Assembly (NCBI RefSeq): GCF_014643735.1
Contig: NZ_BMKA01000001.1
Coordinates: 248,001 to 312,000 of the forward strand
Direction of reading: 5' to 3'
Origin: Neptunicoccus cionae
Lineage (GTDB): Bacteria; Pseudomonadota; Alphaproteobacteria; Rhodobacterales; Rhodobacteraceae
DNA: 64,000 bases
Shown piece after piece: positions 1 to 64,000 of this stretch. Each line of letters begins with the position of its first letter. Positions within the stretch are counted from its first letter, which is position 1. Under the pieces are notes generated by a model. That model ran no database searches and had not been told where the DNA came from. It saw nothing but the letters and a program-made list of their open reading frames with translations. Position numbers and translations under genes: made by a program.

Positions 1-1
1 G

Positions 2-1009
2 GAGCAGGAGTTAGCAGAGGCCACTGCCGCACCGGACGAAATTCGCGCCAAACGCGAGGAGTTGGGCCGCGAGATTGAAAAGGCGCAGGGCCGTGTTAAA
101 GCCGCCGCAGATGCGCTGTCGGTGGCAGAAACCAATCTGCGTCAGGCCGAACAGGGCGAGCGGGATGCCGAACGTGCCGCTTCCGAAGCGCGCGAGGCCC
201 GGGCCCGTGCCGATGCTGTCGCAGATTCCGCCCGTGTGCAGGTGGAAACCGCAGCCGATCGCATTCGCGAAGAGCTGGAAATCTCACCCGAGAAGTTGTT
301 GGAACAGCTTCAGGCTGATCCAGAAGACATGCCGCAGGTGCAGATGATCGAAAACGATGTGGCGCGCCTGCGCCGCCAGCGGGATTCCCTTGGCGCGGTG
401 AACCTGCGTGCCGAAGAAGACGCAAAGGAAGTGACCGAAGAGCGGGATACGCTGGTCACGGAAAAGGCCGATCTGGAAGAGGCGATCAAGACCCTGCGCA
501 CCGGCATTGCCAGCCTGAATAAGGAAGGCCGTGAACGGCTTCTGGCCGCCTTTGACGAAGTGAACAGCAATTTCGCGCTGCTGTTCAAGCACCTGTTCGG
601 GGGCGGCGATGCCAATCTGGTTCTGGTGGAAAGCGACGATCCGCTGGAGGCCGGTCTGGAAATTATGTGCCAGCCGCCGGGTAAAAAGCTGAGCACGCTA
701 AGTCTGTTATCTGGCGGGGAGCAAACGCTGACTGCGCTGTCGCTGATCTTTGCGGTGTTCCTTGCCAATCCGTCACCGATCTGTGTGCTGGACGAGGTGG
801 ACGCGCCGCTGGATGATGCCAATGTCACGCGGTTCTGCGATCTGCTGGACGAGATGACCCGCCGCACCGACACGCGGTTTCTGATCATCACCCACCACGC
901 CGTCACCATGAGCCGGATGGACCGCCTGTTCGGCGTCACTATGGCAGAACTTGGTGTCAGTCAGCTGGTGAGTGTCGATTTGCAACAGGCCGAGCTTCTG
1001 GTGGGGTGA
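2..1009 (+). CDS. smc: Chromosome segregation ATPase SMC, C-terminal part (partial at window start)
   Basis: SMC organises and segregates the chromosome as the core of the Smc-ScpAB condensin. Only the C-terminal third is here; the reading frame is open back to the window edge. The first part is Ala/Glu/Arg-rich coiled coil (to about base 540). The C-terminal ATPase head follows, with the ABC signature LLSGGEQ (near base 710), the Walker B segment [11 protein letters not shown] (near 790) and the switch histidine in ITHHA (near 890). These motifs in this order are diagnostic for an SMC head. No neighbour on the left is visible, and the next gene starts about 130 bases downstream. Confidence 0.95.
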
Positions 1010-1140
1010 ACGGGGTTTGGCGGCCCGAAGGCTCTTGCAGGATGTGAAGAGATCGATTCTAAATTGGCCAGCCAACACGACAGGAACAGGCCATCTTTAC
1101 CACGCTAACAGTTTCACAGGCTAAGACGCAGACCTGGGAT

Positions 1141-2508
1141 GTGATCATCGCAGGTTCCAGCTTTGCCGCGATGTTCTTTTTGCGTGGCCTGCCCGAGAAC
1201 CTTCGGGTTCTGGTGGTGGAAAAGGGCGGCATTCAACTCCATGCCGACCAGTTGAAAAACAATATCCGCGTGGATGAAGACATCGCGGTCGACAACCGTT
1301 CAGGCTATCGCAAGCGCTGGAAGGCGCATACGTTGTTTGGCGGCAATTCCAACTGCTGGTGGGCCTGCACGCCGCGGTTTCATCCCAATGACTTCAAGCT
1401 TAACAGCCTTTACGGGGTCGGAGTGGACTGGCCGCTGTTCTATGATGATCTGGAGCCGCTGTACGGCGAAGTGGAGCAGGTCATGGAGATCGCCGGTGGC
1501 GGGTCCGATCATATCCTGCCCCGCAGCACCCCGTTCCCCTTTCCGCCCCACGCGCCGAGCCGCACGGATGTGGCATTGCAGGCCCACTCAACGAACTGGT
1601 TCGCACAACCCACAGCACGTTCCAACGGCGGGCGGCGGGCGCAGTGTTGTGTGAACGGGATTTGCGACCTTTGTCCGGTGGATGCGAAATTCTCGGTGCC
1701 AAACAGCGTCGATCTGTTCGCTCGTGACGGGGTTTCGCTGCTGCTGGGCGCCGAAGTGCGCGCGGTGGATGTGGCGGGGGCTGTCGCCCAAGGGGTGCTG
1801 GTGCGCGATGCAACGGGCGCTGAACATTTGCTAATAGGCGATCTTATCGCGCTCGGCACCAATGCGATCTGGAACGCGGGTATTCTGCTGCGATCCGGTC
1901 TGCAATCCAAGGTGCTGGGCCGGTATTTGCACGAACAGGTGGCGGTGACGGTGTTGCTCGATCTTGGGGCGGGGCAGAAAAACTACTATGGTGGGACTTC
2001 GATCACCGGCCACGGCTACGATCTGTATGACGGGGCGCATCGGGCGGAATATGGTGCGGTGCTGATGGAAAACCACAATGCGCCAGCTGCGATCCGATCG
2101 GAGGCAGGGCGTTGGATGGAACGGTTGCGCCTGAAACTGATTGCCGAGGATTTGCCCGTGGCCGACAACCGTGTGGTCCTGCGGGACGATCAGGTGATAA
2201 CCGAATGGGGCGGTCATACGGACTATGCGTTCAAAGCGTTGGATGCGGCGGTCGCCAAGCTGCCGGAGGTTTTGCCGTTTGATATCGAAGGACAGAGTGT
2301 AAGCGCGCGTCTAATCTCTGAAGATCACATTCAAGGCACACATAGGATGGGCGTTGATCCGGCACGCTCGGTAATTGATACGGAACTGAAGTGCCACGAA
2401 GTGCGCAATCTTCTGGCGCTCGGGGCGGGGGCTTTCCCGACCGGACCGGCAGCGAACCCGACGCTGACGCTGTCGGCTTTGTCATTGCGTGCGGGGAGGG
2501 CGGTGTGA
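1141..2508 (+). CDS. GMC-family FAD-dependent oxidoreductase
   Basis: A flavoprotein dehydrogenase of the glucose-methanol-choline family; the substrate is unknown (sugar or alcohol expected). The N-terminus is a Rossmann FAD-binding strand (IIAGSSFAAMFFL), with a Ser in place of one usual Gly. Near the C-terminus are the GMC motifs GTHRMG and NPTLTLSAL. There is no signal peptide. GTG at 1141 is the first standard start, but the same frame is open from 1063 and the bases before the GTG encode TWDV, which extends the first beta strand; the real start may be a rare codon upstream. The stop overlaps the start of a Tat-exported small protein (TGATG), so the two are probably co-translated and form a two-subunit dehydrogenase, as in gluconate or fructose dehydrogenases. 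That last point is inference. Confidence 0.8.
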   Translation: MIIAGSSFAAMFFLRGLPENLRVLVVEKGGIQLHADQLKNNIRVDEDIAVDNRSGYRKRWKAHTLFGGNSNCWWACTPRFHPNDFKLNSLYGVGVDWPLFYDDLEPLYGEVEQVMEIAGGGSDHILPRSTPFPFPPHAPSRTDVALQAHSTNWFAQPTARSNGGRRAQCCVNGICDLCPVDAKFSVPNSVDLFARDGVSLLLGAEVRAVDVAGAVAQGVLVRDATGAEHLLIGDLIALGTNAIWNAGILLRSGLQSKVLGRYLHEQVAVTVLLDLGAGQKNYYGGTSITGHGYDLYDGAHRAEYGAVLMENHNAPAAIRSEAGRWMERLRLKLIAEDLPVADNRVVLRDDQVITEWGGHTDYAFKALDAAVAKLPEVLPFDIEGQSVSARLISEDHIQGTHRMGVDPARSVIDTELKCHEVRNLLALGAGAFPTGPAANPTLTLSALSLRAGRAV

Positions 2509-2936
2509 TGGGCATATCTCGCAGAGCGGTGCTGCTTTCTGGCGGGGCGGTCGTCGCCGCTGCGGGGCTTGCGGCTTTCAGCTTTCGCCCGAAAGGGTTC
2601 ACTGAAATCGGACGCGCTGCCTTACTGCGGGCTTACGGGCGCGAATTGCCCCATGATGTCATCGAGCCGTTCCTTGCCGATGCAGAGTCATTCTTGCGCC
2701 GCGAAACCCAGCTTGAGACCGCAAACACGCTGTACTTTATGGATGGGGCCTATGGTCTGCCCGAAGGGTTCGACAGCGAAGACTGGATCGAGGCATTTAT
2801 GGTCCACCGTTTTGCAATGTCGACCACTGTGATTGCCGCCGCAGAAACCGGAGACCCTATAGAATACACAGGGTTTTTCGATCCCCACGGCGCGCCGTGT
2901 TCCAACCAGCTGTCGTATTTCAACGCGCCGGTCTAA
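2508..2936 (+). CDS. Tat-exported small protein, likely GMC dehydrogenase small subunit
   Basis: A 142-residue protein with a twin-arginine leader (SRRAVLL followed by a run of small hydrophobic residues to about residue 25). The start ATG overlaps the stop of the GMC oxidoreductase gene as TGATG. The remainder is short, acidic and has no motif I can name with certainty. It resembles the small exported subunit that accompanies membrane-bound GMC dehydrogenases (gluconate 2-dehydrogenase subunit 3 or fructose dehydrogenase small subunit). That assignment rests on the Tat leader, the size and the translational coupling, not on a catalytic motif. Its 3' end overlaps the convergent lytic transglycosylase by 4 bases. 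Confidence 0.65.
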   Translation: MGISRRAVLLSGGAVVAAAGLAAFSFRPKGFTEIGRAALLRAYGRELPHDVIEPFLADAESFLRRETQLETANTLYFMDGAYGLPEGFDSEDWIEAFMVHRFAMSTTVIAAAETGDPIEYTGFFDPHGAPCSNQLSYFNAPV

Positions 2937-4105
2937 AGCTTTGATAGCAGGGTGCGGGTCGGCCAGGCATCTGCTGGCAGGCCGAGGCGGATTTGTTCCT
3001 GACGGACCGCATCGCGGGTTTTCGCGCCGAGAATACCGTCCACTTTTCCCACGTCATAGCCTCGGGATTTCAGCTTTTTCTGCAGGGATTTCATCTGGCC
3101 GTCGGACAGGCCCGGCTCGGGGTTGCCTTCGTTAAAGCGGGGCGCACCTGCAAGGCGGGTGGCGAAATAGGCGGCGGTAGTCACATAGACCAGCGACTGG
3201 TTCCATTCGAGATAAACCTTGAAGTTAGGCAATGCGAGGAAAGCTGGACCCTTGCGCCCCTGTGGCAGCAGCAAAGAGGCTTGCAGCCCCCCATCCGGCA
3301 TTTTCACACCGCGCGCTTTTACGCCAGCGGCGGCCCAGTCCGCCACGCTGCGGCTGGTGTGAAGACCTGTATTTTCCCAGTCGAGGGATTGCGGAACAGT
3401 CACTTCGACCATCCACGGTTCGTTCGGCCGCCAGCCGTGATGGGAAATCACGTTGGCACCGGACATCAGCGCATCCGCAGCCGAAGTTTTTAGCGAGACA
3501 TGGCCATCGCCGTCTCCGTCCACGCCCCGTTCGATGATATCCTTAGGTAACATCTGCACCATACCGATTTCTCCGGCCCAAGCACCCGTCGTTTTCGCCG
3601 GAGAGAAATCGCCTCTTTCAAACAGGGTCAGGGCCGCGAAGATCTGGGGTCGGAACAATTCGGGGCGGCGGCAATCATGGCTCAGCGTCAGAAGCGCGTT
3701 CAGCGTGTTAAAGTCGCCCTGAACCGCGCCGTAGTCTGTTTCCAGCGCCCAGAAGGCCAGCATAACAGCAGGATCAACGCCAAAGGTGCTTTGGATGCGG
3801 TTAAACACGGAAGCGTATTTCTGGCGGTTCGATTTCCCCTTGGCCATACGGTTCGCGCTAATGACCCGCTTGGCGAAATCGGTGAAATCCAGCTTGAACA
3901 CACCTTGCGCGCGATCCGCTGAGATGACCTTTGGGTCCATCCGCGCCTTGGCCAGAAAACTGTCTACCGAGGCTGGACTATGGCCCTTTGCCACAGCCTC
4001 TTGTTTGACGCCGGAGAGGAAGCTGCTGAATGATCCCCCGCACGTTTGTGCAAAAATAGGGGTGGCGAGTGACGAGATCAAAGCGGTTGCCAAAAGGTAT
4101 TTCAT
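2933..4105 (-). CDS. Lytic murein transglycosylase (MltB-like) with peptidoglycan-binding domain
   Basis: A periplasmic enzyme that cleaves peptidoglycan glycan strands. The start at MKYLLATALISS gives a clear Sec signal peptide ending near PIFAQ; the bases upstream hold an AGGATGG ribosome site, so longer in-frame starts were rejected. The central domain matches the SLT_2/MltB type: the segment around FWALETDYGAVQGDFNTL contains the expected catalytic Glu (ALETDYG), followed by GEIGMVQMLP. The C-terminal 60 residues form a peptidoglycan_binding_1 domain (LQKKLKSRGYDVGKVDGILG). About 390 residues is normal for this group. The gene is monocistronic and convergent with the Tat-exported small protein. 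Confidence 0.88.
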   Translation of the reverse strand: MKYLLATALISSLATPIFAQTCGGSFSSFLSGVKQEAVAKGHSPASVDSFLAKARMDPKVISADRAQGVFKLDFTDFAKRVISANRMAKGKSNRQKYASVFNRIQSTFGVDPAVMLAFWALETDYGAVQGDFNTLNALLTLSHDCRRPELFRPQIFAALTLFERGDFSPAKTTGAWAGEIGMVQMLPKDIIERGVDGDGDGHVSLKTSAADALMSGANVISHHGWRPNEPWMVEVTVPQSLDWENTGLHTSRSVADWAAAGVKARGVKMPDGGLQASLLLPQGRKGPAFLALPNFKVYLEWNQSLVYVTTAAYFATRLAGAPRFNEGNPEPGLSDGQMKSLQKKLKSRGYDVGKVDGILGAKTRDAVRQEQIRLGLPADAWPTRTLLSKL

Positions 4106-4312
4106 AAAACGGACCATCCTAAACGGGTGAAAATTTGTTGCGAAGGAACACAGGCTGACGCTGCGACGCAAGTTAAATCGGAACCTAGTGCATCTGTCGG
4201 CAAAAGACAGCAACGCCGCAGGCTGCGGCATCACATTCCACGTTTCAGCCTTGAACTTTCCCTTGCGGCATCCCTAACTGTAGTCAAACGAACCAAAACA
4301 CAGGAGTAGATC

Positions 4313-4966
4313 ATGGGTTTGCGTATTAACGATGTTGTGCCGAATTTCACCGCTGAAACGGATCAGGGGACCTTCCAGTTCCATGACTGGATTGGCGACG
4401 GCTGGGCGATCCTTTTCTCTCACCCGAAGGATTTTACCCCCGTCTGCACCACAGAATTCGGCGCAGTGGCGCAGCTGGCGGATGAATGGGAAAAACGTGG
4501 CACCAAGGTGATGGGCGTTTCCGTGGACGGTGTGGAAGAGCACAAGAAGTGGAAAGGTGACATCGAGAAAGTCTCAGGCGCGACCGCAGGGTTTCCGATC
4601 ATTGCCGATGAAGGGCTCGAAGTGTCGAAGGCCTTTGATATGCTGCCCGCCGAAGCCTATATGCCCGACGGGCGCACACCGGCAGACAGCGCGACTGTGC
4701 GGTCTGTGTTCATCATCGGGCCGGACAAGCAGCTGAAACTGTCGATGACCTACCCCATGACGGTAGGGCGCAATTTTGCCGAAATCCTGCGCGCGCTGGA
4801 TGCGTTGCAGACAACCGCGAAACACGGGGTTGCGACTGGTGCGAACTGGCAAACCAGCGAAGATGTGATCATCCCGCCAACTGTGTCTAACGAAGATGCG
4901 AAGGCGAAATTCGGCGAGTTCAATACCGTGTTGCCGTACCTGCGCACCACCAAATTGCCAAGCTAA
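4313..4966 (+). CDS. 1-Cys peroxiredoxin (Prx6-type)
   Basis: Reduces hydrogen peroxide and organic peroxides in the cytoplasm through a single peroxidatic cysteine. The active-site motif FTPVCTTEF places the cysteine at residue 45. The extended C-terminal domain typical of Prx6 is present (217 residues in all), and a second resolving Cys of the 2-Cys class is absent. The start is preceded by CAGGAGTAG, a good ribosome site 7 bases upstream. It stands alone between the divergent lytic transglycosylase and the glycan cluster. Expression is often oxidative-stress inducible in the family, but I see no OxyR site that I can defend. Confidence 0.93.
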   Translation: MGLRINDVVPNFTAETDQGTFQFHDWIGDGWAILFSHPKDFTPVCTTEFGAVAQLADEWEKRGTKVMGVSVDGVEEHKKWKGDIEKVSGATAGFPIIADEGLEVSKAFDMLPAEAYMPDGRTPADSATVRSVFIIGPDKQLKLSMTYPMTVGRNFAEILRALDALQTTAKHGVATGANWQTSEDVIIPPTVSNEDAKAKFGEFNTVLPYLRTTKLPS

Positions 4967-5158
4967 AGACCGGTTATGGACGCGGCGGTAATTGCCGCTG
5001 CGTCCGACATACCTTTGTGCGTGCTTGTTCCTGTAAGGCCTGGAACGTGCAGGCCATCCCCTGTTTGCGCCCCCGAATACTCTGGCTTATAGAGACAGTT
5101 AACGTCTGTGCGATCCGGCGATGTGCCAAAGGAAAGCAGCGCTGACAAAGGGGGCCGT

Positions 5159-6202
5159 GTGACAGAGCTGTTCGTCACCAATTTCAATCCGAACTTCACC
5201 GGAGTCTCGGCCACAGCGGCGGGGATTGTCGGGGTGCAGAAAGGGCAGTTTGATCTGGCACTTGTCGGAGAGCCATTGCCCGAATGTCCGGCACCCATCA
5301 GCCGGAAAGCTGCGATTGCCGCCAGCAAAACGCCGCCCAAGGGGCGTGATTTTGCGATCTGGCACGTCCGGCGTAATCCTGAAATGCGGGTGGCGATTTG
5401 GGCGCGGGACGTGCTGCGCTGCCCGATTAAGATTGTCTTTACTTCAGCGGCGCAACGATTTCATTCGGCCTATCCCCGTTGGTTAATCAATCGTATGGAT
5501 GCGGTGATTGCGACGACGCCAGAGGCTGCAAATTTTGTGCCCCATGTTCGGGCTGTTGTGCCCCACGGTGTTGACACTAAACGGTTTTCCGCCGGACAGG
5601 ATCGCAGTGCGGATTGGGATGCATTTGGCTATGGGGGGCGTGTCGGGCTGGCCACGGTGGGGCGCGTGCGTCCTGAAAAGGGCACCGATCTGTTCGTCGA
5701 TGCGATGATCCGAACCCTGCCGGAGCACCCTGATGCAGTGGCCTTGGTTGTCGGTCGCGCGGCGCGGGAACATCGCAGTTTCGAGCAGGATCTGAAGGAT
5801 CGCGTGGCCGCAGCCGGACTGTCGGATCGCATTCTTTTTGTGGGGGAACTGCCACCCGAACAGCTGCCCGCTTTGATGCGCGGAATTTCCCTGCTGGTGG
5901 CTCTGCCGCGGTATGAAGGTTACGGGATGACCCCGCTTGAGGCGATGGCCTCTGGCGCCCCCTTTGTGGCGAGCAATGCAGGTTATTACCGTGCCTTTAG
6001 TGGCAAAGGTGCAGCGGGTTCTGTGATAGGGCAAGAGGATGTGGACGGTGCCGTGGTCGAAATTAACCGGCTGCTGTCAGACCCCGCAACCCTTTCCCGC
6101 ATGTCAGACTCCGCAGTGGCACGGGCGCGGGGTCATTACAGCATCGAAGGTGAAGCCGCAGGAATTGCGCAGGTTTACGAGGCATTATGGCAGAACGGAT
6201 AG
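5159..6202 (+). CDS. Glycosyltransferase family 4, LpcC-like (LPS core)
   Basis: A retaining GT-B glycosyltransferase. The N-terminal half holds the segment KIVFTSAAQRFHSAYPRW and the phrase VVPHGVDTKRF, which I recognise from rhizobial LpcC-type mannosyltransferases that act on lipopolysaccharide core. The C-terminal half has GRVRPEKGTD and the donor-binding EX7E motif in EGYGMTPLE. The chosen GTG start is preceded by AAAGGGGG; an in-frame GTG at 5108 would add 17 residues that do not look like the family. The next gene, a GT25, begins inside the 3' end (15-base overlap), so they are co-translated. Substrate specificity cannot be read from sequence. Confidence 0.85.
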   Translation: MTELFVTNFNPNFTGVSATAAGIVGVQKGQFDLALVGEPLPECPAPISRKAAIAASKTPPKGRDFAIWHVRRNPEMRVAIWARDVLRCPIKIVFTSAAQRFHSAYPRWLINRMDAVIATTPEAANFVPHVRAVVPHGVDTKRFSAGQDRSADWDAFGYGGRVGLATVGRVRPEKGTDLFVDAMIRTLPEHPDAVALVVGRAAREHRSFEQDLKDRVAAAGLSDRILFVGELPPEQLPALMRGISLLVALPRYEGYGMTPLEAMASGAPFVASNAGYYRAFSGKGAAGSVIGQEDVDGAVVEINRLLSDPATLSRMSDSAVARARGHYSIEGEAAGIAQVYEALWQNG

Positions 6203-6921
6203 AAACCCTGATCATCCATCTGGCCCGCGCCACAGGACGGCGGGCGCAGGTGGACGGGTTGCTTTCGGGTACAGCTTATCCGGCGCGGATCATTGATGCG
6301 GTCGAAGGTAGCGTTCTGTCATCTGACCAACAGGATCGCGTCCTTGCGGATCGCCCCATTTTCAGGCCACGTTATCCGTTTCCTCTGAATGCAGGAGAAC
6401 TCGGGTGCTTTCTAAGTCACCGTAGCGCGTGGCAACAGATCGTGGATGAAGGTTTGGATGCGGCCCTGATCCTTGAGGATGACGTGGCACTGGTGGACGG
6501 GTTTAAAGCGGCGGCAGCCTTTGCAGCGCAGCACGTTAGCGAGCTGGGGTATATCCAGTTTCAGGTGCGCCCGGTGCCTGAGCCCAAGACAAAGATGATT
6601 GCGCAGGGCGACACTGTTTCAATCGTTCGGCCGCAGGTTACGCCCTTGCGCACGTCAGCGCAGATGGTAAGCCACGCGGCAGCGGTCAGATTGCTGTCCC
6701 TGACCGAACAGGTGGACCGGCCTGTGGACACATTCTTGCAGAGCCATTGGTTCACCGGTTTGCATCTCTGTTGCGTTGTGCCATCGGGTGTAGAGGATCG
6801 TACGGCGGAATCCGGCGGGAGCACTATATCCACGCGCAAACCCGTTGCGGAAAAGATCAAACGGGAATGGAAACGGGCACGCTATCGGGCGGCTGTGAAA
6901 GGACGTAGTAGCAATGGCTAA
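6187..6921 (+). CDS. Glycosyltransferase family 25 (LPS biosynthesis)
   Basis: GT25 enzymes transfer galactose, glucose or related sugars to lipo-oligosaccharide. The N-terminus carries the family pattern IETLIIHLARATGRRAQV, followed by the diagnostic GELGCFLSHRSAW (residues 70-82) and an acidic EDD at residues 97-99 that replaces a DXD metal site. The C-terminus is basic (KIKREWKRARYRAAVKG), which may hold the protein to the inner membrane face. It overlaps both neighbours in the same direction (GT4 upstream, acyltransferase downstream), so this is a polycistronic glycan cluster. Length (244 residues) is normal for the family. Confidence 0.88.
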   Translation: MAERIETLIIHLARATGRRAQVDGLLSGTAYPARIIDAVEGSVLSSDQQDRVLADRPIFRPRYPFPLNAGELGCFLSHRSAWQQIVDEGLDAALILEDDVALVDGFKAAAAFAAQHVSELGYIQFQVRPVPEPKTKMIAQGDTVSIVRPQVTPLRTSAQMVSHAAAVRLLSLTEQVDRPVDTFLQSHWFTGLHLCCVVPSGVEDRTAESGGSTISTRKPVAEKIKREWKRARYRAAVKGRSSNG

Positions 6922-7489
6922 TCCCCTTGGTAGATGGCTGTTTAACAAGCAGCATAGCACGCGGATTAAAAGCGGGCGGGTGTCATTGCGTGCCGAAATC
7001 GGTACGGGTGTTAAGATCCAGCGTGGCAGCTATCTCGACAAGCACAGCGCAATCGGGGCCTACAGCTATCTCGGGAATAACTGCTCGGTTTCGGTGGCGA
7101 GTATCGGGCGGTATTGTTCGATTGCGGACAGTGTGATCATTGGACCGGGTGAGCACGATCTTGACGCGGTGTCGACCTCGGCGGAATTTGCGCGGGATGC
7201 GTTTGCAGAACTTACTGCCAACCCTTGCGAGATTGGCCACGATGTGTGGATCGGGGCGCAATGTGTGATCTTGCGGGGCGTCCGGATTGGAAACGGCGCA
7301 GTTGTTGGCGCCAATTCGGTGGTGACAAAGGATGTCGCGCCCTTCGACGTAGTCGCAGGCAGTCCGGCACGGATCATCCGTAAACGGTTTGCGCCGGAGC
7401 GAGAACAGATGATTACGGCGAGCGAGTGGTGGAAGCTGGACCGTGAAGCTGCTGCCGTAGAAATAAAACGGCTGGAGGCAGAGGCATGA
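6914..7489 (+). CDS. Hexapeptide-repeat (left-handed beta-helix) acyltransferase
   Basis: A trimeric acetyltransferase of the LbetaH class that probably O- or N-acetylates a sugar of the surface glycan made by this cluster. Imperfect hexapeptide repeats run from about residue 25 to 165, including IGAYSYLGNNCSVS and VRIGNGAVVGANSVV. His81 in GPGEHDLD sits where the CATRA/WbbJ subgroup has its catalytic histidine. The end VVAGSPARIIRKRF is the usual LbetaH finish. The gene overlaps the GT25 gene by 8 bases and the GT11 gene by 4 bases (ATGA). The acyl acceptor is unknown. Confidence 0.86.
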   Translation: MANPLGRWLFNKQHSTRIKSGRVSLRAEIGTGVKIQRGSYLDKHSAIGAYSYLGNNCSVSVASIGRYCSIADSVIIGPGEHDLDAVSTSAEFARDAFAELTANPCEIGHDVWIGAQCVILRGVRIGNGAVVGANSVVTKDVAPFDVVAGSPARIIRKRFAPEREQMITASEWWKLDREAAAVEIKRLEAEA

Positions 7490-8337
7490 TTTCGACCCGT
7501 ATTCGCGGAGGGTTGGGCAACCAGTTGTTCCAATATTGCGCCGGTCGGGCGTTGGGGCTGCGCCACGGTGTCGACCTGTCGCTGGACCTGCGGGATTATG
7601 ACCGGCCAAAGGCTTTTAATGTCGGGTTGGATCACTTCAACATTTCGACGGTACCCCCTGTAAATTTGCCACCAGCTCGGGAAGATGGTGTTTTCGGGGC
7701 GTTGGCTAAGGTGCTCCGCGGGGGCGGGATGAAGTCTTATCGCGAAGCGTCTTTGGGGTATGATGCAGCTTTTGAGAGCCTCGGGGATAACACGCACCTT
7801 AAGGGATATTGGCAGTCAGAACGGTACTTTGCAGATTGCTCGGAGCAGATTCGCGAGGATTTGCAGATAATCACCCCGCCCAATGCGCAAAATGCCAAGA
7901 TGCTGGAAGAGATTTCCGGGTGTACGGCTGTGTCCCTGCATATCCGGCGCGGCGATTACGTCAGCAATGAGAAATATAATGCGGCCCACGGCACCTGTGA
8001 TCTGGCTTATTACGAACGGGCGGCGGGGTTCATTGCTGAGGAGCTGGACGCGCCTGTAATCTATGCGTTTTCTGATGATCCGGCTTGGGTCGCGGAGCAT
8101 TTGGAGCTGCCATTCGAGGTGCGTTACGTCGGCCACAATGACGGCAACACCAACTATGAAGATCTGCGGCTGATGGCGGCTTGTCAGCACCATATCATCG
8201 CCAATTCGTCGTTTTCATGGTGGGGGGCGTGGCTGAACCCAGATCCGGCCAAGATGGTGGTCGCGCCGACCCGTTGGTATGCAGATCCGGACAAAAGCAA
8301 TCCGGACATTCTGCCGGATGGCTGGTTAACAATCTAA
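7486..8337 (+). CDS. Glycosyltransferase family 11, alpha-1,2-fucosyltransferase-like
   Basis: GT11 enzymes move fucose, or a similar deoxysugar, from GDP-sugar to galactose in O-antigens or capsules. The two hallmark motifs are clear: GGLGNQLFQYCAGRALG at the N-terminus (from residue 8) and HIRRGDYV at residues 152-159, which binds GDP-fucose. The C-terminal NSSFSWWGAWLN is also characteristic. It is the last plus-strand gene of the cluster, ATGA-overlapped with the acyltransferase, and converges on a GT10 gene after 13 bases. No GDP-fucose synthesis genes are in this window, so the donor must be made elsewhere. Confidence 0.9.
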   Translation: MISTRIRGGLGNQLFQYCAGRALGLRHGVDLSLDLRDYDRPKAFNVGLDHFNISTVPPVNLPPAREDGVFGALAKVLRGGGMKSYREASLGYDAAFESLGDNTHLKGYWQSERYFADCSEQIREDLQIITPPNAQNAKMLEEISGCTAVSLHIRRGDYVSNEKYNAAHGTCDLAYYERAAGFIAEELDAPVIYAFSDDPAWVAEHLELPFEVRYVGHNDGNTNYEDLRLMAACQHHIIANSSFSWWGAWLNPDPAKMVVAPTRWYADPDKSNPDILPDGWLTI

Positions 8338-8350
8338 GCGCGCTGCACCC

Positions 8351-9409
8351 TCAGCCGCGTTTTTCTTTCATGCGTTTGCGCAGGCGGGCCATGTGCAGAT
8401 CGAAACCGGGGGCGAGTGTGGAAATGCCGCGCCGCAGGATCATGCCCGGAAGGCTGCCCCGACTGCCTTTTTCGGGGGGCAAGGCCCGTTCGGCGTAGAT
8501 CATCCGCGTCTTTGCAGGTTTGGCGGGTGTCGCCATCGCCTGTTTTGTAAGCCGTGCGAACAGGCTCATCGTGTTGAATTCTTCCAGCAACAATTCACGG
8601 GCCTTACCAAGCGCGTCCCGCCTGTCCGACCACAGGTCTTCTCTCCGAGCTTGCATCATCCGGTTAATGGCCGCTTCAGGGTTGTCCATGTCCAACGGCA
8701 CGATGCTGTCGGCAGGCAGTTCTTCCGCCACATTGGTGCAGCCCACATAAAACGGGAGCGCCCAGCAGAGCAGCGGATCAGAGAGCTTTTCGGTCCACGT
8801 GTAGCGACCGGCACCGTTTTCCAAAGACAGGTGGTATTTGTGGGGCAGCAGTGCGTCCATTTTGTCGTCTATCGGTTTGAACCCACGGCCGTAGAGTTCA
8901 ATATGATCGGGGATTTTGTCTTTCAGCACTTCGATGAAGGCCAAACGTTTGCGGTGATATTCCGTGCTGGCCTTGGTGCTGGTTACGATGGAGATTTTGT
9001 CATCTTTGGCTGGGGGCTGAAGCGCTTTGAAGTGGTCATAGCCAAGCGCCGAGTCGAGGTTGGAGAAATCCACCCCAACGAACCACGGGAGGCAGTAATT
9101 GTGCTTGAGCCGTTCGGTTTTTAGCGGCTTTTCCCCCGGTGCTACAACGGCGGCGAACTGGTTGAGGAAGGCGGCTGAATAAGGGTGGATCTCCTCTGGC
9201 TCTCCGGCAACAAAGAAGCTGCGGGCGCGGGGCAGGGTGGTTTGCAGCGACCATGACGCACGCGTGTAGAGGATCAGCACATCTGCTGCGGGATCAACCG
9301 TTAGCCCAAAGGTAAATCGCACCCCCTGAAACTCCGGCTGCTTCCCTTTGGTCTGTTTGAGAAACAGGCGCGGGTCTATGTCTGTCAGGATATGGGCGTG
9401 TGGGGTCAT
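8351..9409 (-). CDS. Glycosyltransferase family 10 (fucosyltransferase-like)
   Basis: A GT10-type enzyme, the family of alpha-1,3/1,4-fucosyltransferases. The evidence is the C-terminal signature region KYHLSLENGAGRYTWTEKLS followed by LLCWALPFYVGCTN, which is the GDP-fucose binding core of GT10. The N-terminal half is divergent. The C-terminus is rich in Lys and Arg (RLRKRMKEKRG), consistent with peripheral membrane attachment as seen in Helicobacter fucosyltransferases. It faces the GT11 gene, so two fucosyltransferase-like genes sit tail to tail. The acceptor is unknown. Confidence 0.8.
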   Translation of the reverse strand: MTPHAHILTDIDPRLFLKQTKGKQPEFQGVRFTFGLTVDPAADVLILYTRASWSLQTTLPRARSFFVAGEPEEIHPYSAAFLNQFAAVVAPGEKPLKTERLKHNYCLPWFVGVDFSNLDSALGYDHFKALQPPAKDDKISIVTSTKASTEYHRKRLAFIEVLKDKIPDHIELYGRGFKPIDDKMDALLPHKYHLSLENGAGRYTWTEKLSDPLLCWALPFYVGCTNVAEELPADSIVPLDMDNPEAAINRMMQARREDLWSDRRDALGKARELLLEEFNTMSLFARLTKQAMATPAKPAKTRMIYAERALPPEKGSRGSLPGMILRRGISTLAPGFDLHMARLRKRMKEKRG

Positions 9410-9479
9410 AGTCGTTTCGAATGTTTGGTCGGGGTTCGTCCCCTTATAGCGCCGAAAGTCACCGACCTACACAAACAAA

Positions 9480-9508
9480 AGGCCCCGCGATTGCAGGGCC
9501 TTTCGGAA
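9480..9508 (-). terminator. Rho-independent terminator of pnp
   Basis: On the minus strand, 40-70 bases after the pnp stop, GGCCC and GGGCC arms enclose a ten-base loop, followed by CTTTTGTTTG. This is a normal intrinsic terminator for pnp. Confidence 0.75.
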
Positions 9509-9549
9509 ATTTGCAACAGAACGCCAAAGATGCTTTGGCGTGGGCTGTT

Positions 9550-11673
9550 TTATTCGCCAGCAGCGATTTCTTCGCCGGTTTCCTGATCGACCACTTTCAT
9601 GGACAGGCGAACCTTGCCACGATCGTCAAAGCCCATCAGTTTGACTTTTACGGACTGACCTTCGGAAACGATGTCTTTGGGGTGGCCAACACGCTCGTTT
9701 GCCATTTGGGATACGTGCACAAGGCCGTCCCGTTTGCCAAAGAAGTTCACGAATGCGCCAAAGTCCATCACCTTCACAACAGTGCCGGTGTAGACGGTGC
9801 CTACTTCGGGCTCTGCCGCGATGGACATGATCATTTCGCGGGCGGCTTCAATTTGCGCACCGTTGGAAGAGGCGATTTTGATCACACCGTCGTCGTTGAT
9901 ATCGACTTTTGCGCCGGATGTTTCAACGATCTCGCGGATCACTTTACCACCGGAACCGATCACTTCGCGGATTTTTTCCGGATTGATGTTGATGGTTTCG
10001 ATGCGCGGTGCATGCTCGGAGAAGGAACCGGTCTCGGACAGAGCTTTGTTCATCTCGTCCAGGATGTGCAGACGGCCGTCTTTGGCTTGGTCCAGCGCTT
10101 TTTCCATGATCTCTGTGGTGATGCCGGCAACTTTGATGTCCATTTGCAGGGATGTGATGCCGTTTTCTGTACCAGCCACTTTGAAATCCATGTCGCCGAG
10201 GTGATCTTCATCGCCAAGGATGTCTGTCAGAACAGCGTATTTGCCGTCGTCTTCAAGGATCAGACCCATAGCAACACCCGCAACAGGTGCTTTCAGTGGA
10301 ACACCCGCGTCCATCATGGACAAGGAGCCGCCACAGACTGACGCCATAGAGGAGGAACCGTTGGATTCAGTGATCTCGGACACAACGCGAATGGTGTATG
10401 GGAAATCTGTAGCCGCCGGCAGCACAGCCTGAAGCGCACGCCAAGCCAGTTTGCCGTGACCGATTTCACGACGGCCCGGGCCCATCATACGACCGCATTC
10501 ACCAACCGAATAGGGCGGAAAGTTGTAGTGCAGCATAAAGTTGGAGCGGAACATACCTGTCAGCGCGTCGATCATTTGCTCGTCGTCGCCAGTGCCCAGA
10601 GTGGTCACAACCAGACCTTGTGTTTCGCCGCGTGTGAACAGGGCGGAACCGTGGGTCCGTGGCAGGATGCCGGTTTCACCAACAATCGGGCGCACGGTGG
10701 ACAGGTCGCGACCGTCGATACGTTTGCCGGTGTTGACGATGTCGCCGCGCACAACAGAGCTTTCCAGCTTTTTCATCGCGGTGGACAGGTTGGCATCTTC
10801 GCGGTCTTCTTCGGACAGACCTTCGATGATTTTCTCACGGGCGGCGGAAATCGCAGCGGTGCGTTCCTGTTTGTCCGTGTTCCCGAAAGCGGCGCGCATG
10901 TCAGCTTCACCAATGGCAGTGATTTTCCCGAGGATGTCGGAATAGTCAGCTGGCTGGAAGTCAAACGGCTCTTTGGCGCATTCTTCGGCCATGTCGATGA
11001 TCAGGTCGATCACCGGCTGGATGGAGTCATGGGCGAACTGAACCGCGCCGAGCATTTCTGCTTCGGACAGCTCGTAAGCTTCGGATTCAACCATCATCAC
11101 GGCGTCTTTGGTGCCTGCAACAACCAGATCAAGGCGCTGCTCAGGGTTGTTGCGCAGCTCGTGCATGTCGTCCACAGTCGGGTTCAACACATATTCGCCG
11201 TCAACATAACCAACACGACAACCGCCGATTGGGCCTCTGAAGGGCGCACCGGACAGGGTCAGGGCAGCAGACGCCGCGATCATTGCAACCATATCCGGGT
11301 CGTTTTCCAGATCGTGGGACAGAACAGTCAGCGTCACTTGGGTTTCGTGTTTGAAGCCTGGAATGAACAAAGGGCGGATCGGACGGTCGATCAGACGCGC
11401 AGTCAGTGTTTCTTTTTCGGTTGGACGGGCTTCACGTTTGAAGAAACCGCCCGGAATTTTACCGGCGGCGTAGTATTTTTCTTGGTAGTTCACGGTCAGC
11501 GGGAAGAAATCCATTCCCGGCTTTTCTTTTTTGGCGAACACAACAGCGGCCAGAACAGATGTTTCACCCAGAGTGGCGATAACTGTGCTGTCGGCCTGAC
11601 GTGCGATTTTGCCTGTTTCAAGGGTCAGCGTCTCGCCGCCCCATTCAATTGATTTTTTGACTTCGTCAAACAT
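9550..11673 (-). CDS. pnp: Polyribonucleotide nucleotidyltransferase (PNPase)
   Basis: Phosphorolytic 3'-5' exoribonuclease of mRNA decay and component of the degradosome. The 707 residues show two RNase PH domains (first about 1-210, second about 310-540, with GRRE and [16 protein letters not shown]), then a KH domain ([15 protein letters not shown], about 565-590) and a C-terminal S1 domain ([19 protein letters not shown], about 622-690). Length is typical. rpsO lies upstream on the same strand but an MFS transporter gene separates the two, unlike the usual direct rpsO-pnp pairing. A hairpin terminator follows. Confidence 0.97.
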
Positions 11674-11858
11674 ACTTTTTCCTGTCTAGGCTACCGGGCC
11701 TTCCCGTATAGCCTTAGTTGTTTGGATGCCCCATTGCATCCCGCCCCGTACCATCGTTTGCAGCGGCGGGGCCGTATCACTGCATTTCAGATGCGCCCCC
11801 ATACAGCAGCTTGGCTCAAAAGGAAAGCAAAAGGGCAGTTTCGTGTGTTGTGGACGGA

Positions 11859-13073
11859 TCAGGGCTGCTTTGCCGCTTTGGAGAAGGTAAAGAGCAGAGT
11901 CGGGGTAACGACCATCGCTGCCATCAAGGCAAAGCCAAGCCGGTAGCTCTGCTCTGCGGGCAAGTTGGCTGTTTGCTGGATAACCACGCCGAACAGGGTC
12001 TGGAAGGTTGGAATCGCAGCGACTGCGATGATGGTATAAAGGCTGGTGGCGCGCCCGATCGCGGCGTCAGGTACGACTTGGCGCAGCTGCGCAATCAGGG
12101 GTACGTAAAACTGTTGGGCAAAGATCATTACGAACAACAGGACGTTTGCGGCCCAAAGCGGCATATCTGGAGTCAGGGCAAGAACGGACAGGCTGGCAAC
12201 CGAAGTCAGAGCACCTGTCAGGATCACACTATAGCGGGAGAACCGGCCCCAACGATCTATAAAGCCATAAGTCATGCCAGAAGCCATGGTTGCGCAGAAG
12301 AACAGCATCTGGAACAGGCCGGTTTCCTCCAATGACAGCGCGTGGACGGCTTTGTAATATGGGCCACCCCAGAGGCCGGTAATCGCGGTTATCGGTGCCC
12401 AGATCACGCAGGACATGATTAGAACGGGACGCACCCTGTCGTCTTTTATAAGGCCAAGGAAACCGGGGGCAGGGCCGCTGTGTTCGGGTTGGTCAACGGG
12501 GTCTTTTTTGGTGACAAGGAAGACCGCAGCGGCGAAGGCGGCGGTAAAGACCGACAGGCCGATAAAGACGTTGATCCAGCCAAACCGCGCTATCCCTACT
12601 GCCAGCGGATAGGTGGCCAGCAAGCCGCCAAAGCCGCCAAGTGTCACCATCAGTCCGTTAAGGAACCCGAATTGGCTCGCCGGGAAATTTCGCGCCAGCA
12701 GCATATACATGCCAACGCCGCCCACAGACAGGCCAAGCCCCAATAGAATACGAGCGAGGATCAGGGTGGTGAAGCTGGACGTGAAAGTGCAGGCTAGCGT
12801 TCCAAAGGCAAGGATTAGCAGGAACAGGCTGATGATCCGGCGTGGCCCGACACGATCCAGCAGGGAGCCGATAAACCCCTGCGCAACGATATTGACCATG
12901 AAGATTACGGAAATCACCAGACCAAGCTGATCCGCCGTCAGCAGGTATTCATCCTGCCAGACCGGAGCAACAATCGCACCCGCAGCGCGGTGGAACTGGC
13001 CCATTCCAAACAGGAAGACACAAATTGTAATTACTATAAATGATTGCAAAGAAAATCGAATTCTACGGGTCAT
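11859..13073 (-). CDS. MFS transporter
   Basis: A 404-residue major facilitator with about twelve hydrophobic segments. The loop after the second segment has the MFS motif A form GSLLDRVGPRRI, and the central loop (KKDPVDQPEHSGPAP) divides the two six-helix halves. The ATG at 13073 (MTRRIRFSL) is chosen because the next upstream in-frame ATG lies inside the terminator of rpsO. The gene is inserted between rpsO and pnp, all on the minus strand. The substrate cannot be inferred. Confidence 0.85.
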   Translation of the reverse strand: MTRRIRFSLQSFIVITICVFLFGMGQFHRAAGAIVAPVWQDEYLLTADQLGLVISVIFMVNIVAQGFIGSLLDRVGPRRIISLFLLILAFGTLACTFTSSFTTLILARILLGLGLSVGGVGMYMLLARNFPASQFGFLNGLMVTLGGFGGLLATYPLAVGIARFGWINVFIGLSVFTAAFAAAVFLVTKKDPVDQPEHSGPAPGFLGLIKDDRVRPVLIMSCVIWAPITAITGLWGGPYYKAVHALSLEETGLFQMLFFCATMASGMTYGFIDRWGRFSRYSVILTGALTSVASLSVLALTPDMPLWAANVLLFVMIFAQQFYVPLIAQLRQVVPDAAIGRATSLYTIIAVAAIPTFQTLFGVVIQQTANLPAEQSYRLGFALMAAMVVTPTLLFTFSKAAKQP

Positions 13074-13095
13074 TTGGCGGACGCTACCCCCAAAC

Positions 13096-13133
13096 GGAAA
13101 ACGCCGCAACGTGATAACACGGTGCGGCGTTTC
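13096..13133 (-). terminator. Rho-independent terminator of rpsO
   Basis: An 8-base arm ACGCCGCA at 13101 pairs with TGCGGCGT at 13123, with an inner CGTG/CACG extension, and is followed on the minus strand by TTTT. It lies just past the rpsO stop and suggests that the MFS gene needs its own promoter or depends on readthrough. Confidence 0.8.
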
Positions 13134-13155
13134 CTATCAGTAAGTGGCTGGTGCC

Positions 13156-13425
13156 TTAGCGGCGGATGCCCAGACGTTTGATCAGGTCCTGGTAACGGGC
13201 CAGATCTTTGTCTTTGGTGTAGTCCAGCAGTTTCCGACGCTGAGCAACCAATTTCAAAAGACCACGACGGGAGTGGTTGTCTTTTTTGTGGGTTTTAAAG
13301 TGCTCTGTCAGCGTGGTGATGCGGGATGTCAGGATAGCAACCTGTACTTCGGGCGAACCTGTGTCGCCTTCTTTGGTTGCGTAATCTTTCATCAGTTGAG
13401 CTTTAAGCTCTGGAGTAATCGACAT
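13156..13425 (-). CDS. rpsO: 30S ribosomal protein S15
   Basis: Primary 16S rRNA binding protein of the small subunit platform. The 89-residue product is full length, with the S15 signatures [36 protein letters not shown] and [21 protein letters not shown]. An AAAGGAGACC ribosome site precedes the ATG. In many bacteria S15 represses its own mRNA through a leader structure; the 5' region at 13426-13560 could hold such a structure, but I did not identify one. Confidence 0.98.
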
Positions 13426-13716
13426 CGGGGTCTCCTTTATAAGGTTAAAGGGTTATGGCACAAGCCGGGATGTCGTCCAGCAGGGCCCGTGGAGGCACCG
13501 CCCGAATGGCGGATGGGGGTCTATAGGCGGGAATCACCGGAAAGAAAAGGAAAAAGGGTGAAACGTGGGGGGGGGCACCCTATTTGGCCGCGCTGTGGTT
13601 AAGGCGCATTAACCATAAGTCTTTGAAATGCTGTATGTTTCTGGATTGTTCTGTTATTGAAACGAAACGCGGCGCCTTCAGCTTGGCGCGTGATAGCGGT
13701 ATTAATCGGGTGTGTT

Positions 13717-14583
13717 ATGATCGAAGTTCTCATTCTCTCTATGCTGGGGTTGGCGGGTTCCGCCTTGGGCGGTGCTGTTGCCGATGACGATGCCGAAGCA
13801 AACACGGACGGGGATGACCGCGAAGAAAACTTGCCAATCGACACCAGCCTTCTGATGCCAGAAGGCGCACGCGAAGAAGGGCTCGTGGCTGAAAGTTCGG
13901 GCGATGCGACCTATGGCACCGGCGCAGATGACCTGCTGACCGACTGGCACGGCGATGTGGAACTTTACGGCGGTGCCGGAGATGACATGCTGCAGGGTGG
14001 TTTCGACGGTGACAGCCAAAGCGTGTTTTATGGCGGCGATGGGGATGATACGATCCGGGACGGTGACAATGATGCGCTGATCTACGGCGGGGACGGGGAT
14101 GACCGGATCACCGGTGGCCACGGACAATCGGAAATACACGGCGATACGGGTGATGACGTGATCGACACCGGCATCGCGACCGACACCGTTTATGGCGGGG
14201 TAGGTGACGACAGGCTTATCTCTGTGGGTAGTGGCGATAGCGATGATCCCGACCTTGTCTACGGCGGGTCGGGTGACGACGATCTTCACGCCTACGGCAC
14301 GGCAGAACTTTACGGCGGGGAGGGGGCGGACCGTTTTACTGCGTATGCAAATACCTGGGTGGAAGATGCCCCTGTCATAGCGGATTTCAATCCGGCGGAG
14401 GACATCTTGTGTATAGAGATCGACAGCCACGAAGGGACGCAGGATCTGTCGGATTTTCAGGTGGAGGTTCAGGAATTTGCCGATGGAACAGGGGCTTCGG
14501 TCTTTGTAGACGGATATGAGGTGATGCGCGTTCCGGGCGGGCAGGGGATCCGGCTTGAGGATGTGGAGTTAAAGCTGGTTTAA
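13717..14583 (+). CDS. RTX-repeat calcium-binding protein with N-terminal hydrophobic segment
   Basis: A 288-residue acidic protein. The first 20 or so residues (MIEVLILSMLGLAGSALGG) are hydrophobic and may act as a membrane anchor or signal. From about residue 75 come seven RTX-type nonapeptide units with the pattern GGxGDDxxxx (GGAGDDMLQ, GGDGDDTIR, GGDGDDRIT, GDTGDDVID, GGVGDDRLI, GGSGDDDLH, GGEGADRFT), which bind calcium in beta-roll folds. The C-terminal 60 residues (FNPAEDILCIEID to the end) resemble the M10-type C-terminal and RTX secretion-signal region. A TTG at 13657 would add 20 residues. Function is unknown; no type I secretion genes lie nearby. Confidence 0.8.
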   Translation: MIEVLILSMLGLAGSALGGAVADDDAEANTDGDDREENLPIDTSLLMPEGAREEGLVAESSGDATYGTGADDLLTDWHGDVELYGGAGDDMLQGGFDGDSQSVFYGGDGDDTIRDGDNDALIYGGDGDDRITGGHGQSEIHGDTGDDVIDTGIATDTVYGGVGDDRLISVGSGDSDDPDLVYGGSGDDDLHAYGTAELYGGEGADRFTAYANTWVEDAPVIADFNPAEDILCIEIDSHEGTQDLSDFQVEVQEFADGTGASVFVDGYEVMRVPGGQGIRLEDVELKLV

Positions 14584-14669
14584 CAATTGCAATGGAAGGG
14601 TGTGCTGATCCTGCGGGAATTGGATACTTGAACCAAAAAGAGCTTATGGGTCGCGGAGCGTCTGCAAGC

Positions 14670-15359
14670 CTATTGTTGACCGAAGAGGATGTTGCGTTCG
14701 GCTTCCGTGTGGGGGCGGTTCGGACGGTTGTCCTTGCCAAGATTGACGCCTCTTTGCACTGCTGGCCGATCTTTTATGCGTGCCCGCCATGCGGTGACGC
14801 GGGGATAATCGTCTAACGGCAGCCCCATTGCCTTACCGATGAGCACCCAAGGCCAGCACATCATATCGGCAATGGAATAATCTTCGACGATATAATCCCG
14901 TCCGTTGAGGCGGCGTTCCAGCACACCGAGGCAACGCATATACTCACCAGCATAGCGTTTTGCCGCATATCCGTCTTGTTCGCTTTCAGGAGCGTAATTG
15001 TGAAAATGGCTGTGTTGTCCAGCCATTGGGCCCTGATTTCCGGTCTGCCAGAAAAGCCACTCCAGCGTTTCTTTGCGCAAAACGGGCTCGGTGGAAATAA
15101 ATTTTCCGGTCTTCTCGGCGAGGTACCACAGGATTGCGCCGCTTTCGAACACGGAAACCGGCGCGGCATCTGTGTCGTGGTCGACGATGGCTGGCATTCT
15201 GTTGTTCGGACTGATCGCCAGAAACTCCGGCTCGAACTGCGCGCCCTTGCCGATTTCCAGCATTCGGGTTGTGTAGGGCAGTTCCATTTCTTCCAGGCAG
15301 ATGGATACTTTCCAGCCGTTTGGCGTGGGCCAATAGTAGAAATCGAGCGGAGCGGTCAC
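14670..15359 (-). CDS. Glutathione S-transferase, YfcG/YghU (Nu-class)-like
   Basis: A cytosolic thioredoxin-fold transferase or disulfide-bond reductase. The start PLDFYYWPTPNGWKVSICLEEM contains the Thr-x-Asn (TPN) site used by YfcG instead of a catalytic Tyr or Ser. NNRMPAIVD and FESGAILWYLAEKTG complete the glutathione site, and the all-helical C-terminal domain has the SIADMMCWPW N-capping motif. GTG at 15359 is chosen to match the family N-terminus. It begins 4 bases after the stop of the TerB-like gene, so the two share an mRNA. About 229 residues is typical. Confidence 0.87.
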   Translation of the reverse strand: MTAPLDFYYWPTPNGWKVSICLEEMELPYTTRMLEIGKGAQFEPEFLAISPNNRMPAIVDHDTDAAPVSVFESGAILWYLAEKTGKFISTEPVLRKETLEWLFWQTGNQGPMAGQHSHFHNYAPESEQDGYAAKRYAGEYMRCLGVLERRLNGRDYIVEDYSIADMMCWPWVLIGKAMGLPLDDYPRVTAWRARIKDRPAVQRGVNLGKDNRPNRPHTEAERNILFGQQ

Positions 15360-15363
15360 TGGG

Positions 15364-15795
15364 TCAATCCGACAGATGTCTGGCACGCGCGCCACGCTCG
15401 ATCGCGGCACCATGCAACCGGTCGATGTTCAATTCGTAGCGCGTCTCTTCCAGAAAGCGCAGCTCACTTTCGCGCAATCGCCCGTCAGATGCTGCCACAT
15501 CACAACAGAGCGCGTAGGCGGTTTCGTGGAATTTTTCGGGTATCGCGTCCCGTACCATGCCAAACAACGCATCAAGGCCGTCTTCTTCTTCCAGAAGATC
15601 GAAAACGGTCTGGGCGATGCCGCGAATCCTGTCAGCATCATAGACGCCGAAGATTGGCAGGTGGTTAACGATACGTTCAATCGACAGCAATTCAGCGGTC
15701 CGGATCAGTTCGTCAGAGACTGAAGTGGCAATCATCATCGCCACGAGCCCGTCCTGAAGGTTCCAAAGGCTGTCTGTCGGGGTGGTGCGGGTCAT
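15364..15795 (-). CDS. TerB-family (tellurite resistance TerB-like) protein
   Basis: A 143-residue all-helical protein. The pattern LVAMMIATSVSDELIRTAELLSIERIV near the N-terminus and CCDVAASDGRLRESELRFLEE at about residues 98-118 match the two TerB-like (DjlA N-terminal) helical pairs, with conserved acidic residues that may bind metal. The family is linked to tellurite resistance or membrane stress, but no other ter gene is present here, so resistance is not implied. It is co-transcribed with the downstream GST, and ATG at 15795 is divergent from lysK. Confidence 0.75.
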   Translation of the reverse strand: MTRTTPTDSLWNLQDGLVAMMIATSVSDELIRTAELLSIERIVNHLPIFGVYDADRIRGIAQTVFDLLEEEDGLDALFGMVRDAIPEKFHETAYALCCDVAASDGRLRESELRFLEETRYELNIDRLHGAAIERGARARHLSD

Positions 15796-15896
15796 GCTTT
15801 CGCCCTTTAATGGTTAATCGGTCTGATAATATTGACGCAAGCGGGCTGGGGCAATAGGGAGTGGGCTTCGAACCCCTTTAAAACCGGATGATAAAA

Positions 15897-17543
15897 ATGT
15901 CTGACCTTCGCGATCTTGCTCTGAGCTCTAAAGCATGGCCCTTCGAGGAAGCCCGCAAGATTTTGAAACGGTATGAAAAGGCGCCACCCGAGAAGGGGTA
16001 TGTGCTGTTTGAAACCGGCTATGGTCCATCCGGCCTGCCTCATATCGGCACGTTTGGCGAAGTGGCGCGCACCACAATGGTGCGCCGCGCCTTTGAAGTC
16101 ATGTCGGATATTCCGACCCGCCTGATCTGTTTTTCTGATGATCTGGATGGAATGCGCAAAGTGCCCGGTAATGTGCCAAATGCCGAAAGCCTGACCGAGC
16201 ATTTGCAACGCCCCCTGACATCTGTGCCTGATCCCTTTGGCACGCATGACAGTTTCGGCGCCCACAATAACGCAATGTTGAATCGATTTCTTGATACTTT
16301 CGGGTTCGAGTACGAGTTCATCAGTTCCACCGAATTTTACCGTGACGGTAAATTTGACAAGGTTTTGCTGCGCGCAGCAGAACGCTATGACGATGTGATG
16401 AAGGTGATGTTGAAATCACTGCGTGAAGAACGCCGTGAAACCTATTCGATCTTTTTGCCGATCCATCCTGAAACCGGACGTGTGCTTTATGTCCCAATGA
16501 AGCATGTAGACGGCAAGAACGGCACGATCACCTTTGACGATGAGGATGGTAAAGAGATCACGCTGCCTGTCACCGGCGGAAATGTGAAGCTGCAGTGGAA
16601 GCCGGATTTCGGTGCGCGCTGGGCGGCGCTCGATGTTGATTTTGAGATGTATGGCAAGGATCACTCCACCAATACGCCCATATATGATCGTATTTGTGAA
16701 ATTTTGGGCGGTCGCAAGCCGGAGCATTTCACCTACGAATTGTTCCTTGACGAAGACGGGCACAAGATTTCGAAAACTTCGGGCAATGGGGTGTCTATTG
16801 ACGAATGGCTGACCTATGCGTCCTCGGAATCTCTGGCTTATTTCATGTATCTTAAGCCAAAAACCGCGAAACGGATGCATTTTGATGTGATTCCAAAGGC
16901 AGTTGATGAATACCACCAGCAGTTGCGAGCCTATGAAACGCAGGATGCAGCCGCGCGGCTGAATAATCCAGTGTTTCATATACACGGCGCGGATGTTCCA
17001 AAGAGCGATATGGTGGTGCCGTTTGCGATGTTGCTGAACCTCGCTTCTGTGTCGAGCGCGGAAACCAAGGATGCGCTTTGGGGCTTCATCAAAAAATACG
17101 CGCCAGAGGCCACTCCGGAGACGAACCCCACCCTTGATGCTGCGGCCGGATTTGCGGTGCGCTACTACCACGACTTCGTAAAGCCGAACAAAAAATTTCG
17201 CGCCCCAAGCGATCAGGAACGGGCCGCACTGGAAGATCTTGCGGCTGCCCTGCGGGATGAGAGTGTTGCCAAGGCGATGATCGATAAGAAAAACGCGGCA
17301 ATGGGTAAGGGCGACGGGCCGGTTGACTCGCTTGACTACAGCGATGCGGATGATTTGCAATCTATCGTGTTTGCCGTTGGTAAAAACCACGGTTTTGAGC
17401 CGCTGCGCAATTGGTTCACCGCAATCTACGAGGTGCTGCTCGGCGCGTCCCAAGGGCCTCGGTTCGGTGGTTTTGTAGCGCTTTACGGCGTGGATGAGAC
17501 CATTGTACTGATCGAGGCCGGACTAGCAGGCGAGCTTGGTTAA
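15897..17543 (+). CDS. lysK: Class I lysyl-tRNA synthetase
   Basis: Charges tRNA-Lys by the class I route, found in archaea and many alphaproteobacteria instead of the class II enzyme. The HIGH motif appears as HIGT within [22 protein letters not shown], and the KMSKS motif as KISKTSGNG. About 548 residues matches the family. ATG at 15897 (MSDLRDLAL) fits known N-termini and has GGATGA upstream; an ATG three codons earlier is possible. It is divergent from the terB-like gene, and a clear terminator follows. Confidence 0.95.
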
Positions 17544-17576
17544 AATCCAAGACTGTTCTGATTGTGAAAGAATGCG

Positions 17577-17608
17577 GGGCGACGGGTGCGAACTCATCGC
17601 CCTTTTTG
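17577..17608 (+). terminator. Rho-independent terminator of lysK
   Basis: GGGCGA at 17577 pairs with TCGCCC at 17597, with an inner GGGT/ACTC pairing, followed by TTTTT. It lies about 35 bases after the lysK stop. Confidence 0.8.
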
Positions 17609-17672
17609 GTGGAATTGGGCGTGATTGCGCCCGCGTTATTTTGGATATTTTTGGCCAGAAGAAGCTGATGGG

Positions 17673-18155
17673 TTAACTGAGGTCCGCTGACGTCAGCTGG
17701 TAGGCTTTTCCAAATCCACCATTGAGCGCGGCGGAGGCGATTTTGAATGTCACAAAGTTGAAGTCGGCAAAGTCGATGTAGAGCTTTGATTTGGGGTGGG
17801 TCAGAAGATAGTGGTCGCGGATTGCTTTGTGCTCGGGGCCGGACCTATCCACGAAAGTTGCCAGTGCCTGAATGGATATGCGCGGGTGCGTTAGTGGATC
17901 GCCTTTGCTTTCAGGTTCTCCGAGCAGGAGGCCGCATTCTGGGGTGCTGCGCAGGGCTTTGGTGTGTTCGGATAGGTCCGAGATAAGTGTTAACGGAACG
18001 CCAGCGGGGGTCGTGCCGATGGCCACCCGCGTTACTGTCGGGGTCCGGCTGTTGGAGGGAAGAACGGCAAGAGCGCCAAATTTCGCGTTTTGGATCAGGG
18101 ACTTTGCAAGAGTGATCGCCTCTGCGTCCGTTGGGCGGATGGGGTCTTGGGGCAT
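17673..18155 (-). CDS. HugZ / pyridoxamine 5'-phosphate oxidase-like protein
   Basis: A 160-residue split-barrel FMN-binding fold protein. AKFGALAVLPSNSRTPTVTRVAI, LTLISDLSEHTKAL and PECGLLLGEPESKGDPLTHPRISIQ follow the HugZ family pattern of heme-utilisation and general flavin-binding proteins. The end FVTFKIASAALNGGFGKAYQL is also typical. ATG at 18155 has AGGTG eight bases upstream. It is divergent from the DUF4864 gene. Whether it degrades heme or is a general PNPOx-like protein cannot be decided here, as no heme uptake genes are adjacent. Confidence 0.82.
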   Translation of the reverse strand: MPQDPIRPTDAEAITLAKSLIQNAKFGALAVLPSNSRTPTVTRVAIGTTPAGVPLTLISDLSEHTKALRSTPECGLLLGEPESKGDPLTHPRISIQALATFVDRSGPEHKAIRDHYLLTHPKSKLYIDFADFNFVTFKIASAALNGGFGKAYQLTSADLS

Positions 18156-18294
18156 GAAGCGCACCTGATTTTTGTAAGTCGGGGATGGCTCTGACGGCTT
18201 TGATAGTGATGCCGGTTTTCGATGCGACGATCAAGGGCGGTTTGACTGTGCTCTGCGGCGCGCTACTTTTATGCAATTATAGGGGAGGTTCAAG

Positions 18295-18705
18295 ATGCGC
18301 GTTTTCACCTTTTTTGCCGCACTGGCGATGGTTGGTTTCCTTTCGTTTGCACCAGCGCAGGCCCAAAACAGCGATATTGAATCGGTGATCGGGGCTCAGA
18401 TAGACTCTTTCCTGAAGGATGATTTCGAGACCGCCTTCACTTTCGCTGCACCAAATATCAAAGAGATTTTTCGCACACCGGAGCGTTTTGGCGTGATGGT
18501 GCAGCGCGGTTATCCAATGGTCCATCGTCCCGCAGAAGTGATATTCAAAGACCTGCGAGAGGAAGATGGCGTCCTGCAGCAATATGTTTCGATCATGGAC
18601 GGTCAGGGACAATATTACATCGCACGGTATTCTATGGCGCAGATTGATGGCCGATGGCAAATAAGTGGTGTCAGTATTGAACGCTCGCCAGCGGTCGGCG
18701 TGTAA
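18295..18705 (+). CDS. DUF4864 secreted protein
   Basis: A 136-residue protein with a Sec signal peptide (MRVFTFFAALAMVGFLSF, cleaved after PAQAQ) and a compact domain including IGAQIDSFLKDDFETAFTFAAPNIKEIF and RFGVMVQRGYPMV. This is the DUF4864 pattern, common in Rhodobacterales and structurally like NTF2-type proteins. A strong AGGGGAGG ribosome site precedes the ATG. Its function is unknown. Confidence 0.8.
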   Translation: MRVFTFFAALAMVGFLSFAPAQAQNSDIESVIGAQIDSFLKDDFETAFTFAAPNIKEIFRTPERFGVMVQRGYPMVHRPAEVIFKDLREEDGVLQQYVSIMDGQGQYYIARYSMAQIDGRWQISGVSIERSPAVGV

Positions 18706-18860
18706 AAGCCGTTACGGCTCCGCACGCCGCGGTCACATCCTGTTTAGTCCAATTTGTTAACTCTCAGTTTGGTTGCGGTGAATTGCGCCGCATGCAGCTT
18801 AAACCGTCTTGCGCCCAGCTTGACGGCTTTGCTTATCCGCGGGATTTGAGAGGAACTAAT

Positions 18861-21155
18861 ATGAACAAAGCATTAACTGACGGTTTGCAACTGATGCCCC
18901 CGGCGTTCAATTTCGGGCTGGACGTCTGGTCGAGCGAGGACGGTACGCCGGGCACCGACACGTACGATGGATCCGCAAACGCCACCCTGATCGCCGCGGA
19001 TGCGGACTTTGGCGACTGCCTTGAACTGCTGAAAACCAACAGTACCCAGAGCTTGCGCTACACCGGTGATACGCCGTTAGAGCCTGGCTGTTATTGGCAG
19101 ATAAGGGCGCGAGTGAAGGCCGTGAGTGGACCGCTACCTTCTGTACGTATTGCCGCGTGGGCGGGTAAAAGTGGCGGGAACCATCTTTTAGGTGTGGTTG
19201 AAACGGGGCCTTCCAAGGCGCTTGAAAATTATGGTGAAGTGGTTGAGATCTCGGCAATAGTCGGCTCTGGGGATCGGGGTGGGGTGGATATGGTCTGGGG
19301 GCATGAAGCCGTCTTCGGGCATTTCGGCATTGATCTGACGGGTGTGAATGATGGTGTGGTGCGGATCGATGATCTGATTATTGAGGACGTGAGCAGCATT
19401 TACACACGCTCTATGCTGGACGTGGTCGATGTAACTGACTTTGGCGCTGTGGGGGATGGCAGCACCGATAACGTGGCTGCCTTTGAAGCTGCGGATGCGG
19501 TGGCCGCCGGGCGGACGGTTTTGGTGCCGGACGGTGTTTTTTACCTTAACAGTTCTATCACAATTGCATCTGAAATACGTTTTCATGGCACGGTTGAGAT
19601 GCCTGATGATGCCCTTTTCCAACTTTTACAAAATTTTGATTATCCCACCTATTTCACCGCTTTCGGGGACGAGGAACTGGCATTTAAGAAGGCGGTACAG
19701 GCGTTGTTTAACTTTACCGATCACGATTCACTTGACCTGCAAGGGCGGTCTGTTGACATCAGCGCGCCGATTGATGTGCAGGCAGCAGTGGGGAACAAAA
19801 GCTCTTATTCTACACGGCGGGTGATCCGGAATGGCAGGATTGCGGCGTCTTCCAGTGCGGATTGGGATGTCAGTTCAGTTACGCGCACCGCGACTTATGA
19901 TGCGGAAGACCCTTATATCCTGTCCGGTGTGCCTAATCCTGCGGGAGTGGTGGCGGGATCGCTGGTGACGGGCAGCGGTGTCGGGCGGGAAATCTATGTG
20001 CGAAACGTGGATGTGGGGACTGGGAAAATCACCTTGTCGAACCCGCTGTGGGCTGCCCCGACGAGCCAGAGTTATACCTTTACGCGATTCAAATATATGC
20101 TCGATTTCTCTGGATTCACCAGTCTGGCGCGGTTTACGTTAGAGAATATGGAATTCGCCTGCAACGGTCGCTCCAGCGGTGTCCTGCTTGCCGATACCGG
20201 TTTGATTTTCCACGTAAAAGATTGCTTTTTCACCTCTCCCAAAGATCGCGGGCTGACGTCTGCGGGGCGGGGCTGTGCAGGAATGATGCTGGATCGCAAT
20301 CAATGGTTGTCGAACGAGCAGCCGCTGGCGGTGTCCAACCGCGAAAGTATCGGCTTTAACTGCAACAGTAACGATTTGAAATTGCGGCATAACAGGGCGT
20401 TAAGGTTTTTGCATTGGGCCGTGATCGGCGGGTCCGGTGCAATCGTTTCCGGCAACCATTTCTTTCAGGACGATGCGACCGGGGGCAATATCCGGTCGGC
20501 GGGGATCGTCATAACCAATAACCACCCGAAGATGACTGTCGTTGGAAATTATGTGGACAACGCCTTTATCGATTGGACGAATGAACATGATGCCACCCCC
20601 AGTATCACCAGCGGGTTTTCCTTTGGCGGGCTGACGATCACAGGCAACCATTTCACAGCTTCCGGCACCGCTGCCTGGTTTCGGTGGCTTTCGCTAAAAC
20701 CCCACGGGACAGGGCATTTTATCAATGGGCTGAACATCAGTGGCAACGTGTTCAAAGCGTTTAACGGCCCGTCCTTGCAGCGGGTAGAGATGGTGGATGA
20801 TGCCGTTGCCACCTTGGACAGCAGCAAATTTCGCAACATTACGGTGGAGGGAAATACGTTTAACAACGTGGATGCTCCGTTTATGAACCCGGCCACGGTA
20901 GAGGTCAGTCGCAACGCAGTGGATGACAGTTGGCGCACCAGTTTGAACCAGCACATGCCATTTGACGGGCAGGCCCGATACGTGACGGCGTTGGTGCCTG
21001 ACGGTGCCATCCGGAACGGGTCTAACAGCAAAATCTACACGCAACCCTACTGCGAGGGAGGTGTTGGCACAGACGGAAAAAGCTTTGATATCAATTGGTC
21101 GGAGGCTGCAAAGGGGACTGTGCGGGCAACTGTTCGGTGTGACGACACGATCTAG
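18861..21155 (+). CDS. Right-handed beta-helix protein (pectate lyase superfamily, GH28-like)
   Basis: A 764-residue protein. After an N-terminal carbohydrate-binding-like beta-sandwich (about residues 15-170), the segment DVTDFGAVGDGSTDNVAAF marks the start of a Pectate_lyase_3 beta-helix. Repeated Asn/Ile/Val turns follow to about residue 690 (for example GNHFTASGTA, GNVFKAF, GNTFNNV). No signal peptide is visible, which is odd for an extracellular polysaccharide-degrading or phage-tailspike fold. The ATG is preceded by GAGAGGA. It could act on the cell's own exopolysaccharide or be exported by a non-Sec route; the substrate is unknown. Confidence 0.78.
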   Translation: MNKALTDGLQLMPPAFNFGLDVWSSEDGTPGTDTYDGSANATLIAADADFGDCLELLKTNSTQSLRYTGDTPLEPGCYWQIRARVKAVSGPLPSVRIAAWAGKSGGNHLLGVVETGPSKALENYGEVVEISAIVGSGDRGGVDMVWGHEAVFGHFGIDLTGVNDGVVRIDDLIIEDVSSIYTRSMLDVVDVTDFGAVGDGSTDNVAAFEAADAVAAGRTVLVPDGVFYLNSSITIASEIRFHGTVEMPDDALFQLLQNFDYPTYFTAFGDEELAFKKAVQALFNFTDHDSLDLQGRSVDISAPIDVQAAVGNKSSYSTRRVIRNGRIAASSSADWDVSSVTRTATYDAEDPYILSGVPNPAGVVAGSLVTGSGVGREIYVRNVDVGTGKITLSNPLWAAPTSQSYTFTRFKYMLDFSGFTSLARFTLENMEFACNGRSSGVLLADTGLIFHVKDCFFTSPKDRGLTSAGRGCAGMMLDRNQWLSNEQPLAVSNRESIGFNCNSNDLKLRHNRALRFLHWAVIGGSGAIVSGNHFFQDDATGGNIRSAGIVITNNHPKMTVVGNYVDNAFIDWTNEHDATPSITSGFSFGGLTITGNHFTASGTAAWFRWLSLKPHGTGHFINGLNISGNVFKAFNGPSLQRVEMVDDAVATLDSSKFRNITVEGNTFNNVDAPFMNPATVEVSRNAVDDSWRTSLNQHMPFDGQARYVTALVPDGAIRNGSNSKIYTQPYCEGGVGTDGKSFDINWSEAAKGTVRATVRCDDTI

Positions 21156-21182
21156 GCACCCTTTTGCATATGCTGGAGATTT

Positions 21183-21212
21183 GGCCCGCCCTTCGAAATA
21201 GGGCGGGCCGCA
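21183..21212. terminator. Strong hairpin between convergent genes
   Basis: GGCCCGCCC at 21183 pairs perfectly with GGGCGGGCC at 21201 around a nine-base loop. It lies between the beta-helix gene and uvrB stops and can serve either strand, though the T-runs are weak. Confidence 0.6.
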
Positions 21213-21224
21213 ATCAGTACGGCG

Positions 21225-23408
21225 CTAGAATTTGCGTTTCTGGCTTTTTCCTTTGTACACCCGGGTTCCGGCCTTGCCAGCGGTAGAACGTCCTTTGGAT
21301 TTCTGCGCCGCGTCAGACGCTGCCTCTACCGCAGATTGGCGGGCGAGCGGATCATCCGCAACTGCCAGTTCCACGGCTTCAAGCCGCTTTACTTCGTCCC
21401 GCAAACGGGCTGCCTCTTCGAATTCGAGATTTTCCGCGGCTTTCAGCATATCCTTGCGCAGCCCGTCCAGATGTGCCTGAAGGTTCGCGCCAACCATCGG
21501 TTTGTCGATCTTTGCAGTAACGCGCGACATATCGGTGTCGCCCTCGTAAAGACCGGACAGCACGTCATCGACGTTCTTTTTAACAGTTTCGGGCGTAATC
21601 CCGTGTTCCACGTTGTAAGCGTGCTGTTTCTCGCGACGCCGGTTGGTTTCACCAAGCGCGCGCTCCATAGACCCGGTGATCCGGTCGGCATACATAATTA
21701 CACGACCCTCAGCATTCCGCGCGGCCCGTCCGATTGTCTGCACAAGAGAGGTTTCAGAGCGTAGAAAACCCTCCTTATCCGCATCCAAAATCGCCACAAG
21801 TCGACACTCGGGGATGTCCAGCCCCTCTCGCAAGAGGTTGATCCCGATCAAAACGTCGAACGTGCCGAGCCGCAAATCCCGAAGGATTTCAATTCGTTCC
21901 AGTGTATCAATGTCCGAGTGCATGTAGCGCACGCGAATGCCCTGTTCGTGCATGTATTCGGTCAGATCTTCGGCCATGCGTTTGGTCAGGGTCGTCACCA
22001 ACACGCGACCGCCTTCTTGCGCGACCTTGCGCACCTCATCCAGCAGATCATCCACCTGCGTGTCCACAGGGCGAATTTCGACCGGCGGATCAAGCAATCC
22101 TGTCGGGCGAATAATCTGTTCGGCAAAGACACCGCCGGATTGTTCCAGCTCCCACTTTTGGGGGGTGGCGGAAACAAACACCGATTGCGGGCGCATCGCG
22201 TCCCATTCCTCAAATTTCAGTGGCCTGTTGTCCATGCAGGACGGCAGGCGGAATCCATGTTCTGCGAGTGTGAATTTTCGCCGGTAGTCGCCCTTGTACA
22301 TGCCGCCGATTTGGGGGACAGACACATGGGATTCATCAGCGAAAACAATGGCGTTATCCGGGATGTATTCGAACAGTGTGGGCGGCGGTTCACCGGGCGC
22401 CCGTCCCGTCAGATAGCGGGAGTAGTTCTCAATGCCGTTGCAAACGCCGGTCGCTTCAAGCATCTCAAGATCGAAATTCGTACGTTGCTCCAGTCGTTGC
22501 GCCTCTAGTAGTTTTCCTTCGCTTTCCAGTTGTTTGAGCCTGATTTTCAGCTCTTCCTTAATCTTCTTGATCGCCTGGTTCATGGTCGGACGCGGGGTCA
22601 CGTAGTGGCTGTTGGCGTAGACGCGAACCTTATCCAGACTAGTGTGCTTTTCACCAGTCAACGTGTCAAATTCTACGATACTTTCCAGTTCTTCGCCGAA
22701 GAAAGACAGCCGCCATCCGCGATCTTCAAGGTGGGCCGGCCAGATTTCCAGGCTGTCACCTCGCACCCGAAAGGAACCGCGTGTGAAAGCATTGTCGTTC
22801 CGCTTGTACTGTTGTGCGACGAGATCGGCCATAACCGCGCGCTGGTCATAGTCTTGCCCCGTCAGCAAATCCAGTGTCATCGCAGTGTAAGTTTCGACCG
22901 ACCCGATACCGTAGATGCAAGACACGGATGCCACAATAATCACATCGTCCCGCTCCATGAGGGCGCGGGTGGCAGAGTGGCGCATCCGGTCAATTTGTTC
23001 GTTTATCTGGCTCTCTTTCTCAATATAGGTGTCTGACCGCGCAACGTAGGCTTCTGGTTGGTAATAATCGTAGAAGCTGACGAAATACTCCACTGCATTA
23101 TCTGGAAAAAACGATTTAAATTCGCCGTATAGTTGCGCTGCGAGAGTCTTGTTGGGGGCCAGAATGATCGCAGGCCGTTGAGTTTCCTCAATAACTTTGG
23201 CCATCGTGAATGTCTTGCCGGTTCCGGTCGCCCCCAGAAGTACCTGATTTTGTTCGCCCTCATGCACGCCGGCAACCAGTTCGCGAATGGCTGTTGGCTG
23301 GTCTCCGGCGGGGCTGAACTCCGTGTGCATGACGATTTTACGCCCACCTTCAAGCTTCCCGCGATGCTGAGGGACCGGTGTGGTTACAGGCATTTGCATT
23401 TCACTCAT
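21225..23408 (-). CDS. uvrB: UvrABC excinuclease subunit B
   Basis: Damage-verification helicase of nucleotide excision repair. Walker A is GATGTGKT, the DEAD-like box is DESH, the DNA-wedging beta-hairpin region is [20 protein letters not shown], and the C-terminal UVR domain is [16 protein letters not shown]. The extra C-terminal tail (about 50 residues, Lys/Ser/Gly-rich) is longer than in E. coli UvrB but common in alphaproteobacteria. ATG at 23408 follows AAAGGAG; the 16 in-frame codons upstream are not expected in the product. I found no convincing alphaproteobacterial LexA box before it. Confidence 0.97.
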
Positions 23409-23456
23409 GGAGACTCCTTTGACGCCAATAGATGATCGTCTTTTGTTCCCGTTCAA

Positions 23457-23946
23457 GGCTTCAATAGGCGATTTTCTGGGCTTTCACCATTCCTTCGGCA
23501 ATATGCCTGATATCTGATGACAGTTTTTGTCAGTACGTACAGTCATTTTTCTTGATTGGTTAACCATTTGTTTACTTCTCGTCAGAATAGTGAAGGAGGT
23601 CGGACCCATCCCGACCAAAGTGGCAGGTATCCATGAATCGGGCAGTAACGAGTAGGGCGCCTTGCGCAATTCAGAGTTGTTAGTGCGCATTAAATGCAAC
23701 CTTTTGGGATATTTGTGATTGCTATTTGGGTGAATAGATGCCTGAATAGCCTTGCAAGCAGCAAGAACGGCTATCGATCGGGTGCATACCCACCACCCAC
23801 CCCTCACTCCCTGTGTCCGGTCGATAGCCACCCTTCAACTTCCGCATCTTTTTAATATTTGGAACCGGCCCGGTTTTTCGGGACCTGTACATCATTTGGT
23901 AACCTCTCGCCTCTAACCTGATGGTGAACAATCGCTGGGGCGATGT
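23457..23946. other. Intergenic region upstream of uvrB and of a histidine kinase gene
   Basis: About 490 bases between two divergent genes, without a convincing protein gene. It holds GGTCGG/CCGACC at about 23599-23618 after an AAGGAGGT, and a long-stem hairpin with a C-rich loop at 23769-23829, listed separately as a possible small RNA. Confidence 0.6.
23769..23829 (+). ncRNA. Candidate structured small RNA or leader element
   Basis: A 13-base stem (GGCTATCGATCGG with CCGGTCGATAGCC, one G-U pair) closes a loop of about 35 bases with a pyrimidine-rich run CCCACCACCCACCCCTCACT. A CATCTTTTT follows within 25 bases. C-rich single-stranded loops are used by alphaproteobacterial small RNAs to mask ribosome sites. 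The structure is visible; that it is transcribed is inference. Confidence 0.35.
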
Positions 23947-25266
23947 ATGCAATCTATTGGTAGATATCTAAATAACCTTGGTTTCATGGCTGTCATTGCC
24001 GGATTGGCTGTCGCGGCTCTGATTTTGGCGGCTCTCACCAACTGGACAGCGCCACGGGTGGAACGGGATCTCGCCTCCGAATTAGCGGCTGGAATGTTAA
24101 CCTTCGAGCAGGAATTGGGGTATGGGGGGCTGATCCACAACTTTAAAAACTACCTTCTGCGCCCGGATGAAACAGCCTATCGTGATGCGGCGAAAAAAAA
24201 TGTGGATCGCCTTTTCACAGAATTGGAAGGACTATCTAAACTGGTTCAACAGCTTGATATGATGCTCGATTTCGAAACCACGAGGAGAGTTATTAACAAG
24301 TATTCTCTAGCAATTGATCGCATTACAGCACTACACGGCCAAGGTCTCGCGGTTACGCAGATAGATGAACGGGTGCGAATCGACGACAGTTCAGCCTTTG
24401 AAAATATCGAACAAGTCGCCACCGCAGCGCGCGAAATACTGGCATTCCGCGCGTCTGAACAGGCGTCGCGAACTGCGGGATTAATTAGGTCAATCTTTCT
24501 GCTTATCGGTGCATTTTTAGTTTCGGTGGGGATTGTATTCGTTTTTCTGATAACAGACCGTCGCCGGCGCGCACGGGAACTGACTGCGGCGCATAACTAT
24601 GCTGACGATTTGGAGGATATGGCACGTATTGCGACCCATGACATCCGTTCCCCGCTCAAGCAAATTGCATTTCTGGTACAAGAGGTGATTACCGATTGCT
24701 CCGAGAATGCCGGCCGGTTGAGCCTGGAAAGCAGGGAAGATCTTGACCTTATCCGGCAAAGAACCCTTCGGATAGACGCGTTGGTCGAAGGCACTTTGGG
24801 CCTGATGCGGACGAGTGCGCTTGCGGATCGGGTAGAGGTTGTAGACCTGCGCGTGCTTGTGCGCTCGATTGTAGAAATTGATGCGCCGCCTCATCTTCCG
24901 GTGAATATTGAAGGGGGGGATAAAATACGTGTCGATAAAGCCAAACTGACCGTTGTTTTACGCAACCTGATCTCTAACGCCGTAAAACATGGGACGTCGG
25001 CTAACCCGAACCTTTTGATCCGTTTGGTGCAGAAAAAGCAGACAGTTGAAATATCAGTGGAAGACAATGGACCTGGTATTGCAGAGCAGCATCGGGAACG
25101 TATCTTCACCCTGTTTGCCACTCTGGATGAAACGGGGCAGGACGATGATGTTGCTGGAATTGGCTTGCCGATGGTCCGCAAAATCGTGCGAAGACTGGGC
25201 GGGGAAATCGTCGTGGCGGGATCCACTTTGGGCGGGGCGGCCTTTTGTGTCACCCTGCCGCGTTGA
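23947..25266 (+). CDS. Membrane-bound sensor histidine kinase
   Basis: A two-component sensor of 439 residues. TM1 is about residues 14-31, a periplasmic helical domain runs to about 179, and TM2 is about 180-203. The dimerisation domain carries the phospho-accepting His231 in ATHDIRSPLKQI, and the ATPase domain has N-box NLISNAVKHG, G1 DNGPGI and G2 GIGLPMV. The periplasmic region has no Cache or PAS signature I can name. No response regulator is adjacent, so this is an orphan whose partner and signal are unknown. Confidence 0.85.
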   Translation: MQSIGRYLNNLGFMAVIAGLAVAALILAALTNWTAPRVERDLASELAAGMLTFEQELGYGGLIHNFKNYLLRPDETAYRDAAKKNVDRLFTELEGLSKLVQQLDMMLDFETTRRVINKYSLAIDRITALHGQGLAVTQIDERVRIDDSSAFENIEQVATAAREILAFRASEQASRTAGLIRSIFLLIGAFLVSVGIVFVFLITDRRRRARELTAAHNYADDLEDMARIATHDIRSPLKQIAFLVQEVITDCSENAGRLSLESREDLDLIRQRTLRIDALVEGTLGLMRTSALADRVEVVDLRVLVRSIVEIDAPPHLPVNIEGGDKIRVDKAKLTVVLRNLISNAVKHGTSANPNLLIRLVQKKQTVEISVEDNGPGIAEQHRERIFTLFATLDETGQDDDVAGIGLPMVRKIVRRLGGEIVVAGSTLGGAAFCVTLPR

Positions 25267-25408
25267 TTATATATGTGCAAACTCGGTACAAGGCGCTATT
25301 ATACGGGTGAATAATGATGCGAAATGCAACGCAGAGCGGCGCATTTTACCTTTTGTCAGTGCAGATAATGCGCTAGATCATCCCAAAACGGGAAAGTTAA
25401 GGATACCC

Positions 25409-25720
25409 ATGCTGGCACGAATTTACCAACCTGCACGCAATGCCATGACATCTGGTCAGGCAAAAACGAAAAACTGGGTTCTGGAATTCAGCCCGCAAGA
25501 GCCGCGCCAGATTGATCCGCTGATGGGCTGGACCAGCTCTGGCGACATGAATAGCCAAATCCGCTTGATGTTTGACAGCAAGGAAGCGGCTGTCGATTAC
25601 GCCTCTTCCAATGGCATTCCTTTCACAATCGTGGACCCGAAAAATCGCAAGCAAAACGTGCGCAGTGGTGGGTACGGTGACAACTTTGCCACTAACCGGC
25701 GGGTGGTCTGGACCCACTGA
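25409..25720 (+). CDS. ETC complex I subunit-like protein (NDUFS4-type accessory)
   Basis: A 103-residue homologue of the mitochondrial complex I accessory subunit NDUFS4, retained in alphaproteobacteria. MLARIYQPARNAMTSGQAKTKNW, WVLEF, PLMGWTSSGD, FDSKEAAVDYA and YGDNFATNRR follow the family consensus. It is expected at the peripheral arm of NADH dehydrogenase, on the cytoplasmic side. The ATG is preceded by AAGGA. It lies far from any nuo operon, as is usual. tRNA-Arg follows immediately. Confidence 0.92.
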   Translation: MLARIYQPARNAMTSGQAKTKNWVLEFSPQEPRQIDPLMGWTSSGDMNSQIRLMFDSKEAAVDYASSNGIPFTIVDPKNRKQNVRSGGYGDNFATNRRVVWTH

Positions 25721-25763
25721 AGGGCTTGCAAATCACACGATTTTTGGCCAGAAGGCCCATAAC

Positions 25764-25840
25764 GGTCCCATAGCTCAACTGGATAGAGCATCTGCCTTCT
25801 AAGCAGAGGGTTTCAGGTTCGAGTCCTGATGGGATCGCCA
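25764..25840 (+). tRNA. tRNA-Arg (anticodon TCT)
   Basis: A 77-base cloverleaf: acceptor arms GGTCCCA and TGGGATC (one G-U pair), D stem GCTC/GAGC, anticodon stem TCTGC/GCAGA with loop CTTCTAA, T stem TCAGG/CCTGA with TTCGAGT, discriminator G and an encoded CCA. The anticodon TCT reads AGA and AGG. No intron is present. tRNA genes are common integration sites, and a decayed gene lies just downstream. Confidence 0.97.
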
Positions 25841-26711
25841 GCCCTTCTTTAAAACGTCCCGTACGGCTGCGTGAAACAGGTTCTACCCGCGATTGCAGAG
25901 CATGGTCCTGTCTACGTCCAAACGGGATCGTGCAGCATCTACCCAAATGATGCGCTTTCTAGCCGCGATTAATGCCCACGCCGCTGATGCGGTAAACCTG
26001 GCACGGTTCCGGACGGCAATCTCCCCCATTGTTGTCAGGCGATAATAATCTCTTTTTTACCGCGGGCCTGACCCGCAAGCTGGGAAAACGTTAGGATTAG
26101 AAACGCGGCGGTACATTTTTCCGCCGCGGACGGGATCAACCGCCCGTTTTCTGTCGCTATGACCGCGTGGTCTTGGACTTTGGATCGGGGCATGACGTGC
26201 ACGATACCAACACCCGTTCCATGAAAAAACTGTCCGCGATCGCTACTCTTGGCAAAATGCACGAGCGGGAGTTGCCCTGCCAGTGCATCATCAACAACGG
26301 TGTGACAAGCGCGGAATTGCGCGCGATCATTCCTGCAATCGGTGAGTGCTGTGGCGTTCCGCTAGCTTGGGGTGTTTTCGCGCGGTCTGTAGAGTGACCG
26401 ATTCCAACGGCGCATAAACACCCTTAGTCCGAATCGGATGCGACAATCACCGGGTTGTCTCACGACAAATACGGCTGGAATTTGGCGTGATGGGCGGACA
26501 AACCTTGCCCGAGCAGCGATAATTTACTGCCCTATGACACCGTTTTGGCCGTTTAAAAATGACCATTTAAGTGAATGATCAAACAGCATTTTCCCCCTGA
26601 GGTTGTGCCTCAGATTTTTTGAAAATTAGTAGCTGTCTGATTTATTAAGGAAATATTAATTTTTGCCGCTAATTGGCCACTTTTGCAAACTAGCCTAAAT
26701 ATTAGCAAGGG
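25841..26711. other. Gene-poor region after tRNA-Arg with one recognisable relic
   Basis: 870 bases with no intact gene of recognisable type. It includes a 31-codon open stretch near 25947 and a relic of a carboxymuconolactone-decarboxylase-type gene near 26167-26397. The rest shows nothing I can assign. Confidence 0.6.
26167..26397 (+). pseudogene. Relic of a carboxymuconolactone decarboxylase-family gene
   Basis: The residues KKLSAIATLGKMHERELPCQ then IINNGVTSAELRAII, and CCGVPLAWGVFA, follow the C-terminal half of the CMD/AhpD family (compare the usual LNNGVTxEEIxEV and YxGxPxALxAF pattern). The N-terminal half, including the upstream helices, is missing and no start with a ribosome site precedes it. 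The open frame is only 76 codons. It is best read as a truncated remnant rather than a working gene. Confidence 0.5.
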
Positions 26712-26996
26712 ATGGAGGGGCCTTTGGTGGACAAGACAGCAGAACGGACCGATATGACAGTTTTCAAAGAAATCTTTGATGCGGCTTTTCAAAAGGCGGG
26801 AACGGCCCCGTCTCCTGATGACTGGACGACCTGTGTATCGATTGTAGAAATTCGGCGCACCAGCCTTGCGCTTGCAGAACAATATCGCGAGCAGGGAGAT
26901 CGGTTAAAGGTCAAACGGCTTGAAGAAAAGGCGCAAGAGTGCGAGCAGGTTTTCGCGGATCTGGCGGCCTATCTGGCAGAGGAACGGGCGGCCTGA
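26712..26996 (+). CDS. Small protein of unknown function
   Basis: A 94-residue, helix-rich product with many charged residues. It matches no family I can name. Two starts are possible: ATG at 26712, or GTG at 26727 after GGAGGGGCC, the better ribosome site, giving 89 residues. The helical pattern (EIRRTSLALAEQYREQGDRLKVKRLEEKAQEC) could be a coiled coil. It is upstream of a convergent SDR gene. Confidence 0.5.
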   Translation: MEGPLVDKTAERTDMTVFKEIFDAAFQKAGTAPSPDDWTTCVSIVEIRRTSLALAEQYREQGDRLKVKRLEEKAQECEQVFADLAAYLAEERAA

Positions 26997-27027
26997 CACG
27001 CGCCCGCTCCGGAGTTTACGGTATAGT

Positions 27028-27795
27028 TTAGCGCGGTGCCATACGGATCGCGCCATCCAGTCGGATCACCTCACCATTCAGCATCGGATTTTCTACAATA
27101 TGGGCGACGAGCGCTGCGAATTCTTTCGGGTCTCCCAGGCGGGACGGAAAAGGAACTTGCGCACCGAGGCTGTCTTGAACCTCTTGTGGTAGGCCTTCCA
27201 ACAGCGGCGTTTTGAACAGGCCCGGCGCGATTGTGGCAATGCGCACGCCTTTATCGGCCAGATCGCGTGCCATCGGTAGTGTCATTCCAACGATGCCACC
27301 CTTGGACGCGGCATAGGCCACCTGTCCGACCTGACCTTCATAGGCCGCAACCGAAGCGGTGTTGATGATCACGCCGCGCTCCCCGTCGGGTAAAGACGGA
27401 TCAGATTGCACCATGCCCGCCGCAGCGTGAGATGCGCAATAAAACGATCCCAGAAGGTTGACGCCGATCACCTTGGCAAACAGTGCCGGATCATGGGGCG
27501 CGCCTTTGGACACAGTTTTTGCGGCTGGACCGATACCGGCGCAGTTTACCAGAATGCTTTCCTGTCCTTGTACGCCCCGTGCCGCGTCGAACCCGTCGGC
27601 GACGCTGTCGGCATCAGAAACATCTACTTGCTGCCAGGACGCGCCGATCTGGGCGGCGGTGGCTGTGGCGGCGTCAGGGTTCATATCGAACAGGCAAACT
27701 TTGGCGCCAAGGCTGGCCAGATGGGTTGCAACCGCCGCACCAAGGCCCGAAGCGCCGCCGGTTACGATGGCTGATTTATTCGAAAGGCTGGTCAT
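27028..27795 (-). CDS. Short-chain dehydrogenase/reductase, 3-hydroxyacyl-CoA dehydrogenase-like
   Basis: An NAD(P)-binding Rossmann enzyme of 255 residues. The cofactor motif is TGGASGLGAAVA (GxxxGxG) at the N-terminus, and the acidic residue in LFDMN favours NAD. NCAGIGPAAKT, the catalytic Ser in INTASVAAYEGQ and Tyr-x-x-x-Lys in YAASKGG are intact. The whole resembles type II 3-hydroxyacyl-CoA (2-methyl-3-hydroxybutyryl-CoA) dehydrogenase. It is divergent from the PcaD-like gene, with about 85 bases between the chosen starts. Confidence 0.85.
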   Translation of the reverse strand: MTSLSNKSAIVTGGASGLGAAVATHLASLGAKVCLFDMNPDAATATAAQIGASWQQVDVSDADSVADGFDAARGVQGQESILVNCAGIGPAAKTVSKGAPHDPALFAKVIGVNLLGSFYCASHAAAGMVQSDPSLPDGERGVIINTASVAAYEGQVGQVAYAASKGGIVGMTLPMARDLADKGVRIATIAPGLFKTPLLEGLPQEVQDSLGAQVPFPSRLGDPKEFAALVAHIVENPMLNGEVIRLDGAIRMAPR

Positions 27796-27881
27796 TATCG
27801 CATATCCTTGAATGTTGTTTTCTGGGGGTCTTTATGAAAGATGTGAACGACAAAGTACAACAGGGGAAAGGACGCGGTGTC

Positions 27882-28670
27882 ATGGTTTCACGGATCGTGG
27901 AGGTTAACAACGCAGCGTTACACTGCCGAATCGAAGGCCCGTCGGACGCCCCTGTGGTGGTGTTTTCAAACTCGCTCGGGACCGATTTCCGGATCTGGGA
28001 CGCGGTGGTGGCCGATCTGGCGCAGGATCACCGAGTGCTGCGCTATGACAAACGGGGGCATGGGCTCTCGGATGATCCCGAAGACGGCTGGACAATGGGT
28101 GAACTGGTTGCGGATCTGGCAGCCTTGATGGATCATTTCGGCTTGTCCGAAGCTACCGTAGTGGGGCTTTCGGTGGGGGGCTTGATCGCGCAGGGCCTTG
28201 CGGCGGAGCGCCCCGATCTGGTGCGCGTCATGGTGTTGGCTGATACCGCCGCGCGGATTGGAAATGATGATATGTGGAACGAGCGGATTGCCAAAGTCAG
28301 GGCCGAGGGGCTCGGGGTGATGGCGGATGGCATTCTGGAACGCTGGTTCGCCCCAGAGTTTCACAGCCATCCGGATTTCCCCATGTGGCGCAATATGCTG
28401 GTGCGGACCACGGCGCAGGGCTATGCCCGCGTTTGCGCTGCTATCCGCGATACGGACCTACTGGAAAGTACGGCCCGCCTTAATCTGCCGGTGTTGGCTG
28501 TGGTTGGAGACAAAGACGGCTCTACTCCACCGGATATGGTGCGTGAAACGGCAGAGCTTGTAAGCGGTTCCAGCTTTCAGATTATCCGCAATGCCGGTCA
28601 CTTGCCATGCGTTGAAAAACCCGACGTCTTTACGTCATTGCTGCGGAATTTTCTGAAAGCACAGGAATAA
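27882..28670 (+). CDS. pcaD: 3-oxoadipate enol-lactonase-like alpha/beta hydrolase
   Basis: PcaD hydrolyses 3-oxoadipate enol-lactone in the protocatechuate branch of the beta-ketoadipate pathway. The 262-residue product has the alpha/beta-hydrolase nucleophile elbow GLSVGG (nucleophilic Ser), oxyanion region SNSLGTDFRIWD, acid residue in the VVGDKDGSTPP region and catalytic His in NAGHLPCVEKP. ATG at 27882 follows GGGGAAAGGA; an in-frame ATG at 27834 would add 16 residues. No other pca genes are adjacent, so the enzyme could act on another ester or lactone; the assignment is by similarity. Confidence 0.75.
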   Translation: MVSRIVEVNNAALHCRIEGPSDAPVVVFSNSLGTDFRIWDAVVADLAQDHRVLRYDKRGHGLSDDPEDGWTMGELVADLAALMDHFGLSEATVVGLSVGGLIAQGLAAERPDLVRVMVLADTAARIGNDDMWNERIAKVRAEGLGVMADGILERWFAPEFHSHPDFPMWRNMLVRTTAQGYARVCAAIRDTDLLESTARLNLPVLAVVGDKDGSTPPDMVRETAELVSGSSFQIIRNAGHLPCVEKPDVFTSLLRNFLKAQE

Positions 28671-28775
28671 ACCACAGCTTCTCTGACAAAAGCCGCTGCA
28701 GAACAACTGTAAGCCGCCCTTGCACCTCCTTGCTATCTGGGATTGGGTGTGGCGACTCTTGTACAGGTGATTTCA

Positions 28776-29693
28776 ATGGCTTCGGATATGCCGGACATGG
28801 ACTATGGCCGCCCTTGGGTGGGCATCGGTTGGATGCTTTTGACGGGTGTGCTGTTTGTCGGCGTGACCGGCATCGTGCGCTATGTGGGATCAAACGTACC
28901 CGCGGCAGAAGCGGCGTTTATTCGTTATCTGTTCGGGGTGCTGTTCATCCTCCCGTTTATGGGGACCGGATGGCTCGGCCAGTTGGACCGGCGACTGGTG
29001 GGTACCTTTGCCTTGCGCGGGTTTTGCCATGCGATTGGTGTGATTCTGTGGTTTTATGCGATGGCACGCATTCCGATCGCCGAAGTTACGGCGATCGGTT
29101 ATCTTGCACCGATCTACATCGCGATTGGTGCGGCAGTCTTTTTAGGCGAAAAACTGGCATTGCGACGGATTGCTGCGATTGTGATCGCCTTCATCGGTGC
29201 AATGATAATCCTGCGTCCGGGCATTCAGGAAATCAACTCGGGCCAGATGGCACAAGTCCTTTCCGCGCCGATGTTTGCTGTGTCCTATCTGGTAGCCAAA
29301 CGGCTGACCGCACAAGCGGGGCCATCGCTGGTGGTCGGCATGCTGAGCGTGTTTGTCACCATAGGCATCGCCCCTTTCGCAATCGCTGTCTGGAAAACAC
29401 CAAGCCCTACCGAAGTGGCCTGGCTTGCACTGGTCGGGGCCTTGGCCACAACGGCCCATTTTACCATGACCAAAGCCCTTAAAGCTGCGCCTTTGGCCGT
29501 AACCCAGCCCGTCACCTTCCTGCAATTGATCTGGGCCACCATTCTGGGGTTAGTGGTCTTTGGCGAGGCGGTGGATATGTTTGTGCTTCTTGGCGGCGGC
29601 CTGATCATCTGTTCGGTGAGCTTCATTTCTTACCGCGAGTGGGTGTTGTCCCGCCGTGCCAAAACGCCCCCGGCAGCAGCGGTTAAAACCTGA
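28776..29693 (+). CDS. DMT superfamily (EamA) transporter
   Basis: An integral membrane protein of about 305 residues with ten hydrophobic segments in two EamA repeats (AALRGFCHAIGVILWFYAM near the end of the first and TTAHFTMTKALKAAP with PVTFLQLIWATI in the second). Members export amino acids, nucleosides or other metabolites; the substrate is unknown. The ATG at 28776 follows AGGTG; a TTG at 28743 is a poor alternative. It is not visibly linked to the upstream hydrolase (about 105 bases). Confidence 0.8.
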   Translation: MASDMPDMDYGRPWVGIGWMLLTGVLFVGVTGIVRYVGSNVPAAEAAFIRYLFGVLFILPFMGTGWLGQLDRRLVGTFALRGFCHAIGVILWFYAMARIPIAEVTAIGYLAPIYIAIGAAVFLGEKLALRRIAAIVIAFIGAMIILRPGIQEINSGQMAQVLSAPMFAVSYLVAKRLTAQAGPSLVVGMLSVFVTIGIAPFAIAVWKTPSPTEVAWLALVGALATTAHFTMTKALKAAPLAVTQPVTFLQLIWATILGLVVFGEAVDMFVLLGGGLIICSVSFISYREWVLSRRAKTPPAAAVKT

Positions 29694-30328
29694 AGCGCAG
29701 CACGCGCCGCCTCCGGCGGTCATATCGTCAAGGCCATAATGCGTAATATTACTTAGACGAAATGGTTTCGATACAAAATGAATCTACAATGTTATCTTAC
29801 TGTGCAAATTTGTAGATTGTGTACCTAATGGTTTGAACCCTACCAAAGCTTTAGCTTCTTAGGGGGAATTCATACATGCGCTTCAGACGGCGGTTCTCTT
29901 CCGCCATTTCCTTCATCTCGGACATCAAAGACGCGTCCATCTCGCCAAACTTGGCAAGAATTTTTAGAAGCTCGCGCTGCTCATCTCGCTCTCGTGGCAC
30001 AGTTCGAAAACTGGCACGCCGCCTTCCGCTTGCTTCAGGATCGCCATGATCTGTGCATCGCTGGACCGTCGTAGTCGGTGTCGTTCTTCCGGTAGTCGCT
30101 TGTCAAAGGCTCACCGTCAATGTTGGCTATAAAAGTTTCACGCCGCCGATATGAATGTCCGACTGTCTCATTAGCGACATGAGTACTTTCGGGGAAGAAA
30201 TTCTGGTCTTTTGCAGAATCATCAAAAATGTGTTATTTACTGTTTTATACCTATTGCAACAGCGGATGCCTTATGGCTCGCACGTCAAGCGCCGCACATA
30301 CTATTTGACTTTCGATCACAGAAATTGA
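29694..30328. other. AT-rich intergenic region with an IS3-type relic
   Basis: Left edge of the accessory region. An inverted repeat AATCTACAA (29781) and TTGTAGATT (29810) stands in an AT-rich stretch, then the IS3 orfA fragment at 29870-30075, then 250 bases with no gene I recognise before the large exported protein. Confidence 0.6.
29870..30075 (-). pseudogene. Fragment of an IS3-family orfA
   Basis: On the minus strand the bases encode a broken version of the helix-turn-helix orfA of IS3 elements (the QIMAILKQAEGGVP and MDASLMSEMKEMAEENRRLKRMY pattern). The same stretch, better preserved in places, recurs at 36590-36913, and both start on the plus strand with the shared run CGGCGGTTCTCTTCCGCCAT. 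Neither end of the element is intact. Confidence 0.75.
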
Positions 30329-33300
30329 ATGAGCATGGCCCATCGATTAATTATTGTTTTGATCTTCTTTGTGAATTCGGCGCTTCCGGCTGTCGGCCAG
30401 AACTTGAATGCAAACGATACCATTAATCTTGGCAATCAAATTTTGAACGACCTGTCGCAACCGAAGGGCAGGGTCCGGCAACCGGCACCTGTGAGAACGC
30501 GGGAGAATATTTGGCGACAGGCACCTGCGAAACGGCAGGCGCAAAAGCGGCTGCAAACATCGTCGGGCGATTATGCACTCGTATACCAAACCCAAGCGCT
30601 TCTTGCACAGCTTGGGTTTGATCCAGGCCCCTTGGACGGCGTCATGGGAAAACGAACTGCAAATGCAATCCGCCAATTTCAGGCTATGAAGGCCTTTGAG
30701 CAGACCGGACAGGTCAGCCGTGAATTGATCACGCAATTGCGAAGCTCTGACGGGTTGCGCGGCGGTGTAAACACTAAAAGCAAGGCGACTGCACCCACCT
30801 TCCAATCTATTTCTCCGAGCTTTAATTGCGATAGAGCCGCTACGATCGTGGAAATGGCTATATGCCGGTCGCGAGAGCTTGCGCAGTTAGATCGGGCACT
30901 GTCCTCCGCATACAGCGCGCAAAGGGATATCGCTTCGTCACTGGGAGCCTCGAGACTTGCTTCCGACCAAAAGGCTTGGCTCGCCCAACGAGATCGTTGT
31001 GGTGCCAGTATACCCTGCCTGTCGACATCTATGATCGGCAGAATTGCGCAGTTGGGGGGCACTTTGCCTCAGGGCGCGGGAAATGTCGTGTCCATGCAAA
31101 CCGCAAACAGCGAGAGGTCAGGACCGGACGGCAATCCTGCGACAATTCCCCAAATCACTTCTCAAGCCTACATAGTTGACGGGCGCTACGCGATTTTCCA
31201 AGGAAGTTTCTATTCCCCGCCAGCGGGGATAAAACATGATGTCTACAAATCACAACATATTGCTGCATTGGAGCGCCTGTTTGATCTGGTCGGCATCGTG
31301 CCAGGTGACGAGCGATTTACAAACGGAAACTGGCCGCTATGGACAGGTGACTTTCTCGGCAAGTCTATTCTCAAAGCGCTTGCGGCTGAGGCGGCGAACG
31401 GCGTAATTACCCGCGAAATCCAGAACGAGTTAAATCGTCCCATACGACAGGGACGTTTTTCTCTGACTGAAAATATTCAGAGAAATCTTGCCAATGATTT
31501 CGAGAGGCAGCGATTCTCGGCGCTTATTAAAAAAAACGTTGCTGAATTTGTTCCCAGCCTGTTGCCGCAGGTTCCAGTACCCGTACGGCTCTATTGCCGT
31601 CTCGAAATGAAGAAGAACCCGGAAACCCTATCGCCGCTTTATGATTCCATCAACGAGGCCTTCTATGTGGTAAATTTTTCTCAAAACTGCGGCAATAACA
31701 CGGGGGCTAATACTATTGGACGCACTCCCTGGCCGGCTGTTGGGGACCTGTTTCGGGGTGGTAAGTTTGAATTCGAAATCGGGACCCAAGACCATCCTAT
31801 TATCATCAACCTGCCACCAAACAGAGCAGAGCAATTCGTAAATATCAGCGCTAAACATTCGGTCGATATCGGATTTGATGCCGAACTAATGGCGTATTCT
31901 ACCCGTTCGCAAAATGACGAACTAATAACCAAGTATGCCATCCGCCGAACTGGTTCTTACAAGCTGTACTACCACGACCAGCCTGATACGCCGATCTACG
32001 AGTTCACGCCTGAACAGTTAGAACCAAAACCGCTTACGGCCGTAGAAAAGCAGGCGCGTAGACTTGGTGATATGGACAGAGTCTGGACTTTCAATCAGTT
32101 GGACGAACAGCAAGTCCTGCTTGATCTTGCAGAGGCGCGGGGGAGCTATTCCGAGAAGCTATTCGATGGTGATAAAATCCTTACCTTTTCAGTGCGCCCA
32201 AGGATTGGAAACTGGGAAACCGTGACATCGCCTGTTCTGGAGGCTGGGTTGAAGGACGGCCTGGACTTTAGATCAGCAAGGACGGTCGCGGAGTCACTTG
32301 GTCGCCCGCTGACATCGATCTTCGCCGCGCCAATGGGCCTGGTCGGACTTGGTGGTAGTCCGATTTCGCGGGTTTTTGTGGCGCTTCCTGACGTACTTGA
32401 GAACTACAAACGTCCTGCACCCGAAACTGATCAGAAACTGAATCTAGTAGTCAATTTTCAAATGAAAAAAGTATGGCAGCTTCCCACAACGCGAGGCCGC
32501 CCCGAAATTCTGATGTTCGCGGTTCCGGTGTCAGGTGCATACTACCCTGCTGAAAAAAAAGTCGGCGCGCCAGTGCAGCCGGTAAGCGAATTTCGTTTCG
32601 ATACCGCCGTACCGATGGACTATTCGCACTCCCGCCTCGCACGTCCCCGTGACGTGGTCGCAGCCGTTGCGCAATCGATTGGAAGCGACACGGCCGAACT
32701 TATCGAGTCTATATACCCGTCAAGCTCTCAGAATGCTTTCGCCCGACGCGATGAGATTGAAATGCTAGCGTCTACGGCGGATCCTGTAGACCTTCATGGT
32801 TTCTGGATGACGGGGAACGGTCAGTTTGCCGATTTCGACTATGAACAGCAGACTTTTGGATTCAATTATCTGAATTCCAGCTTTTCAGACTACGTATCAC
32901 GCAACGAGCGCAGGATTGCACGAGCTAAAATTTTTGAACTGACCAATTTGGATGAAGCGGGTGGCATCCGCTTTCCAATGCTAGAAAGTGAAGCGCGCCG
33001 CCTTCAGCAAGAGGTCGAGGGAAGTGACGCAATCTACCGTGCCCTGATCGTTGCCGATACTCCTATCGCGATAGGCGGAAAGTCTGGTTTGCCAATTCAG
33101 GCACGGATTGCGGAAATTGTCGTGTTGCGGCCTGGCAGCGACGCCCAAGTGGAGATTGATGCCAATATAATAGCGCGCATAGATATTTCATCAGACAGTG
33201 AAACTACCACCACTGATTTGCAGATTGTTCCTGCAACAACTGTGCTGGGCACATACGATATCCTTGATGTCCGCATCCGACAGGCGTTCGACTCTGTGTT

Positions 33301-34087
33301 GCCCGCTATCGAGACGTCTTTTGAACCGGAAACCGTCCTCTATGGTCGCAGAGAGTTTTGGGTGGGGCAGCAGAACTTACGACGGCCCATAACGCCAACT
33401 ACCGCTCTTTCAGAGTCCACAATTCTTGTGCGCGATGGCGGGAGTGACAGCCTGACGATATTCCACGAGCCCCTTCTTCCTAATAATCCCGTGACAGGCA
33501 TTGCCCGCACCATGAGCTTTGCCGTGGGTGCTCGCCCCTCACCAGATGCGGTAAAGGCGCTTTTGTTGGATAAGTACGGCGACATGGCCAAGAAACACAA
33601 TTATGCTTTCAATTGGTTCCGCGATACGCGGCAAACTCAACTTGCACCTAACAGCGAGATGAGCATGAGTGAACTTCTCGAGTTATCTACGTCTGCGCAG
33701 AACGAGCAGACGCGTGCATTCCAGTGTAAACAACACTTGTCAGGTCTGACGCTCCAACTCGACAATTTCGCGCAGTCGCTGCTGCGCACTGGGTATTCGA
33801 AATTTACCTACAAACCCTATCCGGTGGTCGACGAAAACAATACCCCAATGCGTCTACCCGCGCCAAACCCTCTTTGGCCAGTTCTCCGCGTCGAAAGCTC
33901 CAATCCAAAATGCGGAGAAGATTTCGTCGTGGCGGCGATAGAACCGGACAGCAATGGACTAGTTTCCGTATTGCGCATTTTAGTGACGAACCGAGCATAT
34001 CTTGCCGATATTGAAACCAAGGCCAAGCGAGCCCTCATCGATAACCAAGCTTCCGGACAGGGAAGCATCCCAAAAATTAAGCTCTGA
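30329..34087 (+). CDS. Large exported protein with peptidoglycan-binding and LprI-like domains
   Basis: A 1252-residue protein that I do not recognise as a whole. A signal peptide (RLIIVLIFFVNSALPAVGQ) is followed by a peptidoglycan_binding_1 domain (TQALLAQLGFDPGPLDGVMGKRTANAIRQFQ, about residues 85-115). Next comes a Cys-rich LprI/DUF1311-type domain: CDRAATIVEMAICRS, then QKAWLAQRDRCGASIPCL, about residues 165-240. A second weak PG-binding-like unit occurs near 315-370. The remaining 850 residues are unassigned and Phe/Arg/Asp-rich. Base composition looks lower in GC than the neighbours (by eye), and decayed IS elements lie on both sides. The start (ATG at 30329 or 30335) lacks a good ribosome site. 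A periplasmic cell-wall role is inference. Confidence 0.8.
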   Translation: MSMAHRLIIVLIFFVNSALPAVGQNLNANDTINLGNQILNDLSQPKGRVRQPAPVRTRENIWRQAPAKRQAQKRLQTSSGDYALVYQTQALLAQLGFDPGPLDGVMGKRTANAIRQFQAMKAFEQTGQVSRELITQLRSSDGLRGGVNTKSKATAPTFQSISPSFNCDRAATIVEMAICRSRELAQLDRALSSAYSAQRDIASSLGASRLASDQKAWLAQRDRCGASIPCLSTSMIGRIAQLGGTLPQGAGNVVSMQTANSERSGPDGNPATIPQITSQAYIVDGRYAIFQGSFYSPPAGIKHDVYKSQHIAALERLFDLVGIVPGDERFTNGNWPLWTGDFLGKSILKALAAEAANGVITREIQNELNRPIRQGRFSLTENIQRNLANDFERQRFSALIKKNVAEFVPSLLPQVPVPVRLYCRLEMKKNPETLSPLYDSINEAFYVVNFSQNCGNNTGANTIGRTPWPAVGDLFRGGKFEFEIGTQDHPIIINLPPNRAEQFVNISAKHSVDIGFDAELMAYSTRSQNDELITKYAIRRTGSYKLYYHDQPDTPIYEFTPEQLEPKPLTAVEKQARRLGDMDRVWTFNQLDEQQVLLDLAEARGSYSEKLFDGDKILTFSVRPRIGNWETVTSPVLEAGLKDGLDFRSARTVAESLGRPLTSIFAAPMGLVGLGGSPISRVFVALPDVLENYKRPAPETDQKLNLVVNFQMKKVWQLPTTRGRPEILMFAVPVSGAYYPAEKKVGAPVQPVSEFRFDTAVPMDYSHSRLARPRDVVAAVAQSIGSDTAELIESIYPSSSQNAFARRDEIEMLASTADPVDLHGFWMTGNGQFADFDYEQQTFGFNYLNSSFSDYVSRNERRIARAKIFELTNLDEAGGIRFPMLESEARRLQQEVEGSDAIYRALIVADTPIAIGGKSGLPIQARIAEIVVLRPGSDAQVEIDANIIARIDISSDSETTTTDLQIVPATTVLGTYDILDVRIRQAFDSVLPAIETSFEPETVLYGRREFWVGQQNLRRPITPTTALSESTILVRDGGSDSLTIFHEPLLPNNPVTGIARTMSFAVGARPSPDAVKALLLDKYGDMAKKHNYAFNWFRDTRQTQLAPNSEMSMSELLELSTSAQNEQTRAFQCKQHLSGLTLQLDNFAQSLLRTGYSKFTYKPYPVVDENNTPMRLPAPNPLWPVLRVESSNPKCGEDFVVAAIEPDSNGLVSVLRILVTNRAYLADIETKAKRALIDNQASGQGSIPKIKL

Positions 34088-34275
34088 GGCAAAATTCCAA
34101 GTTGGGCTACCTAAGCGGTGGGAGCCGCTTGGATAACACGGTGGATTTTTTTCCCGTGTTTTCACCCTGTAGTTGCGATCAATACGTTATGCCGGAATAG
34201 GCCATCGACCCCGCTTGCAGAGAACGAGTTTCGTGTTGTGTTGGATGAGTGTAGGGGGTGCGCCGATCCGGCTTA
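34088..34275. other. Junction between large gene and IS66 relic
   Basis: Holds the terminator described above and about 100 bases before the 3' end of the IS66 transposase relic. No other feature is seen. Confidence 0.5.
34135..34164 (+). terminator. Terminator after the large exported protein
   Basis: AACACGG and CCGTGTT enclose a T-rich loop and are followed by TTC. It stands about 50 bases past the stop of the 1252-residue gene. A second, weaker hairpin (AAGCGG/CCGCTT) precedes it at about 34113. Confidence 0.55.
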
Positions 34276-35860
34276 TTTGACGTAATTTAACGGTAGCAGG
34301 CCGTTGATCTGGCTTCGTTTGTGGCCTGCGACGATAGCAGTGAACGTATCGGCCAGATAGGCATGCGGATCGTCACTGTTCAATTTACAGGTCTCGGTCA
34401 GGGCAGCGATGGCGCCCAAGCTGTGGCCCGGCGTCGTGGCGAGCCAAGAGTGCGTTCTTGCGGTTCAGAGCTATGGGACGAATCTCGCGTTCCAGTGCGT
34501 TTCTATCCATTTCGATACGGCCGTCAGTAAGAAACAGGCACAGTCCACCTCAGTATTATGCGATGCATTGCTTGGCAGGTGAATGCGCAGCATTCTGCCG
34601 AGAGGGCACTTGAGCGCTTCGCCCAGAGGGGCTTATGCAGACAGCCGGGCGCGAATGGTTGTGAGCCACGCTTCAAACGCGGCAATCAATTGCGCTGACT
34701 GGTCTTGCCTTGCTGCCAGTCGCGCCTCGGATTTCCTTTTCGATCCGGTAGAGTGCAGTGATCTGTTTCAACCCAGCTTCGGCGATGGGGGCGTCGCCAG
34801 ATTGTGCAACCTCATGCAGCTTGTGTCGCGCATGCGTTCAGCAATAAGCGAGGGTCACTTGGTCGTCAGAGCGTTTGAGGAAACGGCTATATCCCGCATA
34901 ACCAACAACTTGAAGGATGCCCGAGAAGTCTTTCAAAATGTCGTCAGCATATTGGCTAGATCGCCTTGGCGCATAAGTAAAGGCGATGCCAGGCCGCGCC
35001 GTGCCACCCCACGGCCGATCATTGCGGGCCAGCGCCCAGAAATACCCGGTCTTAGTTTTTCGTTTGCCGGGATCCAGAACGGGTACGCGGGTCTCGTCCA
35101 TGAATAGTTTGGTAGAACGCTTTAGGTCAGCCATTAGCGCATTGAAGACAGGGCGTAGTTCGTAGGCTGCTTTACCAACCCAGCCTGCGAGGGTGGATCG
35201 GTCAAGGTCGATGCCCTGACGCTATAGATTTGCGCCTAGCGATAGAGGCAGAAGATCAGCGTATTTGCTAACCAAAACATGCGGCACTGTGGCCTCTGTC
35301 GGTATGCCGCCGGGTATCATCCGCGCGGGCGCAGTCGCTTGCACCACACCATTGGTGCAGGCCCGACAGGCATATTTGGGAGGCGGGTGACGAAGACATG
35401 GAACTGCGCAGGCACGATGTCCAGTCGTTTGGACTCGTTTCACCAATTACATGGCGCTCACCGCCGCAGCCGCAAGTCATATTATCGGGCGCAATTACCT
35501 CTTCAATACAAGGCTGATATTTTGGCAGTGACCCACGATTGGTGTTGCGCGGTCTTGCCGGACACGATGCGGTAGCATCTACCGCTTCGTCTTCAGCATA
35601 GACCACGGCCATCGCAGTTTCGATATCTTCCAGCGCCAGCCCAAGTTGCTCAGGGTCGGTCGTCTCAGAGATTGCGCCAGACTGGGCACGTTTGAAGTCA
35701 GATACCAGTTTCTCCAACTGGTAGGTACGACACTACTTGCGCGGATTGCGATCCTCTGACGCGATAAGAAGCGCCTTCAGGGTCTTAGCATCATTGGGGA
35801 GATCGGCAGGTTTTAAAATGAGGATGACTACCATTTCCGACACCTCAACAACTCTGCAAA
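34276..35860 (-). pseudogene. IS66 family transposase gene (tnpC), decayed
   Basis: On the minus strand several frames carry successive pieces of one IS66 TnpC. The N-terminus (KPADLPNDAKTLKALLIASEDRN) starts near 35855 and soon meets a stop. Then come LEKLVSDFKRAQSGAISE, the zinc-like CGGERHVIGE segment, YACRACTNGVVQATAPAR, LVSKYADLLPLS and the DDE-domain stretch KLFMDETRVPVLDPGKRKTKTGYFW (35085 and below) with GILQVVGYAGYS. The C-terminal pattern TCKLNSDDPHAYLAD then QINGLLPLNYV ends near 34276. Frame changes and stops break it several times, so no active transposase is made. Confidence 0.85.
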
Positions 35861-36029
35861 AAGACAGCCTGATTCACTCTGCCCATTACTCGGCAGTGCA
35901 CGTTTTCATGCAATAGAAGGGCACTCGGCAGACGCGCTGATAAAGCCCTTATTTTGCGCCAGTCAACCCCAAGAACAGCGCTTCAAACTAAGCGTGGTTC
36001 AAGGCCATCAGGCCATCCTTGATGGCAGG

Positions 36030-36280
36030 TCAAGTAAAGGCGTGTTCTTCTAATCTATTGTAATCCATGACCAGACCAGTGCCGTCCCAATACAGCAACC
36101 TCAGCCGATCTGTCCGCTTTGATTTAAAGATACAAACTGTCCCGGTGAACGGGTCCTTGCGCAGTTCGCTTTTAACCAACGCTGCGAGAACGACATGCCC
36201 TTTGCGGAAGTCGACCATTGCCCGACAGAGTATTGCGCAGCAATGCACGAGAGGGCTTGGTCGCCGCATCGATCCGCACC
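36030..36280 (-). pseudogene. IS66 tnpB relic
   Basis: The residues VDFRKGHVVLAALVKSELRK followed by DPFTGTVCIFKSKRTDRLRLLYWDGTGL, near 36030-36215, are the core of IS66 TnpB (Orf2). The N-terminal part is out of frame or degraded, and the product ends prematurely. It belongs with the tnpC relic downstream and abuts the IS3 orfB remnant. Confidence 0.75.
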
Positions 36281-36737
36281 CGGTTTGATGCGCAGGTTTA
36301 CCTCCAGTTCGCAGTAGATCCGATAGACCCTCTTGTGGTTCCAGCCGTAACCTTGGACGTTGCGCAGATACAGAAAGCACAGGCCGAAGCTCCAGTTGCG
36401 CTTGTTTGCTGTCAGGCGTTCCAGCCAATCGGCGATCTCTTCATTCTCATCGCTCAGCACAGGGCTGTATCTATAGCGGTCTCGCTGATCACGAACGCCC
36501 GGCACGCCGACGCAATGCTTACGCCGTGTCGTGCGACCGCATCCCTGGCATCTCTCGCCTTTGAGACGGCCTTAACGCTTTTTTCCAAGCGCTTCCTTCA
36601 GCAGATCATTCTGCATGCTCATCTCAGCATACATGCGCTTCAAGCGGCGGTTCTCTTCCGCCATATCCTTCATCTCGGATATTAATGACGCATCCATGCC
36701 CCCAAACTTGGCCCGCCATTTGTAAAAACTCGCGCTG

Positions 36738-36760
36738 TCTCTAAGCGATACAAGTATCGC
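36738..36760. repeat. Perfect palindrome in an extra segment of IS3 orfA
   Basis: AAGCGATAC and GTATCGCTT separated by AA. It lies in an approximately 35-base stretch that interrupts the expected IS3 orfA reading between the REHEMMP and SASFYKW segments. Confidence 0.6.
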
Positions 36761-36844
36761 TTGCCGACCACTGGCATCATTTCGTGCTCACGGCACAGCT
36801 CAGAGACCGGCACACCGCCCTCCGCCTGCTTCAAAACCGCCCCT

Positions 36845-36868
36845 CTCACACATGTAAACATGTGCTGC
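36845..36868. repeat. Palindrome in a second extra segment of IS3 orfA
   Basis: CACATGT and ACATGTG around AA, in an approximately 36-base stretch that interrupts orfA after the QIM residues. Flanks resemble those of the other palindrome. Confidence 0.6.
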
Positions 36869-36930
36869 CCGGCAGTGCATGATCTGCGCGTCGCTGTATC
36901 GTCCGTACTTCATCGTAAATCTCCTCAGAT

Positions 36931-37218
36931 ATCTTGCCGAGAAAATTCTACTTTTGAACACCATTAATTTTAGGGGGGATTACCCTGCGAACTTCCGCTT
37001 TGTGGAAGCCGCGCCGCAGCATTGGGGCCTTGGGTGAACGGTAGGATTGGGCTGTTCAAGTTCAGTAAAGCTAAGGTCAGAATCTTCACGATACCTGCGA
37101 AGCCGATGGATTTGTGCACCTAGAAATGATTTCAGCACGGTGTCGGTTGTGAGAGTTCACGCCCGACACATGCCAATTTTGACAGGAATTATTGGTTGCC
37201 TGGAATCCTACATTAGCA
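36931..37218. other. Non-coding stretch between IS3 relic and integrase relic
   Basis: About 290 bases with a short hairpin (CTTCC/GGAAG near 36990) and no gene that I can recognise. Confidence 0.5.
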
Positions 37219-38381
37219 TCAGTCCCCACCAATCAAATAACCCGCCCAATCCGCCAAGTATGGTTTGCGGCGTTCGAGGTAGTCCGCGCGGTTATAGGCA
37301 CCCTCCACATCGTTGACGGCGAAGTGTCCGAGGCAGGCCTCGGCCACTTCCCGGGCGCATTCTGTGCGTTCGGACAGCCATGTGCGCAATGTAGAGCGGA
37401 AACCGTGGGGGCGGGCTTCAAGGCCGCGCTCGACCATGTAGTTGCGCATGGACATCTTGTTCAGGGGACCGCCACGGCTGTTGGGAAAGAGATAGCCGTT
37501 CTGCTCTATCGCGCGGGCGAGATCGATCACGCGCAGGGCCTCATTGGACAGAGGCGCACGGAAGGGTTTGGTAAAGCCTTTGTGGCCTTTGACATGCTCT
37601 ACAGGTACCGTCCAGACGTCCTCGATGATCTGCTCAAGCTGCATGTTGTTGACCGCATTCGAACGCACTCCTGTCAGCATCAGCATGCGGAGCGCCAGTT
37701 CTGCGGGTGCGAACTCTCCGAGCGATTGGTAAGAGGCTGGTGCCTCAGCCCAGTCGAGCGCGGCGATATGGGTGACGGTGTGTCTTGGTGCACCGAGCAG
37801 GATGCGTGCTTGGTCAATGATGCCGAGGTTCACGTCAAAGCCTTTTGCGATGGCGTAGGTTAGGATCAGTTTTAGTCGGGACAAGGCCTTCTTTGCTGTG
37901 ACGGGAGAGGTCTCCCAGCCACGGGACAGTGCTTGCTTAATGTCATGTTGGTCAATCTAGACGACCGGCATCATTCCGAGATGGGGCAGAAGATGGTATT
38001 TGATCGGGCTGAACCACATCCCGTCCGACCCTTCATGCTTCAGCGTGGAGCGGTGGGCTTCAAATGCAGCATGGGCCAGAACATGGAACCGACCTTCCTG
38101 TGCACTTGCATGGTTTCTCTGTCGCCGCTTGATCTTGATTGGATCATCGCCGTTCGCCACAATCCGCCGCACATCATGGGCCGCTTTCCGCGCTTCTGCG
38201 AGAGACAGGAGGGGATAGGAACCAAGCCCCATCTCGCGCTGCCGACCGAGCAGCGAGAACCGGAAGGTCCATTGTGCCTGCCGCCTTTCTTCTTAAACAA
38301 CCATAACCCCTGTCCGTCGCAATGCTTGCCAGACGACAGGGACTTTAACTGTGCGACTGTAAAGAAATTCGATTTTGCCAT
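37219..38381 (-). pseudogene. P4-type tyrosine integrase, inactivated
   Basis: The N-terminus begins at ATG 38381 after GGAGGTAC (MAKSNFFTVAQLKSL, DUF4102 type). Near 38270 a single-base frameshift breaks the WTFRFSLLGRQREMGLGSYPLLSLAEAR segment, which continues in another frame. An in-frame TAG at 37957-37959 splits the core-binding part. The C-terminal catalytic domain (37219 to about 37884) is otherwise intact: TGVRSNAVNNM (first Arg), HGFRSTLRTW (H-x-x-R box), CLGHFAVNDVEGAYNR (H) and YLERRKPYLADWA. Only two lesions separate it from a full-length enzyme. Such integrases usually mark one end of a genomic island, here next to the IS-rich segment. Confidence 0.85.
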
Positions 38382-38670
38382 AAGGGTACCTCCGAAATAT
38401 CTACAAACGCAGATGGTACTGCCCGAACACTTCCGGACCGCGCTGAGACGCTACCGCACTCTTATTAAAGCACGATTTAAATCTCAGAGCGTTTGTGAGA
38501 GCGCTTGATACGAAGGATATACCCCTCCGGCGGGAGTATTTGGGGAAAATGGAGCGGGGGCGGCGTGTTGGGCGTGTCTTTTCTACCTGTCTGACGAATG
38601 CGATTGACGGGTTTTGAACGGTCAGGCTAACGTTCCGGAAAATAGCCTGTTGAGCGTTAAAGGAGTGAAA
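38382..38670. other. Region between integrase relic and aminotransferase gene
   Basis: About 290 bases. It contains the phrase CCCCTCCGGCGGGAGTATTTGGGG at 38520, a type of intergenic sequence I recall as common in Rhodobacteraceae. A likely promoter and the AAAGGAG site of the next gene lie at its end. No tRNA or clear attachment repeat is seen. Confidence 0.5.
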
Positions 38671-40059
38671 ATGAAACGGATTGACAACCACCTGCCCACC
38701 GCAGATTTGCAGCGGTTGGATGCGGCCCATCACCTCCATCCTTTTACTAATGGCGCGGAACTGGCCGAGAAGGGCGCGCGGGTGATCACACGGGCTGACG
38801 GGGTGATGCTGACCGACAGTGAGGGTGTTGAAATCCTCGATGGTATGGCGGGGTTGTGGTGTGTCAATCTTGGTTACGGGCGCAAGGAACTGGCCGAAGT
38901 GGCCGCCGCGCAGATGGCGCAACTGCCTTATTATAATACGTTTTTCCAAACTACCCATCCTCCTGTGGTGGCTCTATCAGCGCGGATTGCCGAGCTGGCG
39001 CCGGGCAATCTGAACCATGTATTCTTTGCGGGGTCAGGCTCGGAGGCGAATGACACAAACATCCGTCTTGTGCGTCACTATTGGGCGCTGAAGGGGAAGC
39101 CGGAGAAGAAAACCGTCATCAGCCGGAAGAACGCCTATCACGGGTCGTCTATGGGCAGTGGTTCTCTTGGCGGGATGGCTGGGATGCATGCGCAGGGCGG
39201 GATGCCGATCCCTGACATTACCCATATCGACCAACCTTACTGGTATGGTGAAGGCGGGGACATGGATCCCGCAGAGTTCGGTCTGGCCCGCGCCCGCGCG
39301 CTGGAGGCAGAGATCGACCGGATCGGGGAAGACAAAGTTGCGGCCTTTATTGCCGAGCCCATCCAAGGGGCGGGGGCGGTTATCATTCCGCCTGAAACCT
39401 ATTGGCCGGAGATCCAGCGTATATGCGACGAGCGGGACATCCTGTTGATCGCGGATGAGGTGATCTGCGGTTTCGGGCGGACCGGCAACTGGTTCGGTTC
39501 CCAGACCTTGGGTATCCGGCCTGATATTATGACCATCGCCAAAGGCTTGTCGAGCGGCTACCAGCCGATTGGGGGTTCGGTCCTGAGCGACGAGGTGGCC
39601 GAGGTGATTAGCTCGGATGAATTCGCCCACGGGTATACCTATTCAGGTCATCCGGTTGCCTGTGCGGTGGCGCTGGAAAATCTGCGACTGCTGGAAGAAG
39701 AGAAAGTGATCGAACATGTGCGCGACACAGCGGCCCCTTATCTGGCGCAAAAATGGCGCGAGATCGGCGATCACCCAATGGTCGGGGAAGCGCGTATTAT
39801 CGGAATGATGGGGGCGCTGGAAATGTCACCAGACAAGGCAAACCGTGCGCCGTTCAAGGCGGAAAAAGGCACGGTGGGTCTGCGATGCCGCGAGCGGTGT
39901 TTTGCCAACGGTCTGGTGATGCGTCATGTGGGGGATACGATGATTATTTCACCCCCGCTCATAATGACACCGGCCGATATTGACCTGCTGTTCGAGCGGG
40001 TGGTGAAATCTTTGGACGAGACCCTTGCAGGTCTCAAGTCCGATGGTTTGTGGGCCTAA
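38671..40059 (+). CDS. Class III aminotransferase (SpuC-like, putrescine or related amine)
   Basis: A PLP-dependent omega-transaminase of 462 residues. Substrate-side features include LWCVNLGYGRKELAEVA and AGSGSEANDTNIRL; the cofactor sites are YHGSSMGSGSLGGM, the Asp in IADEVICGFGRTG and the Schiff-base Lys in TIAKGLSSGYQPIG. The pattern is that of the aspartate aminotransferase family group that includes putrescine-pyruvate aminotransferase (SpuC). The start follows AAAGGAG. Two ureohydrolases and an alcohol dehydrogenase 7 kb away fit a polyamine-degradation theme, though they are not in the same operon. Confidence 0.87.
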   Translation: MKRIDNHLPTADLQRLDAAHHLHPFTNGAELAEKGARVITRADGVMLTDSEGVEILDGMAGLWCVNLGYGRKELAEVAAAQMAQLPYYNTFFQTTHPPVVALSARIAELAPGNLNHVFFAGSGSEANDTNIRLVRHYWALKGKPEKKTVISRKNAYHGSSMGSGSLGGMAGMHAQGGMPIPDITHIDQPYWYGEGGDMDPAEFGLARARALEAEIDRIGEDKVAAFIAEPIQGAGAVIIPPETYWPEIQRICDERDILLIADEVICGFGRTGNWFGSQTLGIRPDIMTIAKGLSSGYQPIGGSVLSDEVAEVISSDEFAHGYTYSGHPVACAVALENLRLLEEEKVIEHVRDTAAPYLAQKWREIGDHPMVGEARIIGMMGALEMSPDKANRAPFKAEKGTVGLRCRERCFANGLVMRHVGDTMIISPPLIMTPADIDLLFERVVKSLDETLAGLKSDGLWA

Positions 40060-40069
40060 GACGGCTGAT

Positions 40070-40300
40070 TTATGGAACCAGTTTGTCGCGGAAAACGTAA
40101 GCGACGATCTGGTCCCGTGAGATGTTATAACGGCTGCGCAGGGTTGCATCATCCATTTCATGCATAGCTTCGATGGTTTCTGCACGGGATGCGGCGAGTG
40201 TCAGGTCTTCCAGAAAATCCAGGACAGCTACACCTGTTCCACGGATGGCGGCCCAAATCGTGCTGCCTAGGTTCGGTTTTGTGTCTGTTATATAAGCCAT
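40070..40300 (-). CDS. DUF1127-like small protein
   Basis: A 76-residue protein beginning MAYITDTKPN. The C-terminal part RYNISRDQIVAYVFRDKL and the ATLRSRY stretch resemble the short Arg/Tyr-rich DUF1127 domain widespread in Rhodobacterales, where such proteins have been linked to small-RNA and phosphate or stress responses. A GAAAGGA site lies upstream of the ATG. It converges with the aminotransferase gene. Confidence 0.65.
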   Translation of the reverse strand: MAYITDTKPNLGSTIWAAIRGTGVAVLDFLEDLTLAASRAETIEAMHEMDDATLRSRYNISRDQIVAYVFRDKLVP

Positions 40301-40500
40301 ATTCAATCCTTTCACTCCGTGTCAGGAGCCTGTCATATTGTTGATGTTTAAATGGGATCTGGAAGGCGTTTGGACAACGCACAATCCGTTAAAGCCGATA
40401 TGTGTATTTTGCATGGCTGGGACGGTTTTGTGGGATATCCGCGACATCGCGTTGTGCCTGACGCATGGATGCGGCATTAAAAGCGCAAAGGAGTTGTTGT

Positions 40501-41538
40501 ATGTTGGACGCGGGGATTAGGGCCATTCTGGACGCTTTGGGCGTCGCTGTATTTGTGGTCGACAGCAACCAGACCATCGTATTCCGCAACGAATCCGCGG
40601 TCAGTTTATTTGGGACGGGCACGCAGGGGCGTAAGCTCGCCCATTATGTGCCGAACAAACGCTGCATCCGCGCGGTTGAGGACACGATCGATGAAGGCGG
40701 CCAAGCCAAGGTGGATGTGCGGCTGCAACTGGTTGTCCCAACGACATTTTCCATGACTGCAGTGCGGGTTGATCCGGATGCAAGCCGCTCTGATGCGCTG
40801 GTCGTGGTAAGCTTTGAAGACGTCAGCCACATTGAAGAAGCCGAGCAGATGCGGTCTGATTTTGTGGCAAACGTCAGCCATGAATTACGCTCTCCTCTGA
40901 CTGCGCTGTATGGATTTATTGAAACACTTCAAGGGCCTGCGCGGTCTGATCCGAAAGCCTCGGACAGGTTTTTACACCTGATGGAGAAAGAAGCTGCGCG
41001 GATGGCACGGCTGATAGATGACCTTCTGTCCCTGTCCAAATTGCAGTCCGAAGAGAAATACGCGCCGACCACGGTGGTGGATTTGCGGCCGGTGCTGGAA
41101 CGGCTGAGCGCGTCTCTCGAACCGATACTGGACCGTGAGGAAACTACGGTAAAGCTGGATATTCCCACGGATCTGCCAGAGGTCATCGGCATCACCGACG
41201 AATTGACGCAAGTTTTTGCAAACTTGATCGAAAATGCCGCGAAATATTCCCGCAACGGTGCTGTGGTGTCGATCAAGGCCAGCGTGGATGATGTGGAGCC
41301 GGACATGGTGCGCGTTTCTGTCAGCGATCAGGGCGAAGGGATTGCGCCCGAACATATCGCCCGCCTGACAGAGCGGTTTTACCGGATCGACAAGGGGCGG
41401 TCCCGCGATAAGGGCGGCACCGGATTGGGGTTGGCAATTGTGAAGCATATCCTGATGCGCCACCGCAGCCGGTTACAGATTGACAGTACTGTTGGCGTTG
41501 GTAGCCGTTTTTCCGTGGTGATACCCCGCGCCATGTGA
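40501..41538 (+). CDS. phoR: PhoR-like sensor histidine kinase
   Basis: A 345-residue kinase with an N-terminal PAS-like domain (residues about 5-110: ILDALGVAVFVVDSNQTIVFRN) and no membrane segment. The HisKA domain has His127 in NVSHELRSPLTALYGF. The ATPase domain has N-box ENAAKYS, G1 DQGEGIAPEH and the F/G2 region FYRIDKGRSRDKGGTGLGLAIVKH. The best match in memory is the phosphate-regulon kinase PhoR, but no phoB, pst or phoU gene is in the window, so the assignment is by domain pattern only. ATG follows AAAGGAG. Confidence 0.8.
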   Translation: MLDAGIRAILDALGVAVFVVDSNQTIVFRNESAVSLFGTGTQGRKLAHYVPNKRCIRAVEDTIDEGGQAKVDVRLQLVVPTTFSMTAVRVDPDASRSDALVVVSFEDVSHIEEAEQMRSDFVANVSHELRSPLTALYGFIETLQGPARSDPKASDRFLHLMEKEAARMARLIDDLLSLSKLQSEEKYAPTTVVDLRPVLERLSASLEPILDREETTVKLDIPTDLPEVIGITDELTQVFANLIENAAKYSRNGAVVSIKASVDDVEPDMVRVSVSDQGEGIAPEHIARLTERFYRIDKGRSRDKGGTGLGLAIVKHILMRHRSRLQIDSTVGVGSRFSVVIPRAM

Positions 41539-41669
41539 CTTTACCGCTGACTGTGTGAATAATCCGTTAATAGGGAACGGGCAGATAACTTGTGTTTGAC
41601 ACAAATGCCGGTTCTGCCGTCTGATACTTCCAAACATTTACGTAATTTGCATTTTAAGGACGTATCGGG

Positions 41670-43760
41670 ATGGATTTCAGCTGGAGCGCGCCGCAGGAAA
41701 CAACAGTCGTGGACGGGTATCTCGACTGGTTCGATCACGTATACCAGCCCCCCGGCGGCGGGGCGCTTGGCTATCGGCCCTTGCTGGTGCGGGTGAAACC
41801 GACAGGACGGCCTGCAACACTGCTGAAAACGCTGCGCTGGTTGAAACGCAAGCTCGACAGCGCGGGGCAGGGTGCGGATTTCCTTATGGACGGTGTCGAA
41901 CAAACGTATCTTGACCGGTTGCTCGATAATCCTCCAGCTAATGACGCTGCGCCCGATCTGTTTTTGCACGTCTCCAAAGCGTTGGGAGATTTCGGGGGCG
42001 ATTATGGCAAATGGCTGGAACCCCTGCCCAACGGGGCGGCGCGGCCGCCAGAGCCTTCCGCACCAACGCCATCGGGCGGAACACCGCGACCAGCACCGGT
42101 TGTGGCGGTGATCGACGATGCAATCGGTTATCTGAACGCGCGGTTTGCAACCGGACCGGCGCAACATCGCAAGACGCGCTTGGCGGCTGTTTGGTTGCAG
42201 AGCGAGGATCGTATCGTGGATGACGGCGGACAAATCGGGATGACTTGCGGGCGCGTTCTTAAGTCGGACGACATTAACACGCTGCTGGCGCAGGGGGGCA
42301 AGCTGGACGAGTCGGCGCAATATAGTGCGATGAACAAGGCGCTTTATGACCATCAGATCAGTCCGGTCTGGCATGGTATTACGGCGGGGGGCGGCTCTGA
42401 ACTGGCTAGCACACACGGCACGATTGTTGCGGATATTGCTGCGGGGGCTGATCCGCAAGACGCTACGGACAAGCTTTGTGAATGCCCGATGCTGGCCGCG
42501 CAATTGCCGCCCCAAGCGGTGGAGGATACGTCCGGAGCGAAATTGCAGCCCTATGTTGTGCGCGCTTTGCGCTGGATTATCTGGCAGGCGGACAGCTTGC
42601 AGGTTGACGGTCAGCACCGCCCGCTGGTGGTGAATATCTCCCTTGGTGTGCTGGCGGGGTCTAAAGATGGCACCAGCCTGATAGAGCGTCAGATCGCCGC
42701 CGAGATTTATCGGCGTGAAACCCGCACGGGCAGCCCGATGCGGGTGGTCTATGCCTTTGGGAATGACGGTTTGACTCGACAGGTCGGCTCGATTGATCTG
42801 GTGCCGGAGACGCCGCAATCGGTGACCTTGCGGGTGCAATCCGAAGACTACACCCCAAGCTTTGTCGAAGTGCGCCCCGATGATCCAACGGCGCTGACAC
42901 TTGGGATCGAGAGCCTGTTGTCTCAACCGCTTGCGCTAGGGGAAATTCCTGCCGGTCATTGTGTGTCCCTTGCCCGTGGCGCAGGTCCGGCGGTTGCCCG
43001 CATTTATGCGATTGGCCCGCAAGATTTGGACGGGGGCGGGCAGGCGGCGGGATATTACCTGCTGGCGATTGCTCCGACGGCCAGTTTCGAGGGGGGCAAG
43101 CCAATCGCGCCGAGCGGGCCTTGGCGGTTGTCCCTTGGTACAGATACAGCAGCGCAGAGCGTGCGGATTGAGGTCCAGCGGGACGATCGGCCCTTGGGGT
43201 TTCAAGCACTGGCTCGGCAATCCTATCTGGATGACACGTCTTTGTGGGATTGGAAGCCGCCGCAGAAGACCCCTTATGCGCCGAAAGCAGATGGTCCGGT
43301 TACGCGAATCGGGACGGAATCCGGCTGGTTGTCCGCTGGTATGCCCAAGCAGGTCTACTGCGTTGGCGCGGCCTTGTGTGACACCGGCTTTGCCGCGCCT
43401 TATTCCGCTACGGGCGGTCCGGCGTCTGCGAAAGAGCCCAGTATTTCGGCCATTGGCGACAGCAGCTGGACCCTACGCGGCGTCTTGGCGAGCGGTACGC
43501 TGAGCGGCAGTGCGACTGTGATGTCAGGTACGTCTGTGGCAGCGCCCCAGATCACGCGGCAGCTGGCACTGTTGTTTGCAGGCGGCGCGGACATTGGGCC
43601 GTGGCACCCGCCCGCGGATAACGCCGCGCGGGAGATGGCAGCGCTCGGGGCGCTCGACTGGTCTTTTGCGCCGCAATATGAACTGGACCAGCTTGGCCCG
43701 CTTAATGTTTCTGGAGAGGCAGGGTTACGGCCCCGCCTTGATGACGGGTACCGCCCTTAG
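41670..43760 (+). CDS. S8 (subtilisin-family) serine protease, cytosolic type
   Basis: A 696-residue peptidase with the full catalytic triad: Asp149 in VVAVIDDAIG, His249 in STHGTIVADIAAG and Ser622 in SGTSVAAPQ, plus the oxyanion Asn in YAFGND. There is no signal peptide or propeptide; an N-terminal unknown region of about 140 residues and a long insert between His and Ser (about residues 370-560) set it apart from secreted subtilisins. AAGGACG precedes the ATG. It is convergent with the collagen-like PAP2 gene. Its target is unknown; cleavage of the neighbouring protein is speculation. Confidence 0.88.
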   Translation: MDFSWSAPQETTVVDGYLDWFDHVYQPPGGGALGYRPLLVRVKPTGRPATLLKTLRWLKRKLDSAGQGADFLMDGVEQTYLDRLLDNPPANDAAPDLFLHVSKALGDFGGDYGKWLEPLPNGAARPPEPSAPTPSGGTPRPAPVVAVIDDAIGYLNARFATGPAQHRKTRLAAVWLQSEDRIVDDGGQIGMTCGRVLKSDDINTLLAQGGKLDESAQYSAMNKALYDHQISPVWHGITAGGGSELASTHGTIVADIAAGADPQDATDKLCECPMLAAQLPPQAVEDTSGAKLQPYVVRALRWIIWQADSLQVDGQHRPLVVNISLGVLAGSKDGTSLIERQIAAEIYRRETRTGSPMRVVYAFGNDGLTRQVGSIDLVPETPQSVTLRVQSEDYTPSFVEVRPDDPTALTLGIESLLSQPLALGEIPAGHCVSLARGAGPAVARIYAIGPQDLDGGGQAAGYYLLAIAPTASFEGGKPIAPSGPWRLSLGTDTAAQSVRIEVQRDDRPLGFQALARQSYLDDTSLWDWKPPQKTPYAPKADGPVTRIGTESGWLSAGMPKQVYCVGAALCDTGFAAPYSATGGPASAKEPSISAIGDSSWTLRGVLASGTLSGSATVMSGTSVAAPQITRQLALLFAGGADIGPWHPPADNAAREMAALGALDWSFAPQYELDQLGPLNVSGEAGLRPRLDDGYRP

Positions 43761-43767
43761 GGTCGCG

Positions 43768-44907
43768 CTAGCTCCATTCTGCCGCTGCGGCATCCCAGAG
43801 TTTTGACAACAGGTTTTCCCGCCCTGTCGCGGGCAGTGGGATCTCGGTTCGGGTGATGGTGGGATCATTGCTGCCCGGCATGGTTTCCCCCAGAAGCGAC
43901 AGGTTGAAATCCCCCTGAAATGCCCCGCCGTTAAAAGCATAGGCAGAGGTTTTATCGGCCTGACTGCAATAGTTCATGATAAATTCCGCAATCGCGATGC
44001 CAAGGGTCGCGCCTGCAACGCTGTCGGTCGGAAAGTGAACGCCAGCCACAGTCCGGTTCAACGCAATCCGCGCCGACAGACGGTAGGCGGGCAGCTGATC
44101 CTGCACGCCTTGCACAGGTGACTGGAAATCCGGATCGCTTAAACGGGCAAGCAGGGTCGCGGCAGCGAAGCTTTCGGTGGCGTGACCGCTTGGCCACGCG
44201 GGATGATCCGGAGAGGCGATCATCGGCTGGACCTCTTGCGCAAAGGCGATCGGGCGGGGGCAGTCAAACAACTGCTTCAGCCGCATCTCGCAGACCTGAC
44301 AACTGCGCTGCACCAGCGCCAGCAGTTCCAGCGTCCATTTGTGGGTATCGTTCGACAGATAGCTGAGCGCGCCGAAATAGGGTGTCAGATCACCGATCTG
44401 AGACTGAATTTCCGCCTGACGGTCAAACCGCAGATCGGCAGCGGTGCGCAAATAGTAGAGTTGCTCTTCAAACTGGGGCAGTCCGGGGCGCGTCAGGGTG
44501 ACAATCGGTGTCAGGGTTGTGCCGTCCTGAAAGCTTACGCCTGCTTCATTGTGGGTGACGGTGTTATCGACCCGCAAAAGGCCCATGATCTCGGCAAGGA
44601 TCGCCGCGGAGCGCGGGTAGCTGCCCATCTTCTTGAAGGTGCGCCACTGTCGCGCGGCACTGCTGCCGTTGCCTGTTTGATAGGATACGGGGCGTTTCGG
44701 GGTGCCGTCCCAGAACCGTTGGGTGCCGTCCCGCGTGGTGATCAGTCCAGTGCCCAGATACGCAGAGCCGCCCTGACCTTGAGGCCCCTGCGGCCCTTGG
44801 GGGCCTTGCGGTCCCTGCGGGGTTTGTGGGCCTTGCGGACCTTGTGGGCCCTGCGGACCTTGGGGGCCTTGCGGACCCTGTGGGCCTTGTGGTGTATAGA
44901 TTGCCAT
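43768..44907 (-). CDS. PAP2 / vanadium haloperoxidase-fold enzyme with collagen-like N-terminus
   Basis: A 379-residue fusion. Residues 5-47 are collagen-like: TPQ, seven GPQ units, TPQ, four GPQ units, then GQGG. Residues about 80-310 form a PAP2 or vanadium haloperoxidase fold with the phosphate/vanadate site: Lys211 and Arg218-Pro219 in [13 protein letters not shown] at 239-242, Arg285 and His291 with Asp295 in [12 protein letters not shown]. The enzyme is either a phosphatase or a halide peroxidase; sequence alone does not decide. No Sec signal precedes the repeats. The ATG at 44907 follows AAAGGAG. Divergent from a SARP-like regulator and convergent with the S8 protease. Confidence 0.85.
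44780..44896. repeat. Collagen-like coding repeat (Gly-Pro-Gln triplets)
   Basis: On the minus strand, 9-base units of the form GGNCCNCAR encode tandem GPQ triplets, interrupted once by TPQ. Codon usage varies between units, so the tract is not a perfect DNA repeat, though slippage could still change its length. Confidence 0.85.
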
Positions 44908-44985
44908 AAACCAAACTCCTTTAAACAATTGCTACATTGAATGAACTGACAGGGATTATGTCAAATCATCGCTGCAAACTGCTGC
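44908..44985. promoter_or_regulatory. Shared divergent promoter region
   Basis: 78 bases between the PAP2-type gene and the regulator gene. Both ribosome sites and two promoters must fit here, unless the regulator starts further in. Nothing more specific, such as an operator repeat, is clear. Confidence 0.4.
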
Positions 44986-46686
44986 ATGTATTCACGATTA
45001 ATTCACACTCATGCGAAACACCTGCTAAGATACCACCATTGGATGCAAACCCTGACAGGGGTTCAAGTCCAAGCGTACTTAAGGGCGAATTTTAGCGTTG
45101 TGACCAATTCATTATCAATCCAAACCATAGGACCACTGCAAATTCTGGGTCCGGACGGCGAAATCCTGACGCCCAAAGGGGCGAAGTCTTGCGCGTTATT
45201 GGCCATTCTTGCGTTGACCGACGGGAAGGCGCGGCCAAGACGTTTTTTGGAGGAGAAACTGTGGAGCGGGCGTGATCCTGAACAGGCGGGGCAAAGCCTG
45301 CGTCAGGAGTTGACCCAGATCCGCAAGGCACTCGGGGTGTATAAATCCTGTTTTGTGGTGGATCGTACCACGGCTCGTTTGGACGCCGCGGCTGTGGACG
45401 TGGACTGGGATAATGCAAGAATTAGCACAGATGACACGCGCGAGTTGCTTGAAGGCCTTAGCGTTCGTGACCCTGCCTTTGAAGACTGGCTTGGCGAAGT
45501 GCGCGAAGCCTTTGATCGCCGCAAGACGGCGCTTGCTGCACGCAGCCACGGATTGATCTTACGCACCCGCAGAAGCAACGGGCCGGAAGGGTCCAAAAGC
45601 ATCCTGAGCGAGGTTCTCGCGGATCAAATCGGCCAGAATATAGCTGAACAGGTGCGTGCGTGGCGGCAGGTTAACGTGCGCATGGCAGAATCCGATCAGG
45701 ACGAAGCCGAAATTGAGATCAGCGCGCATGTGGCCGAAGAAGACGGAAAAAGCCTTGCCTTTATCCGTCTGATCCATCCCGCAACGGGGCGTGTGCTGCA
45801 CACACAAAAGGCGCTGGTGAACAGTGGCGCTTTGCAAGCGGCGAGCGAGGATTTGCTGGCCGATATAACCATTGAAGCTGCGGAAAAGACGCTTGATGCG
45901 ATGGGCAAGGCGTTCCCGTCGGAACGGCCCGAACTGGCATCGGCCGCAATGGCGCGGCGGGCGGTGCGGGAAATGGAGAGCTTTGAAGCGGGGCGTCTGG
46001 ATATTGCGGAGCGTCTGTTGGACAGTGCCTTTGATATTGATCGCAACGGGTTGTTTCTGGCGTGGCAAAGCCTGCTAAAAACCATCCGCCTGACTGAACT
46101 GCTTAGCACAGATGCGCAGGCGGATATGGCGGTGATCGAAGAACTGAACCGCAAGGCGATGGAACTGGACGGGGAAAACCCGCTGGTGCAGGCTTTGGTC
46201 AGTCAGGTGCAGGTCTTGATGTTCGCAGACCTCGGTGCGGCTAACGCGGTGGCGCAGCAGCGGCTCGATCCAAACCTGTCGGGCGCGTTTTCGATGGTAT
46301 CACTGGCCAGCGCGAATATGTGGGACGGGGACAGTGAAGCCGCCTATGCGCTAACGAAAAAAGCGACATCTGTGGCGGGGCGATCCAGCTTCCATCACTG
46401 GTGGGATACGTTCCACTGCATCAGCTGTATCGCTTCCGGGCGCTATGAAGAGGCGATCCGCTTTGGGGAATCCGCGCGTAAGACGGCGCCGAACTTTCGT
46501 CCGCCGCTGCGCCATCTGCTAGCACTGTTCGCCCACACGGGGGAGCGGGAAAAGATGCACATCGTGGCGGACCAGTTGAAGCGGCTGGAACCCGATTTCT
46601 CGCTCGAACGGTTCAAATCGGACGAGGCCTATCCCGTGCGCACCCTGCGCCATGCCAATCTGCTGGATTTCCCGATCGACGACTGA
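44986..46686 (+). CDS. SARP/BTAD-like transcriptional regulator
   Basis: The N-terminal part (about residues 45-145 from this start) has the winged-helix pattern of OmpR/SARP activators: IQTIGPLQILGPDGEILTPKGAKSCALLAILALTDGKARPRRFLEEKLWSG followed by SLRQELTQIRKALG. The rest is helical, TPR-like and has no ATPase. Starts at 44986 (ATG), 45043 (ATG) or 45100 (GTG) are possible; none has a clear ribosome site, so the N-terminus is uncertain. It is divergent from the collagen-like PAP2 gene and shares an 80-base promoter region with it, so it likely controls that gene. Confidence 0.75.
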   Translation: MYSRLIHTHAKHLLRYHHWMQTLTGVQVQAYLRANFSVVTNSLSIQTIGPLQILGPDGEILTPKGAKSCALLAILALTDGKARPRRFLEEKLWSGRDPEQAGQSLRQELTQIRKALGVYKSCFVVDRTTARLDAAAVDVDWDNARISTDDTRELLEGLSVRDPAFEDWLGEVREAFDRRKTALAARSHGLILRTRRSNGPEGSKSILSEVLADQIGQNIAEQVRAWRQVNVRMAESDQDEAEIEISAHVAEEDGKSLAFIRLIHPATGRVLHTQKALVNSGALQAASEDLLADITIEAAEKTLDAMGKAFPSERPELASAAMARRAVREMESFEAGRLDIAERLLDSAFDIDRNGLFLAWQSLLKTIRLTELLSTDAQADMAVIEELNRKAMELDGENPLVQALVSQVQVLMFADLGAANAVAQQRLDPNLSGAFSMVSLASANMWDGDSEAAYALTKKATSVAGRSSFHHWWDTFHCISCIASGRYEEAIRFGESARKTAPNFRPPLRHLLALFAHTGEREKMHIVADQLKRLEPDFSLERFKSDEAYPVRTLRHANLLDFPIDD

Positions 46687-46792
46687 TCTGCCGGGCTGAC
46701 GTTAAACAGTTTTCTGAACCGCCCTGCCAAAGCGGGCTTGTCTTTTGCGCCGCGTGTGCAAAAGCTGTGGCCAAACAGCAGAAAGGCGCATC

Positions 46793-47761
46793 ATGGCACT
46801 GGAAGACGCAGCAAAAGTCATCGACGAAGGCATCACGCGGCAGGGTTTTAAGGGGCACGGGTTTGAGGCAACATACGCGGGCGTGACTTCTTTCCTGCGC
46901 CGCACGTATACCAAGGATCTGACAGGGGTGGATCTGGCGGTAACGGGTATTCCCTTTGACTGCGCTGTCACCAATCGCCCCGGCACACGGTTTGGCCCCC
47001 GCGCGATCCGCGAGGCATCGACCCTGCAATCCCCCGATGCACCCTATGGCTGGGATGTGGACCCGCTGGTGGAATTTAACGTAGCCGATTACGGCGATGT
47101 GGCCTTCGATCATGCCAAAACGTGGGAGTTCCCAAAGGCGCTTCAGGATCATATCGCCGGTATTTTGGCCACAGACACCGCCTGCCTGTCCCTTGGCGGG
47201 GATCACTATGTGACCTATCCGATCCTGAAGGCCCATGTGGAAAAGCACGGGCCGGTGTCGTTGTTGCAGTTTGATGCGCACAGCGACACATGGGTGGACG
47301 ATGATCCCGAACGGATCGACCACGGCACAATGTTCTACAAGGCCGTGAAAGAGGGTTTGGTGATCCCCGAACGCTCGGTTCAGGTGGGTATCCGCACCAC
47401 CAACGAGGATACGCTGGGCGTCAACATCATCGACGCCCCCGAGGTCCACCGCATCGGTCCCGAAGCGACTATTGCGCGGATCAAGGATATTCTGGGGGAT
47501 CATAAAACCTATGTCACATTCGATATAGACGGGCTTGATCCGGCGTTTGCACCGGGGACGGGCACACCGGTCTGGGGCGGACTGTCGAGCGCGCAAGCCG
47601 CTGCAATCCTGCGCGGACTTGCGGGGATCAATGTCATCGGCATGGATGTGGTCGAAGTTTCCCCCCAATATGACATCAGCGGCGCAACGGCGATTGCCGG
47701 TGCCCATGTTGCCACAGAACTGATGTGCCTCTGGGCTCATCGTCAGAAATTCGGAGCTTAA
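46793..47761 (+). CDS. Agmatinase/ureohydrolase 1 (SpeB-like)
   Basis: A manganese ureohydrolase that removes urea from agmatine or another guanidino compound. Metal ligands are seen in GGDHYVTYP, FDAHSDTW and DIDGLDPAFAPGTGTP. 322 residues is normal. The ATG is preceded by GAAAGG. Its stop is followed after one base by the next ureohydrolase, so they are co-transcribed. Paralogues in tandem often differ in substrate (agmatine, guanidinobutyrate or guanidinopropionate); which is which cannot be read here. Confidence 0.9.
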   Translation: MALEDAAKVIDEGITRQGFKGHGFEATYAGVTSFLRRTYTKDLTGVDLAVTGIPFDCAVTNRPGTRFGPRAIREASTLQSPDAPYGWDVDPLVEFNVADYGDVAFDHAKTWEFPKALQDHIAGILATDTACLSLGGDHYVTYPILKAHVEKHGPVSLLQFDAHSDTWVDDDPERIDHGTMFYKAVKEGLVIPERSVQVGIRTTNEDTLGVNIIDAPEVHRIGPEATIARIKDILGDHKTYVTFDIDGLDPAFAPGTGTPVWGGLSSAQAAAILRGLAGINVIGMDVVEVSPQYDISGATAIAGAHVATELMCLWAHRQKFGA

Positions 47762-47762
47762 G

Positions 47763-48707
47763 ATGTATAATCAACCTATGGGCGGGAATGAAATGCCGCG
47801 TTTCGGGGGGCCGGGGACGTTTATGCGGCTGCCAACAGCACAAACAGCAAAGGGGCTGGATGTGGGGTTCATCGGCATCCCGATGGATATCGGCACAAGC
47901 TGGCGGTCTGGCACACGCTTTGGCCCCAAACAAATCCGCGCCGAAAGCAATATGCTGCGCCCCTATAATATGTGGACCAAAGCCGCCCCGTTTGAGCATC
48001 TGCAATGCGCTGATCTGGGCGATGTGGCGATCAATACTTTTGATCTAAAGGACTCCGTCCGCCGGATCACCGCCTATTACGACGAGGTGCTGCAACATGA
48101 TGTCATCCCGATGACCCTTGGCGGCGATCACACGCTTAGCCTGCCGGTGTTGCGCGCGATTGCCAAAAAACACGGGCCAGTTGCGCTGGTCCATGTGGAT
48201 GCCCATGCGGATATTAATGAGCATATGTTCGGAGAGGACATCGCCCACGGCACCCCGTTCCGCCGCGCCCATGAAGAAGGGTTGTTGCAAGACGACAAGG
48301 TGTTCCAGATCGGGCTGCGGGGCACAGGCTATGCCGCTGACGATTTTGACGAGGCACGGCGCTGGGGCTTTACCGTGGTGCAGGCAGAAGAAACCTGGCA
48401 CCAATCCCTGACCCCGCTGGCCCAACAAATCCGCGAGAAAATCGGCGATACGCCGTGTTATATCACCTATGACATCGACAGCCTTGATCCGGCCTATGCA
48501 CCCGGCACCGGCACGCCGGAGATTTGCGGGCTGACACCACCCCAAGCGGTGGAACTGATCCGCGGGCTGAAGGGGTTGAACATCGTGGGCACCGATCTGG
48601 TAGAGGTCTCGCCCCCTTATGATCCAAGCGGCAATACCGCACTGGTGGCGGCGAACCTGATTTATGAAATGCTGTGCATCCTGCCCGGTGTCTCTGGCAA
48701 AAGCTGA
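47763..48707 (+). CDS. Ureohydrolase 2 (agmatinase / guanidinobutyrase-like)
   Basis: A second manganese ureohydrolase of 314 residues. Ligand motifs are GGDHTLSLPV, HVDAHADINEHM and YDIDSLDPAYAPGTGTPE. The N-terminal segment with PRFGGPGTFMRLP is the pattern found in guanidinobutyrase/guanidinopropionase-type members rather than in classical SpeB. Starts one base after the previous gene's stop. A zinc alcohol dehydrogenase follows after 21 bases, which could oxidise an amino alcohol or act on a downstream aldehyde. Confidence 0.88.
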   Translation: MYNQPMGGNEMPRFGGPGTFMRLPTAQTAKGLDVGFIGIPMDIGTSWRSGTRFGPKQIRAESNMLRPYNMWTKAAPFEHLQCADLGDVAINTFDLKDSVRRITAYYDEVLQHDVIPMTLGGDHTLSLPVLRAIAKKHGPVALVHVDAHADINEHMFGEDIAHGTPFRRAHEEGLLQDDKVFQIGLRGTGYAADDFDEARRWGFTVVQAEETWHQSLTPLAQQIREKIGDTPCYITYDIDSLDPAYAPGTGTPEICGLTPPQAVELIRGLKGLNIVGTDLVEVSPPYDPSGNTALVAANLIYEMLCILPGVSGKS

Positions 48708-48728
48708 ACCGAACAAAGGAAAAGCCCC

Positions 48729-49808
48729 ATGAAAGCTGCCGTCTGTCACGCCTTTGGCGAAGACCTGAGCATCGAGGAAATCACCCTGTTGCCCCCCGAA
48801 GCAGGGCAGGTGCAGGTGAAGCTTGAGGCCTGTGCGATCTGCCACTCCGATATTTCATTTATGGAGGGCGCGTGGGGCGGGCATCTGCCAGCGGTTTACG
48901 GGCACGAGGCCGCAGGGCGTGTCGCGGCAATCGGGTCGGGTGTGGCCGGTTACAACATCGGCGATCCGGTGCTGGTGACGCTGATCAAATCCTGCGGCAC
49001 CTGTCCGACCTGTGCGGACGGCCATCCGGTGAACTGCGAAACCGGAACCGACCGCGTGGCGCAATCGCCGATCCGGCTGGCGGATGGAACTGTGGCTGAA
49101 CACGGGCTGGTCACAGGGGCTTTTGCGCAAGAGGTGGTCGTGGATCAAAGCCAGATCGCGTTACTGCCCGAAGACATCCCGATGGATGTGGCAAGCCTGC
49201 TGTCCTGCGGCGTGATCACGGGACTTGGCGCTGTGGTGAACACCGCAGGGGTGCGCCCCGGTGCGTCTGTCGTGGTGATCGGCGCGGGCGGTGTCGGGCT
49301 AAACGCCATTCAGGGCGCGCGGATTGCAGGGGCCAGCACGATCATAGCACTTGATCTGGAAGACGCGAAGCTGGACGGTGCGCTTGAATTTGGGGCCACC
49401 CATGCGCTGAACGCCGGTGCTGAGGGGCTGGTCAAAAGGGTGCGCAACCTGACAGGGGGACGCGGTGCGGATTACGTGTTTATCACCGTTGGCGCGATCA
49501 AAGTTTTTGAAACCGCACCACGTTTCCTTGCACCGCGCGGCCAGATGGTCATGGTCGGTATGCCCCCGTCGGGCGCGAAGGCCAGCTACGAACCTGTCGT
49601 TCTGTCGGCGCTCAGCCAGTCGATCACGGGGTCGTTGATGGGCGGCACGGTGCTGAAACGAGACATTCCGTGGCTGATCGAGCTTTACCGGCAAGGCAGC
49701 CTGAAGCTCGATCAACTGATCACCAACCGGTACCCGCTCGACCAGATAAACGAGGCGATTGCGGATACCAAAGCAGGCAAGTCACGGCGGAATGTTATCG
49801 TGTTTTAG
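48729..49808 (+). CDS. Zinc-dependent alcohol dehydrogenase (medium-chain)
   Basis: An MDR-family dehydrogenase of 359 residues. Catalytic zinc ligands are Cys in CAICHSD, His-Glu in GHEAAGRV and a further Cys in LLSCGVITG; the structural zinc lobe retains CGTCPTCADGHPVNC. The NAD-binding GAGGVGLNAIQGARIAG motif is intact. The arrangement resembles class III-type and related alcohol dehydrogenases. It follows the two ureohydrolases in one apparent operon and ends overlapped with a convergent kinase gene. The substrate is unknown. Confidence 0.88.
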   Translation: MKAAVCHAFGEDLSIEEITLLPPEAGQVQVKLEACAICHSDISFMEGAWGGHLPAVYGHEAAGRVAAIGSGVAGYNIGDPVLVTLIKSCGTCPTCADGHPVNCETGTDRVAQSPIRLADGTVAEHGLVTGAFAQEVVVDQSQIALLPEDIPMDVASLLSCGVITGLGAVVNTAGVRPGASVVVIGAGGVGLNAIQGARIAGASTIIALDLEDAKLDGALEFGATHALNAGAEGLVKRVRNLTGGRGADYVFITVGAIKVFETAPRFLAPRGQMVMVGMPPSGAKASYEPVVLSALSQSITGSLMGGTVLKRDIPWLIELYRQGSLKLDQLITNRYPLDQINEAIADTKAGKSRRNVIVF

Positions 49809-51070
49809 GGAAGGGACGCCGCCGCCGCCGGTGCCGTTTCCATCAAATGTGCCGCTGGAACCTCTACCGCTTTCAGGCGCCATGCCGGCAAACGAATGAT
49901 CGCACAGGTGGATGCTGCGTCGGTCCGCACTTCAAATTCACCGCCGTGGAGTTCTACCAGTTTTCGGGTCAGGGGCAGCCCCAGCCCAAGACCGCCTTTT
50001 GCGTCACGGTGATCCAAGTCGCCCCCGACAACAAAGGGTTGGTACAGGGCGTTCAGCTCCACACTTTCATCCAGCTTGCCGTTATCCGTAATGGTGATTT
50101 CCAGATTTCCAGCGGTATCCAGACGACTGCCGACTGTAATCTCTGTGCCGCCATGGTTTATCGCGTTTAACGCAAGCGCATTAAGTGCAATTTTGATTTG
50201 GTCCGCATCAATTAAAACAGGCGCGAGGAATGCGTCAGGATCACAGGAAATCGTTTTTAACTGGCCTTCCTGACCGGGCAGGACCATGCTGGCCGCGTCT
50301 TCGAGGAGGGACTTCAGATCGCAGCTTTGTTCGTTCAGACGAAGTTCGCCGGTGGATACGTCGCTGAATTCGATGACCTTTTCGACCAATCCCTTCAGAT
50401 GCTTGGCGGATTTGGCTGCTGATGTGATCAATGAGTTGTTGATCCCTTTTGTCATTGTCTTTTGTAGCAGCTGCATGCTGCCCATCAAAATCGTTAAAGG
50501 GGTGCGCAATTCGTGGCCGACAAGCGTGATGAACGTAGACTGGATCGACTGGTCCTCTGATTGCTCTACGGGTTTGGGCGGCACATTTTCAAGCGCTGCA
50601 ACGACGGCTTTGCCCAAGTCTTCCAGAATGGCCATCTGCTTCTCGCTTGGGGCATCATGGGGGACCAGATCCAGACCGCACAGGCTGCCAAATCTTTGCC
50701 CTGACGACAGAACCAGCGGCACACCTGCATAAAAACGCGCACCGGGCCCGCCTTCTGCAACCATCGGGTGCGTTTCAAATCTGGGGTCTTTGCTTAGGTC
50801 GGGAATAACCATCGGCGCGCCGGACATGATCGTGTGGGTGCAAAAACTGTTATTTTTCGGCATCCTCTCCAGTTCGATCCCCACAACGGATTTATACCAT
50901 TGGGTGTCTTCTTCAACGACACTGATGTGTGCAATCGGACAATCCAACAGCCGTCTCGTCGCCTCGCAAATAGCGTCAAATACGGCAGTGTTTGCTTCTT
51001 GCAAGCCTGGCACTGCGTAAACAGCACGGATGCGGGCTTCTTCGTTGAAAGGGATCGGATAGGTTCGCAC
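49805..51070 (-). CDS. GAF-domain sensor histidine kinase
   Basis: A soluble 421-residue kinase. Residues about 25-160 form a GAF domain (ISVVEEDTQWYKSVVG, FCTHTIMSGAPMVIPDL and FYAGVPLVLSSGQRFGSLCGLD). The pattern is the FHL1/cyanobacteriochrome-like GAF with the usual Cys near FCTHTI. The HisKA site is His186 in VGHELRTPLTIL. The ATPase domain has NALALNAINHG but an atypical G1 (DNGKLD) and a normal G2 (GLGLGLPLTRKL). GTG at 51070 follows GAGG. No response regulator is adjacent. Confidence 0.83.
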   Translation of the reverse strand: MRTYPIPFNEEARIRAVYAVPGLQEANTAVFDAICEATRRLLDCPIAHISVVEEDTQWYKSVVGIELERMPKNNSFCTHTIMSGAPMVIPDLSKDPRFETHPMVAEGGPGARFYAGVPLVLSSGQRFGSLCGLDLVPHDAPSEKQMAILEDLGKAVVAALENVPPKPVEQSEDQSIQSTFITLVGHELRTPLTILMGSMQLLQKTMTKGINNSLITSAAKSAKHLKGLVEKVIEFSDVSTGELRLNEQSCDLKSLLEDAASMVLPGQEGQLKTISCDPDAFLAPVLIDADQIKIALNALALNAINHGGTEITVGSRLDTAGNLEITITDNGKLDESVELNALYQPFVVGGDLDHRDAKGGLGLGLPLTRKLVELHGGEFEVRTDAASTCAIIRLPAWRLKAVEVPAAHLMETAPAAAASLP

Positions 51071-51294
51071 TTACGCCTCATTGGTTAGATTGTTTAACAT
51101 GTTGTTAAGGCGAAGAAGAGTGTTCAGATAGCTAAAAGAAAAGCAGGCGCCGTTGGGCTCATCTTGCGTGACTTAGCGGCAACATCCGCTCGGACCGTCC
51201 CCCCGAACCTTAACTCCGTTCCCCGAGCATAACGTAAAGCTTAACCACTTTGGACCTGCCTTCAATCAGTAGCATTGCGCAGGTACAGCCCATG

Positions 51295-51330
51295 AAAAAA
51301 GGCGCGGAGGATAAACCTTCGCGCCTTTTC
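51295..51330 (-). terminator. Rho-independent terminator of the SulP gene
   Basis: AAAAGGCGCG pairs with CGCGCCTTTT, with an 11-base loop, and the minus strand continues with TTTTTTC. It lies just after the SulP stop codon. Confidence 0.85.
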
Positions 51331-51351
51331 AGTATGTGTGTTTGAGCTGCC

Positions 51352-52965
51352 CTAGTGGCTGCCGATGCGGCCCAGTTGCACGTCGTAATCAACGCTTAGG
51401 CGATAATCGGGGTCGTCGTCCATATCCACCATTAACTGTCCGGCCTTGGTCAGCAACTGGTGACAATCGCGGCTGAGGTGGCGCAGCATCAGGCGTTTGC
51501 CTGCGGCGTCGTATTTCTCGGCCACAGCCTCAATCGCTTGCAGGGCGGATTGGTCCACAACGCGCGACCCTGCGAAATCGAGGATTACAATGTCGGGGTC
51601 TTCTGCGGGTTTAAACAGCTCCTGAAAGCGTGTGGCAGAGCCAAAGAAAAGCGGTCCGGTGATGTCGTAAACCCGCGCACCCGGTTCGGATTTGCTTTCG
51701 TGATGGGTGGCGGAAATCATTGATGCCGCGTTCCACGCATAGACCAGCGCGGATACGATCACACCGACAACGACCGCAATAGCAAGGTCTTCGGCAACGG
51801 TCACGGCTGTTACCAGCAGGATCACAAAGGCATCTGCGCGGGGCACACGGGCGAGAATACGCAAGGACTGCCATGCGAAGGTGCCGATCACCACCATGAA
51901 CATCACACCCACCAGAGCGGCCAGTGGGATCATTTCAATGATAGAAGAGCCGACAAGGATAAAGGCCAGCAGGAACAGCGCGGCAGAAATGCCGGAGAGG
52001 CGTCCGCGACCGCCAGAGTTCACGTTGATCATGGACTGGCCGATCATCGCACAACCGCCCATACCGCCGAAAAATCCAGTCACGGTATTGGCAGCACCCT
52101 GCGCCAGACACTCCCGCGAGGCACCGCCACGCTTGTTGGTAATCTCGCCTACAAGGTTCAGGGTCAGCAGGCTCTCGATCAGGCCAATGGCGGCCAGAAT
52201 GATCGAATAGGGCAGGATGATCCAAAGGGTTTCAAGCGTGAAGGGAACGGAAGGAATGGCAAAGGCGGGCAGGCCGCCTTCAACCGAAGCCATATCGCCA
52301 ACGCGGGGAACGGGAATGTCGAACAGGATAACGACTATTGCAACGATGCCAATGGCCGCCAGCGGGGCAGGGAAGGCTTTGGTCAGGCGTGGTGTGGCCC
52401 AGATAATCCCCATAGTCGCGGCAACCAGCGCCAATGTGATCCACAAGGTCGAGCCGGACATCCACGTATGACCACCAGCACCGTCGGGCATACGGAACTG
52501 CTCCATTTGCGCCAGAAAGATCACAATGGCCAGTCCGTTCACAAAGCCAAGCATCACCGGATGGGGCACCATACGGATGAATTTGCCCAGCCGGAAAATC
52601 CCCGCGCCAATCTGGATGATCCCCATCAGGACGACGGTGGCAAACAGATACTGCACCCCGTGGTTCGCCACGAGAGAGACCATAACAACCGCCAGCGCGC
52701 CGGTTGCACCGGAGATCATTCCGGGGCGTCCGCCAAAGGCTGCCGTGATCAACCCGACGATGAAGGCGGCGTAAAGCCCGACCAACGGGTCAACGCCGGC
52801 AACAAAGGCAAAGGCCACCGCTTCGGGGACCAGTGCCAGCGCAACGGTCAGGCCGGACAGAATGTCCGTGCGGGTTTGGGGAAGGTTCAATTCCCGACTA
52901 CGGGAGAAATAAGTGTTCCCGCGCAGGCGGGAGGCTAAATCTGAGATAGGTGTGTTTTTCGTCAC
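51352..52965 (-). CDS. SulP family anion transporter with C-terminal STAS domain
   Basis: A 537-residue transporter for sulfate, bicarbonate or another anion. The N-terminal signature [34 protein letters not shown] and the [18 protein letters not shown] motif are characteristic, with about twelve to fourteen membrane segments. The last 120 residues form the STAS regulatory domain ([33 protein letters not shown]). Candidate ligands include sulfate and bicarbonate; genomic context does not decide. It begins divergently from the enolase-superfamily gene, about 180 bases away. Confidence 0.92.
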
Positions 52966-53147
52966 TTTGGCGGTTTCCTGCTATCGGTGCTGGGCCGTGG
53001 CTTAGGCGCTTCGGGGCAAAAGTGAAAGGGTGGTTTTCGCCTGAGCCGCGCTTGGGGACGTAAATAGCGCTAAAATTCACGCAAACAGACTGGAATCCGG
53101 TGCGCAGGCAGTCCAGTGTGGCGCAAAACAACAGGGACGGTGTTGCA

Positions 53148-54377
53148 ATGAAACTGAGCGATCTGGAGATTTTTGTTGTCGGGAATCCGCCTCCGGGCTG
53201 GGGCGGGCGCTATTTCATCTTTGTGAAACTGACTACGGATAACGGGATCGTCGGCTACGGCGAAGTTTACGCAGCCTCTGTTGGGCCAGACGCAATGTGT
53301 GCTGTGATCCGCGATGTATTTGAACGGCATATGGCAGGGGAAAACCCCGAAAATATTGAAATGATGTTCCGCCGCGTTTATTCCAGTGGCTTCACGCAGC
53401 GCCCCGACCCGACAACCATCGGGGCGTTTTCGGGGATGGAGATTGCCTGTTGGGATATCCTTGGTAAGGCCCATGACCGCCCCGCCTATGCGCTGATGGG
53501 CGGTTTGATGAACGAACGTATCCGATCCTACACCTATCTTTATCCGATGGATCATCACGACCAGAGCAGCTTTTGGTCCGATCCACAGGCCGCTGCTGAA
53601 TCCGCCGCTGAAATGGTGTCGCTCGGCTTCACTGCAGTGAAGTTCGATCCCGCCGGTCCCTACACCCTGCGGGGCGGTCATATGCCTGCGATGGGGGACA
53701 TCGCACAGTCGGTTGCCTTCTGCAAAGAAATCCGCGCTGCTGTCGGGGATAGGGCGGACCTGTTGTTTGGCACCCACGGACAGTTTTCCACGGCGGGTGC
53801 GATCCGTCTGGGCCAAGCGATTGAGCCTTATTCACCGCTGTGGTTCGAAGAACCTGTGCCACCGGATTGCGTCGAAGAAATGGCCCGTGTCGCAAACGCC
53901 GTGCGGATACCCGTTGCCACCGGAGAGCGTCTGACCACCAAGGCAGAATTCGCGCCCGTGCTGCGCAGTGGTGCGGCCAGCATCCTGCAACCCGCGCTTG
54001 GCCGGTCCGGTGGGATACTGGAAACGAAAAAGATCGCCGCCATCGCCGAGGTTTACAACGCCCAAGTCGCCCCGCACCTTTATGCCGGACCGGTGGAATG
54101 GGCTGCGAACATCCAGCTTGCGGCGAACATCCCGAACCTTTTGATGGCTGAGACCATCCAGACGGGCGGGGCGTTCCACATGGATCTGATCAAGCATTCG
54201 ATCACTTGGGAGGACGGATTTATCCTTGCGCCGACTGCGCCGGGTCTGGGCATCGAATTTGACGAGGATTTCGCCCGCGCCCATCCTTGGACAGGGCAGG
54301 GGCTTCATCTGGAAATGCAGGAAGCGCCGTGCAGTTATGACAAGCCCAACGGCTTTACCGGAGGGGCGGCGGACTGA
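53148..54377 (+). CDS. Mandelate racemase/muconate lactonizing enzyme family protein
   Basis: An enolase-superfamily acid-sugar dehydratase or racemase of 409 residues. The capping N-terminal domain precedes a barrel with KFDPAGPY, HGQFSTAGAIRLGQ, WFEEPVPPDCVEEM (Glu metal ligand), ATGERLTTKAEF and AQVAPHLYAGPVEW (the terminal His). The Lys/Asp and His positions fit the dehydratase subgroups (galactonate or glucarate-like). The ATG follows AGGGACGG. The substrate is unknown; a sugar acid is likely. Confidence 0.82.
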   Translation: MKLSDLEIFVVGNPPPGWGGRYFIFVKLTTDNGIVGYGEVYAASVGPDAMCAVIRDVFERHMAGENPENIEMMFRRVYSSGFTQRPDPTTIGAFSGMEIACWDILGKAHDRPAYALMGGLMNERIRSYTYLYPMDHHDQSSFWSDPQAAAESAAEMVSLGFTAVKFDPAGPYTLRGGHMPAMGDIAQSVAFCKEIRAAVGDRADLLFGTHGQFSTAGAIRLGQAIEPYSPLWFEEPVPPDCVEEMARVANAVRIPVATGERLTTKAEFAPVLRSGAASILQPALGRSGGILETKKIAAIAEVYNAQVAPHLYAGPVEWAANIQLAANIPNLLMAETIQTGGAFHMDLIKHSITWEDGFILAPTAPGLGIEFDEDFARAHPWTGQGLHLEMQEAPCSYDKPNGFTGGAAD

Positions 54378-54382
54378 CGGAC

Positions 54383-54407
54383 GTGCCGTGCCTTCCGGTA
54401 CGGCACC
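54383..54407 (+). terminator. Hairpin after the enolase-superfamily gene
   Basis: GTGCCGT at 54383 pairs with ACGGCAC at 54400. No T-run follows, so it may be a terminator of the weaker kind or an RNA stabiliser. Confidence 0.4.
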
Positions 54408-54490
54408 TGTCCAAGAATAGCGCCTATTTTGTTGTCAGCTTTGCACGGGTGTTCTAGAACATTCCGACGCCTTTTCGGAATACTCCCTGC

Positions 54491-55696
54491 ATGACACAGA
54501 ATAAAGCCATTCATTTCATCCTGATCACCGTTGTGATTGATGCGATCGGGATCGGGTTGATCATGCCGGTGATGCCCTCGCTTTTGCTGGATCTCGGGGG
54601 GAGCACGCTGGCCAATGCCGCGATCTGGGGCGGTATCCTGTCCACCGTCTTTGCTGCGATGCAGTTCCTGTTCGGCCCTTTGGTCGGAAACCTATCGGAC
54701 CGGTTCGGGCGGCGCAAAATCCTGCTGGTGTCCATGACAGTGATGGCGATTGACTATGTGATCATGGGGCTGGCCCATGCGCTGTGGCTGTTGTTTTTGG
54801 CCCGTGTGCTTGGCGGGATCACGGCGGCGAACCATTCTACCGCTGGTGCGGTGATAGCGGATGTGTCCAAGCCCGAAGAAAAAGCCGCGAATTTCGGGTT
54901 GATGGGGGCGGCCTTTGGGATCGGGTTTATCCTTGGGCCGATGCTGGGCGGGTTGATGGCCGAATTTGGCCCCCGCGCGCCATTCTATCTGGCGGCTGTC
55001 ATGGCGGGCGCGAATGCGGTGTTTGGCTACTTCGTTCTGCCTGAAACTGTCACCGACAAGAACCGCCGCGCGTTTGAATGGCGCCGCGCCTTACCCCACG
55101 GGGCTTTCCGGTCTGTTGCGGCGATACCGGGGCAGGGACGCATGATGATCGTGCTGTTCTTTCAAGAAATCGCCTTTGTGGTCTACCCCGTTGTCTGGGC
55201 GTTCTACACCATCGGAAAATTCGGCTGGGAGCCGTGGCTGGTGGGCGTATCGCTTGGCGCGTTCGGGGTGATGATGGCGATCAGTCAGGGGTTGTTGATC
55301 CGGTTGGCGATCCCGCGTCTTGGAGAATACGGCACCGCTCTGCTGGGGCTGTCGATGGAGATGCTGGCCTTTGTTGGCATTGCCTTCGCCCCAAGCACTT
55401 GGGTGATTTTTGCGCTGCTGCCAATCAGTGCGCTCGGCATGTTGGCCGGTCCGGCCATGCAAGGCATCATGAGCCGCGCCGTTCCCGATGACGCGCAGGG
55501 TGAATTGCAAGGTGTGGTCAGCAGCGTTCGGGCGATGGCGTCAATCATCGCACCGTTGGTGATGACAGGGTTGTTCAGCTGGTTCACCCGCGAAGGCGCT
55601 GCCCTTTATTTTCCGGGCGCACCGTTTATCGCATCGGCCTTTCTGATCCTGATTGCGCTGTGGATTTTCCGTGGCTGGCGGCGGGATGTGTTTTAG
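54491..55696 (+). CDS. TetA-like MFS multidrug/tetracycline efflux pump
   Basis: A major facilitator of about 401 residues and twelve membrane segments, H+-antiporter type. The first loop has [14 protein letters not shown] (MFS motif A) and the fifth segment [16 protein letters not shown] (motif C of drug exporters). It belongs to the TCR/Tet subfamily by overall pattern. A real role in tetracycline resistance is not shown by sequence; many chromosomal homologues have other substrates. The ribosome site is weak. Confidence 0.8.
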
Positions 55697-55699
55697 CGC

Positions 55700-56638
55700 C
55701 TAAGCCTCTTCCAGACGGTCGGTCGCGGGGGCTGGTTTTGCTGACAGGGCGGCAATCTCTGCATATGCCTCAGGGCTTAACGGCGCTGTCATAGCCGCGA
55801 GCGACGGGCGAAGCTGTTCTACCGTGCGCGCCGAAATGATCGGGGCGGTTATGGCTGGGTTCGCAGCAACAAACCCCACTGCCAAAGTGGCCGGATCAAC
55901 GCCTTTGTCAGCCGCCAATTCAACGAGATCTTCGGCTGTTTGGTGCATTTGCTTCAGTGCATAGCGTGCCGCATAGCGGTGATCCTTCGCCAGCCGCCCG
56001 TCCACCTGTTTGCCCTTGGCGTATTTGCCTGTCAGCAACCCGCCACCCAAAGGGGAATAGGGAGTGACCTTGATACCTTCGGACAGGCACATGGGCAGTA
56101 ATTCCACTTCGGCCTGACGCTTCACGAGGTTATACATCGGCTGGATCACGTCGATCTTTGTGCCCGCCGCTGCCGCCACGCCTTGCGCCTTCATCACCTG
56201 CCACGCGGCATAGTTTGACACGCCGATATAGCGGATGCGGCCCGCCTGTTGCATCCCTGCCAGTGTGTCGAAGGTTTCCTGCAAGGGGGTGTCATCGTCA
56301 AAGCGGTGAATGAAGTAGATGTCCACATAATCCGTCTGCATCCGGCGCAGGCTCTCGTCCAGTTGCGCTGTCAGATTTTCGCGGCTCGACGGGCCAACGT
56401 AACCGCCCTTGCTGGTCAGGATCAGGGAGTCGCGCTCTGCTTTGGCAAGCTGGCCGAGAATGGTTTCGGAGGCCCCGTCTGTATACACCCAAGCGCTGTC
56501 AAAAAAGTTTATGCCAGCCTCGCGGCAAGTTTTGAAAACGGCTTCGCTTTCAGCCGCGTCGGAACCGCCGCCAAATTGCATGGTGCCAAAGCAAAAAGAG
56601 GAGGCGGGTGCGCCGTTCAGGGCGGTAAATTCGGACAT
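55700..56638 (-). CDS. Aldo/keto reductase
   Basis: An NADPH-dependent oxidoreductase with the (beta/alpha)8 fold, 312 residues. The catalytic tetrad is visible in INFFDSAWVYTDG (Asp, Tyr), SLILTSKGG (Lys) and YFIHRFDDDTP (His). NADPH-binding residues occur in the C-terminal VGFVAANPAITAPIISARTVEQL. The start at MSEFTAL is preferred over a longer in-frame start. Its substrate is unknown. It ends 3 bases from the convergent MFS pump gene. Confidence 0.87.
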   Translation of the reverse strand: MSEFTALNGAPASSFCFGTMQFGGGSDAAESEAVFKTCREAGINFFDSAWVYTDGASETILGQLAKAERDSLILTSKGGYVGPSSRENLTAQLDESLRRMQTDYVDIYFIHRFDDDTPLQETFDTLAGMQQAGRIRYIGVSNYAAWQVMKAQGVAAAAGTKIDVIQPMYNLVKRQAEVELLPMCLSEGIKVTPYSPLGGGLLTGKYAKGKQVDGRLAKDHRYAARYALKQMHQTAEDLVELAADKGVDPATLAVGFVAANPAITAPIISARTVEQLRPSLAAMTAPLSPEAYAEIAALSAKPAPATDRLEEA

Positions 56639-56702
56639 AGGATAACTTTCACACAATGGGATTTGCGCGCAGGTTAATCCGGAAGTTCAGGGGATGTAAA
56701 CG

Positions 56703-56732
56703 AAAAGGCCCGCGCGGATGCACGGGCCTTTT
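56703..56732 (-). terminator. Rho-independent terminator of the BMP/purine operon
   Basis: AAAAGGCCCG and CGGGCCTTTT enclose a ten-base loop, just after the stop of the substrate-binding protein gene on the minus strand. Confidence 0.85.
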
Positions 56733-56751
56733 GCAAGTCTGTTAAGGCGGA

Positions 56752-57828
56752 TCAGTTAGGGATCTCTGCCTCGATGCCTTCAACGTAGAAGCTCATGCCA
56801 GCCAGCGTGCCGTCATCAGCTGTTTCGCCTTCAGCCAGCCACGCGGAACCGTCCTGCTTGTTGATCGGGCCAGTGAAGGCGTGAACCTCCCCAGAGGCCA
56901 GTTTATCGGCCAGTTCCTGTGCAGAGGCACGGACTTCGGCAGGGATCGCTTCGGTCATCTCGCCGATTTCAACCATGCCTTCTTTGATGCCGTGCCATGT
57001 GTCGGTGCTTTCCCAAGTCCCGTCCAGCATCGCCTGTGTGCGCTCTACATAGTAAGGTGCCCAGTTGTCGATGATAGAGCTGACCCGTGGGTTCGGCGCG
57101 AACTGACCCATGTCGGACGCCTGACCAAAGCCGATGATGCCTTCGTGCTTTTTCATCTCGGACATAGGCGCAGTGGAATCGGTGTGCTGCATGATCACAT
57201 CCGCACCCTGTTCGATCAGCGCGTTGGCGGCATCTGCTTCTTTGCCCGGATCAAACCATGTGTAGGCCCAGACGACTTTGAATTTCACTTCGGGGTTCAC
57301 CGCTTTGGCCGCCAGATAGGCAGAGTTGATGCCGCGGATCACTTCGGGGATCGGGTAAGATGCGATGTAACCGATGGTGTTGGTTTTGGTCATGTGACCG
57401 GCAATGTGCCCGATAACCGCGCGGCCTTCGTAAAAGCGTGCGGAATAGGTGGACACGTTATCAGCGCGTTTGAAGCCGGTGGCGTGTTCGAATTTCACGT
57501 CAGGGAACTTCTTCGCCACGTTCATTACGTGATCCATGTAGTTGAACGATGTCGCAAAGATCAGCTTGTGACCGGACAGCGCCATCTGGGTCATCACACG
57601 CTCGGAATCTGCGGATTCCGGTACGTTTTCCACATAGGTGGTCTCAACCTTGTCGCCCAGTGCTTCCACAATCGCCTTGCGGCCCTGATCGTGTTCGTAG
57701 GTCCAGCCCATGTCACCCGGAGGGCCGATGTAGATGAAGCCGACTTTCAGCTTTTCTTCAGCGAAGGCCGCACCGGCAAGGCCGGTTGCTACTGCCGCGC
57801 CTGCGAGCAGAGTTTTAATGAGGTTCAT
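56752..57828 (-). CDS. BMP-family ABC transporter substrate-binding protein
   Basis: A periplasmic solute-binding protein of the basic membrane protein (BMP/PnrA) family, 358 residues. The Sec signal is MNLIKTLLAGAAVATGLAGAAFA. The mature start EEKLKVGFIYIGPPGDMGWTYEHDQGRK is typical, and VKFEHATGFKRADNVSTYSARFYEGRAV is the family signature. It likely binds a purine or nucleoside, because it ends an operon with xanthine dehydrogenase genes. No lipobox Cys is present, so it is soluble rather than a lipoprotein. It is separated from the permease by 67 bases. Confidence 0.88.
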   Translation of the reverse strand: MNLIKTLLAGAAVATGLAGAAFAEEKLKVGFIYIGPPGDMGWTYEHDQGRKAIVEALGDKVETTYVENVPESADSERVMTQMALSGHKLIFATSFNYMDHVMNVAKKFPDVKFEHATGFKRADNVSTYSARFYEGRAVIGHIAGHMTKTNTIGYIASYPIPEVIRGINSAYLAAKAVNPEVKFKVVWAYTWFDPGKEADAANALIEQGADVIMQHTDSTAPMSEMKKHEGIIGFGQASDMGQFAPNPRVSSIIDNWAPYYVERTQAMLDGTWESTDTWHGIKEGMVEIGEMTEAIPAEVRASAQELADKLASGEVHAFTGPINKQDGSAWLAEGETADDGTLAGMSFYVEGIEAEIPN

Positions 57829-57895
57829 GAGGGTCTTTCTCCTAGTTGGTCTTTTTTGGTTGTCTTGAATGTCGCGCGATTGGCGAACGGTTTTG

Positions 57896-58828
57896 TTATG
57901 TGGATGCAAAGAACGTCTTGCCCAAAGATGCCGGAGCATTCAGGGACTGGCGCTTCTTGTCGGACGCCATGATAACCAGCACGATGATGGTTGCAAGATA
58001 GGGCGTCATGGACAGATAAGCCGGTGAAATCGCCAGACCTGCGGCCTGAAGGTTCAGTTGCAGAACGGTGACGCCGCCAAACAGATAGGCCCCGATAATG
58101 GCGCGTCCGGGCTTCCAGCTTGCAAAGACGACGATGGCAAGCGCGATCCAGCCAGCGCCAGCGGTCATGCCCTCGGCCCATTGAGGCACGCGCACCAGCG
58201 ACAGATAGGCCCCGCCAAGACCGGCACAAGCCCCGCCAAACGCGATGGCCAGCATGCGAATGCGGATCACTTTATACCCCAGCGCGTGGGCCGCATCGTG
58301 GCTTTCACCCACAGCGCGCAATACCAGCCCGCCTCGTGTGCGGGTCAGGAAATACCAGATGGCAAAGGTCAGTGCCAAAGAGAAATAGATCATCGGATCA
58401 TGGCCAAAGACGATCCGCCCCACCACAGGCAGATCGCTGAGGACCGGAATGTGGATTTGCGAAAACAACGGCGGGTTGATCCCTGTGTAGCTATGCCCGA
58501 GTAGGGACGCGAGCCCGAGCCCGAACATGGTTAATCCCAGTCCTGTCGCCACCTGATTGGCCATCAAATACTGGGTCAGCACCGCAAAGATCATCGAGAC
58601 CGCTGCGCCGCAGATCGCGCCAAACAGAAAGCCGAGCCACGGCGAACCCGTGGTGACAGCGGCGATAAATCCGCAAACGGCGCCGATAATCATCATGCCT
58701 TCCACGCCAAGGTTCAGGACACCGGATTTCTCGACAATCAGCTCTCCCAAAGCGGCCAGCAGGATCGGGGTAGAGGCCGCCATCAGGCTGACAATCAGCG
58801 TAACCGGCGAAATAGAGGACAGGTCCAT
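57896..58828 (-). CDS. ABC transporter permease 2 (BMP-type, purine/nucleoside import)
   Basis: Integral membrane subunit of the importer, 310 residues with eight to ten segments. The pattern IVEKSGVLNLGVEGMMIIGAVCGF and the EAA-like loop LVLRAVGESHDAAHALGYKV are those of YufQ/NupC-type permeases that serve BMP-family nucleoside transporters. ATG at 58828 overlaps the upstream permease stop by one base (TGATG), with AGGAGG before it. Its partner is the permease encoded upstream. Confidence 0.9.
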   Translation of the reverse strand: MDLSSISPVTLIVSLMAASTPILLAALGELIVEKSGVLNLGVEGMMIIGAVCGFIAAVTTGSPWLGFLFGAICGAAVSMIFAVLTQYLMANQVATGLGLTMFGLGLASLLGHSYTGINPPLFSQIHIPVLSDLPVVGRIVFGHDPMIYFSLALTFAIWYFLTRTRGGLVLRAVGESHDAAHALGYKVIRIRMLAIAFGGACAGLGGAYLSLVRVPQWAEGMTAGAGWIALAIVVFASWKPGRAIIGAYLFGGVTVLQLNLQAAGLAISPAYLSMTPYLATIIVLVIMASDKKRQSLNAPASLGKTFFAST

Positions 58829-59916
58829 CAGCGGGCCTCCTTTGTGGATGCCCAACGCAGGCGGAAGTTAACCAGAATATCGACGCCCAGCAGGAAGAAC
58901 AGCAACATGCCTTGGAACACCTGAATGGCAGCGGCCGGAATGGACATCTGGAACTGTGCCAGTTCGCCGCCAATGTAAGTCAGCGCCATCAGCAGCCCTG
59001 CCAGCAGGATGCCGACGGGGTGAAGCCGCCCCAAAAACGCCACGATAATCGCGGTAAACCCATAGCCAAGCGGGAAGTTCGTGGACAGTTTGCCGGCAGG
59101 ACCAGTGACTTCGAACAAACCGGCAAGCCCCGCCAGCGCGCCTGATATGCCAAGGCACAGCGCCACGGTGGTATGGGGATTAACGCCCGCGAATTTAGAC
59201 GCCCGTGCAGACTGGCCCGATACGCGGATTTGAAAGCCGAAGATGTGGCGCGTCAGGAAGATATACCCAACGATGACAACGCCCATCATTACCAGCACGC
59301 CAAAATGCAGACCGGTGTTAGACAGCAGTTCTGCGTTAAAGGCGGACTGGTATTCGTTAAAGTTGCGCGACACCGGAAACCCCATGCCGACAGGGGATTT
59401 CATCGGCCCTGTGACCATTGCGGCCAGAAACTGCGCTGCCACATAGACCAGCATCAGAGACACGAGAATCTCATTCGCGTTGAAGCGGATTTTCAGGATT
59501 GCAGGGATCATCGCCCACAAGAAACCGCCAAGCCCACCCATGATGATGATCAGGGGAAAGACCAAAGCGCTTTCGAGCGGATACAGCGCCAGTGCGGTGC
59601 CGCCACCGACGACAGCGCCCATGATAAACTGGCCTTCTGCGCCGATATTCCACACATTGGCGCGAAACCCAAAGGACAGGCCGATTGCCATCAGGATCAA
59701 CGGCGTGGCTTTCACTAGCAGTTGCGGGCGCGTGTAGCTGGCGACCATATCGTTAAACAACGGGTCCCAGAAAATGATCCGGATCGCGGTGAACGGGTTG
59801 TTGCCAAGGATAGCGAACAGGATGCCACCTGCAATCATCGTCGCCACAACGGCAATGATCGGGGTCAGCAGCACCATCGCGCGGGAGGGTTCTGGACGTG
59901 CTTCAAGCCGCAGCAT
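58828..59916 (-). CDS. ABC transporter permease 1 (BMP-type, purine/nucleoside import)
   Basis: First membrane subunit of the importer, 362 residues. The RANVWNIGAEGQFIMGAVVGGG segment and the coupling-loop SGQSARASKFAGVNPHTT match the YufP-type permease. It starts inside the 3' end of the ATPase gene (14-base overlap) and runs into the second permease by one base. The substrate is presumed to be a purine base or nucleoside on the strength of operon context. Confidence 0.9.
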   Translation of the reverse strand: MLRLEARPEPSRAMVLLTPIIAVVATMIAGGILFAILGNNPFTAIRIIFWDPLFNDMVASYTRPQLLVKATPLILMAIGLSFGFRANVWNIGAEGQFIMGAVVGGGTALALYPLESALVFPLIIIMGGLGGFLWAMIPAILKIRFNANEILVSLMLVYVAAQFLAAMVTGPMKSPVGMGFPVSRNFNEYQSAFNAELLSNTGLHFGVLVMMGVVIVGYIFLTRHIFGFQIRVSGQSARASKFAGVNPHTTVALCLGISGALAGLAGLFEVTGPAGKLSTNFPLGYGFTAIIVAFLGRLHPVGILLAGLLMALTYIGGELAQFQMSIPAAAIQVFQGMLLFFLLGVDILVNFRLRWASTKEAR

Positions 59917-61414
59917 GATCGACCTCCGTTCCGCCCATCAACAGGCCGATTTCTTCAATTGTGACACCGGATGCAGATCGCACGCGGGACAGCCGCCCTT
60001 CGGAAAGTACGGCAAATGTGTCGGATATTTCCATCAATTCATCCAGATCCTGACTGATCACCAGAACTCCGGCTCCTTGTTCGGCCAGTTCCAGCAAGGC
60101 CTCACGGATGAAGGCCGCCGCGGAGGCATCAACCCCCCATGTGGGTTGGTTCACCACCAGTACATCGGGGCGCTGCATGATCTCGCGGCCGATAACAAAC
60201 TTCTGCAGATTGCCCCCTGACAGGGACTTTGCCGCATGGCTCGCCCCCGGTGTGCGCACGTCGAATTTTTCGATGATGGCACGGGCGAAATTCTGGGTGG
60301 CCTGCCATTTGACAAAGCCCTTGTTGGTTAACCGTTGCCGCGCGTGACCTGTCAGCAGCGCGTTTTCTGTCAGGGACATATCGGGCGCCGCCGCATGGCC
60401 GAGCCGTTCTTCCGGTGCGGCCAGCAACCCTTGCAAGCGGCGGTGGTTCGGACCCTTATTGCCAATCGCCGCGCCCTTGAGGGTGATCGCAGCGTTTTGG
60501 GTCAGTTCTTCCCCCGACAGGGCCAGCAGCAGTTCGTCCTGCCCGTTGCCAGCAACACCGGCCACGCCCAGAACCTCCCCCGCATGGAGCGAGAATGTCA
60601 CATCCCGCAAGGAGGTCCCGAACGGGTCTTTCGACGGCAATTGCAGGTTTTTCACGTCCAGCAGCACAGGGCCGGGCTGGTAGGGGCGTTTGGTGGGGGA
60701 TTTCAACTCGGTCCCCACCATCATCTCTGCCATTGTGCGCGGGGTTTCTTCAGCAGGCACACAGGTGCCGACGACCTTGCCCAGCCGCAGTATGGTCGCA
60801 TTGTCACAAATGGTGCGGATTTCTTCCAGCTTGTGCGAAATATAAAGGATCGACGTGCCCTCATCACGCAAACGGCGCAGGGTCTCGAACAAAACGTCCA
60901 CTTCTTGAGGCGTCAGAACCGATGTGGGTTCATCCATCACCAGCAATTTGGGATTTTGCAAAAGGCAGCGCACGATTTCAACGCGCTGGCGTTCGCCTGC
61001 GGACAGATCGCCGACCATCCGGTCGGGATCAAGCGTCAGGCCGTATTTCTTTGACACAGTGCGGATTTCGTCGCTAAGCGCATCGGTTTCGGGCGCATCG
61101 TCCATGCCAAGGGCAATGTTTTCCGCAACACTAAGCGCTTCGAACAGGGAAAAATGCTGGAACACCATCGCCACACCCGCAGCCCGTGCGGCGCGGGGTT
61201 CATGGGGGGCAAAGGCTTGGCCGTGCAGCCGCATTTCGCCGCTGTCAGGGCGCACCAGCCCGTAGATCATCTTGACCAGCGTGGATTTCCCCGCGCCGTT
61301 TTCCCCAAGCAGGGCATGGACCTCTCCGGGGGCGATTTCAAATCCGACGTTATCATTGGCAACAACGCCCGGATAGGCTTTGGTCAGACCGGATAGGTGC
61401 AACAGTGGGGTCAT
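59903..61414 (-). CDS. ABC transporter ATP-binding protein (two-domain, BMP-type)
   Basis: A 503-residue protein with two fused ATPase domains. The first is canonical: Walker A GENGAGKST, signature LSAGERQRVEI, Walker B LLVMDEPTSVL and the H-loop ISHKLEE. The second has a degenerate Walker A (GVAGNGQDELL) but a recognisable signature LSGGNLQKFVIGREI, as usual in sugar/nucleoside importers of this type. The start overlaps the stop of xdhC by four bases. Confidence 0.92.
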   Translation of the reverse strand: MTPLLHLSGLTKAYPGVVANDNVGFEIAPGEVHALLGENGAGKSTLVKMIYGLVRPDSGEMRLHGQAFAPHEPRAARAAGVAMVFQHFSLFEALSVAENIALGMDDAPETDALSDEIRTVSKKYGLTLDPDRMVGDLSAGERQRVEIVRCLLQNPKLLVMDEPTSVLTPQEVDVLFETLRRLRDEGTSILYISHKLEEIRTICDNATILRLGKVVGTCVPAEETPRTMAEMMVGTELKSPTKRPYQPGPVLLDVKNLQLPSKDPFGTSLRDVTFSLHAGEVLGVAGVAGNGQDELLLALSGEELTQNAAITLKGAAIGNKGPNHRRLQGLLAAPEERLGHAAAPDMSLTENALLTGHARQRLTNKGFVKWQATQNFARAIIEKFDVRTPGASHAAKSLSGGNLQKFVIGREIMQRPDVLVVNQPTWGVDASAAAFIREALLELAEQGAGVLVISQDLDELMEISDTFAVLSEGRLSRVRSASGVTIEEIGLLMGGTEVDHAAA

Positions 61415-62340
61415 GCGGTGGCCTCTTGTTGTGCGGTGCTGACCGCGTCAAAGGTTAATAATTCGCTGGCCACGCCAATTGCAATGGCTTTGGGGGTCTT
61501 GCCCAGATCCCGCCGCCCGATCGGGCAGATAATGCCCTCTATTTGGGCAGTTTTATGACCGAGCTCTGCCAGTCTGGAGGCAAAGCGCCTGCGTTTGGTG
61601 GCGGACCCGATCAGCCCCAGCGTGCGGTGCGGGCGGGACAGGATCGCGTGGCACAGATCAAGGTCGAGCGCATGTGAATAGGTTAGCACAAGGTGGTGCG
61701 CATCGGCAGGTGCGTGTTTCACCGCATCCGCCGGATTTGCTGCCACCAGCGGGGCGGCGTGGTCGGGGATCGCGTCGGGAAACCGCTTTGGCGCGGTGTC
61801 GACCCACGTTATGTCAAACGGCAACCCCTCCAGCGTATCCACCAGCGCACGGCCAACATGACCTGCGCCGTAAATCCAAAGTGGGGTGGCGGGTTGTTCC
61901 AGTGGTTCCATCAGCCAGCCCTGCTGCCAGATGAGAGGGGCAGCCTGTCCGCTGCTGCGTTGGCTTTTTTCAGCGCGGCGCAGGGCTAGAGGCTTATCTG
62001 TGGTGGTCCCGACAGGACGGATATAGCTGTCAGCACCGTCGGGCAGGGTGTCCTGTGTGAAAGGTTCCAGAACCAGCGTCACAGCGCCGCCGCAGCATTG
62101 GCCAAGGGCAGGGCCGAGCGGCATTTTCAGTGCTGTGGGTTCAGTAATCCGGCGCGCATGCTCTACCGCTTGCAGTTCCAGCGCGCCGCCACCGATTGTG
62201 CCGCTTTGCCCAGTAGGCCAGACCAGCATCGACGTGCCGGTTTCTCTTGGGGTTGATCCCTGATGACCCACGATCACAATTCGCACCACACGCCCGTGGG
62301 TGCCTACGGCCGAGCGCAAGGACGCAAGGTTCAGTCCCAC
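61411..62340 (-). CDS. xdhC: Xanthine dehydrogenase accessory protein XdhC
   Basis: XdhC binds molybdenum cofactor, promotes its sulfuration and delivers it to xanthine dehydrogenase. 309 residues, with the N-terminal GSTPRETGTSMLV and GGGALELQAVEHAR motifs, the Cys pair in GQCCGGAVTLVLEPF and a Rossmann segment IYGAGHVGRALV. It overlaps the end of the xdhB gene by ten bases and the start of the ABC ATPase by four. The order xdhB, xdhC, transporter argues that purine oxidation and uptake are co-regulated. Confidence 0.92.
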   Translation of the reverse strand: MGLNLASLRSAVGTHGRVVRIVIVGHQGSTPRETGTSMLVWPTGQSGTIGGGALELQAVEHARRITEPTALKMPLGPALGQCCGGAVTLVLEPFTQDTLPDGADSYIRPVGTTTDKPLALRRAEKSQRSSGQAAPLIWQQGWLMEPLEQPATPLWIYGAGHVGRALVDTLEGLPFDITWVDTAPKRFPDAIPDHAAPLVAANPADAVKHAPADAHHLVLTYSHALDLDLCHAILSRPHRTLGLIGSATKRRRFASRLAELGHKTAQIEGIICPIGRRDLGKTPKAIAIGVASELLTFDAVSTAQQEATA

Positions 62341-64000
62341 GACTGCCCCCTTTGTGCCATGACCGCGCGCAAGACTTCCTCGGCTGTGGCGGGGGCTTGG
62401 AGGTCGGGATAGATTGATCCGTCACCACAGGCCGCAACTGCATCTGACAGCGCCAGAAACGCCGAAATCCCGAGCATCAGGGGCGGTTCGCCCACGGCTT
62501 TGGATTTGTAGATGGTGTCGCTGACGTTTTCACCTTTGTTCCAGAGCGCGACGTTGAACACATCGGGGCGGTCCGAACAGGCGGGAATTTTATAGGTGCT
62601 GGGCGCGTGGGTGCGCAACGCGCCTTTGTCGTCCCAGACCAGTTCTTCGGTCGTCAGCCAGCCCGCGCCCTGCACATAGCCGCCTTCAATCTGGCCAAGA
62701 TCAATCACCGGATTAAGGGATTTACCCACATCATGCAGAATATCAGTGCGTAGGATGCGGTTCTCGCCAGTCAGCGTGTCAATCACTACTTCCGTAACTG
62801 CTGCGCCATAAGCGAAGTAGAAGAACGGCGTGCCCCGTCCGGCGAAGCGATCCCATTCAATGCCGGGTGTGGCGTAAAAGCCGGTGGAGGACAGGGAAAT
62901 CCGGTTCTGGTAAGCCAGAGAGACCACTTCGGTGAAGGGCACAACCTGTGTGCCGATGGTCACGGCGCCGTCTTCAAAGCGGATCTGGTCTTTGGGGGTT
63001 TGCCAGTGTTCGGCGGCAAAATCGCTCAGGCGTTCAACGATTGTATCGCAGGCAGCTTTGACCGCCATACCATTCAAATCCGACCCGCTGGAGGCCGCAG
63101 TGGCCGAGGTGTTGGGCACTTTCCCGGTATCTGTCGCGGTGATTTTTACAGCTGATAAGGGCTGTCCGAACCGGCTGGCCGCGACCTGCGCGACCTTGGT
63201 AAACAGGCCTTGTCCCATCTCTGTGCCGCCGTGGTTCATGTGGATCGAACCGTCGGAGTAGACATGCACCAGCGCGCCCGCCTGATTAAGATGGGTCAGC
63301 GTAAAGCTGATCCCGAATTTCACTGGCGTCATCGCCAGCCCCCGTTTCAGGCGCGGGTTTTCATGGTTGAACCATTTCACTTGCTCGCGCCGTTTGGAAT
63401 ATTCGGCGCCCTCCAGCAGTTCGATGGCAATCTGGTCCATCACATTGTCACGCACTTCCATGTGGTAGGGCGTGGTCTGACCGGCGTTTTGGGACATCGG
63501 TGCATAAAAATTGGCCGTGCGGATATAGGTCGCGTCCACATCCAGCGTATGGGCGATGTGATCGATCACCCGTTCGATCCCGACCACCCCTTGCGGCCCG
63601 CCAAATCCACGGAATGCAGTGTTTGAAACGGTGTTGGTTTTCAGCCGGTGCGACACGATCCGGGCATTGGGCAGGTGATAGGCGTTATCCGCGTGCAACA
63701 TGGCGCGGTCCGCCACCGGCAGCGACAGGTCCTGCGCCCAGCCACAACGGCAGTATTGGGTGAATTCCACCCCTTCGATCTGGCCCGCACCGTTAAAGCC
63801 TACGGTATAATCGATGCGGAACTCATGCCGTTTGCCTGTCACGACCATATCGTCGTCGCGGTCATAGCGCATTTTTGCGGGGCGTCCGGTTTTTGCCGCG
63901 ACAACTGCCGTGGCGCAGGCCAGTGCGTTGCCCTGACTTTCCTTACCGCCAAAACCGCCGCCCATGCGCCGGATTTCCACACGCACCGCGTGGAACGGTA
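62331..64000 (-). CDS. xdhB: Xanthine dehydrogenase molybdenum-binding subunit (partial at window end)
   Basis: Large subunit of xanthine dehydrogenase, which oxidises hypoxanthine and xanthine to urate. The visible 556 residues are the C-terminal two thirds; the frame continues past base 64000. IRRMGGGFGGKES at the window edge is the family's molybdopterin-binding loop, FRGFGGPQG holds the substrate-side Arg, GTEMGQGLFTKVAQVA is the second cofactor loop, and the catalytic Glu lies in KAVGEPPLMLG. The other subunit (FAD and 2Fe-2S) is expected just outside the window. Confidence 0.94.
   Translation of the reverse strand, partial: PFHAVRVEIRRMGGGFGGKESQGNALACATAVVAAKTGRPAKMRYDRDDDMVVTGKRHEFRIDYTVGFNGAGQIEGVEFTQYCRCGWAQDLSLPVADRAMLHADNAYHLPNARIVSHRLKTNTVSNTAFRGFGGPQGVVGIERVIDHIAHTLDVDATYIRTANFYAPMSQNAGQTTPYHMEVRDNVMDQIAIELLEGAEYSKRREQVKWFNHENPRLKRGLAMTPVKFGISFTLTHLNQAGALVHVYSDGSIHMNHGGTEMGQGLFTKVAQVAASRFGQPLSAVKITATDTGKVPNTSATAASSGSDLNGMAVKAACDTIVERLSDFAAEHWQTPKDQIRFEDGAVTIGTQVVPFTEVVSLAYQNRISLSSTGFYATPGIEWDRFAGRGTPFFYFAYGAAVTEVVIDTLTGENRILRTDILHDVGKSLNPVIDLGQIEGGYVQGAGWLTTEELVWDDKGALRTHAPSTYKIPACSDRPDVFNVALWNKGENVSDTIYKSKAVGEPPLMLGISAFLALSDAVAACGDGSIYPDLQAPATAEEVLRAVMAQRGQSWD

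Follow-up and report, generated by a model that had tools for sequence, protein, structure and literature searches.

The window, a 64,000-nucleotide stretch of a Neptunicoccus cionae contig, carries three adjoining genes that form a system of Pseudomonadota. They code for an S8 protease, a PAP2-superfamily enzyme with a tandem peptide array at its N-terminus, and a regulator with a TPR domain. At a probability of about one half, we regard the trio as an intracellular recognition or signalling module, in which the TPR domain would read the array as a lineage-specific tag or ligand and the S8 protease would control the signal. Since the repeat is near-perfect and differs between lineages, with an apparent match on the side of the regulator, the system looks like an undescribed form of peptide-barcode signalling. 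No description of the trio was found in the titles and abstract openings listed by searches of open-access papers, and a word search of PMC7159879 gave no mention of PAP2. The features are listed in Table 1.

Table 1. Features of the three-gene locus in the window.
Feature	Positions	Strand	Basis or details
S8 (subtilase) serine protease	41670-43760	+	696 aa; Pfam PF00082 Peptidase_S8, E = 1.5e-13
PAP2-superfamily enzyme with N-terminal array	43768-44907	-	379 aa; Pfam PF01569, E = 3.9e-14
Array (PQG)7-PQT-(PQG)5, PAP2 residues 6-44	44776-44892	-	Translation; TRF 44777-44893
Regulator ORF: winged helix (putatively SARP-type), alpha/beta middle domain, C-terminal TPR	44986-46686	+	Pfam, profile, AF2
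Regulator TPR core, residues 360-500 when counted from ATG 44986	46063-46485	+	Column scan, helix A/B comparison, model helices
Presumed divergent promoter, PAP2/regulator gap if the start is GTG 45100	44908-45099		Sequence and inference

The open reading frames of the window place the genes side by side, as the earlier note on this DNA had them. The PAP2 gene starts at ATG 44907, with GGAG just upstream. The 78-base gap that the note gave between this gene and the regulator holds for the starts ATG 44907 and ATG 44986, but the regulator start is itself uncertain, because GTG 45100 lies near the beginning of the conserved part.

The same note had named an occurrence in this genome only as one finding that would speak against a system. 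The trio does occur elsewhere, in Rhodobacterales, Hyphomicrobiales and Burkholderiales, and the conserved gene order that the note had named as support for a system was found: PAP2 has the regulator on its upstream side and S8 on its downstream side in all 161 non-identical intact trios, in three strand layouts. Of the 394 genomes sampled from the family of the nearest relative, 94, roughly a quarter, had a PAP2 match of at least 190 bits. The profiles for this survey and for the set of 203 PAP2 records were built from alignments containing array columns and may therefore slightly favour array-bearing members; the initial homologues were found independently of these profiles. The 42 records outside the 161 trios had a sub-threshold or masked array, lacked a partner within 1500 bases, had a core identical to one counted before, or were a second copy in the locus. 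Exceptions to the order were also observed: a regulator-like gene lies beyond S8 in L289, L293, L345, L347 and L348, and the S8 gene is located elsewhere in L033/L286 and L070. A search with S8 alone matched 22 places in 398 genomes of the phylum, 18 of which adjoin the PAP2 gene. No fourth gene recurred in more than about 11 of 69 loci with PAP2 cores less than 70% identical. Plasmid records numbered 37 for PAP2 and 34 for S8; the phage collections gave 2 weak matches, and the viral collections 80 viral-contig loci with a distant PAP2.

The repeat had been described as a Gly-Pro-Gln tail of the enzyme, but it lies at the N-terminus and not at the C-terminus. N-terminal tandem arrays (repeat score of at least 12) were found in 195 of the 203 PAP2 records, in which some places were fetched twice, and the same score was reached by only 27 of 11,783 other ORFs of the window and L001-L092, shadow frames counted. 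The array begins a median of 4 residues past the nearest upstream Met, and in the AF2 model of the window enzyme it is mostly disordered (pLDDT below 50 at residues 1-14 and 22-44). Within arrays, 1666 of 1698 units equal the majority unit, and the mismatch at codon positions 1, 2 and 3 was 0.039, 0.029 and 0.611, respectively. The third positions are thus scrambled while the peptide is near-perfect, which indicates that the peptide is held by selection. Over 36 aligned array codons of the window, L013 and L040, each pair differed by 19-23 synonymous codons and no nonsynonymous one. Between lineages the unit changes: it is GPQ in the window and GHE, NSQ, FNS, GGL, SGGA or TGW elsewhere, with 98 different units across the 161 trios and whole-unit switches at about 88% PAP2 core identity. 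Neighbouring units shared codons 1395 times against 1831 expected, with 149 of 177 arrays below expectation. We do not take this scrambling as a special feature of the arrays and consider it generic, since the same shortfall was seen in 7 of 9 control repeats (in one barely), among them the H1-like APAKK and DPV. In 15 genomes with two or more readable arrays the units always differed between arrays, which carries little weight because the measured paralogue cores are 28-42% identical, a range where unit sharing is rare. The (GPQ)3 DNA pattern was found nowhere beyond the PAP2 gene in the two genomes searched.

A collagen-like surface structure, as previously suggested, was rejected. Most relatives carry other, non-collagen units, Gly at every third residue is not kept across the PAP2 family (units such as NSQ and FNS), and no export signal was seen by eye in the PAP2 sequence. 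The Pfam Collagen match of the window enzyme is 24.7 bits, under the cutoff of 27.2. As for the chemistry, the active-site residues K, R, H, R, H and D are present in all 105 aligned PAP2 cores. The AF2 model of the enzyme (pLDDT 88) was compared with known structures by Foldseek, and the top matches were the acid phosphatases 7f17, PhoC and PhoN (the first at E 3.1e-5); the best haloperoxidase had E 3.4e-3. The TM score against the acid phosphatase fold was 0.66 by target length and 0.38 by query length. The model thus resembles class A acid phosphatases more than haloperoxidases, which weakens the halogenation chemistry that the note had offered.

The triad Asp149/His249/Ser622 of the S8 protease is intact, as first noticed, and it is conserved in relatives. 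Among 102 sequences with gaps excluded, the aligned residue is Asp in 98 of 99 (one Glu), His in 100 of 100 and Ser in 101 of 101, and the oxyanion Asn is present in 101 of 101. In a separate 12-sequence alignment, L010 has no clear catalytic Ser. No export signal was seen by eye in the protease, in line with the note. Its sequence match to CspB 4i0w is weak (E = 0.0012). In PADLOC, the strongest match for the three proteins of the window was that of S8 to IetS, a defence protease, and it is again weak (E = 0.022, 10.9 bits).

The third gene is a winged-helix regulator, as had been noted, with an alpha/beta middle domain and a TPR domain in addition; this is the architecture of a C-terminal TPR receptor with an N-terminal output domain. 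In the window protein the Pfam matches are below the cutoff for both Trans_reg_C (E = 0.0065, 17 bits against 26.2) and TPR_19 (E = 0.0052). The family profile matches consensus TPR structures with E = 5.8e-126, and the AF2 model has a pLDDT of 90. Among 60 regulators, Trans_reg_C was found in 10 and Guanylate_cyc in 9 (E at most 0.01).

Among close pairs, the regulator TPR domain, chiefly its A helices, appears to track the array unit, with some tests negative or weak. With p-values that assume exchangeable pairs or labels and therefore leave part of the phylogeny out of account, the TPR domains of same-unit pairs were more similar than expected among independent pairs (p = 0.028, two covariates); quadratic models gave p = 0.0020-0.0064 and one linear model p = 0.066. 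No excess same-unit similarity was observed for S8, HTH or the middle domain in the same close-pair models. The unit was predicted from the nearest neighbour in 57 of 98 cases by TPR, 55 of 98 by the PAP2 core, 48 of 98 by S8, 45 of 98 by the middle domain and 45 of 97 by HTH, and the TPR tree needs the fewest unit changes. For divergent genes alone, which place the TPR end at the greatest distance from the array, the association gave p = 0.011; for same-direction genes, with 4 same-unit pairs, p = 0.28. The column scan showed that co-variation with the unit peaks in regulator residues 360-500, a boundary picked after the profile was viewed, and helix A outscored helix B in all five repeats. 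The co-varying helix-A residues lie around 361, 369, 407, 438, 445, 479 and 510. The co-varying TPR columns had no 34-residue periodicity (p = 0.22), and similarity of the whole regulator did not follow the unit (p = 0.36). Over all distances, the partial correlation of TPR with the exact unit was 0.015 (p = 0.066), and it was larger for the PAP2 core, S8 and the middle domain. The earlier proposal that the regulator controls the enzyme is therefore backed as far as a link between TPR and array is concerned, and this backing is statistical. S8 as a sequence-specific reader of the unit is unsupported by the close-pair and nearest-neighbour tests; its failure to follow the unit among close pairs counts against a unit-specific processing protease.

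In the module that we propose, the cytoplasmic, acid-phosphatase-like PAP2 enzyme would bear a disordered N-terminal array presenting one short peptide about ten times. TPR domains bind extended peptides, and the statistics above suggest that the array could be the lineage-specific ligand or tag that the neighbouring regulator binds in its TPR groove. Binding would switch the output domain at the N-terminus, which many lineages have as a winged helix and others as a nucleotide cyclase. S8 probably controls the array signal; it would cut the array or the enzyme, releasing short repeat peptides or removing the tag, and this cleavage, like the direction of the response, the phosphatase substrate and any exit of peptides from the cell, is a part of the scheme that we infer. 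Units of 2-3 residues are short as TPR ligands unless several bind together. No exporter or signal peptide was seen by eye at the trio. Replication slippage may be a source of new units. The module could also be a private-channel code of Gram-negatives, in which a lineage word is displayed on a cytosolic phosphatase, the TPR domain is tuned to it and S8 releases or erases it. In such a code a new unit would expand into a new word, to be fixed together with matching TPR changes. We consider this extension possible but doubtful; if true, it would provide lineage-specific signalling or kin identity from words of about 2-6 residues.

The uniformity of the array and the free choice of unit also fit a homotypic assembly tag, where any uniform unit self-assembles the enzyme, as a polyglycine-II or collagen-like bundle or a condensate, and the regulator merely controls expression. 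Gly occurs in the units of 129 of the 161 trios, and the array alone is disordered in the model. This explanation is rather unlikely: 32 of the 161 units are Gly-free, known collagens accept mixed X and Y, and the tracking of the unit by TPR, unlike HTH or S8, is left unexplained. We judge as unlikely a conflict role, in which the array is a bait or self-identity mark, a hit on it frees the S8 and PAP2 effectors, and the array turns over under pressure from foreign proteases or inhibitors. Near relatives retain their unit with no nonsynonymous changes, PADLOC gave nothing stronger than the IetS match, and no fourth gene recurs widely in the 69 loci, where neighbours were judged by recurrence and not by defence function. 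Units that switch while the enzymes stay conserved, the patchy distribution, the plasmid records, the intact active sites of both hydrolases and the weak IetS match itself are in its favour.

A pheromone precursor, diced by S8 into exported or shared short signals with the TPR regulator as receptor, would be RRNPPA-like, and all part types fit: a TPR receptor with a DNA-binding domain, a multi-copy identical peptide and an S8 protease. Multi-copy propeptides are reported for Rap-Phr, with as many as 8 identical copies of the pheromone (PMC11343458). Here, however, the carrier is a large enzyme, a signal peptide or exporter was not seen by eye, and S8 fails to track the unit among close pairs, which makes this reading quite improbable. 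The chance that neutral slippage during replication decorates a dispensable N-terminus is practically negligible. The unit number is 5, 6 or 7 in seven Phaeobacter records, and the L073 array is DNA-homogeneous enough to be recent, both as slippage would produce; as the main explanation it is refuted by amino acids that stay identical despite scrambled third positions, by the prevalence of the array and by the synonymous-only change among close relatives.

No parallel was found in the searched literature for a repeat that is near-perfect within a protein and rewritten between lineages. About 100 natural peptide words with paired TPR domains make ligand-receptor co-evolution and TPR peptide specificity directly testable. 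The proposed module also gives a hypothetical role to genes annotated merely as PAP2 phosphatase, S8 peptidase, TPR or winged-helix protein.

Individual parts of the trio resemble several known families. With class A acid phosphatases (PhoN, PhoC and the P. aeruginosa enzyme 7f17), the closest solved folds, the PAP2 enzyme shares active-site residues; the matched structures have 201-232 residues, whereas the PAP2 core is larger and carries the array. Class A nonspecific acid phosphatases are secreted; in the PAP2 enzyme no signal peptide was seen by eye. The residues of the PAP2-type metal/phosphate site are common to vanadium haloperoxidases as well. The GPQ unit of the window is collagen-like, as in the bacterial proteins Scl and Lcl, but most units of the relatives are non-collagen, the match is below the Pfam cutoff and no surface anchor was seen. 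One PAP2 member in 60 matches NCBIfam HxsA4, and its repeat is the probable cause; His-Xaa-Ser repeat proteins (HxsA) differ in being accompanied by radical SAM enzymes and in having a fixed unit. IetS is the S8 protease of the IetAS defence system, and the match of the trio protease to it is too weak for membership; no partner ATPase was noticed. The yeast alpha-factor precursor likewise consists of identical peptides in tandem and has Kex2, of the S8 family, as its processing protease, but this precursor is secreted, eukaryotic and without a carrier enzyme.

The trio also resembles the RRNPPA systems (Rap-Phr, PlcR-PapR), which, according to PMC11343458 and PMC10075063, combine a TPR receptor and an N-terminal output domain with several identical short linear peptides, receptor-peptide specificity and the involvement of proteases. 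The trio differs in that its peptide forms the N-terminus of an enzyme of 379 aa and is not the product of an adjacent small exported propeptide gene, in that it has its own linked S8 gene and no export signal seen by eye, and in that it belongs to Pseudomonadota and has a winged helix or a cyclase as output. The trio suggests that Pseudomonadota may have their own counterpart to RRNPPA-type peptide recognition.

The S8 protease, PAP2 enzyme and regulator genes lie side by side in the window, where the earlier note had placed them (see the table). The Gly-Pro-Gln repeat, read there as a collagen-like tail, is N-terminal in the PAP2 protein, at residues 6-44. Such a tandem repeat is referred to below as the array, its repeated word as the unit and the rest of the protein as the PAP2 core.

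Table. Genes of the trio and nearby features in the window
Feature	Position	Strand	Remark
Integrase-like pieces	37219-38381	-	fragments in different frames that, by eye, resemble a broken tyrosine-recombinase/integrase gene
PhoR-like histidine kinase gene	40465-41538	+	upstream of S8; NCBIfam phoR 321 bits, cutoff 334
S8 protease	41670-43760	+	
PAP2 enzyme	43768-44907	-	
Regulator ORF	44986-46686	+	alternative start possible at GTG 45100

A GTDB genome scan with a PAP2 active-site pattern independent of the repeat gave at least 551 relatives; among the best 80, which were kept, the nearest named ones were from Amylibacter cionae m18 (95% in PAP2) and Neptunicoccus sediminis (92%). The three-gene neighbourhood, for which the earlier note had proposed a search, recurs in other genomes. 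After the addition of 100 family loci, 161 intact trios with non-identical cores were available. In all 161 the regulator lay upstream of PAP2, with S8 on the downstream side; they split into three layouts (56, 56 and 49), and exceptions to the order occurred outside this set. PAP2 and S8 relatives were also queried separately against 72,556 plasmid records. Each of the 34 records matched by S8 was also one of the 37 matched by PAP2, and the two matches lay at neighbouring positions; the three genes were adjacent in 12 of 12 plasmid loci inspected in detail. An S8-only query of 398 genomes of the phylum matched 22 places in 20 genomes; PAP2 adjoined 18 of these (16 genomes), and none was found beside the four weakest matches or in wider stretches around them. 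In 69 loci with less than 70% core identity, the leading clusters were the regulator (69), PAP2 (68) and S8 (68). The next ones (18, 15, 15, 12 and 11 loci) overlie the trio genes by position and look like shadow ORFs, and no flanking gene 5-8 kb off the trio recurred in more than 11 of the 69. The trio is a system. Among 394 genomes of the nearest relative's family, PAP2 matched in 125 at E<=1e-25, weak matches included, and in 94 at 190 bits or more, as counted by hand; of 369 genomes in the class to which a Hydrogenophaga belongs, 2 had a match at E<=1e-40, one being that Hydrogenophaga itself. Some individual loci had features of their own. An NSQ-type, Mameliella-like trio (L033 and L286) lies on a contig filed under Enemella evansiae, an assembly that is possibly misassigned. 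In the relative locus L289, the ORF directly upstream of PAP2 (5107-9903) encodes 1599 aa and contains RTX-like glycine/aspartate repeats, and the regulator is found on the far side of S8. In L010 (8344-12101), the Palleronia trio has a gene of the heme peroxidase family and one for a C1 peptidase as neighbours; the cluster including this peroxidase ORF was found near 5 of the 69 loci.

Both enzymes look active, with their active-site residues conserved: K, R, H, R, H and D of PAP2 in 105/105 aligned cores, and Asp (98/99), His (100/100), Ser (101/101) and Asn (101/101) of S8. The S8 of L010 showed no clear catalytic Ser in a smaller alignment. The earlier note had considered a halogenation or a phosphatase system; the predicted PAP2 model (pLDDT 88) was closest to the class A acid phosphatases 7f17, PhoC and PhoN, with haloperoxidases weaker. 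The core lacks strong hydrophobicity (median peak 1.41; at least 1.8 in 6 of 203), and inspection by eye showed no export signal in either enzyme. Among the members scanned, no NCBIfam family exceeded its own cutoff over PAP2 or S8, and PADLOC gave a single match, of S8 to IetS, which was weak (E=0.022). As a system, the trio fits no family tested.

The regulator was predicted (pLDDT 90) to consist of a winged helix (HTH), an alpha/beta middle domain, which we compare with TolB-like domains, and about six helical hairpins. Searched as a profile, 60 regulators matched consensus TPR structures (E=5.8e-126). The output domain varies, with Trans_reg_C matched in 10/60 and Guanylate_cyc in 9/60; a rough motif sort of 162 regulators gave 81 SARP-like, the class named in the earlier note, 17 cyclase and 64 unsorted. 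The TPR part is the element common to the regulators.

A tandem repeat score of at least 12 was found in 195 of 203 PAP2 records (some places fetched twice) and in 27 of 11,783 other ORFs of the window and the relative loci L001-L092, shadow frames included. The other eight records comprised two cut at contig ends, one masked, one with three HAK units, two whose GAF or AAF arrays are interrupted, one with a degenerate NTRSG array, and L320, whose GAQ units lie in a frame differing from the enzyme's. The array begins a median of four residues past the nearest upstream Met and is mostly disordered in the predicted model. The unit varies by lineage, with 98 units among the 161 trios; its period was 3 in 125, 4 in 25, 2 in 5, 5 in 3 and 6 in 3, and Gly occurred in 129 and Cys in 0.

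Within 177 non-identical arrays, 1666 of 1698 units equalled their array's majority unit, and the between-unit mismatch at codon positions 1, 2 and 3 was 0.039, 0.029 and 0.611. Between the window and its relatives L013 and L040, 36 aligned array codons, an odd TPQ unit included, carried 19-23 synonymous differences per pair and no nonsynonymous ones; for the 333 core codons the figures were 106-126 and 17-27. These sequence data show that the repeated peptide is under purifying selection. Codon reuse in neighbouring units was also below expectation in 7 of 9 control repeats (L060, L062, L073, L075, L068, L072 and others, H1-like APAKK and DPV among them), so scrambled codons may be a general trait of the peptide repeats found in these genomes. 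Whole units nevertheless switch: cores that are 85-88% identical to one another bear GGF, GGL and SGF arrays. The mixed array of L009 (NAH3-TAQ4) and the MSSG array of L073, almost homogeneous in DNA, suggest a small seed as the starting point from which new units expand. The number of FNS units was 5, 6 or 7 across seven Phaeobacter records of three species.

Before testing, and after an earlier hint, we predicted that the unit would be followed by the TPR part and not by S8. In 51 independent close pairs (23 with the same unit, 28 with different ones), TPR similarity was 3.7 points higher in same-unit pairs with PAP2 core and S8 as covariates (p=0.028; all p-values for unit co-variation underrate shared ancestry to some extent). 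The whole regulator, HTH, middle domain and S8 showed no same-unit excess in these pairs. With the other segments as covariates, TPR gave p=0.0020-0.0064 in quadratic models at three thresholds and 0.006, 0.019 and 0.066 in linear ones; the PAP2 core, one polypeptide with the array, was borderline (0.05-0.07), and S8, HTH and middle domain were without excess. Partial correlations in closer pairs (mean identity >0.5) were clearly positive only for TPR (0.29) and PAP2 core (0.21). Over all distances with the exact unit, the TPR value was small (0.015, p=0.066) and those of core, S8 and middle domain were larger; graded unit similarity favoured core and TPR, the middle domain being weaker. The nearest neighbour shared the unit in 57/98 cases for TPR, 55/98 for PAP2 core, 48/98 for S8, 45/97 for HTH and 45/98 for the middle domain. 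With TPR core boundaries picked after a column scan, 10 cases were predicted correctly by the TPR core but not by S8, against 1 by S8 but not by the TPR core (p=0.012); TPR core and PAP2 core did not differ (4 vs 2). On trees of 154 trios, TPR required the fewest unit changes (106; core 108, S8 110, middle 110, HTH 112), and 95-column subsamples gave means of 107.0, 109.2, 111.1, 109.0 and 112.7, respectively.

Recombination between neighbouring genes is an unlikely cause of this link, because the TPR effect stays in divergent genes, a layout that puts the TPR end at its greatest distance from the array (35 pairs, p=0.011); codirectional pairs alone, with just 4 same-unit pairs, gave p=0.28. 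Column co-variation scores peak at regulator residues 360-500 and were higher in helix A (0.099), which lines the TPR groove, than in helix B (0.042; p=0.0085), in 5 of 5 repeats. The helix limits were fixed before the regulator model and, for the A helices, differ from it by no more than about three residues. A 34-residue periodicity of co-varying columns was tested with a negative result. Co-variation with the unit was also noted in a second patch, at PAP2 core columns 126-175 past the array, which correspond roughly to residues 170-220 in the window's PAP2. Its two 25-column blocks averaged 0.085 and 0.05, and the patch may be a surface on which the regulator docks.

Uniform, lineage-specific and selected repeats next to a co-varying TPR regulator are most simply read as a peptide ligand or tag, which the neighbouring regulator would read through its TPR part. 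The S8 protease may act by cleavage, and PAP2 may serve the system as a phosphatase. The main rival to the ligand or tag is self-assembly of the array. The trio was unnamed in the papers listed by full-text literature searches, judged by titles and abstract openings. Rap-Phr systems, as described in PMC11343458, pair multi-copy identical peptides with TPR receptors. Unlike them, the trio has no visible export signals, its peptide is carried by an enzyme and its output domain is varied. The likeness to those systems lies in the identical peptide copies, here the array, and the TPR receptor, here the regulator, and by this analogy a peptide code is plausible.
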